Part shown: piece by piece, positions 1-36,736 of the stretch
How positions within the stretch are numbered: position 1 is the first letter of the stretch
How the letters are laid out: every line of letters starts with the position of its first letter
Assembly: GCA_016782645.1 (NCBI GenBank)
Contig: JADHYC010000022.1
Span: 1 to 36,736 of the forward strand
Origin: Fidelibacterota bacterium
GTDB taxonomy: Bacteria; Fidelibacterota; UBA2242
Direction: 5' to 3'
Length of the DNA stretch: 36,736 nucleotides
The notes under the pieces: model-generated
What the model was told of the DNA's origin: nothing
What the model saw: the letters and a program-made list of their open reading frames with translations, nothing else
Databases searched by the model: none
Position numbers and translations under genes: made by a program

Positions 1-323
1 TCAATAGCCTCTGAAATGGATACTTTAGAAGGAATATCATCAAAATATAAAAATTCACAAATCGCCATTCTAATTATAAGTCGATCAATAATTGCAATAC
101 GCTCAAAATCCCAATTCTTTGATTTTTCCTTAATATATTTATCTAATTCTTCTTTGTGCGCTGTGGATGATTCAAAAAGTTCTATAGAAAATTTTTTCAA
201 TTCTTCTGAAAGTTCTGATATATCAATAACATCAGACTCAACTACCTGTATGGTATTCTCTGTAAGTTCCTGAGCATACATAGCTTGCAGAGCAACTTCT
301 CGTGCGACTCGTCTCTCTCTCAT
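1..323 (-). CDS. nusB: Transcription antitermination factor NusB (partial)
   Basis: The minus strand is open from an ATG at 323 to the left edge, giving 107 residues; the C-terminus lies outside the window. The N-terminus reads MRERRVAREVALQAMYAQE, the usual NusB opening. Later segments NWDFERIAIIDRLIIRMAI and IPSKVSISEAIE match the conserved second half of the fold. NusB binds the boxA RNA element with NusE (S10) and helps antitermination on rRNA operons in the cytoplasm. A TTTGGAG stretch lies about 12 bases before the ATG and may be its ribosome binding site. The gene is transcribed away from the V-ATPase operon. Identification rests on the sequence pattern only but is very characteristic. 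Confidence 0.93.
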   Translation of the reverse strand, partial: MRERRVAREVALQAMYAQELTENTIQVVESDVIDISELSEELKKFSIELFESSTAHKEELDKYIKEKSKNWDFERIAIIDRLIIRMAICEFLYFDDIPSKVSISEAI

Positions 324-630
324 TTTTCAACAAACTCCAAAGGACAAATATTTCATACATTTAATTTACAATACTTTTAGAAAAATTAGAGATAAAATAA
401 TGCAAAATGCCTTTTTAAAATAAAAAAATCCCTTGACTACACTTTTCATCAGGCTTGATTTAGCCTAAGAAAAAAGGTATATTTGCCAAGTTAAATTTCG
501 TTGTTCCTTTGAATAAACTTGAGATAAAAATTAAAGATGAAGTGAACAAATTAAAATCATTTCCCCTCTATGATGTTGGATACACTTTACTACTAATCTC
601 ATTATTAAATAATGATAAAGGAGATTTTTA
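324..630. other. Divergent intergenic region between nusB and the V-ATPase operon
   Basis: About 300 bases without a gene separate two divergent transcription units. The right half holds the promoter listed separately and a leader of roughly 140 bases ending in an AAAGGAG ribosome binding site at about 618-623. I see no riboswitch, hairpin terminator or small gene here. Confidence 0.6.
455..485 (+). promoter_or_regulatory. Candidate promoter of the V-ATPase operon
   Basis: TTGATT at 455-460 and TATATT at 478-483 are separated by 17 bases, a good sigma-70-like pair. The downstream element read as TATATTTG (478-485) also fits the Bacteroidota consensus TAnnTTTG, with a TTG 20 bases upstream. 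Transcription would begin near 490. The sequence match is seen directly; activity is inferred. Confidence 0.5.
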
Positions 631-1233
631 ATGGATATAAAACTTAAAAACTTAATAGAGAAAATAAAAACTGAAGGTGTCGAGGAGGCAAAAAAGTCAT
701 CTAAAGAAATATTAGAAAATGCGAAACATGAGGCATCTTCAATATTAAAAAAAGCGCATAAAGACGCAGACAATATTATTGAAGAAGCCCAAAAAAGTGC
801 TGGTAAAATCAAAACCAATGCAGAATCAGCTTTAAGACAGGCAGAACGAGATACCGTTCTTGTTACTAAAGAAAAAATAACAAAACTTTTTGATAGAGTT
901 TTTAAAAAAGAGGTAACAAAAACCTTATCGCCTGAATTCCTGAGAGATCTAATCGTAAAAATGATAGAGAACTGGAAAGAAGATTTAAAATTAGAGTTTT
1001 TAGTTGGTGAAAAAGATATAGATAAACTAGAAGATTTACTGTTGTCAAAAACCAGAGAAAGCCTTAAAAATTCTGTTACTTTTAAAGTTGATAGTGGGAT
1101 TTCAAAAGGATTCCGTGTTGGTTCTAAAGGCGATAATGTTTATTATGATTTTACAGATCAGAATATATCGGACTTCCTGCGAGAATTCTTAAATCCATCC
1201 ATTAAAGAAATTTTAGATAGAGATAATGGATAA
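631..1233 (+). CDS. atpE: V-type ATPase subunit E
   Basis: First gene of the V-ATPase operon; 200 residues, the usual size for subunit E. Residues 1-100 are a long charged, alanine-rich helix of coiled-coil type, as expected for the peripheral stalk. Residues 105-200 form a compact alpha/beta C-terminal domain that in known enzymes caps the A/B headpiece. The start is set by AAAGGAG seven bases upstream. The 3' end overlaps the next gene by eight bases, so translation is probably coupled. No separate subunit G/H gene is found, so the partner stalk helix must come from elsewhere or be replaced. The call rests on position at the head of the operon plus architecture. Confidence 0.88.
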   Translation: MDIKLKNLIEKIKTEGVEEAKKSSKEILENAKHEASSILKKAHKDADNIIEEAQKSAGKIKTNAESALRQAERDTVLVTKEKITKLFDRVFKKEVTKTLSPEFLRDLIVKMIENWKEDLKLEFLVGEKDIDKLEDLLLSKTRESLKNSVTFKVDSGISKGFRVGSKGDNVYYDFTDQNISDFLREFLNPSIKEILDRDNG

Positions 1234-1723
1234 GTATTACTATTTCGTCGCACAGCTGCCATTATTATTCTTCGACAAAGAACCGCTCCTGAAAATAGAT
1301 GATTTCCTTGAAGAGGGTGAAAAATGGTTAAGCCAGAGTGACTTTGCAATTTTAATAAAAGTTGATATAAATGATATTACCATTTGTAAGAACGACCCCA
1401 TAGTATTGAAAGATTACAAAAAGTCCGAAAAACTTCTTCGTATTGACATAATGGAGTGGAGAAAAGCAAAAAAAATAAATCAAGAATACAAAACGATTAG
1501 CTTTCCTGTTTCTATTATCAAAGACGGAAATCCACTTCAGATAGAGGAAAATCTCATGTTATTAAGATGGAATTTTATTGAGGAAATAGAAAGCGACCAT
1601 CATTTTGATCTTGATTTCATCGTTTTATATTATTTGAAACTGCAGGTACTAAAAAGATTAAAAAGTTTTGACAAAGAAAAAGGGTTGGAAAAATTTAAAC
1701 AATTTACAGAAATAGGCGTATGA
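1226..1723 (+). CDS. DUF2764 family protein of the V-ATPase operon
   Basis: A 165-residue soluble protein beginning MDKYYYFVAQLPLLFFDKEP. The YYYFVAQLP opening and the location between subunits E and A are typical of DUF2764 proteins, which occupy the same slot in the V-ATPase operons of Bacteroidota, spirochaetes and chlamydiae. These operons lack a recognisable subunit C (the central-stalk adaptor) and subunit F. One reasonable inference is that DUF2764 takes over a stalk role, but nothing in the sequence proves it. It overlaps the upstream gene by eight bases and shares an ATGA start/stop with subunit A downstream, indicating tight coupling. No signal peptide or membrane segment is present. 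Confidence 0.8.
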   Translation: MDKYYYFVAQLPLLFFDKEPLLKIDDFLEEGEKWLSQSDFAILIKVDINDITICKNDPIVLKDYKKSEKLLRIDIMEWRKAKKINQEYKTISFPVSIIKDGNPLQIEENLMLLRWNFIEEIESDHHFDLDFIVLYYLKLQVLKRLKSFDKEKGLEKFKQFTEIGV

Positions 1724-3969
1724 ATAAAAAAAATGGCGAAATAATTGGAATTAACGGCAATATGATTACAGTTGCCTTCGATGGAAATATAATTCAAAAC
1801 GAAGTAGGTTATGCAATTACCGGCAATGAAAAGCTGAAATCCGAGGTTATTAAAATTCAAGGCAATAACGCATTCATGCAAGTTTTCGAAAGCACGAAGG
1901 GCTTGAAAGTTGGAGATTCTGTTGAATTTACCGGAGATATGCTTTCAGTACAGCTGGGACCGGGAATTTTAGGAATGGTTTACGATGGATTGCAGAATCC
2001 ACTGAATGAATTAGCACAAAAATATGGTTTTTTTCTGAAACGCGGCATTAGCTTGGACGCGCTGGATTTTATAAAAAAATGGGGTTTTGTACCAACAGTA
2101 AAGGTTGAAGACACTGTCACTGGCGGAAATTCTATAGGTTACGTTGTCGAGGATATCTTCAAACACTACATTTTTATACCCTTTCATTACAAAGGTGAGT
2201 ATGTTATTAAATCCATTGTCCCAAAAGGCGATTACACAGTAGAAGAAACAATAGCTTTGATAAAGGATAAGCGCGGCTCCGAAAAAGAACTAAAAATGTA
2301 TTTTGACTGGCCTGTGAAAATCCCCATCATTTCATATAGAGAAAAAATGGTTCCACATGAACCTTTAATAACACAGACCCGAATTATCGATACATTTTTC
2401 CCTGTTGCAAAAGGTGGAACATATTGTATTCCCGGTCCTTTCGGCGCCGGCAAGACCGTTCTTCAACAGGTAACCAGTAAATATGCCGAGGCAGATATCG
2501 TCATCATTGCTGCTTGCGGTGAGCGAGCAGGTGAAGTTGTTGAGACACTGAGAACATTCCCTGAAATAATTGACCCACGAACTGGAAAATTTCTCATGGA
2601 CCGAACAATTATTATTTGCAATACAAGTTCGATGCCTGTTGCAGCAAGGGACGCATCAGTTTATACTGCTACGACTTTGGGTGAATATTACAGACAGATG
2701 GGTTTAAATGTTCTGTTACTGGCTGATTCAACTTCTCGATGGGCACAAGCGATGCGCGAGTTATCGGGAAGACTTGAAGAGATACCGGGTGAAGAAGCTT
2801 TCCCAGCTTACCTCGAATCCAGAATAGCACAGTTTTATGAACGTGCAGGTCTCGTCGAATTAAATAATAGGAAAATCGGAAGTTTGACAATTGGAGGTAC
2901 CATTAGCCCAGCCGGTGGTAACTTTGAAGAACCGGTTACGCAGTCCACATTAAAAGTCGTTGGTGCTTTTCACGGACTTTCGAGAGATAGGTCAAATGCT
3001 CGGCGTTATCCGGCAATTCACCCTCTTGAAAGCTGGACTAAATATAACAGCTTTATTCCGGCTAATTTAGTTAATGAAGCGAAAAGTATTCTCTTCAAAG
3101 GAAATGAAGTTCACCAGATGATGTTAGTTGTCGGAGAAGAAGGTACATCGCTTGACGACTTTGAAATATACCTTAAATCAGAATTTTGTGATAGCGTTTA
3201 TTTACAACAGAATTCTTTTGATAAAGTTGACGGCGCCAGCTCGCCTGAAAGACAAAAGTACGTTTTTAAAAGGGTTCATGAGGTACTCACGAAAAAATTC
3301 GCACTAAAAGAGAAACAGGAAGCAAGGCGTTTTTTTAATAAACTAAGACAGCTGTTTATTGACTGGAATTATATTGATATGAAGACTGATAAATTCAAAG
3401 TCCAGGAGAAATTAATAATGCAATTGATTGAGGAATATTCAGGTGAGGTTACTGAGTCAACAGAGAAAGTTGTCGGTTCATTTCACGACCTCGCAAGAGA
3501 GGTATCAAGTGCAAGAATTTATCCTGCTGTTAATCATCTCGAAAGGTGGTCAAAAAGCTCTGATTTTGCTCCAGGAGGCTTGGTTGATGAAGTTAAAAGT
3601 ATTTTATTCAAAGGAAATGAAGTACACGAGATTATATTAGATGGTGGTGAAGAGGAAATCCCCATTGGCGATTTTGTAATATATCTAAAATCAGAATTTT
3701 TCAATAGTGTTAGTTTGAAGCTGAGCTCTATTGCCAAAGATGATGAAGTCAATTCTCCTGAAAGACAGAAGCATATTTTTACAAGGGTTCAGGAAATAAT
3801 TACAAGGGAATTTACACTGAAAGAAAAACAGGACGCAACAAATTTCTTTGACAATCTCAGACAATTTTTTATCGACTGGATTAATACGAAGCCAGATAAA
3901 TTTGAAGATCAAGAAGAATTAATAACAAATTTTATTAAGGAAAACTCTGAAGATGAGGAAAGTATATAA
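1720..3969 (+). CDS. atpA: V-type ATPase catalytic subunit A with duplicated C-terminal region
   Basis: Catalytic subunit of the rotary ATPase. The N-terminal barrel (about 1-75) and bulge domain precede the P-loop GPFGAGKT at 239-246. Next come the [11 protein letters not shown] segment with the catalytic glutamate and the Walker B region [16 protein letters not shown]. Family members of this type are about 580-590 residues, but this one is 749. The extra length is a second copy of the C-terminal region: residues 406-576 are canonical ([36 protein letters not shown]), and residues 577-749 repeat the same order of motifs in diverged form. It starts on an ATGA overlap with the DUF2764 gene, and its end overlaps subunit B by 17 bases. 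The frame is open throughout. Confidence 0.96.
2935..3447 (+). repeat. Tandem repeat unit 1 in subunit A (canonical copy)
   Basis: Codes for residues 406-576, starting at [14 protein letters not shown] inside the nucleotide-binding domain and running through the C-terminal helical domain. This copy keeps the usual ARRYPAI and VVGEEG motifs. The unit is 513 bases, in frame. It shares the near-identical block [11 protein letters not shown] with unit 2. Confidence 0.85.
3448..3966 (+). repeat. Tandem repeat unit 2 in subunit A (diverged copy)
   Basis: Codes for residues 577-749, starting at [14 protein letters not shown]. Roughly half of the residues match unit 1 when aligned by eye, including [24 protein letters not shown] and LKEKQ. 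ARRYPAI has become ARIYPAV and VVGEEG has become DGGEEE, so this copy has lost canonical residues. It retains the native end that overlaps subunit B. Confidence 0.85.
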
Positions 3970-5254
3970 TAAAATATTAAGCGTTGCTGGAAACGTTATC
4001 ACCGTTAAAGCAGGTGACATTTCTTACGAAGAACTTGCGGAAATTACAACTCAAAGAGGCAAATCTCTTGCTCAGGTAATTAAATTAGAAAATGATATTG
4101 TTTCTCTACAGGTTTTTGCCGGCAGCCAGGGTATCTCAACAAATGATGAGGTTCGATTTCTAGGAAATCCAATGAGAGTTACTTTCTCAGATAACATGCT
4201 CGGTCGAATCTTCAATGGCAGCGGCATACCAAGAGATAAAGGTCCTCTTTTAACAGACAATTTGATCCAGGTGGCAGGTCCTACAGTAAATCCGGCGAAA
4301 AGAATTATTCCTAAAAGAATGATCCGTACAAATATTCCAATGATTGATGTTTTTAATTCATTTGTTGTATCTCAAAAGTTACCGATTTTTTCTGTCTCCG
4401 GAGAGCCGTATAATGAACTTCTTGCACGCATTGCTCTTCAGGCAGAAGTTGATATGATCATTTTAGGAGGAATTGGGCTTAAGTATGATGAATATATGTT
4501 TTTCAAAAACACACTGGAAGAAGGCGGCGCTCTCAGTAGATCAATATTTTTTATACATACCGCTTCTGATCCTATTGTAGAAGGCTTAATGGTACCTGAC
4601 CTGAGTTTAGCAGTCGCTGAAAAGTTCGCTCTTAAGGGGAAAAATGTACTTGTTCTTCTTACTGACATGACAAACTTCGCAGATGCCTTAAAAGAGATCG
4701 CAATTACGATGGAACAGGTCCCGTCAAATAGAGGATATCCCGGAGATTTATACAGCCAATTGGCTGCAAGATATGAAAAAGCCGTTGACTTTGAAGATGC
4801 AGGATCAGTTACAATCTTAGCAGTAACTACAATGCCCGGTGATGATGTTACGCATCCGGTTCCCGACAATACAGGTTATATCACAGAAGGTCAATTCTAT
4901 CTAAGGAATGGACGTATTGAACCTTTTGGCTCCCTGAGCCGATTAAAACAGCAAGTAAATGATAAAACACGGGAAGACCATAGAGCAATTATGGATGGTA
5001 TGATCCAGTTATACGCTCAGTATATAGAAACTGAAGAAAAGAGAGCCATGGGTTTTAGAATGAATGTATGGGACAAAAAGCTATTGAAATATGGAAAACT
5101 CTTTGAATCGGAAATGATGGACTTATCAGTTAATATTTCCCTTGAAAAAGCTCTCGATCTTGGCTGGGAAATACTTGCGGACTGTTTTAATCCTGAAGAA
5201 ACGGGTATGAAATCCGACTTAATTAATAAATTCTGGCAAAAGGAATTATCTTAA
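3953..5254 (+). CDS. atpB: V-type ATPase subunit B
   Basis: Non-catalytic nucleotide-binding-fold subunit of the A3B3 headpiece; 433 residues, normal for bacterial subunit B. The sequence lacks a P-loop: the corresponding segment reads [20 protein letters not shown], as expected of B rather than A. The motifs [33 protein letters not shown] and the C-terminal [10 protein letters not shown] are all diagnostic. The start lies inside the last codons of subunit A (17-base overlap), and the stop overlaps the start of subunit D by one base. Expected to be cytoplasmic, alternating with subunit A. Confidence 0.96.
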
Positions 5255-5865
5255 TGCCCAAGATCCGGTTGACAAAAAATGAGCTGAAAAAGCAAAAAGA
5301 GATTTTAAAACGCTTAAACCGTTATCTGCCTACACTTGAGTTGAAAAAACAACAACTAATTATCGAAATAAGAAGCATCAGAAAAAACATCGAAACAATT
5401 AGTGGACAGATAAAACAGGCAGAAAAAGAGATTACAGAGTGGGTGGATGTTTTTGCAGAAGAAATAGATATATTCAATATATTAAGTGTTAAAGAAATAA
5501 AAACAACCACCGGAAATATAGCAGGAATTAACATTCCTATTTTTCAAGATGTATTATTTGAAGAAAATCCCTATGACCTTTTTCTAATACCACTTTGGGT
5601 GGATAAAGCTCTCGAAGTCTCAAAAAATCAAATAATTCTCAAAGCAAATATAAAAACTCTTAAAAAGCAGATGGAAATTTTAAGAGAAGAACTGAGAATT
5701 ACCGTTCAACGAATAAATTTATTTGAAAAAGTAAAAATCCCTGAATCAAAAGAAAACATTCGAGTAATCCAGATTTACTTAGGCGATTTACAAACTGCAG
5801 AAGTCGTGAGAGGCAAAATCGCAAAAAATAAAATTCAGAAGAAAAAGGAACTGGCTGTTGCATGA
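5254..5865 (+). CDS. atpD: V-type ATPase subunit D
   Basis: Central rotor shaft subunit, 203 residues. The opening PKIRLTKNELKKQKEILKRL followed by LPTLELKKQQLI is the standard start of bacterial D subunits. Long N- and C-terminal helices (about 1-75 and 125-195) would form the coiled-coil axle, with a short beta-rich segment between. The stop/start junctions (one-base overlap with B, ATGA overlap with I) imply coupled translation. Subunit F, which normally binds D, has no recognisable gene here. Confidence 0.93.
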   Translation: MPKIRLTKNELKKQKEILKRLNRYLPTLELKKQQLIIEIRSIRKNIETISGQIKQAEKEITEWVDVFAEEIDIFNILSVKEIKTTTGNIAGINIPIFQDVLFEENPYDLFLIPLWVDKALEVSKNQIILKANIKTLKKQMEILREELRITVQRINLFEKVKIPESKENIRVIQIYLGDLQTAEVVRGKIAKNKIQKKKELAVA

Positions 5866-7658
5866 TTGTTAAGATGCAAAAATTAACACTTTTCGTAAGT
5901 GCAAATCATAAAGATGATGCTCTTAACAAATTAAAGAAACTTGGTCTTGTTCATATCCATAATATAAATCAACCAATTTCTGAAGATATTACTTCTATTG
6001 AAACCGAGCTTAGTAATGTTGAGAGAAGTCTATCAATTATCGGTCTAAAAAACATCGAGGAATCCGACCGCTCCGTTGACTTTCTAAAAACGAAGTCACT
6101 TGTAGAAAATATTATCTCACTTGCAAGCACAAAAGATCAACTAAACAATGTGTTGGAAGAAGAAAAGGGGAAATTCAATTGGTTTCAGACGTGGGGTAAT
6201 GTTTCTATGTCTGAGATTGAAGAATTAAGAAATGCTGGCATTTACATCCGTTTATATACCAGCGATAAAAGCTATCTGAAAAAGCTTCCTGAAGACAGGA
6301 TGATATATGTAGTAAATGAAGATAAATACAAAGTTTATCTCGCGTTGGTTTCAACAGAAGAAAATTCTACTCTCGATCTTAAAGAAGAGATAATACCAGC
6401 GGATAATTTAAAATCAGTGAAAGATAAAATCGCTTCGACTGAAAAAGAGCTATTGCAGATAAATAAAAAAATAAATGACTTGTCAGAATTTCAGGCTGAT
6501 ATTTTAGCATATCAAGAAAAGATAAAGAAAAGATATGAATTCGCTAATGTAAAATATGGCATGGAAAATGAGGAATCAATCAGTTATTTACAGGGCTTTT
6601 GCCCCGAAGAATCTACTGATATTATTAAAAAGGAAGCTGACAAAGAAAGTTGGGGCTATGTTTTTGAAGAACCGGATGACTTAAGTGAGGTTCCAACTTT
6701 AATAAAAAATCCAAGATGGATTAAAATAATAGACCCAATCTTTAAATTCATGGGAACGGTACCGGGTTATCAGGAATATGATATCAGCATGTGGTTTCTC
6801 ATATTTTTCAGTCTGTTTTTTGCTATGTTAATTGGTGACGCCGGTTATGGATTTATTTTTATAGTGCTAACACTTTGGGCACGTCGAAAAATGCCCAAAG
6901 CACCATCCGAACCTTTTATACTTATGTATATTTTGGGTGGCGCTACAGTAATATGGGGGCTTCTAAGCGGAACATGGTTTGGTCTAGAAAGAATTGCTCA
7001 AATTCCCTTTTTGAAGAAGTGTATTATTCCCAGCATCTCAAGTTTTGATTTATCGAAACATAGTTTCAATGACAATCAGAACATCATGATGCAGCTGTGC
7101 TTCCTAATTGGCGCCATTCACCTCACTGTTGCACATTTAACTTCAGCTTTAAGGAATAAAAAATCCCTGAGAGCTTTATCTCAAATTGGCTGGATCGGAA
7201 TTGTCTGGTCACTCTACTTTCTTGCAGGAACATTGGTACTTCGGCATGAATTCCCAAAGATGGCAAAATGGCCTCTGTTAATTGGATTTTTTCTCGCACT
7301 AGTCTTTACAAATCCACAAAAAAATATAATTAAAGGTGTTGCCTCAACTTTAGGTAGTTTGCCTTTGGACATTATCGGTGCTTTTTCTGATGTAGTTTCC
7401 TACTTGCGATTATTTGCAGTAGGTTATGCGACAGTAATGGTTGCATACAGTTTTAACACAATGGCGCTCGGTAACGGCATCAACAATATAATCTCAGGCT
7501 TCATTGCTGCATTTATTTTATTTCTTGGACACGGATTAAACATTATTTTGGGTGCCATGTCAATAGTTGTTCACGGTATTCGTTTAAATATGCTCGAATT
7601 TTCCGGACACCTTGGAATGGAATGGTCCGGAAAAGAGTATAAACCGTTTAAAGAGTGA
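5862..7658 (+). CDS. atpI: V-type ATPase membrane subunit I
   Basis: The 598-residue stator subunit (equivalent of eukaryotic subunit a) that forms the ion half-channels against the rotor ring. Residues 1-290 are the cytoplasmic arm, with long helices. Residues 305-590 carry about seven or eight membrane spans, including MLIGDAGYGFIFIVLTLWAR and SYLRLFAVGYATVMVAYSFN, where the arginine in YLRLFA is the conserved channel arginine. The C-terminus NMLEFSGHLGMEWSGKEYKP is also typical. It overlaps subunit D through ATGA. Normally subunit K follows directly, but here about 1.75 kb including a foreign-looking two-gene segment intervenes. Confidence 0.95.
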   Translation: MIVKMQKLTLFVSANHKDDALNKLKKLGLVHIHNINQPISEDITSIETELSNVERSLSIIGLKNIEESDRSVDFLKTKSLVENIISLASTKDQLNNVLEEEKGKFNWFQTWGNVSMSEIEELRNAGIYIRLYTSDKSYLKKLPEDRMIYVVNEDKYKVYLALVSTEENSTLDLKEEIIPADNLKSVKDKIASTEKELLQINKKINDLSEFQADILAYQEKIKKRYEFANVKYGMENEESISYLQGFCPEESTDIIKKEADKESWGYVFEEPDDLSEVPTLIKNPRWIKIIDPIFKFMGTVPGYQEYDISMWFLIFFSLFFAMLIGDAGYGFIFIVLTLWARRKMPKAPSEPFILMYILGGATVIWGLLSGTWFGLERIAQIPFLKKCIIPSISSFDLSKHSFNDNQNIMMQLCFLIGAIHLTVAHLTSALRNKKSLRALSQIGWIGIVWSLYFLAGTLVLRHEFPKMAKWPLLIGFFLALVFTNPQKNIIKGVASTLGSLPLDIIGAFSDVVSYLRLFAVGYATVMVAYSFNTMALGNGINNIISGFIAAFILFLGHGLNIILGAMSIVVHGIRLNMLEFSGHLGMEWSGKEYKPFKE

Positions 7659-7707
7659 AACATGAAAAGACTCTATTCGGGAATTGGAATATTCAACTAC
7701 AAAAAAA

Positions 7708-7770
7708 ATACACACATTGCGTGATACATCATTACACGGAAGTATATATGCAATAAAGTGGCGTGTGTAT
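7708..7770. repeat. Imperfect hairpin upstream of the cassette boundary
   Basis: ATACACAC (7708-7715) pairs with GTGTGTAT (7763-7770), and ATTGC (7716-7720) pairs with GCAAT (7750-7754), leaving AAAGTGGC unpaired on one side. The structure ends four bases before GTTAGGC. Such a bulged hairpin just before a GTTRRRY core is reminiscent of an integron attC or a relic of one, but no convincing complementary left core was found. A 20-codon open frame (7662-7724) right after subunit I ends inside it. Confidence 0.4.
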
Positions 7771-7811
7771 AGATGTTAGGCGAAATTTAGTTTAATATCG
7801 AGGAGGATAAC

Positions 7812-9119
7812 ATGACGGCTGAAATTGCGATAATGAATAAAGAGGCAATTGCTCTTGCTGCTGATAGTGCTGTTACAATGAGTCAAGAAAGTGGACAAAA
7901 GGTCTTTACCTCAGCTAATAAGCTTTTTACTCTTTCTAAATTTTATCCTGTAGGTATGATGGTTTATGGAAGTGCTAGTTTTATGGGAGTTCCTTGGGAA
8001 ACTATAATAAAAATATATAGGAACAAATTAGGTAAACGGAAGTTTGGCACATTAAATAAATATGCTGATGATTTTATAGCCTTTTTGGATAATGGTAATC
8101 CATTATTTCCCGAGGATCAGCAAAAAAAGTATTTATATGGAAGTACCTTTAGTTATTTTACTCTAATTAGGGAAGAGATCGAAAAAAAAGTAAAATCAAT
8201 TGTGGAGAAAGAAGGAAAAATTGAGATTGATCAAATCGAGGAGATAACATCTGATGCCATAAAAGAACACTATGATAAGTTGCAAAAGACCAAAATGTTA
8301 CAATCGATTCCGACGAACTATATTGAAAACATAATAAATAAGTATGGAGACATTATTGATAAAGCAAAAGAAAAAATATTTGAAAAATTGCCAGTATCTA
8401 CGGGTTCGCTAAATAAATTGAGAAAAATTGCTGCAAGTTTATTTTCAAAAGATATTTTTCAATCTAATATCTCTGGAGTAGTAATTGCTGGTTTTGGAGA
8501 GAAAGATACATTTCCTTCACTAAAGTCATTCGATATCGAAGGGATTGTTAATAATAAGTTGAAATATAGACGTAGAGAAAGTTTATCAGTAGAAATTGGT
8601 TTTGAAAACAATGCTACAATTATCCCCTTTGCTCAAAGAGAAATGGTAGCAGCATTTATGACAGGCATTGATCCTTATTTACAGGATCAAATAGAAGGTT
8701 ATTTATCTGAAATATTTGATAAATATCCAGAGATTATTGTTGAAAATATAGAAAAATTTGATTATAATGAAAAAAAGATGCTTAAAGAAAAATTAAAAAA
8801 ACTGAGCAATAACATATTTAAAAAATATCAAGAAGACATCGAAACTTATAGAACGAAGAGTTATGTAGATCCTGTTATAAGAGTAGTTGCTATGCTTCCG
8901 AAGGATGAACTTGCTGTGATGGCTGAGACACTCGTAAGTTTAACGTCATTCAAACGTAAAGTTACAATGGATGAAACGGTAGGCGGACCTATCGATGTCG
9001 CTGTAATTTCTAAAGGTGATGGACTCGTCTGGATTAAGAGGAAACATTATTTTAGATCAGAATTAAATCCTCAGTTCTTTGCTAACTACTATAGGGAAGT
9101 AAAAGATGGTAAGAAGTAA
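7812..9119 (+). CDS. Proteasome-like Ntn-hydrolase family protein
   Basis: 435 residues beginning MTAEIAIMNKEAIALAADSA. After removal of Met1 the protein would expose Thr as residue 1; Asp18 in LAADS then sits at the position of proteasome/HslV Asp17, and Lys37 (ANKLFTL) is near the expected catalytic lysine. VYGSASFMG and VVIAGFGEKDTFPSLKSFDI resemble later proteasome beta-subunit strands. A charged, helical stretch of about 130 residues (roughly 85-215) interrupts the fold, making it about twice as long as HslV. AGGAGG lies five bases before the ATG. No signal peptide is seen, so a cytoplasmic protease or amidohydrolase is inferred. It has no evident link to the ATPase and appears to be cassette cargo. 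The substrate is unknown. Confidence 0.75.
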   Translation: MTAEIAIMNKEAIALAADSAVTMSQESGQKVFTSANKLFTLSKFYPVGMMVYGSASFMGVPWETIIKIYRNKLGKRKFGTLNKYADDFIAFLDNGNPLFPEDQQKKYLYGSTFSYFTLIREEIEKKVKSIVEKEGKIEIDQIEEITSDAIKEHYDKLQKTKMLQSIPTNYIENIINKYGDIIDKAKEKIFEKLPVSTGSLNKLRKIAASLFSKDIFQSNISGVVIAGFGEKDTFPSLKSFDIEGIVNNKLKYRRRESLSVEIGFENNATIIPFAQREMVAAFMTGIDPYLQDQIEGYLSEIFDKYPEIIVENIEKFDYNEKKMLKEKLKKLSNNIFKKYQEDIETYRTKSYVDPVIRVVAMLPKDELAVMAETLVSLTSFKRKVTMDETVGGPIDVAVISKGDGLVWIKRKHYFRSELNPQFFANYYREVKDGKK

Positions 9120-9282
9120 GAAAAAAAAGAGAGTGTACAACTCGATGATGGAGTTTGAGAAGAAATTTTTCCCGAATTCTTTCAGAAAAAGATTTTCAGA
9201 GATGTCTACTGACTCCCGTACTCTGGGGATTAGTTTAGCTAGAGAATCTTTAAATACGATCAAACGTCGGCTAGTGAAATAA
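9106..9282 (+). CDS. Small basic hypothetical protein of the cassette (58 aa)
   Basis: An ATG at 9106 overlaps the end of the Ntn-hydrolase gene by 14 bases and opens a 58-codon frame. The product starts with a lysine/arginine-rich tail (MVRSKKKKRVYN). It continues with a probable helical part containing FEKKFFPNSFRKRFSEM and LGISLARESLNTIKRRL. The overlap suggests translational coupling with the larger gene, and both lie inside the putative cassette, so they probably travel together. The family is not recognised. It could be a partner, regulator or substrate of the hydrolase, or an unrelated peptide. No membrane segment is visible. Confidence 0.55.
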   Translation: MVRSKKKKRVYNSMMEFEKKFFPNSFRKRFSEMSTDSRTLGISLARESLNTIKRRLVK

Positions 9283-9291
9283 CTAAACTTC

Positions 9292-9378
9292 GCCTAACAC
9301 AGCACAAAAGGTTCGTGCCTTTGGCACTTCGCCCAAATTCCATTTTGATGAACTTCAGATACACTCAAATCGTCAGGC
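9292..9378 (+). other. attC-like recombination site
   Basis: GCCTAAC at 9292-9298 and GTCAGGC at 9372-9378 are near-complementary outer cores 73 bases apart, with one mismatch. AGGTTCGT near 9310 can pair with ATGAACTT near 9350 (six Watson-Crick pairs and two G-T pairs) as an inner box. A small hairpin GTGCC-TTT-GGCAC lies in the loop. Total length of 87 bases is within the attC size range. The folding was done by eye, so no score is available. Confidence 0.5.
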
Positions 9379-9412
9379 AAAATTTTAACACATAATACAA
9401 AGGAGAAAAGAT

Positions 9413-9853
9413 ATGGTTGAAGGTTTAGGTGATATGAATTTTTCTCTGGCAATTGCTGCAATCGGTTCTGCGCTTGGGACCGGTGTTGCTGGCATGGCAG
9501 CTATAGGAGCATGGAAAAAAGCGTTTGCTCAAAATAAAGCGGCGCCATTCATTCTCGTTGCTTTCGTTGGTGCACCATTGACCCAGACTATTTACGGTAT
9601 GATTTTAAGAAACGCTATTCAGACTGCTAATCTTCCACCTGAGTCATACACCCATCAGATGATCCTCGGCTTTATTACTGGCTTAGCAATGGGAATGTCA
9701 GCCTATATGCAAGGTAAAGCCGGTGCAAAAGCATCTGATGCTCTTGCTGAAACAGGTAAAGGATTCGGTAATTACATCATGGTTATCGGTGTGATTGAAA
9801 CAGTTGCACTATTTGTAATGGTATTTTGTATGACAGCGCTTCCAAAAGCTTAA
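9413..9853 (+). CDS. atpK: V-type ATPase rotor ring subunit K
   Basis: 146 residues with four membrane helices, the duplicated-hairpin c-ring form found in V-type enzymes. Only the second hairpin carries the ion-binding glutamate, Glu129 in GVIETVALF. Thr57-Gln58 and Tyr61 (PLTQTIYG) and Gln100 (YMQGKAG) align with Thr64, Gln65, Tyr68 and Gln110 of Enterococcus hirae NtpK, whose ring binds Na+. Sodium coupling is therefore likely, though this is inferred. AAAGGAG precedes the ATG. Although separated from subunit I by the cassette, the gene is intact and on the same strand. A terminator-like hairpin follows within about 130 bases. Confidence 0.95.
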   Translation: MVEGLGDMNFSLAIAAIGSALGTGVAGMAAIGAWKKAFAQNKAAPFILVAFVGAPLTQTIYGMILRNAIQTANLPPESYTHQMILGFITGLAMGMSAYMQGKAGAKASDALAETGKGFGNYIMVIGVIETVALFVMVFCMTALPKA

Positions 9854-9893
9854 TAGAGCCGTCTGATCTTCATCTTTAAAATAATAAGAAAAA

Positions 9894-9921
9894 TTAGCCC
9901 ACGACTTAAGTCGTGGGTTAA
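9894..9921. repeat. Perfect palindrome downstream of subunit K
   Basis: CCCACGACTTAAGTCGTGGG at 9898-9917 is a perfect 20-base palindrome, extended by TTA/TAA across one mismatch. No T-run follows, so it is not a classical terminator. It has the look of a dispersed palindromic repeat; copy number cannot be judged from one window. Confidence 0.6.
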
Positions 9922-9954
9922 TGATAAACACCCTTATAAAAATAACAGTTTCAA

Positions 9955-9986
9955 CCTGCCCGACTTTGGTCAGGCGGGCGGTTTTT
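9955..9986 (+). terminator. Rho-independent terminator of the V-ATPase operon
   Basis: A GC-rich stem pairs CTGCCCG (9956-9962) with CGGGCGG (9975-9981), with a small inner AC/GT extension and a bulge. It is followed directly by TTTTT (9982-9986). The position about 100 bases after the subunit K stop, before a convergent operon, fits. Confidence 0.65.
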
Positions 9987-10021
9987 CCCTCTAAAAATTT
10001 ATCTTTTTTAAGTGTACTCAA

Positions 10022-10073
10022 AAATAAAAGAAAAAGAATTCATTCTAAGAATTTGATTTCATTACAAATCAAA
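10022..10073 (-). terminator. Possible AT-rich terminator of the etf-glcD operon
   Basis: Read on the minus strand, TTTGATTT (10073-10066) pairs with AAATCAAA (10059-10052) around a six-base loop that includes the glcD stop codon. A second weak AATTC/GAATT hairpin follows and then a T-rich run (about 10039-10022). It is AT-rich and therefore weak; the convergent position supports it. Confidence 0.35.
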
Positions 10074-11489
10074 AATCTTGCCCGGATTCAATATATTATT
10101 GGGATCAAAAGCAAGTTTAACTCTTTTCATCAATTCTACAGTCACAGGTTCTAAAACCATATCAAGATACTTTTTCCTCTTATGACCGATACCATGTTCA
10201 CCACTGATTGTACCGCCAAGTTCGACCACTTTCTTATAAACTTCTGATCGAACCTCCTCCAGAGTCACTTTCCATTCTTCGATTTCCATCTCAGGTTTCT
10301 TAATAATTGTTGAATGGATGTTTCCATCACCTGCATGACCAAAACAGGGAATAAGGACATTATATTTATCAGCAATTACTTTTAACTCAGGTAGGATTTT
10401 AGGAATATTTGATAGGGGAACAACTATATCCTCAGAACTTTTAGATGAAGAATAGGCAGTAAGTGCTTCTGGAATATTTCTCCTGACTTTCCACACCCTT
10501 TCTTGAGTTGTATAATTATCAGCAACAAGAACATCTATTGCATCGTTTTCAAGACAGAACTCACCAATAGTCTCATATTCTTCTTCCAATTGGGTTTTAC
10601 TATTCCCATCAATCTCAATCAAAAGCATCGCACCTGCTTCTTCATGCGGATAGGGCTCATTCAGATATTTATATGCAGTCTGCATAGAGAACCTATCTAT
10701 AAATTCCATAGAGGTTGGAATTATTTTACCATTCCCTATTATTTTGGGAACCATTTGTACTGCTGTTTCCACATCTTTAAAAAGAACCAATAAATCTATT
10801 TTTTCAGTCGGTAAAGGTAATAACTTGATTATGATCTTTGTAAATATTCCAAGTGTACCTTCAGAACCAACCATAAGCTTTATAAAATCATAACCTACAA
10901 CATCTTTTACCCTCTTCCCTCCTAAGTTGATAATGTCACCCTCCGGCGTCACAACTTCCAGACCCAATATATATCGCCCTGTTACCCCGTATTTAACCGC
11001 TCTCCCTCCACCTGCATTCTCTGCTACATTTCCTCCTATAAAACAACTCTCAACACTCATCGGATAACCGGCAAAAAATAACCCATATTCTTTAACCTTT
11101 TCATTTATATCATTCGTCACAACACCCGGCTCAACAACTGCCATCAAATTTTCTTTGTCAATCTCAAGTATCTCATTCATCCTCTCTACTGACAATAAAA
11201 TTCCACCATAGAGCGGAACAGCACCACCTGATAATCCACTCCCTGCACCTCGTGGCGTAATAGGTATTCTCTCTATATTTGCAAGTTTCATTACATGAGA
11301 AATCTCCTCAGCGGTTCGAGGTTTGATAACTACCTCTGGCATTTTTGCATAACTCTTCTCTACTATCTCATCATGCGAATATGGTTCTAATTTCTCAGGA
11401 TCATCATATACAACATATTTTGCACTAACTATGTCTTTAAGTTTGTCAACTATTTCTTGTGTTACTTTATTATATGTACAATCAGACAC
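10062..11489 (-). CDS. glcD: FAD-linked oxidase, GlcD/lactate dehydrogenase type (copy 1)
   Basis: 475 residues of the FAD-binding type 4 (PCMH) oxidase family. The flavin-binding loops are PRGAGSGLSGGAVP (79-92) and GGNVAENAGGGRAVKYGVTG (152-171). The C-terminal cap domain carries GHAGDGNIHS, SGEHGIGHKRKKYL and the terminal NILNPGKIF. The family oxidises D-lactate, glycolate or similar 2-hydroxy acids. Downstream of etfBA, as here, the likely acceptor is the ETF, as in the LctBCD lactate dehydrogenase of Acetobacterium. The start is GTG with AGAGG just upstream. It is the last gene of the operon, 75 bases after its paralogue. Residues 78-236 differ from the paralogue at one position. The exact substrate is not determined by sequence. 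Confidence 0.92.
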   Translation of the reverse strand: MSDCTYNKVTQEIVDKLKDIVSAKYVVYDDPEKLEPYSHDEIVEKSYAKMPEVVIKPRTAEEISHVMKLANIERIPITPRGAGSGLSGGAVPLYGGILLSVERMNEILEIDKENLMAVVEPGVVTNDINEKVKEYGLFFAGYPMSVESCFIGGNVAENAGGGRAVKYGVTGRYILGLEVVTPEGDIINLGGKRVKDVVGYDFIKLMVGSEGTLGIFTKIIIKLLPLPTEKIDLLVLFKDVETAVQMVPKIIGNGKIIPTSMEFIDRFSMQTAYKYLNEPYPHEEAGAMLLIEIDGNSKTQLEEEYETIGEFCLENDAIDVLVADNYTTQERVWKVRRNIPEALTAYSSSKSSEDIVVPLSNIPKILPELKVIADKYNVLIPCFGHAGDGNIHSTIIKKPEMEIEEWKVTLEEVRSEVYKKVVELGGTISGEHGIGHKRKKYLDMVLEPVTVELMKRVKLAFDPNNILNPGKIFDL

Positions 11490-11564
11490 TTTATAACCTC
11501 TTTAATTTATTATCTCTATTTCTCGAAATCTCGGTAAGTCAACAAATTTGTAAATCTTTTACCT

Positions 11565-12992
11565 TTACAGATTAAAAATCTTGCCCGGGTTCAATATATT
11601 GTTTGGATCAAAAGCAAGTTTGACTCTTTTCATCAGCTCCAATGTAACTGGTTCTAAAGCCTGCCCAATGTATTTTTTCCTTTTATGACCAACTCCATGT
11701 TCACCACTGATTGTACCGCCAAGTTCAACAGTTTTTTGATACATTTCCGTAAGTACTTTATCCAGAGTTTCCTCCCACTTCTTATCATCCATCTCAGGTT
11801 TTTTGACAACTGTAGCGTGAAGATTTCCATCTCCAGCATGACCATAACAAGGAATAAGAACATCATATTTATCGGCAATTACTTTTAACTCAGGTAAGAT
11901 CTTAGGAATATTAGCCATAGGAACAACTATATCTTCCAGGGTCTGGATTGGCGAATACACTTTAAGAGCCTCAGCAATATTTCTCCTGACTTTCCATACT
12001 CTCTCTTGAGTTGTGTAATTATCAGCAACAAAAACATCTATCGCATCATTTTCAAGACATAGCGCACCAATTGTCTCATATTCTTCTTCCAATTGGGTCT
12101 TACTATTCCCATCAACTTCAATCAAAAGCATAGCGCCTGCTTCTTCATGTGGGAGATGCTCATTCAGATACTTATAAGAAGTATGAAAAGACAATTTATC
12201 CATAAATTCCACTGCTGTCGGAATGATCCTTCCATTTGTCATTATCATCGGTACCATTTTTATCGCTGTTTCTACATCATTAAAAAGAACTAGTAAATCT
12301 ATTTTTTCAGTCGGTAAAGGCAACAACTTGATTATGATCTTTGTAAATATTCCAAGTGTACCTTCAGAACCAACCATAAGCTTTATAAAATCATAACCAA
12401 CTACATCCTTTACCCTCTTCCCACCTAAATTGATAATGTCACCTTCCGGAGTCACTACTTCCAAACCCAATATATATCGCCCTGTCACTCCATATTTAAC
12501 CGCTCTTCCTCCACCTGCATTCTCTGCTACATTTCCTCCTATAAAACAACTCTCAACACTCATCGGATAACCGGCAAAAAATAACCCGTATTCTTTAACC
12601 TTTTCATTTATATCATTCGTCACAACACCCGGCTCAACAACTGCCATCAAATTCTCTCTATCAATCTCCAGTATCTCATTCATCCTCTCTACTGACAATA
12701 AAATTCCACCATAGAGCGGAACAGCACCACCTGATAATCCACTCCCTGCACCTCGTGGCGTAACAGGTATTCTCTCTCGATTTGCAAGTTTCATTACCCG
12801 AGAAATCTCCTCAACGGTTCGAGGTTTGATAACAACCTCAGGCATACTTGCATAACTCTTCTCTGCTATCTCATCATGCGAATATGGCTCCAATTTCTCA
12901 GTATCTTCATAAATCACATATTTTGAGTCAATTATCTCTTTAAGCTCATCAACTATTTCCTGTGTTACTTTATTATATGTATAATCAGACAC
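11565..12992 (-). CDS. glcD: FAD-linked oxidase, GlcD/lactate dehydrogenase type (copy 2)
   Basis: 475 residues, same family, length and motifs as the neighbouring copy, including PRGAGSGLSGGAVP, GHAGDGNLHA and GEHGVGHKRKKYI. It begins with GTG after AAGGGGA and lies 25 bases downstream of etfA. The product would oxidise a 2-hydroxy acid and pass electrons to the ETF. The C-terminal half, which shapes the substrate pocket, differs more from copy 1 (for example AVEFMDKLSFHTSYKY versus SMEFIDRFSMQTAYKY), so the two may handle different substrates. No iron-sulfur partner (GlcF/LldE type) lies in the operon. The pair clearly arose by tandem duplication. Confidence 0.92.
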   Translation of the reverse strand: MSDYTYNKVTQEIVDELKEIIDSKYVIYEDTEKLEPYSHDEIAEKSYASMPEVVIKPRTVEEISRVMKLANRERIPVTPRGAGSGLSGGAVPLYGGILLSVERMNEILEIDRENLMAVVEPGVVTNDINEKVKEYGLFFAGYPMSVESCFIGGNVAENAGGGRAVKYGVTGRYILGLEVVTPEGDIINLGGKRVKDVVGYDFIKLMVGSEGTLGIFTKIIIKLLPLPTEKIDLLVLFNDVETAIKMVPMIMTNGRIIPTAVEFMDKLSFHTSYKYLNEHLPHEEAGAMLLIEVDGNSKTQLEEEYETIGALCLENDAIDVFVADNYTTQERVWKVRRNIAEALKVYSPIQTLEDIVVPMANIPKILPELKVIADKYDVLIPCYGHAGDGNLHATVVKKPEMDDKKWEETLDKVLTEMYQKTVELGGTISGEHGVGHKRKKYIGQALEPVTLELMKRVKLAFDPNNILNPGKIFNL

Positions 12993-13017
12993 TTTAAAAA
13001 TCCCCTTATTTGTTTCT

Positions 13018-14016
13018 TTATTGTTTCAATGCTTCTAATTTTTTTGTTAAAACAGGTAAAACTTCAAATAAATCAGCAACGATTCCGTAATCCGCAACCT
13101 GAAAAATTTGTGCTTCAGGATCGCTGTTAATTGCAACAATATTTTCTGCTGTTTTAATACCTGCAAGATGCTGAACTGAGCCTGAAATACCAACCGCCAT
13201 ATAAAACTTCGGACTAACCGTTTTTCCGCTTAATCCGACCTGATGAGGATAAGTTGCCCATTTAAGATCAACAGCTTCCCTCGAAGCACCCACAGCTCCA
13301 TCCAATAGTGCTGCAATATTACGTATCATCTGAAAATTCTCTTCTTTTTTCAAACCTTTACCACCAGAAATTACAACATCAGCATCCTGGATGTTGGCAT
13401 CTTCCTCCTGATTAATTTTAAAATCCAATTTCTTGATCCTGCTTTTTAAAATTGATTTGTCAACTTTTTCATAAATAATATCACCGGTTCGACTATTATC
13501 AGGAACCAGAGGTTTATTTGAATGAGGTCTTACGGTCGCCATCTGAGGTCTATACTTCGGAGTCATTATCGTAGCAAGAATATTTCCACCAATAGCAGGT
13601 CTTGTCTGAATAAGATTCCCGGTCTCCTCTTCAATATCTAAATCAGTACAGTCAGCTGTAAGTCCGGTAATACATTTAATAGCTACTGCCGGCATAACTG
13701 TTCTTCCAGTAGTAGTAGCACTGGCAATTATTATCTCAGGATTGTATTTTTGAATAAGTGAGGCGACAGTATTAGCATAAGGCTCGGGGAGAAAATATTC
13801 AAGCGACGTGTCTTCTATTACAATAACTTTGTTTGCTCCTCTATAAATAAGTTCCTGAAGGCCCTCTTTGTCTATACTTTTTCCCAGAATAATAGCCACA
13901 AGTTTAACATTTCGTTTATCTGCTAAAAATCGCCCTCGTGTTAACAGCTCATAGGAAACTAACTTAATTTTTCCATCTTCCTGTTCACTTAAAACCCAAA
14001 CATCTTTGTAAGACAT
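13018..14016 (-). CDS. etfA: Electron transfer flavoprotein subunit alpha
   Basis: 332 residues. The C-terminal FAD-binding domain contains GLSGKTVSPKFYMAVGISGS, VQHLAGIKTAENIVAINSDP and FQVADYGIVADLFEVLP, the diagnostic ETF-alpha stretch. The N-terminal alpha/beta domain begins at once, so the ferredoxin extension found on some bifurcating ETF-alpha proteins (for example A. woodii LctC) is absent. It is encoded 12 bases after etfB and 25 bases before a glcD gene. With EtfB it shuttles electrons between the flavin oxidases and an NAD(H), ferredoxin or membrane acceptor. Which acceptor is used cannot be read from this sequence alone. Confidence 0.95.
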   Translation of the reverse strand: MSYKDVWVLSEQEDGKIKLVSYELLTRGRFLADKRNVKLVAIILGKSIDKEGLQELIYRGANKVIVIEDTSLEYFLPEPYANTVASLIQKYNPEIIIASATTTGRTVMPAVAIKCITGLTADCTDLDIEEETGNLIQTRPAIGGNILATIMTPKYRPQMATVRPHSNKPLVPDNSRTGDIIYEKVDKSILKSRIKKLDFKINQEEDANIQDADVVISGGKGLKKEENFQMIRNIAALLDGAVGASREAVDLKWATYPHQVGLSGKTVSPKFYMAVGISGSVQHLAGIKTAENIVAINSDPEAQIFQVADYGIVADLFEVLPVLTKKLEALKQ

Positions 14017-14028
14017 GTTTTATTCCTC

Positions 14029-14826
14029 TTAGATAATCTCTTTTTTCTGTAAATATTCAATCAAGCCATCAACAGCTTTATCCAATTCACTTTCATTTTT
14101 CGGCATTAATATTTCACCACCCCGGCTTACTTTTGGTTTTGAAATTTTCACTACCCGTGTAGGAGAACCTTCCAGACCGAGATAATCCTTTTTCGCTCCT
14201 ATATCATCAGGACCCCACGTCTTTATTTCCTTCTTTTTCGCAAGTAATTTCCCTCTCATCGAAGGTAATCTCGGATAATTTATCTCTTTAATAACTGTCA
14301 ACAGGCAAGGTGTCTCAATCTCCAGTATTTCATATCCCGTTTCAACCATCCGTTGAACAATCATACTGTTTTCATTCACCTCTTTAATGTTACTAACATA
14401 AGTAGTGAAAGGAATATCCAGCCATGCAGCGATTCCGGGACCAACCTGACCTGTATCTCCATCCGTTGCTCTTTCGCCACATATTATCAGGTCATACGGA
14501 TTGAACTTTTTAATTGCCTGAGATAAAGCGTATGAAGTCGCTAAAGTATCCGAACCGGCAAACTCTTTATTAGAAAGAAGAATTCCATCATCACAACCCA
14601 TAGATATAGCTTCCCTAATAGCCATCTCAGCCTTCGCCGGTCCCATAGAAATGACGAGAATCTCGCCACCATGTTCCTCTTTAAGGTTAACAGCCTCCTC
14701 AATCGCGTATAAATCAAGTGGATTAATTATAGACTCAACCCCATCTCTAATCATAGTGCCAGTTTCCGGGTCCATCGAAACATTACTGGTTTCAGGCACT
14801 TGCTTGATAGGCACAATTATTTTCAA
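14029..14826 (-). CDS. etfB: Electron transfer flavoprotein subunit beta
   Basis: 265 residues beginning MKIIVPIKQVPETSNVSMDP, the standard EtfB opening. CGERATDGDTGQVGPGIAAWL is the ETF-beta signature around the nucleotide site (AMP in ordinary ETFs, a second FAD in bifurcating ones). The start is TTG, supported by AAGGAG seven bases upstream. It pairs with etfA immediately downstream. A 44-codon ORF precedes it by 19 bases. The combination with two GlcD-type genes argues for a dedicated catabolic ETF rather than one serving fatty-acid oxidation. Confidence 0.95.
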   Translation of the reverse strand: MKIIVPIKQVPETSNVSMDPETGTMIRDGVESIINPLDLYAIEEAVNLKEEHGGEILVISMGPAKAEMAIREAISMGCDDGILLSNKEFAGSDTLATSYALSQAIKKFNPYDLIICGERATDGDTGQVGPGIAAWLDIPFTTYVSNIKEVNENSMIVQRMVETGYEILEIETPCLLTVIKEINYPRLPSMRGKLLAKKKEIKTWGPDDIGAKKDYLGLEGSPTRVVKISKPKVSRGGEILMPKNESELDKAVDGLIEYLQKKEII

Positions 14827-14845
14827 CTCTATCTCCTTTTAGTTC

Positions 14846-14980
14846 TTATTTTTTATCAGGAAGTCTCGATTTCATCCCTTCAATTAGTTCTTCAATTTCA
14901 TCAAATTTAGAACGAATCTTTTCAATTAGCTCCCTATCTTTTTCCTGTTTTCTCTCAGAATTCGTTTCGCTAATTCTCAC
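14846..14980 (-). CDS. Small charged helical ORF leading the etf operon (44 aa)
   Basis: A GTG at 14980 opens a 44-codon frame ending 19 bases before etfB. The product is almost entirely charged and helix-forming (SERKQEKDRELIEKIRSKFDE, then a C-terminal LPDKK). An AGAGG lies directly against the start, which is closer than usual, so translation is uncertain. The codon use looks coding, and the placement is that of a first operon gene. The family is not recognised. It may be a true small protein or a chance frame in the leader. Confidence 0.35.
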   Translation of the reverse strand: MRISETNSERKQEKDRELIEKIRSKFDEIEELIEGMKSRLPDKK

Positions 14981-15395
14981 CTCTATATTAAACTGCTAAT
15001 TTTCCCGGAAACTTAGATAAGATCAATTTTAAATACTACTACAACTATTTTATAAAAGCGCATTGGATTTACAAAAATCATTTACAAAAAATTCTTATCA
15101 CTTTTAAGCAGGTAATATAAAAATTTCTATGCCATAAAAAACACTATATTTTGTAGTCGGGGAAACTTCTAACACAATGAAAAAAATAAAATGTTCCAAG
15201 AGACAATTTCTTAATAGAAAACCAAAAATGGTAACTTCCTACCAAACAGAAAAGTATATAGGCAGAATGATTTGATTAGTACATTACCACAAGATTTTTA
15301 GTCCGACATTCTATTTAGTATCCAACTTAGGATGTTCTAAAAATACTTTATCAAATAAACAATATCTATTATCAATCGAGGAAAAGATCAATTTT
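14981..15395. other. Intergenic region upstream of the etf-glcD operon
   Basis: About 415 AT-rich bases between two minus-strand units. On the minus strand a weak promoter candidate is TTTTTG, 17 bases, TATAAA, at roughly 15050-15090. A 32-codon plus-strand frame starting near 15178 has no ribosome binding site and is not supported. I see no hairpin or repeat of note. Confidence 0.4.
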
Positions 15396-16052
15396 TCAAA
15401 TACTGGAAAGACCAATCCCATTTACTCGTAACACTACAAAAATATGAAGTCCCATCCCAAATAGAAAATTTAGAATAGGAGGATAAAGTTTCAGAGAACG
15501 TACCTCGCGTTCAATTAACAGGTTATGATACCTGAACCAATCTTTCCATTCTTTTGCCGTATTGTAGCGATATAAACAAGGAATACCATAGGGTAAATTC
15601 CGCGCCCAATCAAAGAGAGAAATTCGCAGTTTTGCGAATATACCCTCAACCTTGTGGTCTTTGATAATGATCAAACGTCTTGAAACTCGTACACATTCAG
15701 CAATTAAATTGTGAGGATCTGGTTCGTGATGCAAGACATCAGAGAGGATAACGATGTCAAAAGAATTATCTTGATATGGAATCTTACAACCGTCATACAA
15801 TTCGATCGGTACATGTTCAATAGCATGCTTAACCAGTTCCAATCCTGTAACTTTAACCCCAGGCAGGCAGTATGGAGATTCCATGATTGCCAGACCCAAT
15901 GCGCCTGAACCGCAGCCAACATCAAGTACACAATCACCTTCACGAAGGTGTATCGTAATATGTTTCACGAGTTCTCTAAGACGTGATTTATTTATTACTA
16001 TTGGATACAGAAGTTTTATCAGTAGAGCCAGTAAAGCTTTAATAGGTTTCAT
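15396..16052 (-). CDS. Class I SAM-dependent methyltransferase
   Basis: 218 residues with the Rossmann-fold SAM-binding motifs. Motif I is CVLDVGCGSGALGLAI (about 42-57), the acidic strand-2 end is GLEL, and the post-motif DNSFDIVILSDVLHHEPDP carries the usual DVLHH pattern of the Methyltransf_11/25 type. The N-terminus MKPIKALLALLIKLLYP is hydrophobic and may touch the membrane. The C-terminal part (FGMGLHIFVVLRVNG) is also hydrophobic, suggesting a lipid or quinone-like substrate, but that is speculative. No clear ribosome binding site is seen. It is isolated from its neighbours by 140 bases or more. Confidence 0.85.
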   Translation of the reverse strand: MKPIKALLALLIKLLYPIVINKSRLRELVKHITIHLREGDCVLDVGCGSGALGLAIMESPYCLPGVKVTGLELVKHAIEHVPIELYDGCKIPYQDNSFDIVILSDVLHHEPDPHNLIAECVRVSRRLIIIKDHKVEGIFAKLRISLFDWARNLPYGIPCLYRYNTAKEWKDWFRYHNLLIEREVRSLKLYPPILNFLFGMGLHIFVVLRVNGIGLSSI

Positions 16053-16192
16053 ATATCAGTATCCCATTTATTTCCAGAGTCACCTTGATATTTGATATGT
16101 GCTATACCCAATGTCAAATCATTTTTTCAAATTTTGAATATAATATTACTGTCCTTTTTAAACTGTGTTAATTACTGTAAATTATCTCATAA

Positions 16193-17074
16193 CTATCTTG
16201 AATTTATTCTTTGCATTATTTGTTCATAATTTTTAATTGTATATTCTAATTCTTTACTTTCATTATCTATATCGAAGCACATTTCAGGAAACCTTGTTCT
16301 CACACCTTTAACTTCGCCACAAAATATCGAAGAAAAAATCTCACCTATTCTGTCTAATGATAAATATTTTACAATATTAGTGCTAAACTTGAAAGGGACG
16401 GCAACATATTTTAAGTAAGCCTCTCGTGCTACAATTTCCAAACCTCGAACACCACATATCCTTACTGCCTCTACTATGATACGAAAAATACTTGCGATTT
16501 CTTCTTCTTTGTGTTCTGATACAGCAACTTTTCTTAAATTAAAAAATTTGTCAACTAATCTTTTATTTTTTACCTTATTTGGTTTAGCTAATGCAACATT
16601 TCCCAATTTTATTTGTCCTTCTCTGAACATCAAATAGGGCCATTCAAATCCTATAAATAAGTTTTCAAAATCTTCCTTCAAACAGTAAGGTACTATTAAA
16701 TCTGCATCGGGAGCATTTAATATAAAGTTTTCGATAGCCGTTGTATTTAAAAAAGGAACATCACAGTGAGAATACAAGACTTGTTTTTCCAGAATTTTAG
16801 AATTCTTAGTATGGTTAAAAGCTTCTATTGCATTAGTGAAAAAACTTCCTTTTTCTTGTATGATCTGACATTCCTTTGTTACAGAAACTATTTTCTCCAG
16901 CTCTGGTTTATTCCCGATTATATATATTGAATCTATCAATGAGCTCTTTGACAGAGCATCAACAACTATGTTGCCAAGGTAATTATCATTAATCTTGGTA
17001 AAAAATTTGTTCTTACCTCCGATTAATCGCTTTTTCTTTTTAGGATTTCCTGCAAGTATGATAGCTTCTACCAT
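16193..17074 (-). CDS. MobA-like nucleotidyltransferase domain protein
   Basis: 293 residues. The opening VEAIILAGNPKKKKRLIGG corresponds to the LAGGxSxRMG NTP-binding loop of the MobA-like NTP transferase fold in diverged form, followed by NKFFTKINDNYLGNIVVDAL. YSHCDVPFLNTTAIENFI is the conserved acidic metal-binding segment (normally GDxPfl). The family transfers a nucleotide to a sugar, cofactor or polyol phosphate. Because the glycine-rich loop is altered and lysine-rich, the exact reaction is unclear. No operon partner is obvious, although a deacetylase-like remnant and methyltransferases nearby hint at a cell-envelope island. The start has only a weak ribosome binding site. Confidence 0.7.
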   Translation of the reverse strand: MVEAIILAGNPKKKKRLIGGKNKFFTKINDNYLGNIVVDALSKSSLIDSIYIIGNKPELEKIVSVTKECQIIQEKGSFFTNAIEAFNHTKNSKILEKQVLYSHCDVPFLNTTAIENFILNAPDADLIVPYCLKEDFENLFIGFEWPYLMFREGQIKLGNVALAKPNKVKNKRLVDKFFNLRKVAVSEHKEEEIASIFRIIVEAVRICGVRGLEIVAREAYLKYVAVPFKFSTNIVKYLSLDRIGEIFSSIFCGEVKGVRTRFPEMCFDIDNESKELEYTIKNYEQIMQRINSR

Positions 17075-17299
17075 GATAAAAACAATTGCTTAATATTGTT
17101 TATAAAGCTGCTGATGAATTAGACGAAGTTTGCAAGCATATTCTCATTTCTAAGATATTTTCGTAACTCTAATATTTACATGAAAAATAATTATGGTCAC
17201 GGATACTGCAATAAAATTCTGTTTCGATTTCAATTTTTCATAGAAATCCAAATTTACTATTGATATACTGAATAAACCATTCTTCTATAGTAAACTTTT
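17075..17299. other. Gene-free stretch upstream of the nucleotidyltransferase gene
   Basis: Part of a 372-base gap. This portion is AT-rich with no open frame of note, no hairpin and no clear promoter. The remainder of the gap holds the deacetylase-like remnant listed next. Confidence 0.5.
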
Positions 17300-17430
17300 C
17301 AAAAACCATCCTTTTCAAATTCTATCAGCTGGTATCCTTTTTGCCTGAGCCCTTGTATAAATGGTATAAGATTATAAACTGAGATAAATAGCTATTTCTT
17401 CTAATATGCATGATATCATTCTTTATAGAA
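17300..17430 (-). pseudogene. Possible polysaccharide deacetylase remnant
   Basis: On the minus strand one frame reads KNDIMHIRRNSYLS (upstream) and another reads YNLIPFIQGLRQKGYQLIEF, ending at a TGA at 17300-17302. Together, with one frameshift between them, they resemble the C-terminal pattern HDi...lp.ii..Lk.kGY.f of polysaccharide deacetylases. The first frame is cut by stops on both sides, so no functional gene remains. The match is short and may be chance. Confidence 0.25.
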
Positions 17431-17446
17431 CTGATTAGCAAGAAAT

Positions 17447-18019
17447 TTATAGTTTAGGTATAAACCTTCCTTTCTTTGAAAATTCCTTTTCATATGCCCC
17501 TTTTGTAATTTTGTTCATTAATCTTTCTTCTTTAATCGCTCTATAATAATTTTGTGTAAAAGTTCCTACGAAAAATATTAAAAAAATTCCAATGTTGCTC
17601 GTAACAAAAGCAGTTCCTAAACACATCAACGATTGACCTAAATATATAGGATGCCTTACAATATTGTAAGGAAATCTTTTTTCAATCATAAAATCATTAC
17701 TAACACATGCGTTAAAACTCCAACAATTTTTTAATCTCATACGAGCTATAATTGCAAAAGACAGTCCAAAAGCAACTAAAACGGCACCAAGCATTTTTTG
17801 ATACGGAAAAACTACATCTATTTTGCTAAATTCAGTTATATATAAAACGATTGTAATTATTCCTGTGACATATAAACCACCATAATAACTCTTGTTAGAA
17901 TACTCTTTCTTCTGTTTATTATCTTTTACACTAAAAACTATAAGAAATATTAGCCAAAGTAGCGTAAAAATAACCCAACATCCAATAACAAAGAAGTCTT
18001 CCCACATTTTTTTCCTCAT
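17447..18019 (-). CDS. ICMT/phospholipid-type membrane methyltransferase
   Basis: 190 residues with four or five membrane segments (for example GCWVIFTLLWLIFLIVFSV and GLYVTGIITIVLYITEF). The key motif is FPYNIVRHPIYLGQSLMCLG, the RHPxYxG signature of the isoprenylcysteine/phospholipid methyltransferase superfamily, followed by a conserved C-terminal glutamate in YRAIKEERLM. Members methylate lipids or small hydrophobic thiols/carboxylates at the membrane using SAM. The substrate cannot be assigned. The start is ambiguous between two methionines four codons apart. It stands alone, with a 46-codon ORF 80 bases upstream. Confidence 0.8.
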   Translation of the reverse strand: MRKKMWEDFFVIGCWVIFTLLWLIFLIVFSVKDNKQKKEYSNKSYYGGLYVTGIITIVLYITEFSKIDVVFPYQKMLGAVLVAFGLSFAIIARMRLKNCWSFNACVSNDFMIEKRFPYNIVRHPIYLGQSLMCLGTAFVTSNIGIFLIFFVGTFTQNYYRAIKEERLMNKITKGAYEKEFSKKGRFIPKL

Positions 18020-18393
18020 TCATTTTTTTTTATAGACACTCATTCTTAGTTTCCTTAAAGCTGTGTCACATTATGTCACTTCGTTAATCTAATTCCAAAT
18101 TATTCCACGAAATAATAGTATAAGACCTTGTTACAACTATGAAAATCGATGACGCCTTTTCTATCATGTAAAAATTTAGCCCAACATTTTCGAAATATTT
18201 GAAGATTTTTATATTCTTTTAAATCCTTCTCAAAACTCATAAATAGTTGATTATTGTCTGATATTCTATCCTATTAATCGCTGTCTAAATCCCATACAGG
18301 AAAAATATTTCAATTTGCTTTTTAATGATATAAATAATGTTTATACACTTCATTTCAGTTAGTCTTGATAACTGTTTAGAATTGTAACAAATA
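18020..18393. other. Gene-poor region upstream of the ICMT-like gene
   Basis: 374 AT-rich bases. The only content I can point to is the 46-codon minus-strand frame listed separately (18100-18240). No terminator hairpin is obvious downstream of the activase gene that ends at 18394. Confidence 0.45.
18100..18240 (-). CDS. Short hypothetical ORF (46 aa)
   Basis: The frame begins with ATG at 18240 and encodes MSFEKDLKEYKNLQIFRKCW followed by AKFLHDRKGVIDFHSCNKVL. Its composition is protein-like, with two cysteines and several aromatics, rather than the low-complexity look of random AT-rich frames. No ribosome binding site is evident. It could be a fragment of a decayed gene. Family unknown. Confidence 0.22.
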   Translation of the reverse strand: MSFEKDLKEYKNLQIFRKCWAKFLHDRKGVIDFHSCNKVLYYYFVE

Positions 18394-21300
18394 TCAATTT
18401 TTGTTATCATCCCGATATTTCATTATAGCTTCATGCAATCTTAGAGCTTGAACAATAAAAGTCTCCAACCGCGCTTCAATGATCTGTGGGAACGGGCTCC
18501 CGTCACTCTCAATAGCCAGGAAAGGCATATTGGGTACCTCGCTCGTTACCTGGTCAGTCATTCTATCTTTTCTGAATCTTATCAAATGCTCCCTGTCCAT
18601 CTTTATGTTCAGTATCGACTCACTAAGTCTATTGGGCATACATCCAAACGGACCAATAGCGATTGCCCCGCAGAATTCTTCCCCGACTTCTGCCAAAGGA
18701 CCACCAATAGTGAGGATTGCTTCACCGACCAGTTTCCGTGAAAGGAAGTTCTCTCCTGCTTTGATAACGTGATCTATATCAATAATTCGTGGTATGTACC
18801 ATCCTGATTCAGCCATTATAGACTTAACTTTCTTCTCAATCCTCACCATTATTTTATTTTTTATTCTCTTGATTAGACGATCCTTAAATCCTAAAATCCT
18901 ATCGGTCAATTTATTTTTAACCAGCCATTCAACATAATAGAGCCATTCATGAAGGGGTGCCACATGAGACACAATTCCACTTTCGGCTAGTCGCTCAGGA
19001 AGCCATCTACGCGAAAGCCCTTCTTTGCGCACATATATTTCGCCAACAATTAAAGCCTGAGGTACCGCTGAAAGTGGCATTTTTTTGGGTATTCTCCTCA
19101 ATTCTATAACAGATTTTCTAAGAGCCTCTTTTAGGCTATTTGCTCCTTTTTCAAGACTCTTGAGAACATTTAACCAAATCTTTTCAAGTTGAAGATGAGC
19201 ACTCTTTATATCCTCAGCAATAACCAGCATAGCATTATATATATCTTCAAATATATCTGCTGTAATTCCGGCATACCAGGCAAGAGTTAGGAAATCCCTC
19301 CCCAGTTCTTCATAGGAACTATCTATTGACAGTGACATGAAAGCAACGTTCCTGATCATATGATTTTTTACAAAATCGCGCATAAAAATCTGATATTGAC
19401 CAAATCTGCAGGGCCCATTGGCAGTGGGCATGAAATAGACTGTGATTTCGTCTTCCGATCTCCTGTCTCTAAGATATTTTAAGAGAGTGCCGGTAGTCAA
19501 TTGAAGCGGCAGACATTCCTTGCATAGTGTGTTACCGCGCCCTAATTTTAAATCCTCTTCATCCATAGCAGGAAGTGCAAGAGCATTAACACCCAGGTGT
19601 TTCATAGCTGCGGTTATTGCTTGAGTTGCAAACTGCCCCATAGATGAAAAAACAAGCTTTACATGACGGTCAAATAGTGATACTCTATTACCCTCCGATG
19701 TTGTTATTATAACTTGCTTCTTTTCAACTTTTATTGTTGCTGGCTTATATAATCCAACTCTCTTTTTATGTATCTTCTTAGCACTTTGCAGCTTTCTATA
19801 GCGTGCGACAATGTCTAAAAACGCTTCAACACGGGTCTCAAGTCCGGCATCAGCAGTATGATTATCCAACTCAAGCGTCAGTGATGGCTTCCTCTGCATT
19901 ATATCTCTAAAATAACCTATAATAAACGAATCTGGACCACATGCAAAGTTTGTGATAAACGTTCCAAACAACTGGGGATGATTCTTAATGGCTTCAGCAC
20001 CCTTAAGTATCATCTGTCCCATCGACCAGTACATATGTTCCTTAACCGGATATTGCTTCAAGCCAAGGAAATCGATAGGAATAATTGAAACACCTCGTGA
20101 GGCAAACTTATGAGGAATACCCTTGTTTGCTTCCGGCACAAAAGCGTTATATGATCTTCCAAATAATACTACTCCAATCCGTTCAGGCTCATTTTCAATT
20201 TCTTGAATTGTGCTTTTTCCAATCTCTATCATCTGCTTTTGCATCTGATTCTGTATCTCCCATGCCTTATTAAAAGCCAATGCAGCTTTCTTCTTACTTA
20301 CCCCTAAATCATATGCAATAGAAGTAAAAGATTTTTTCTGCTCATCCTTTCCAGCATCAAAATCGATGAATGGAGAAATGAATTTAGGACCTTTAATCAA
20401 CTGTTTTTCAAAAGTACTCTGCAAGTAATATGGTTCTCCCTGTAATAGCGGACATACTTTTGATGGAAAATATCCATTTTCTATATGCACTCCCTTAATA
20501 TGAGGTATAAAGATAAAATCCGATCCGATATCCAGCAAATTCTTAAAAAAGCCGTGTGAAATTTCACAAGGAAAACAAAAAGGCGCTGAACATTGGTTAA
20601 TCCCTTCCTGATCAACCACCGAAGACAAAACCGACCGGAACCCCAGTTCCTTAAAGAAATGAGAATACAAAGGATAGTAGGTGTTAGTCAAAAAAGAACG
20701 TGAAATTCCCACTGTTGGAGCATCTTCTGGAAGATCAGATAAATTTGGCGCAAATTTCTCAAATACCATCTGCTGACGCACAGCAACCAGATCATGTTTA
20801 GCATGATCAACCTTAATCTTATGACGGATATTATAATATCTATTACATGAACCACCAAAAGGATAAGTTTTATCATCAATCATAATTCGATTAATAGAAC
20901 ATCTAATATCGCATTTTTCCTTACCACCGGTACATATAATCGGTTTCTTATATTTTACTTCTCTATTCACCAAAGTCTCTAAATCAAACATTTGCTCCTT
21001 CATTAAGCCCTGGTCAAGCCGGTGCTTAACTTCAAGCGCAACACCATAAGAACCCATTAAACCTGGCTCCGGTGGGACAACGATCTCCTTTCCAGATAAA
21101 GCTGCCATTGCTATCGGAACTGCGCGATTGTAACATACACCACCCTGCATAAATACTTTCTTCCCCACAGGGCGTGCTCCCTTAACCCTATTTACATAGT
21201 TCATACAAATGGAATATACTAAGCCCGCTACAATATCGTCCTTCGGAATACCTTCGTGGAATGTATTCTTAATATCCGATGATATGAATGCTGCACACTG

Positions 21301-22695
21301 ATCATTGAAATTCGGAGGTCGATTTCCTCTCATAGCCCAGTCAGCAATATCCTCCATTTCAATGCCCAAAGTCTCTTTCGCAGATTCTTCCAGGAACGAT
21401 CCTGTGCCTGCCGAGCAGGCTTCATTCATGGCATAATCACTTGCTACACCATTTGTTATAAATGTATACTTTGCATCCTGACCACCTATCTCGAATATAG
21501 TGTCTACTTCGGGATCAAAATGAAGTGCTGCCGTTGCATGTGCTATTATTTCATTGATTACTCCATCAGTAAGTGCAAAAAGTCCAGCTATCTTTCTACC
21601 AGAGCCTGTAACACCCAGACCACGAATTACTATTTTTTTGCTATTCAGCTGATCGAGAATAGTCTTGTAACATTTTCGCGATGCTCCGACCGGATCGCCA
21701 TTTGTTCGAAGGTATTCACTGGCAAGGATCTTCAGATCTGATTCCCGCAACAATACAATTTTTGTTGTTGTTGAACCAACATCAAGACCCAGAAGACATC
21801 TATCACCATCTTTAACCGTTCCACGTTTCATCTGTGTAAAGGTTACCTTATTCTCAAAATCACGTAATGGTTGATGATAATCGAATTGAGTCATATGTTT
21901 TGTAAAAAGTCCGCTTAAATTATCAACAGTCTTTGTCTTATTTTCCATTGCCCAAAGAGCAGCTCCTAGAGCTTCAAAATATGCAGCCTCTTCTGGTATA
22001 ATTAGATTTGTAATTTCACGATTAAGGTAGTCAATCATCACCTTGTTCTTGGTGGCACCCCCAACTATCATGATATTCTCTTTCGGAATGTTCTTAAGTA
22101 ATTCGAGTACTTTATTCGCCATCATCTGGCATAAACCAGCTACCACTTTACCCTTAGGGACACCTTTGTTAGTTGCATGTGTACAATCGCTCTTACAAAA
22201 AACAGAACATCTTCCGGACACATGATGCGGCTCTTCATTTTGAGCATACTTGATTGCTTCTTCCAGACTTACATCCATTCGCCTTGTCTGCTGTAAGAAA
22301 AACTCTCCAGTTCCGGAAGCACATTTATTTCCTGTAAAGACTTTTCCTATTTTCCCGGAATCATCAAGTTTGTAGACAATGAATGTCTCACCACCAGCAC
22401 TTATAATTGCTTTACAAGGCTTGCCATCATCATTAATATGTTTCAGGGCATATTCACTAGATAACGGCTCTGAGATATTTGTTAAGTTCAAGAACTCCTT
22501 AAATCTCCGACCGGTAACAGCAATTGAATCAACTTTTTTCAGGTTAAATTGTCTAAACAGATCCTTAACAACCTGTTTGGGATTTCCTTCATGGGCATAA
22601 GAATGAATAGCATTTATTCCTATTGTCCTTCCGTTCTTTTCAACATCCACCAGGGTTATCGTTGATGCTCCAGTACATAGACCTATTGAGCGCAT
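18394..22695 (-). CDS. Acyl-CoA dehydratase activase, multidomain (BcrAD/BadFG type)
   Basis: 1433 residues. Two ASKHA-type activase domains come first (about 1-255 and 300-570). Each holds the CxxGTG motif and a second cysteine about 40 residues on: Cys125/Cys163 and Cys427/Cys467. These match the cluster ligands of the homodimeric HgdC activator, so one chain may bind two sets of ligands. Next come a DUF2229 region (about 600-850) with GGSCNRYYNIRHK, and a C-terminal HgdB-like/CoA-activase region with CKECLPLQLTTG and GPCRFGQYQ. Activases use ATP to inject one electron into 2-hydroxyacyl-CoA or benzoyl-CoA-type dehydratases. No separate dehydratase genes are nearby. Length is normal for this fused family. 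GGAG lies about ten bases before the ATG. Confidence 0.9.
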   Translation of the reverse strand: MRSIGLCTGASTITLVDVEKNGRTIGINAIHSYAHEGNPKQVVKDLFRQFNLKKVDSIAVTGRRFKEFLNLTNISEPLSSEYALKHINDDGKPCKAIISAGGETFIVYKLDDSGKIGKVFTGNKCASGTGEFFLQQTRRMDVSLEEAIKYAQNEEPHHVSGRCSVFCKSDCTHATNKGVPKGKVVAGLCQMMANKVLELLKNIPKENIMIVGGATKNKVMIDYLNREITNLIIPEEAAYFEALGAALWAMENKTKTVDNLSGLFTKHMTQFDYHQPLRDFENKVTFTQMKRGTVKDGDRCLLGLDVGSTTTKIVLLRESDLKILASEYLRTNGDPVGASRKCYKTILDQLNSKKIVIRGLGVTGSGRKIAGLFALTDGVINEIIAHATAALHFDPEVDTIFEIGGQDAKYTFITNGVASDYAMNEACSAGTGSFLEESAKETLGIEMEDIADWAMRGNRPPNFNDQCAAFISSDIKNTFHEGIPKDDIVAGLVYSICMNYVNRVKGARPVGKKVFMQGGVCYNRAVPIAMAALSGKEIVVPPEPGLMGSYGVALEVKHRLDQGLMKEQMFDLETLVNREVKYKKPIICTGGKEKCDIRCSINRIMIDDKTYPFGGSCNRYYNIRHKIKVDHAKHDLVAVRQQMVFEKFAPNLSDLPEDAPTVGISRSFLTNTYYPLYSHFFKELGFRSVLSSVVDQEGINQCSAPFCFPCEISHGFFKNLLDIGSDFIFIPHIKGVHIENGYFPSKVCPLLQGEPYYLQSTFEKQLIKGPKFISPFIDFDAGKDEQKKSFTSIAYDLGVSKKKAALAFNKAWEIQNQMQKQMIEIGKSTIQEIENEPERIGVVLFGRSYNAFVPEANKGIPHKFASRGVSIIPIDFLGLKQYPVKEHMYWSMGQMILKGAEAIKNHPQLFGTFITNFACGPDSFIIGYFRDIMQRKPSLTLELDNHTADAGLETRVEAFLDIVARYRKLQSAKKIHKKRVGLYKPATIKVEKKQVIITTSEGNRVSLFDRHVKLVFSSMGQFATQAITAAMKHLGVNALALPAMDEEDLKLGRGNTLCKECLPLQLTTGTLLKYLRDRRSEDEITVYFMPTANGPCRFGQYQIFMRDFVKNHMIRNVAFMSLSIDSSYEELGRDFLTLAWYAGITADIFEDIYNAMLVIAEDIKSAHLQLEKIWLNVLKSLEKGANSLKEALRKSVIELRRIPKKMPLSAVPQALIVGEIYVRKEGLSRRWLPERLAESGIVSHVAPLHEWLYYVEWLVKNKLTDRILGFKDRLIKRIKNKIMVRIEKKVKSIMAESGWYIPRIIDIDHVIKAGENFLSRKLVGEAILTIGGPLAEVGEEFCGAIAIGPFGCMPNRLSESILNIKMDREHLIRFRKDRMTDQVTSEVPNMPFLAIESDGSPFPQIIEARLETFIVQALRLHEAIMKYRDDNKN

Positions 22696-22814
22696 AAAAT
22701 CAAATCTCCATTAACATTTATTCATAATATATTTAATACGGAGAATAATCACTAACATAAAAAATTGTCGTGTTCAGGATGAGTGAACAACTGAAGTTTA
22801 GGATAGATTCATTT

Positions 22815-23597
22815 TCAATTTCTAAATTGTCTCGCCCATTGCATATCGAATAGTGGTAAAAGATGCCACTGCGTTCCAAAAGGATACTCTCCAAATACAA
22901 GCTTGTAACCCAACATTATTTGAAATTTCTTGCTCTTATTCCAGATGATTAAACTCTTATGCTCAAATGCGAAATTTTCATCTGCACCAGGTAGTAAAAA
23001 GATATCAACATCGGTCATGTAAGCAAATCGTGAAGTCAAATTCCCACCTATATCTAAACCAAAATTTACGCCATATCCATTATAGTACACTCCAAGGCGA
23101 TGAAAAACAAGGGGAAGATCAATTGTAGTTCGCTCATCTAATTCATCGAAAGCAGCAGCCAAAGACAATCCTGCTTTTCCAGTTATTAGGAATGATGGGC
23201 TGAATTTTCTTGTCAGCAAAACCTCATTTTTCAGTGAAAACAATTGAGGAATATCAAATTCCGGTGAAATGATCCCACCAGTTCCTTTTCTTGAAATTAT
23301 TCTCAGCAACGGTGTGGGATAGGTTAAATTATGACGGGATGCAAAATTCCAACCTGCAAAATCTCTCCAAGCTTTTTTAATTGTAATATTCGGAATTAAC
23401 AGGTCTAAGATAGGGTGTGTAGACCATTCCAATGTTTCAGTCTGACCGTACCTTAGTGGTTGGAATAAGCCGATTTCAAAATACCCTTTTGGTAAAGTAT
23501 AGGCAGTGCCAGTCGACCACAAAGCATTCATAGGAAAAACATATGCTGTAAAAAATAAAGCGAAAAATATAACATAAATCTTTTTTATCAACTTCAT
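22815..23597 (-). CDS. Beta-barrel-like exported protein
   Basis: 260 residues from the ATG at 23597, preferred over an upstream methionine. It gives a normal signal peptide (MKLIKKIYVIFFALFFTAYV) and forms an ATGA overlap with the stop of the upstream gene. The mature part is rich in alternating hydrophobic/polar strands and aromatics (KGYFEIGLFQPLRYGQTETL, YNGYGVNFGLDIGGNLTSRF), typical of an outer-membrane barrel. The family is not recognised. Coupled translation with the EEP lipoprotein suggests the two act together at the cell surface or in the periplasm. Confidence 0.65.
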   Translation of the reverse strand: MKLIKKIYVIFFALFFTAYVFPMNALWSTGTAYTLPKGYFEIGLFQPLRYGQTETLEWSTHPILDLLIPNITIKKAWRDFAGWNFASRHNLTYPTPLLRIISRKGTGGIISPEFDIPQLFSLKNEVLLTRKFSPSFLITGKAGLSLAAAFDELDERTTIDLPLVFHRLGVYYNGYGVNFGLDIGGNLTSRFAYMTDVDIFLLPGADENFAFEHKSLIIWNKSKKFQIMLGYKLVFGEYPFGTQWHLLPLFDMQWARQFRN

Positions 23598-24703
23598 TGT
23601 GTCACCACTATTTTTGCTGATACAGGTACATGATCCGACAACTCGAAAGTACTCTGATGAGTCGAATCGGACCCAGCCACCCAATCACCGTTAGTAAAAA
23701 GGTAATCCAACTTACGATTCCAGGGATTAATAGGAGTCACTACTGTTGTATTCACTACGCCATATGTAAAATATAGAGAATTATCCGCCAAATAATTGTT
23801 TATCGGAACAGCAGGTTGATATGAGGCGTAAAGGTCATCAAGCCAGTCTTGTTCATTAGTGAAGTCGCTCCCGTCGCGGCATTCTTCCTGATCATCTCCA
23901 GAACACCGATCCTCATCACAGTAATTGGTGGAATCTGATCCTGGAGGAAGTTCGTTCAGGTCTCCTCCAGCTACTAACAAAGCACCTGGTATTTCAACGA
24001 TTTTGTCCATTTCTTCTTTAAAGCAATCAATCTGATCTCTCTTTGTGTAATCGGTGGAAAATGCAGCGGCATGTATATCTAAAACATAGAAGTTTTCGTG
24101 ATTGGGAAGTCCAATTTTAGCTTTTATCATACAACGTCTTAGATAAAAATATTGGGTTAGAGCATCCTGATCTCCTCTTAATGACAAAGCGATGCGCTCT
24201 ACATCAGTAATCTTCCACCGTGATAGAATAGCGCCGCCCATATTCATCCGACCAAGACCGTCACTGGGAATAAATTGCGATTGCCACATAGAAGCATAAA
24301 CCCCATAATTAAAATATGTATGATCCAGTAACCACTGAAGCTGATCAATGTACGCAGAACGTTTAGACTCAATATCAACTTCCTGCAGGAGTAGGATATC
24401 AGGCTTTATCTGACAAATATAATCGGCTATTGCTTCAAGGTTTTTAGTAACCTCCTGTTCAGTCATAATAACCCTGTCACCACAGCAGTCCCCAAACCAG
24501 TGAATTCTACCAGCACCAAATCTTATGTTCCATGTCATGACAAGTAATGTATCTACATCAGATGATGGCTCAATAATATTTCCAGCGGTGTACAGAACAG
24601 CATCCTCACAATCCTCAAACTTTGTAACAATTGGCTCACAAGACCAAAAAATTAAGAAGATTAAGATTAGCAAAATTAAATTTTTTAAAATGCGAAATTT
24701 CAT
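23594..24703 (-). CDS. Endonuclease/exonuclease/phosphatase family lipoprotein
   Basis: 369 residues from the ATG at 24703, chosen because GGAGG lies eight bases upstream and because it places a lipobox (IFWSC, Cys22) after a hydrophobic stretch. EEP-fold motifs occur in order: VMTWNIRFG, DILLLQEVD, GGDLNELP and LSDHVPVSA, holding the catalytic Asn, Glu, Asp/Asn and Asp-His residues. The family cleaves phosphodiesters or phosphomonoesters (nucleic acids, lipids or inositol phosphates). An acidic cysteine-rich insert, YCDEDRCSGDDQEECRDGSD, follows the GGDLNE motif and could bind a divalent metal. Lipidation puts it in the envelope, unlike repair nucleases. Substrate unknown. Confidence 0.82.
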   Translation of the reverse strand: MKFRILKNLILLILIFLIFWSCEPIVTKFEDCEDAVLYTAGNIIEPSSDVDTLLVMTWNIRFGAGRIHWFGDCCGDRVIMTEQEVTKNLEAIADYICQIKPDILLLQEVDIESKRSAYIDQLQWLLDHTYFNYGVYASMWQSQFIPSDGLGRMNMGGAILSRWKITDVERIALSLRGDQDALTQYFYLRRCMIKAKIGLPNHENFYVLDIHAAAFSTDYTKRDQIDCFKEEMDKIVEIPGALLVAGGDLNELPPGSDSTNYCDEDRCSGDDQEECRDGSDFTNEQDWLDDLYASYQPAVPINNYLADNSLYFTYGVVNTTVVTPINPWNRKLDYLFTNGDWVAGSDSTHQSTFELSDHVPVSAKIVVTQ

Positions 24704-24824
24704 ATTAAATACCTCCATAATTAGCACAAACCTTTGTTAATGAACCTCCCCAATGCAAGCCTAGGGAAATTTTGTAATTAAATATCATCAGAGATCAAGT
24801 TAGTATCCGGGAAATATTGCTCAA

Positions 24825-25493
24825 CTATTTTCTCGTTAGTGCAAGAACTTCTTTGACCAACTTTTCAATTCCAACAGCTGCTTCAGAGATTCGATTAGCC
24901 AGCATATACGCCGGTGTTGTCACAATTCTATTCTCGGTATCCACTAAACAATTATCTACAGAATATACTACATGGGTAGCTCCCATTTTTTCAATAGCCG
25001 TTGCTGTTTCAGCATCCGATCCAATAGTAACCTTCAGATCAACTTCTTCACCTTCAAGAACCTTAGCAATAAGAGCCGGTGCAATACATATAAACCCCAT
25101 AGGAATACCTGCCTGGAATCCTTCGAGAACAAAACGCTTTACATCTGGATTTACAGAGCATTTAACTCCTTTTACAGCAAAATCGCAAAGATTCTTAGCT
25201 ACCCCGAAACCACCAGGAAAAATGATAGCATTAAAATCGGTAGCTTTAGCAGTGCTAAGATCCTTTATATTTCCACGGGCAATTCTAGCAGATTCTACAA
25301 GAACATTACGGGATTCATCCCCCTCAACTTCTCCTTTAAGATGATTAACAACATGCATTTGATTAATATCAGGAGCAAAACATTGGACTTCAGCTCCGGC
25401 TTTATCTAACGCTAAAAGTGTAATTACAGATTCATGAATTTCTGCTCCATCGTAAAAACCACATCCAGCGAGAATTACAGCAACTTTTGACAT
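24825..25493 (-). CDS. elbB: Isoprenoid biosynthesis glyoxalase ElbB
   Basis: 222 residues of the DJ-1/PfpI superfamily, close in length to E. coli ElbB (217). KVAVILAGCGFYDGAEIHES, NAIIFPGGFGVAKNLCDFAV and PMGFICIAPALIAKVL are diagnostic; Cys136 in the last is the nucleophile-elbow cysteine. E. coli ElbB has glyoxalase activity and was linked to isoprenoid biosynthesis by overexpression effects; its physiological role is unsettled. A GAGG precedes the ATG. It is a single-gene unit followed by 120 bases and the EEP lipoprotein gene. Confidence 0.92.
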   Translation of the reverse strand: MSKVAVILAGCGFYDGAEIHESVITLLALDKAGAEVQCFAPDINQMHVVNHLKGEVEGDESRNVLVESARIARGNIKDLSTAKATDFNAIIFPGGFGVAKNLCDFAVKGVKCSVNPDVKRFVLEGFQAGIPMGFICIAPALIAKVLEGEEVDLKVTIGSDAETATAIEKMGATHVVYSVDNCLVDTENRIVTTPAYMLANRISEAAVGIEKLVKEVLALTRK

Positions 25494-25552
25494 TTTTACC
25501 TCCTCATTTATTAAAAACTATTGCTAATATCCCATAGTGTTTATACATCCCA

Positions 25553-25724
25553 CCCCGTTGGGGTTTATGGATAACTCTATTTCTTTTTGCTACAGGCATT
25601 TTCCCATAAGGGATGTCTTCAACACACTCCTTTGGAGTTGGAATTCACTTTATAACTCAGTCTCTACAAATAACCCACTCATTCGAGATTGGAATTCTAT
25701 CTCTTTTATCAGTCCCAAAAGGAC
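25553..25724. repeat. Cluster of short hairpins with repeated spacers
   Basis: Five small inverted repeats lie in 170 noncoding bases: CCCC-GTT-GGGG (25553-25563), TCCC-ATAA-GGGA (25602-25613), ACTCC-TTT-GGAGT (25626-25638), CTC-ATTC-GAG (25678-25687) and GTCC-CAAAA-GGAC (25712-25724). The third and fourth are followed by TTGGAATTC in the same relative place, about 50 bases apart. This looks like a degenerate repeat unit of about 50 bases. The region sits between the sppA-like stop and the elbB start. Confidence 0.55.
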
Positions 25725-25731
25725 GACATTT

Positions 25732-28149
25732 CTAATCAATAATAATCCAATAAGGCATTATCATATGAGCATTTTCACTACAATTCATTATCCATGTATT
25801 AAAATACATTTTCGCCTGTTTATATTCTGAAGGTAGCAATCTCTCAAATGTTAATTCTTTCGAATAAAAATTACTAAATCCGATTTCAATAAAACTGTGC
25901 CACCATTTTGGTAATACCTTTACCATAACTTCTTTATCTTTTCCAATACCTGCTGCTTCCTTCGCAATCTCAAGAGCCTTTACTAAACCTCCAAGTTCAT
26001 CTACAAGACCAATCTTTTTTGCTCTAATGCCGGACCAAACCCGTCCTTCTCCCACTTTCTTTACTTCATCTTGTGTCATACTTCTTCCATCTGCAACATG
26101 CTTCGTGAAGTCATCATATATCCAGCTGATATAGTCCCGCATCTTTTTCCTCTCTTCTTCGGAACCAGCCTTAAAAGGTGATAAAAGATCAGCATTATCA
26201 CCTCTTTTTATAGTCTCTGTATTTACACCGATTTTGTCCAATAAACCTGCAAAATTGAATTTACCACCAAAAACCCCAATTGAACCAGTAATACTCAAAG
26301 GATTTGCCACAATAGTATCTGCAGCACAGGCTATATAATACCCTCCCGAAGCGGCAACATCAGACATTGAAACGATAAAAGGTTTTTTATCCTCTCCAAT
26401 AGTAGTAAGATAAACTTCCCTCCAGATAACATCGGACGCTAACGCTGATCCTCCCGGAGAATCAATTCGAAAAACTATAGCTTTTACTGACTTATCTTCC
26501 CTTGCTTTCTTAATAGCCCTGGCTATTGTTTCAGAACCCATGGTCTGACTGCCAAAACTTCTTTTACTTTTACCTGAACTTATCCCACCGGAAGCATAAA
26601 TCAGGGCTATCTTTGATGTTGGCTGTGTAGAATATTTCCACGCAGTCTCGTACGGTTTGCGTTTGTACTCTTTTTTAAATTCCTTTATAATCGGCTTTTT
26701 ACCAAAAATATCTTCCAATTTATCTTTTATTTCATCTTCATAGACCAATTCATCAACCAGACCTTTCTCAAGTGCCTGCGGGGCAGTATAAGGACCATTA
26801 TTAATCAAATCCTTGACTTCATCAATTTTCATATTTCTTGCTTTACTAACACCTTCCACATACACAGAGAAGAAATCATCAAGAATCGCATTTATCTGCT
26901 CACGACTCGCCTCAGACATTGAATCCCGTATAAATGCTTCAGGAGCAGTTTTATAAGCGCCAATTTTTTCAAATTCTGCTTCCACGCCAATTTTCTCAAA
27001 CATATCTTTGAAAAAAATCGCAGTAGAACTAAGCCCTGTAATCCAGACATTACCTACAGGATTTAGAAATATTTTATCACAAGCTGTAGCCAGATAATAT
27101 CCACCGTTACCAAAGGATTCCATATAGCAAAAAACCTTTTTACCACTTTCACGTATCTCTAAAATTGCATTCCGTATTTCAGTCATCTTAGCAAAACCGA
27201 CTTCAAGACCTTGAAATCCAATCAATACAGCCTGAATATTAGGATTTTTCCCAATTTGCTTAAATCGATCAAGAATTCCTTTTAAAGAATTATTTTTACC
27301 ACGTGAAAATGGTATAGTTTCCTCTTGTATCATCCCACCAATATTCATTTTCAGAACAAGCATACCTTTTTTCTTAAAAACAGTTGGATAGCGATGAGAT
27401 GTGGAATGGATAAATGCAGAACCTCCTGCCAATCCACCTTCTGACTCATTAAACATAGATAATCCAACACCACATGATAGCATATTAACATTTAATCCTA
27501 ACCGAAAATCCTTTTCATTGGGAAAATAGAGAGTGGAAAGAATAATACCTCGAATCGGTTCAATGTCAACGTAGAATTTTTTACTGATTTCTTTCTCAGA
27601 ATTCTGAATAGCCACACAAATATCCCCGGCTATTGTAAACCGTTTTCCAAAAGGTCTCAGTCCGATCCCAAATTCTCCTGCTTGAGGTAAATTATTTGCT
27701 TCTCCAATATTATGAATAACTGAACCAACAGAAATCCATGGAAATGGTCGAGCAATAGCTCCAAAATCATATTCTGGATTATCTTCCACAGTGCCGAACC
27801 AGCGATATGTCCCTCCAATATTCACCCAGTGCCATACGGGTACTCCTAAGGATAAATGCCATCTCTGATAAAAACCTTCAGGATTCTTTAGCCACTCGCC
27901 TCCAAATCCAAGATTTCCAATCATATAGTAGGTACCGAACTCATTTGTAAACTCTTGTTCTTTAAATGGAAATAAAACAAAAGATTGAAACCCTGACCTA
28001 TAACCTAACGCTGCTGGATTTGTAAAAATGGACAGTGCGTTATCAGTTACTGCAATAGAAGAGGGCGGAAGCAATTGATTTACTTCACTTTGAGCGAATA
28101 ATAAGAATGAACTTGCTATAATAATTAAAAAAAGTAGTTTTGATTTCAT
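25732..28149 (-). CDS. sppA: Signal peptide peptidase SppA (67K type) fused to an N-terminal barrel-like domain
   Basis: 805 residues. A signal peptide (1-19) is followed by about 240 residues with barrel character (TNPAALGYRSGFQSFVLFPF, WVNIGGTYRWFGT), resembling FadL/PorV-like outer-membrane proteins. The tandem SppA domains follow. The N-half (about 262-490) carries the general-base lysine at Lys400 (IGAYKTAPEAF). The C-half (about 512-770) carries the nucleophile at Ser601 (SDVAASGGYYIA) and the SPGGSALASD motif. SppA enzymes degrade cleaved signal peptides and membrane protein fragments, using a Ser-Lys dyad. Ordinary SppA has an N-terminal membrane anchor instead of a barrel-like region. 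The gene ends with a hydrophobic tail, ENAHMIMPYWIIID, of unknown relevance. Confidence 0.9.
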   Translation of the reverse strand: MKSKLLFLIIIASSFLLFAQSEVNQLLPPSSIAVTDNALSIFTNPAALGYRSGFQSFVLFPFKEQEFTNEFGTYYMIGNLGFGGEWLKNPEGFYQRWHLSLGVPVWHWVNIGGTYRWFGTVEDNPEYDFGAIARPFPWISVGSVIHNIGEANNLPQAGEFGIGLRPFGKRFTIAGDICVAIQNSEKEISKKFYVDIEPIRGIILSTLYFPNEKDFRLGLNVNMLSCGVGLSMFNESEGGLAGGSAFIHSTSHRYPTVFKKKGMLVLKMNIGGMIQEETIPFSRGKNNSLKGILDRFKQIGKNPNIQAVLIGFQGLEVGFAKMTEIRNAILEIRESGKKVFCYMESFGNGGYYLATACDKIFLNPVGNVWITGLSSTAIFFKDMFEKIGVEAEFEKIGAYKTAPEAFIRDSMSEASREQINAILDDFFSVYVEGVSKARNMKIDEVKDLINNGPYTAPQALEKGLVDELVYEDEIKDKLEDIFGKKPIIKEFKKEYKRKPYETAWKYSTQPTSKIALIYASGGISSGKSKRSFGSQTMGSETIARAIKKAREDKSVKAIVFRIDSPGGSALASDVIWREVYLTTIGEDKKPFIVSMSDVAASGGYYIACAADTIVANPLSITGSIGVFGGKFNFAGLLDKIGVNTETIKRGDNADLLSPFKAGSEEERKKMRDYISWIYDDFTKHVADGRSMTQDEVKKVGEGRVWSGIRAKKIGLVDELGGLVKALEIAKEAAGIGKDKEVMVKVLPKWWHSFIEIGFSNFYSKELTFERLLPSEYKQAKMYFNTWIMNCSENAHMIMPYWIIID

Positions 28150-28279
28150 AAGATTTCTCCTGACTTTAAATACATAATTACTCTTTTATGATCGGTAATA
28201 ACCAGTTAATGCTATTTTTCCTGTGATCAAAATTCCCGTAACATTTATACTGTTATTATGCAGTATCAATAAAGTAACG

Positions 28280-28483
28280 CTATTTTTTTACAAAAAACAC
28301 ACAAACCGGTTTTATGACACATATTATAAAACATGCTACAAACCACCATATATTTATATTCATTATTTGTGGTATTAGTTTTACTATAATAAGAGTTGCA
28401 AATATTGCGACAAACTGAGATAATTCCACATCTAAAATGCTAAACTTTTTCACCTTCTCATTCGCATTTTCTAAAATCCCCAT
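28280..28483 (-). CDS. Small two-span membrane protein (67 aa)
   Basis: 67 residues: a charged N-terminal segment (MGILENANEKVKKFSILDVE), then two hydrophobic helices, about 25-42 and 46-64, with a short loop containing WW. The layout, charged amphipathic start plus two spans, is common in small inner-membrane proteins placed next to transporters in Bacteroidota-like genomes. It lies 156 bases downstream of the GltS-like gene on the same strand, so a link to that carrier is possible but unproven. AAGGGG about eight bases upstream of the ATG supports the start. Confidence 0.65.
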   Translation of the reverse strand: MGILENANEKVKKFSILDVELSQFVAIFATLIIVKLIPQIMNINIWWFVACFIICVIKPVCVFFVKK

Positions 28484-28639
28484 TTTTAATTCCCCTTCTT
28501 AAATGATAATTGATAATATTTTTATTTTTTATTCTAAATCAAACATTTTACACAATAAAAGGTGGAGGAAATATCTTGAAAAATCAATTTGTTCTGCTCA
28601 AATTGGATATTGCTGTGTTTATCATAAACATGATTTTTA

Positions 28640-30052
28640 TTAACCCCCAACTTTAGGGGTTTTTACAGGTTTTTTAAATTTAATAAAACCGATCAACCGC
28701 CAGAAAGTCCATAAGATGATGAAATATATAATGATTATCCCCAATACAATCCAATAACCACCAATACTATTATTGAAAACACTCATTGGAAGATTAAGTA
28801 GAATCAATAATGGAAAACCAAGAAAAAGTGAAATGCCTCCCCCGTAAGCAAGGTCTTCAGCTACAGGAGTATTAAATTCAGGATCGGTAACTCTTACTAA
28901 TACCAAGCCAGAGCTGAGCGTTCCTGTCATTTCACCAAAAATGCCAATAAATCTCTCAAAATGATAGTCATCAAAAGCACGTTTAGAAGTAAATCGGATA
29001 ATTCCATAAGTACCAAATCCCGCAAGAACAGACATAATCAATATTGATAACCAGTACCTGCTGATAATAGTTATACTAATAGCTGCAATAGCCCCCACAA
29101 TAAGATAGTCCATACAAACTCCAGCAGATCGACTCATAAGACCACGATCAATAATATAGCTCTTCTTTGTAATATCTAATACTTTGCGGACAGAAATGGC
29201 AATTAAAAGCCCAACTACAAAGTGAAAAGACCATATAGTATCAACGAAATCACCTAAACCGGCACTCTGCATTAAGCTCGTTATACCAAAAATCACCCAA
29301 TAAGTCAACATATAGAGCAAACCTATTAACCCGATCTGAAATGCCATCGGCTCGATTGCTTCCGGTGATAATGTAAGTAGTCCTGCTATTTTAGGTTTTT
29401 TCTCTTTTACTATCCCCGTCCTCATATCACGAGTGATATCATCTGTTCCTTTTACTAAAGCAGCTTCACCATTCTTTATTCCACGATTCACAAGCGCCAT
29501 TCCAACAAAGTATGCAATTAAAAAACCTGTTACTGAAAAAGTAAGTCCAACCATACCGCCGCCTTCAAAACCAAATTTCTCCCAACTATGCCCCATTGTA
29601 TAAGCAATTCCAGGACCCATTCCAAATCCAAGAGGAACGAGAAAACCTATTGCTGGGAATAGATCTGGTTTTATAGTGTAAATCAGTCCAAAAGCAATCA
29701 ATAATCCAATAACTGCCTGAATAATATAACAAGAGAGACCGGTTAAACTTTTACTCAAAGGTCCCTTTCCCCAGGAAGTCTTTTCCTGACGCAAACCTAT
29801 AGCAATAAAAGTTAAAGCCAATAAATGATATACATATAACCCCAATCTTTCGCCGTCCAGATTTACAAGATTGAGCAATTGGGAACCTATAATAAGTCCA
29901 AAAAATCCAGCAATAATACTGTTAGGAATAAGAAATTTCTGGAAAAATGGAACATACCTGCGTAACACAGTACCTAGTATTAAAAAGGCACTTAAATACG
30001 TAAAATCCAAAACTACGTCTTTAAAATTCAGTGCTAAATCCCATGGATTCAT
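28640..30052 (-). CDS. GltS-like sodium/glutamate symporter family protein
   Basis: 470 residues with ten or more membrane spans. The order YLSAFLILGTVLRRYVPFFQ, IPNSIIAGFFGLIIG, GFGMGPGIAYTMGHSWEKFG and FIGIFGEMTGTLSSGLVLVR follows the two-halved inverted repeat of the ESS (GltS) family, each half with a glycine-rich re-entrant loop. E. coli GltS (about 400 residues) imports glutamate with Na+. This protein is longer, with a cytoplasmic insert around 205-230 and an extended C-terminus. The substrate may be another dicarboxylate or amino acid. Na+ coupling would fit the Na+-type V-ATPase in the same window. AAGGAG precedes the ATG; a heptad repeat lies in its leader. Confidence 0.85.
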   Translation of the reverse strand: MNPWDLALNFKDVVLDFTYLSAFLILGTVLRRYVPFFQKFLIPNSIIAGFFGLIIGSQLLNLVNLDGERLGLYVYHLLALTFIAIGLRQEKTSWGKGPLSKSLTGLSCYIIQAVIGLLIAFGLIYTIKPDLFPAIGFLVPLGFGMGPGIAYTMGHSWEKFGFEGGGMVGLTFSVTGFLIAYFVGMALVNRGIKNGEAALVKGTDDITRDMRTGIVKEKKPKIAGLLTLSPEAIEPMAFQIGLIGLLYMLTYWVIFGITSLMQSAGLGDFVDTIWSFHFVVGLLIAISVRKVLDITKKSYIIDRGLMSRSAGVCMDYLIVGAIAAISITIISRYWLSILIMSVLAGFGTYGIIRFTSKRAFDDYHFERFIGIFGEMTGTLSSGLVLVRVTDPEFNTPVAEDLAYGGGISLFLGFPLLILLNLPMSVFNNSIGGYWIVLGIIIIYFIILWTFWRLIGFIKFKKPVKTPKVGG

Positions 30053-30069
30053 AAAATCTCCTTTTTTAA

Positions 30070-30103
30070 TTGACGATTGATGATTTGTGATTGGCGATTG
30101 GCA
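30070..30103. repeat. Seven-base tandem repeat in the leader of the GltS-like gene
   Basis: The plus strand shows about five copies of a seven-base unit built on GATT: GACGATT, GATGATT, TGTGATT, GGCGATT, GGC. On the mRNA strand this reads as repeated CCAATCG/TCAATCG just before the AAGGAG and ATG at 30052. Heptad repeats of this kind are prone to slippage. No protein is encoded. Confidence 0.55.
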
Positions 30104-30451
30104 GATATATAGTATCCTTATTCACTTTTTTGATATACATTATTTACTTATTCCACTTTCACTTTACTTTATAAAAAATCTGAGCAGGTGACTAAGAACG
30201 ACATCCCGCTAATTTCATGAGAGAATTAAGACCAATCTAAGTTATTGTCCCATCTTCCAAATATCTATTTCTCCATAAGAAAAACTTTTTCGATCTGCAT
30301 TAAATATATTAGAATTTCCCTATTTGCAAATTACGCTTTAAATCCCCAACAGGGGACAACTGAATAATTTATAAGGTTAAATAAATCCAAATTATTAATA
30401 GGTTTAAATATTGTCAAGGGGTTAATTAGGCTATAAGCAATCGTTAAAATA
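30104..30451. other. Intergenic region between the acyltransferase and GltS-like genes
   Basis: About 350 AT-rich bases with no supported gene. A small hairpin TCCCC-AACA-GGGGA lies at 30343-30356, similar in style to the hairpin cluster near 25600. It lies about 100 bases downstream of the acyltransferase stop and lacks a T-run for termination in either direction. Confidence 0.45.
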
Positions 30452-31276
30452 TTAACCATAATAATCAGCTCTATTGGGTTTGTCCAATTCTTCTGGTTTC
30501 TGAAGTCGCCCGACAGCTCCTTTTGTTAAAACTCCTGCCTGTGCGCCATCTACAATTCTATGGTCAAGTGTTCCGGTTAAAGGTAGAATAGATCGAATTT
30601 TTATCTCACCATCAATAACCACTGGCTTCTCCTCTATTTTACCCATAGCAATAACAGCAGGTAATTTACCAATCGGGAAAAGCGCTACCATGCCGGTAGT
30701 TAGCCCCAAAGTGCCTATGTTCGTTAACATAATACTACCAAAAGGATCAGGAGGAATCTTTAGAAAAGGCAGATACAAGCCAAGATCAACAATCCACCAC
30801 TTAATAAAAAGGAATATAGGTCTTCTTAGTAAGCACGGAATTTTAGATATGATGTCCTTTGCTGCAAAAACGCCAGATTCTTCGCCTCTCCGTTTTTTTA
30901 CCGCACCCTCTGTAATAATTTTCGATATTTCAGTTGCTGATAATTCCTGAGTTTTAGGAATAACCAATCCAGACATCTCTTTTCCTTCGCCAACAGAAAC
31001 TGCTATAAATACATTCGCATCCTCTCTCATTACTATTTTTCCACGTCGTATAAAGCAGTTAATATCCGGAATATCTTCATATAATGTTCTGGCTAAAGCA
31101 GCAGTTACAAAATGTGTAATTGTAAGTCTTATACCCTCTTTCCTTTTTTTCTCAATATATTTCACTACTTCAGTAACATCCGCATCGAAAGTACCATAGA
31201 TTTTACTGTCAGAGGGAGCTTTGTACGCAATGATTGCAAGGTCTCTCCATGAATTTGTTTTGTGTACTTTTTTCAA
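30452..31276 (-). CDS. Stand-alone 2-oxoacid dehydrogenase-type acyltransferase
   Basis: 274 residues covering only the catalytic (chloramphenicol-acetyltransferase-like) domain of E2 components. The active-site motif TLDHRIVDGAQAG is intact, with His239 and Asp243. FGSIMLTNIGTLGLTTG and IGKLPAVIAMGKIEEKPVV are other E2 landmarks. Lipoyl and E1/E3-binding domains are missing, and no E1 or E3 gene is nearby. A hydrophobic insert (about 148-175, LLRRPIFLFIKWWIVDLGLY) is unusual and may give membrane contact. Such proteins are thought to act as free CoA-dependent acyltransferases on unknown acceptors. The start MKKVHKTNSW follows GGGAGG, about eight bases upstream. Confidence 0.85.
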   Translation of the reverse strand: MKKVHKTNSWRDLAIIAYKAPSDSKIYGTFDADVTEVVKYIEKKRKEGIRLTITHFVTAALARTLYEDIPDINCFIRRGKIVMREDANVFIAVSVGEGKEMSGLVIPKTQELSATEISKIITEGAVKKRRGEESGVFAAKDIISKIPCLLRRPIFLFIKWWIVDLGLYLPFLKIPPDPFGSIMLTNIGTLGLTTGMVALFPIGKLPAVIAMGKIEEKPVVIDGEIKIRSILPLTGTLDHRIVDGAQAGVLTKGAVGRLQKPEELDKPNRADYYG

Positions 31277-31486
31277 ATATAAACCTCCCTAAATAGTAAT
31301 CTTAATAAATTCCTCAAAATAAACAACTTTACCTATTATATAAAAAAACCTAATTTTTCAAAAGAACATCTAAAAAACATAGCATTAATAGAATTCACTT
31401 TTCTTTATTGGAAAATGATATGTTAGTGTAAATTTCAATGCTGTTAAATATAAATTTTAATTGAAATGTATAAAAGGAAAATATAA

Positions 31487-32392
31487 ATGTTAAAGAAAAT
31501 CCCAATCTTTTTCGCAATTATTATCGGAATGCAGATCGCATGTACAGGTGAAAAAGACTTACCAAAACCGTTTTATGAAATGACAAATCTTGAGATTGAT
31601 ACACTCTTAAAAGAAACCAGTCAGAGGAATATGACAATTTCAGAGAGAATTACTTTCTACTCAGAGAGATTCATCGGCACGCCATACAATTTTAAATGCG
31701 TTGGAGATGGTCCTTATGCACTTATGGAAAGTTATTCATTAATTAATTTCGCAGAAACAAACTGCATGGCTTTCTGTGAACATGTGCTGGCTCTTTCAAT
31801 TTCTGATAGTTGGGACAACTTCTTTAACAATCTTCAACATATCCGGTATAGAGATGGTATAATAGGAATGCGAACCAGGAATCACTATACAATGGCAGAT
31901 TGGCTTCCAGAAAACAAGTGGCTTCTGGAAGATGTATCCAGGATTGTTGGTGGAAAATATATTCAATCCGTTACGCGAACGATCTCTCATAAGAATTTCT
32001 TTGAAAACAAGGGGATAACAGACATGCGATACGTGCTTCCAGATAGGGAAATTACTATTGATTATGTTCCAAAAGAGGACTTGGTAAAGATTGAAAAAAA
32101 TGCCAAATCCGGTGATATTTTAGCTCTTATTTTCGCAAATAAAACAGACATATTTTCTGCACATATGCTAATGGTTATAGAGAAAAGTGGCAAAAAATAT
32201 ATCCGCGAATCATCCACCAGTAAAATGAATACTTTTGATACACCATATAGAGACTGGGCATTAAAAAAACAAGATATAGATAAATATCTGGGACTTTGTT
32301 TTATGAGAGTAAGAAAGGACATCGATGTACCGGGAAAATTAATTTTACCCTGGGAGATAGAAAAACTAAAATCCGAAAAATCTTCTACCTAA
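31487..32392 (+). CDS. DUF1460 lipoprotein (amidase-like NlpC/P60-related)
   Basis: 301 residues with a lipoprotein signal (MLKKIPIFFAIIIGMQIAC, Cys19 as lipid anchor). DUF1460 landmarks are SERFIGTPYNF, TNCMAFCEHVLAL with the presumed nucleophile Cys93, RTRNHYTMADWLPENKW, and FSAHMLMVIEKSG with His226. The fold is papain-like, and characterised members are N-acetylmuramoyl-L-alanine amidase or cell-wall recycling enzymes. An envelope location and action on peptidoglycan fragments are therefore inferred. AAAGGAAAA precedes the ATG. The gene is divergent from the acyltransferase gene and separated from the redox cluster downstream by about 380 bases. Confidence 0.88.
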   Translation: MLKKIPIFFAIIIGMQIACTGEKDLPKPFYEMTNLEIDTLLKETSQRNMTISERITFYSERFIGTPYNFKCVGDGPYALMESYSLINFAETNCMAFCEHVLALSISDSWDNFFNNLQHIRYRDGIIGMRTRNHYTMADWLPENKWLLEDVSRIVGGKYIQSVTRTISHKNFFENKGITDMRYVLPDREITIDYVPKEDLVKIEKNAKSGDILALIFANKTDIFSAHMLMVIEKSGKKYIRESSTSKMNTFDTPYRDWALKKQDIDKYLGLCFMRVRKDIDVPGKLILPWEIEKLKSEKSST

Positions 32393-32776
32393 ATTGATCA
32401 ATTCTTTATCAATTTTAGAACTGCATATTCATAATTATTGGATAGTTGGAACTTCCAATATATTCCGAGACCATTACGAACACAAACAAGAATGTTTATG
32501 GTACAAGGACTGCTCAATTTAGGTTCTAATTAATTGCTATCTAAAACTCAAGACTATTTTCCCTACATAACTATAAAAGCCTGAAAGAATAGCGTGCATT
32601 TAAAGCTTTGAAAAATCCAGGTATTTTTTAACAAGTTTTAAGAACTAACCATATAAAGAAAAAGTTTTTAAATAAGATGTTAATGTAACTAATTGATCTC
32701 TCCCACATCTAAAATGATTGAAAATATTGATAGATTTTTTACAAAACGGTTTTTAATAGTAAAAAAAGGAGAAGAG
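32393..32776. other. Intergenic region upstream of the redox/sigma cluster
   Basis: About 380 AT-rich bases. A 13-base palindrome TTGGAACTTCCAA occupies 32446-32458. An open frame starts with TTG at 32693 in the frame of the next gene, but the real start is placed at 32777. I found no convincing promoter, though this is where the regulatory input of the sigma cluster should lie. Confidence 0.4.
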
Positions 32777-33421
32777 ATGTTTTTAAAAGATGAAGATAAA
32801 AAATTTGTACGTGAGAAATTATCTGAAATGTCAGATAAAGTGAAAATTGTCTTTTTCACTCAACAGTTAGAATGTTCATTCTGCAAGGAAACACATCAAT
32901 TACTTGAGGAACTTACCGGGCTCTCAGATAAACTATCTCTTGAAACTTACAATTTTCAGATCGATAAGAAAATTGCCGAAGAATATGGAGTTAACAAAAT
33001 TCCCGCTGTAGTATTACTACGCAAAGATGGAACAGATACAGGCATAAAATTCTATGGAATTCCATCCGGATATGAATTCTCTTCGCTACTTGAAGATATT
33101 ATTGACACTGCTAATGAAGACCACGGTTTTTCAGGCGATATTCTAAAAGATATAGAATCAATAGATAAACCAATACATATTCAGGTTTTTATAACTCCAA
33201 CATGTCCATATTGCCCTTCTGCCGTAAGAACAGCTCATCGCCTTGCATTAGCAAACAAAAATATTACAGCAGATATGGTTGAAACAACAGAATTCCCTTA
33301 TCTCAGCCAGAAATATTCCATTAGAGGTGTTCCAAAGTCAGTAATAAATGAAAAATGGTCTCTGGAAGGTGCTGTACCCGAGCAGATGTTTTTAGAAAAG
33401 ATAAATGAGAGTTTAAAATAG
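32777..33421 (+). CDS. Two-domain glutaredoxin-like protein disulfide oxidoreductase
   Basis: 214 residues from the ATG at 32777, chosen because GGAG sits five bases upstream; a TTG 84 bases earlier has no ribosome binding site. Two thioredoxin folds lie in tandem. The first (about 1-110) has the atypical site Cys33-Ser-Phe-Cys36 followed by the cis-proline segment NKIPAVVLL. The second (about 115-214) has Cys143-Pro-Tyr-Cys146 and GVPKSVINE. This matches the protein disulfide oxidoreductase family of archaea and anaerobic bacteria, often reduced by a thioredoxin reductase and working as a cytoplasmic dithiol reductase or isomerase. It heads a cluster with a sigma factor, a zinc anti-sigma factor and OsmC. 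Confidence 0.9.
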   Translation: MFLKDEDKKFVREKLSEMSDKVKIVFFTQQLECSFCKETHQLLEELTGLSDKLSLETYNFQIDKKIAEEYGVNKIPAVVLLRKDGTDTGIKFYGIPSGYEFSSLLEDIIDTANEDHGFSGDILKDIESIDKPIHIQVFITPTCPYCPSAVRTAHRLALANKNITADMVETTEFPYLSQKYSIRGVPKSVINEKWSLEGAVPEQMFLEKINESLK

Positions 33422-33478
33422 AAAGAGATTAAGTTTTTTTACAATATGAAATCAGTTCCCTGATGAATCTTTGCACCA

Positions 33479-34093
33479 ATGTTACTAAATTATGTAGTGC
33501 TGGAAAGTAATAATAAAAAGGAACAAGAGTTAGTAAGTAAAGCGAAACAGAGAGATAAAAATGCTCTTTCTCAGCTGGTTTCTCTATACAGCAAAAGGAT
33601 TTATCATTTGGGTCTCAGATTAACAGGAAATGAACAGGATGCTGAAGATATTCTGCAAGAAACATTTCTAATAATGCTAAAAAAGATTAATCAATTTCGG
33701 GGAAAATCAACATTTTACACATGGCTATACCGGATTGCTGTCAATATTGGTCTAAGTAAAATTCAATCTAAAAAGATGAAATACCACCATTTTTCAATTG
33801 ACGACCTAGATATAGAAAAAATACACAGTGAACATATCCATGAGTGGCCCAAACTCGATTTCAAAAACGTTAGTACAAAGCATTTTAAAAAAAAGTTAGA
33901 TGATGCACTTGAGGAATTACCTGAAATATACCGCACAGTTTTCATTTTGCGTGATCTTCATGAATTATCTACTGAAGAAACCAGTAAAATCCTTCAAATT
34001 ACATCTTCAAATACCAAAATTAGATTAATGCGTGCTCGTAACTTCCTCAAAGAAAAATTGGAAAACCTGGTAAAAACTGAAGGCTTAATATGA
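33479..34093 (+). CDS. ECF RNA polymerase sigma factor
   Basis: 204 residues. Region 2 contains DAEDILQETFLIMLKKINQF and STFYTWLYRIAVNIGLSKIQ. Region 4 contains ALEELPEIYRTVFILRDLHE and a helix-turn-helix, LSTEETSKILQITSSNTKIR, with LMRARNFLKEKLE after it. No sigma region 3 is present, hence the ECF group. The start is uncertain: the ATG at 33479 lacks a ribosome binding site, and a GTG six or seven codons later is possible. The stop overlaps the anti-sigma start (ATGA). It probably controls a thiol or envelope stress regulon that includes the flanking genes. Confidence 0.92.
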   Translation: MLLNYVVLESNNKKEQELVSKAKQRDKNALSQLVSLYSKRIYHLGLRLTGNEQDAEDILQETFLIMLKKINQFRGKSTFYTWLYRIAVNIGLSKIQSKKMKYHHFSIDDLDIEKIHSEHIHEWPKLDFKNVSTKHFKKKLDDALEELPEIYRTVFILRDLHELSTEETSKILQITSSNTKIRLMRARNFLKEKLENLVKTEGLI

Positions 34094-34347
34094 GCGGCAA
34101 TAAAGAATTATTTAAGAAAGTTTGTGATTTCCTAGGTTGTGATCTCAATTCCCCTCCTTGCCAGGAAATAAAAGAACATCTTAAAAAATGTCACAATTGC
34201 GAAATCTTCGTGGATAAGATTAAAAAAACTGTTGAAATATACAAAAAGGTAGATGAATGTGACAGTCTTCCTGAAAATGTGTCAAAAAAACTCTATGCTA
34301 TCCTTAACCTCAAAAATCCGGATGAATCAATTACAAATACTAACTGA
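34090..34347 (+). CDS. Zinc-finger (zf-HC2/ZAS) anti-sigma factor
   Basis: 85 residues, overlapping the sigma gene by four bases, the standard arrangement for a cognate anti-sigma factor. The zinc-binding motif HLKKCHNC (His30, Cys34, Cys37) matches Hx3Cx2C, with Cys24 a likely fourth ligand. Cys12 and Cys17 are additional thiols that could take part in redox switching. No membrane helix follows, so this is a soluble ZAS-type protein. In known redox-sensing ZAS proteins (RsrA type), disulfide formation ejects zinc and frees the sigma factor. The thiol-related neighbours support that reading, but it is inferred. Confidence 0.85.
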   Translation: MSGNKELFKKVCDFLGCDLNSPPCQEIKEHLKKCHNCEIFVDKIKKTVEIYKKVDECDSLPENVSKKLYAILNLKNPDESITNTN

Positions 34348-34413
34348 TCAGAACATTGAAAATAATAATTTTCTTCTATAAAAATTCTAAACTCCTATAT
34401 AAGATTATTTTTT

Positions 34414-34611
34414 TTGATAGAAAAAACAACATCAATTGAAGACATTGTTAATGACTATCCTGAACTAGTTAAACCGCTTATGAAGTTAGGAATTGTTTGT
34501 ATTGCTTGTGGAGAACCAGTTTGGGGTACACTTGAAGAGCAGATTAGAGAAACGAGCATTAATAATATAAAGGATATTATAGAGCAGCTGAATAAATTAA
34601 TAAGAAGATAA
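34414..34611 (+). CDS. DUF1858 domain protein
   Basis: 65 residues from a TTG at 34414, although no ribosome binding site is evident. The sequence TSIEDIVNDYPELVKPLMKL followed by GIVCIACGEPVWGTLEE is characteristic of DUF1858, a small helical domain with a CxxC-like pair (Cys30, Cys33) at the tip, as in ScdA/RIC N-terminal and hybrid-cluster-associated proteins. The cysteines may bind a metal or react with thiols. It sits between the anti-sigma and OsmC genes, 17 bases before the latter, and probably belongs to the same unit. Confidence 0.82.
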   Translation: MIEKTTSIEDIVNDYPELVKPLMKLGIVCIACGEPVWGTLEEQIRETSINNIKDIIEQLNKLIRR

Positions 34612-34627
34612 TTTTATGAGGTAGATT

Positions 34628-35050
34628 ATGCCAGTTACAATACAACGCGCTAAAGGTTCTACATTTATTGGAAAGGGTCCTTCAAATCACTGGGTAGTAC
34701 TTGATACTAAAGAGGAATTAGGAGGAAGTGAAGCAAGCTGTGAACCTATGGAACTAATTCTCATTGCACTCGGTGGTTGTACAGCAATGGATGTTGAATC
34801 CTTAACTCGTAAAATGCATACCCCCGCAGATGACTTTAAAATAGAAATTACAAGTGAACGAAGTCCGGAACATCCAAAGGTTTACACTAAGATTCACCTG
34901 AGACTTTCATTCTGGGGAGAAAAACTAAATGAAAATCTTATAAAAAAAGCTATTGATCTATCTCAAAAAAAATATTGTTCGGTTACAGCAATGCTTGGAA
35001 AAACAGCTGAAATCACTAATGAAATTTTAATTAATCCCTATCGTAATTAG
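34628..35050 (+). CDS. OsmC/Ohr family protein
   Basis: 140 residues. The OsmC landmarks are GSEASCEPMELILIALGGCT with AMDVESL after it, where Cys51 is the peroxidatic cysteine, and KKYCSVTAMLGKTAEI, where Cys117 is the resolving cysteine. Family members reduce organic hydroperoxides or handle reactive sulfur, drawing electrons from lipoyl or thiol proteins. GAGGT lies before the ATG. As the last gene of the ECF sigma cluster, it is a plausible output of that regulator. Its subgroup resembles YhfA-like OsmC proteins more than Ohr, so a peroxidase role is likely but not certain. Confidence 0.9.
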   Translation: MPVTIQRAKGSTFIGKGPSNHWVVLDTKEELGGSEASCEPMELILIALGGCTAMDVESLTRKMHTPADDFKIEITSERSPEHPKVYTKIHLRLSFWGEKLNENLIKKAIDLSQKKYCSVTAMLGKTAEITNEILINPYRN

Positions 35051-35095
35051 ATATTTAGTAGTAGATTTTGAATTCAGGTAATAATTTATTAAAAT

Positions 35096-36361
35096 TTATT
35101 GCGAATTATTTTCTTCCGCTTTTAATTGTACAATCTCTTCACGGACTTTCTTAACCTTTTCAACATTTTTGGATTTTTTTTCAAGGATATTTAGCACGTC
35201 CAAAGCCTGATCATATAATTTTTGTTTTTTCAAAACTTCCACAAGTGTAAGAGTTGGAATAGGAATTTTTAACTCAATCCTATCCCTATCATCTACTGTT
35301 TCCTTTTTAACAGTCTTCTTTACACTCTTTTTCTTTGGCACTTTTCGTTTAGTAGAAGTCACGCTCGGTTTTTCCTCCTTTTCAGGCGGTTTCTCCTCTG
35401 GCTTTCGAACAAGCGATGCAACTTTATCCTGAATATAATCAGGAGACTTTATTTTCTCTTTAAAAACTGTCTTTTTTACAGGTTCATCTTTTTCTAACGT
35501 TACTTCCTCCTTTGAAGGTACAGGCGATTCTTCAACTTCGGGAACAGCTACTTCCTGATCCTTCCCAAATCCCGAAATATCCCAACTCTCTTTCTGCACC
35601 TCATCCAAAGGCTTACTTTTGAGTTTGCTGAACATTTCATCAAGTTTTGATTTGCGCACGGATGCTTGTGCTGAAGCTGTCTCTTTTTCTGGATAAGTCT
35701 CTTTCTTCGTTATAATATCTTCTTCTGCTGGTACTGCACTTTCTTCAGAGGGAATTTCTGTAGGTTCTTCCTCTTTTTCAAGAATTTCTGGCTCAATAGG
35801 TCCTAGATGTGCTTCTTCTTCACTCAGTTGTTCGGGAACAGTTACATCTAACTCTGGTTCTATAAACTCTCCAGCTTCTTGAACTGGCTCAGGTGGTTCA
35901 GCTTCTTCAATCTCTGGTTCAAGCGGCTTCTCAACTTCTTCAGCTACAACCGATGGAGCTGTGCTTGTTATAGTTTCTACCTGTTCCTCTGCATGGGAGT
36001 CAAAGGGATTTAGCTGAAAAATCCTCTCATAACACTTTTTCAGAGTCTCTAAATCTAACACCCCTTTCCCAATTTCAGTCAGCTTGTAATATGCCTGTAA
36101 GAAGCCCCTGTCTAATTGAATGGTGGTTTTTAAATGCTCAACACCCATCCCAATGTTATCCATTTTAATAGCAGCTAGCGCCCAAATGTAGTGCCCAAGA
36201 GCTGAATTAGGGTATTTCGTAAGCCCTGAGCGGCAGGCTTCAATAGCCTCTTCCGCTTCATTATCCTGTAAACGGTAATCCCCTAAAAGTGAAAACAACA
36301 AACTGCCTGCGTTATTATCTATATAGGCTTGCAAAGAGGTCTTATTGTCAGATACATTCAT
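35096..36361 (-). CDS. TPR protein with long acidic/proline-rich linker
   Basis: 421 residues, no signal peptide. Residues 1-140 form about three TPR helix pairs (AEEAIEACRSGLTKYPNSAL, MGVEHLKTTIQLDRGFLQAY, LKKCYERIFQLNPFDSHAEE). Residues 140-230 are Glu/Pro-rich and probably disordered. Residues 225-345 alternate charged patches with a lysine-rich block (KRKVPKKKSVKKTVKKE). A last helical pair, LVEVLKKQKLYDQALDVLNI, closes the protein. The layout suggests a scaffold that binds partners at both ends of a flexible tether. AAGGAGA precedes the ATG. Specific function unknown. Confidence 0.8.
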   Translation of the reverse strand: MNVSDNKTSLQAYIDNNAGSLLFSLLGDYRLQDNEAEEAIEACRSGLTKYPNSALGHYIWALAAIKMDNIGMGVEHLKTTIQLDRGFLQAYYKLTEIGKGVLDLETLKKCYERIFQLNPFDSHAEEQVETITSTAPSVVAEEVEKPLEPEIEEAEPPEPVQEAGEFIEPELDVTVPEQLSEEEAHLGPIEPEILEKEEEPTEIPSEESAVPAEEDIITKKETYPEKETASAQASVRKSKLDEMFSKLKSKPLDEVQKESWDISGFGKDQEVAVPEVEESPVPSKEEVTLEKDEPVKKTVFKEKIKSPDYIQDKVASLVRKPEEKPPEKEEKPSVTSTKRKVPKKKSVKKTVKKETVDDRDRIELKIPIPTLTLVEVLKKQKLYDQALDVLNILEKKSKNVEKVKKVREEIVQLKAEENNSQ

Positions 36362-36562
36362 TTTTAATTCTCCTTAGCAAAATATTTCACCATCAATCCA
36401 AATTTATTATCTATATTTTATAAAACAAAAACTATTAATGAGTCTACTTAAAACCAAGGTGTTATACATTGTGCCATTCATTGTAAATATAGCCTTTTTC
36501 CATCGACGGATCCCTTTATGATAATACGACTCATAAATCAGAACAATAAAATAAATGATATT

Positions 36563-36736
36563 TTATTTAGCTTCAAAATAGATAAGCCCACGGTCTGCAA
36601 AACTGGTATATCCATCACCAGCAATGATAATATGATCTAACACAGGAATATTCATAGCTTTACCCGCTTCTACCACCTGCTTTGTTAGTTGAATATCCTC
36701 TTTACTGGGTTCTAAATTCCCGCTGGGATGGTTATG
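36563..36736 (-). CDS. radC: RadC/JAB-domain DNA repair protein (partial, C-terminus)
   Basis: The minus strand is open from the right edge to a TAA at 36563-36565, giving the last 57 residues. It starts inside the metal-binding motif HNHPSGNLEPSKED (the JAMM HxHPSGx...SxxD pattern) and continues with VLDHIIIAGDGYTSFADRGL, the standard RadC C-terminus. The N-terminal UPF0758/HhH part lies outside the window. RadC family proteins are MPN/JAMM-fold proteins of unclear biochemical role, historically linked to DNA repair. Confidence 0.93.
   Translation of the reverse strand, partial: HNHPSGNLEPSKEDIQLTKQVVEAGKAMNIPVLDHIIIAGDGYTSFADRGLIYFEAK

Follow-up and report, generated by a model that had tools for sequence, protein, structure and literature searches.

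A probable integron gene cassette with a hybrid attC site between the V-ATPase subunit I and K genes of a Fidelibacterota bacterium

Genes at the V-ATPase locus

The stretch of DNA analyzed here, referred to as the window, comprises 36,736 nt of contig JADHYC010000022.1 from a Fidelibacterota genome (assembly GCA_016782645.1; G000) and harbors a V-ATPase operon in which the genes for subunits I and K are separated by an insert. Subunit I (5862-7658, plus strand; Pfam V_ATPase_I) has an 87% identical orthologue in a second genome of the same genus, G001, and subunit K (9413-9853, plus strand; Pfam ATP-synt_C), the right neighbor of the insert, directly follows subunit I in relatives. Subunit K was detected in 22 of 40 relatives, and the two genes adjoin in all 23 relative loci with a gap of about 30-300 bp and without the insert. 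Among the relatives sampled, we found no empty site in a close relative. The insert is filled by two overlapping ORFs of 435 aa (7812-9119) and 58 aa (9106-9282), both on the operon strand; as stated in the initial annotation, this content is foreign to the operon. The same two genes are not kept here in all relatives; they are absent from 22 of them.

A promoter scan gave scores no better than those of shuffled sequences, and one weak terminator-like site was found on the plus strand at 9214, within the 58-aa ORF. Since the cassette is oriented with the operon, it is probably co-transcribed with the V-ATPase genes. Elsewhere in the window, reading of the translation indicates an apparent tandem duplication of ∼140 residues at the C-terminal end of the V-ATPase subunit A ORF (1720-3969, 749 aa). 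Two tandem, nearly alike 475-aa genes for FAD-linked oxidases (glycolate/lactate dehydrogenase-like; 10062-11489 and 11565-12992, minus strand) are located upstream of electron-transfer-flavoprotein-like genes.

Pfam and NCBIfam returned no useful match for the cargo, and the PADLOC match (NsnC, E 0.0015) was weak. A sequence profile of the protein run against the PDB gave cullin and coiled-coil matches that are probably due to chance, with proteasome beta reaching only E 0.3; the identity of the cargo was settled by structural fold comparison and not by PDB sequence profiles. The predicted structure of the 435-aa protein (pLDDT 86, pTM 0.81) matches proteasome beta and Anbu subunits with a fold match probability of 1.00, and the sequence matches phrog_5990 (E 5e-122). 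Residues T2, D18, and K37 are invariant in 40 sequences, and helical insertions are modelled at residues 101-209 and 318-361, after H1/H2 and between H3/H4. PMI-4 is described as a wide-spread protein with a proteasome-beta fold, the residues Thr1/Asp17/Lys, and insertions after H1/H2 and between H3/H4; according to the same passages of that paper, PMI-3 also has both helical insertions, PMI-4 being the widespread one (PMC8665760). In its modelled fold, its Thr/Asp/Lys residues, its insertions, and its bacterial and archaeal spread (224 related stretches in genomes of both domains), our protein resembles PMI-4 and is probably a member of this group, with N-terminal-threonine hydrolysis as its likely activity.

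In contrast to PMI-4 as portrayed in those passages of PMC8665760, where neither a small partner nor a cassette setting was found, the 435-aa gene is followed by that of a conserved 58-aa protein, and a related small ORF follows the homologue in most homologous loci. In L074, a locus from Methanophagales, two attC sites of the same family as the one described below flank the gene pair. This is reminiscent of archaeal integrons and cross-domain cassettes (PMC9668308); the text of that paper does not mention proteasome, ANME, or Methanophagales, and we did not find the gene pair as cassette cargo there.

Core boxes and a hybrid attC

The initial annotation had placed attC core boxes at 7775, 9292, and 9372, and all of them are present (GTTAGGC, GCCTAAC, and GTCAGGC, respectively). 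As GTTAGGC is not rare in the genome, with 70 copies in 2.56 Mb, a number below that of the reversed control, the cores by themselves prove nothing. The first two of them are embedded in an inverted repeat on the plus strand, the left arm of which (7774-7792) forms the cassette start whereas the right arm (9281-9299) includes the attC R''. The 17 matches in 18 nt reported previously hold over the stretch quoted, and the full extent is 19 nt with 18 matches. Core boxes, R-arm pairing, and a match to an attC model delimit a cassette at 7776-9372 (plus strand), from the T of G/TTAGGC to the G of G/TCAGGC. In the circular form, joining of G9372 to T7776 restores GTTAGGC, which pairs with R'', and R-arm pairing extends over 17 of 18 positions. 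Similar R-arm extensions occur in the cassette of G001 (16/19) and in one cassette of locus L187 (18/21), with different inner sequences. Extended R-arm pairing in the circular form thus accounts for the length of the inverted repeat, and no transposon is needed to explain it.

For an independent assessment of the proposed 87-base attC-like site (9292-9378), we used a covariance model, R1, built from eight attC sites including that of the archaeal locus L074 and excluding the window. R1 matches the plus strand at 9290-9378 with 36.9 bits (E 8.4e-7), compared to 10.1 bits for the second-best hit in the window, and the earlier view of a gene cassette with an attC between subunits I and K is thereby supported: an attC, albeit with a degenerate R', is found at the 3' end, R'' pairs over 17 of 18 positions, and 22 relatives lack the insert. 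A comparison with Rfam gave nothing relevant.

BLAST searches with the attC of G001 revealed related sites in another five family genomes, as well as a weak second site in G001. Over 39 sites of this attC family, 93% of the stem cells are paired, and the stem covariation score is 0.655, compared to 0.168 after shuffling and at most 0.14 for slid alignments. In 711 kb of other loci, R1 gave only three clear matches, all in archaeal loci. The L box of the family starts 1-3 nt past R'' as compared to about 6 in class 1 attCs, and class 1 plasmid attCs are not matched by R1; therefore, the family is distinct. A simple R/L-box scanner detects class 1 attCs and misses the window attC, because the stem of the latter is broken.

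Six of the eleven pairs between the stem arms (9301-9311 and 9355-9365) are disrupted, which makes the window attC the only one of the 39 sites with more than three broken pairs; in this it differs from all 38 others, and it does not fold with complementary L boxes. For comparison, the archaeal attC that follows this gene pair (L074:6482-6566) retains 11 of 11 stem pairs. While R'' is intact (GCCTAAC, 9292-9298), the degenerate R' core (GTCAGGC, 9372-9378) reads GTC and not GTT. The left half of the site matches sites of type CAGCATAAAAGG at 20 of 22 positions and the right half matches sites of type AGATACRCTC at 22-23 of 27, and both types are poor on the opposite half (14-17/27 and 12/22). 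Judged from sequence, the simplest reading of the broken stem is decay by hybridization of two attC types. As the halves are of two types, at least two cassettes probably sat at this site once, and a second one was probably deleted: tandem attCs would have recombined through their common center CTTCGCCCAAAT, removing the downstream cassette and leaving the hybrid attC. Of the earlier claim of one cassette, the cassette itself stands, but a history with a single cassette probably does not. The stem mismatches and the GTC in the core should both hamper excision, and the window cassette is probably frozen.

A second attC-like family of ∼132 bp is found at G000:C47:24348-24479 and G000:C107:422-553 and 12523-12650. 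Its L box resembles the one in the class 1 aac(6')-Ib attC. One copy is neighbored by two genes in reversed orientation that look like a toxin-antitoxin module. This family differs in type from the window attC.

Integrase, dispersed cassettes, and the congener locus

None of the ORFs listed for positions 1-16000 of the window is an integrase, as the initial annotation had noted. An intact integron integrase gene is located on another contig (G000:C38:26041-26985; 484.6 bits, cut-off 265), and integron integrases above the cut-off are present in 7 of 16 genomes of the family, counting the present one. Moreover, the genome carries ten additional attC sites, that is, at least eleven of this type, a lower bound as part of the candidates were scored; the cassette is thus not the lone one it had been taken for. 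Two of six lone sites, on C85 and C20, were inspected, and the attC on C20 closes a two-gene cassette with extended R-arm complementarity. With the scattered attC sites and the C20 cassette, dispersed cassettes are thus a usual feature of this genome.

Several further loci with attC sites were observed. L027 (G000:C30:3600-6900) contains three attC sites with small genes and without an integrase, flanked by housekeeping genes, one geranylgeranyl-reductase-like and the other for a DinG-like helicase. L187 (G004:C11:199000-212092), in a 98% complete genome, has at least six attC sites and many DNA methyltransferase genes. On G000:C40, an attC-type site (L023:13862-13958) is found at a distance of ∼600 bp from the gene (14534-15691) of a tyrosine recombinase of 385 aa which is not a typical IntI. 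By eye, an attI-like stretch, roughly GATATAGTCA.TTA...AGTCG.ATAAACGT.GTT, is common to three genomes, in each of them located after intI (L017:10100-10180 and the regions downstream of intI in L150 and L153); the integrase gene would share the direction of the cassettes.

Clusters of attC sites and single attC sites without an integrase are known as CALIN and SALIN, respectively. The window resembles these in having an attC cassette with no neighboring integrase and an IntI encoded on another contig. It differs from them in its hybrid attC and in its probably recurrent core-operon address, with different cassettes in two species. In G001, a different insert directly follows subunit I: it begins at GTTAAGC, contains a different ORF, and is closed by an attC, GCCTAACACGGTGTTTGTGG...CACAAACACCTATACCGTTG, which is homologous to the family of the window attC. 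Because the contig ends inside this attC and subunit K was not found in the G001 genome, the right junction is unseen there. The address between subunits I and K is an unusual one for cassettes and probably recurrent.

The left flanks of window and G001 are alike up to about position 7713 and diverge beyond. This border region contains an attC-like structured site on the plus strand (7691-7781; scanner match) with R'' ATTCAAC at 7691-7697, the core GTTAGGC at 7775-7781, and an 8-bp stem formed by ATACACAC (7708-7715) and GTGTGTAT (7763-7770). The corresponding site in G001 has an identical R'', a 9-bp stem at equal offset, and three compensatory differences relative to the window. Stems of at least 8 bp in this geometry arose in 4 of 2000 and 5 of 2000 shuffles. 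The upstream site is not matched by R1, and its alignment to sequence downstream of intI genes revealed no significant similarity for the window. On the basis of these two species and with moderate confidence, we regard 7691-7781 as a candidate for an older structured attachment site.

Origin of the insert

Our preferred reading is that 7776-9372 is an integron gene cassette, in all likelihood inserted in trans between subunits I and K by the integrase encoded on C38. A circular cassette would have recombined via its folded attC strand into the attC-like site at 7691-7781, which would have been part of the operon already in the common ancestor of both species. Downstream of this cassette, at least one other would have been present and later deleted, and the remaining one, with its mismatched stem and GTC core, would now be hard to excise.

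A competing scenario, which we consider possible if clearly not favored, is ordinary entry at a secondary site of the attG type, with the hairpin at 7691-7781 as mere local structure and the congeners hit independently. Cassette insertion at attG sites in the chromosome, outside the integron, has been described (Loot et al. 2024, Nat Microbiol, as related in PMC12901181), and both the dispersed cassettes elsewhere in the genome and the missing R1 match of the upstream site are in line with it. However, the two species share address, R'', stem offset, and the three compensatory differences. An attG is a target without attC or attI structure, whereas here an attC-like structure is present upstream; the exact empty site was not among the genomes seen, and a plain attG is not established. 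The secondary-site insertion proposed initially holds with regard to the cassette, but the site may not be a plain one in view of the attC-like site upstream and the different congener cassette.

It is unlikely that the sites belong to a tyrosine recombinase other than IntI. G004:C11 carries the longest array, which is co-oriented with a spacing of about 1-2 kb, and no integron integrase was detected in G004 at E 1e-60; the site on C40 lies near a non-IntI tyrosine recombinase, and the L-box spacing is unusual. These observations would suit such an enzyme, yet the R''/R' cores, the structure-based conservation, and the layout are those of an integron, and IntI is intact here and present in about half of the family. 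A transposon or MITE whose termini are 19-bp inverted repeats, which the near-perfect repeat might suggest, is highly improbable: there is no transposase ORF in the insert, the sequences beyond the repeat ends differ without target duplication, the site continues as attC to 9378, and equivalent R-arm pairing is seen in further cassettes of the family, where the sequences are unrelated. Least plausible is an old, vertically inherited part of the operon, with which the shared strand would agree, as the insert is absent from 22 relatives, the congener has a different gene, and homologues occur in unrelated contexts in two domains.

Under the cassette reading, the I-K junction of this genus could, tentatively, represent a satellite cassette dock, a structured attachment site without an integrase of its own, where an integrase acting in trans would exchange different cassettes in different species and an always-on core operon would express them. 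The evidence that the insert is a cassette is strong, whereas a dock and a past deletion are what we infer. Cassettes outside integrons are already known, and the present locus adds a naturally occurring instance of insertion outside an integron, for which a congener can be compared, as well as a gene pair found among the cassettes of bacteria and archaea. It also suggests a route by which attC x attC recombination freezes a mobile cassette into the genome. Cassettes usually depend on a promoter from their surroundings, which a housekeeping operon as landing site would provide; it would also tie capture to core energy metabolism. Besides its core function, the operon may thus serve as a point of entry for mobile genes.
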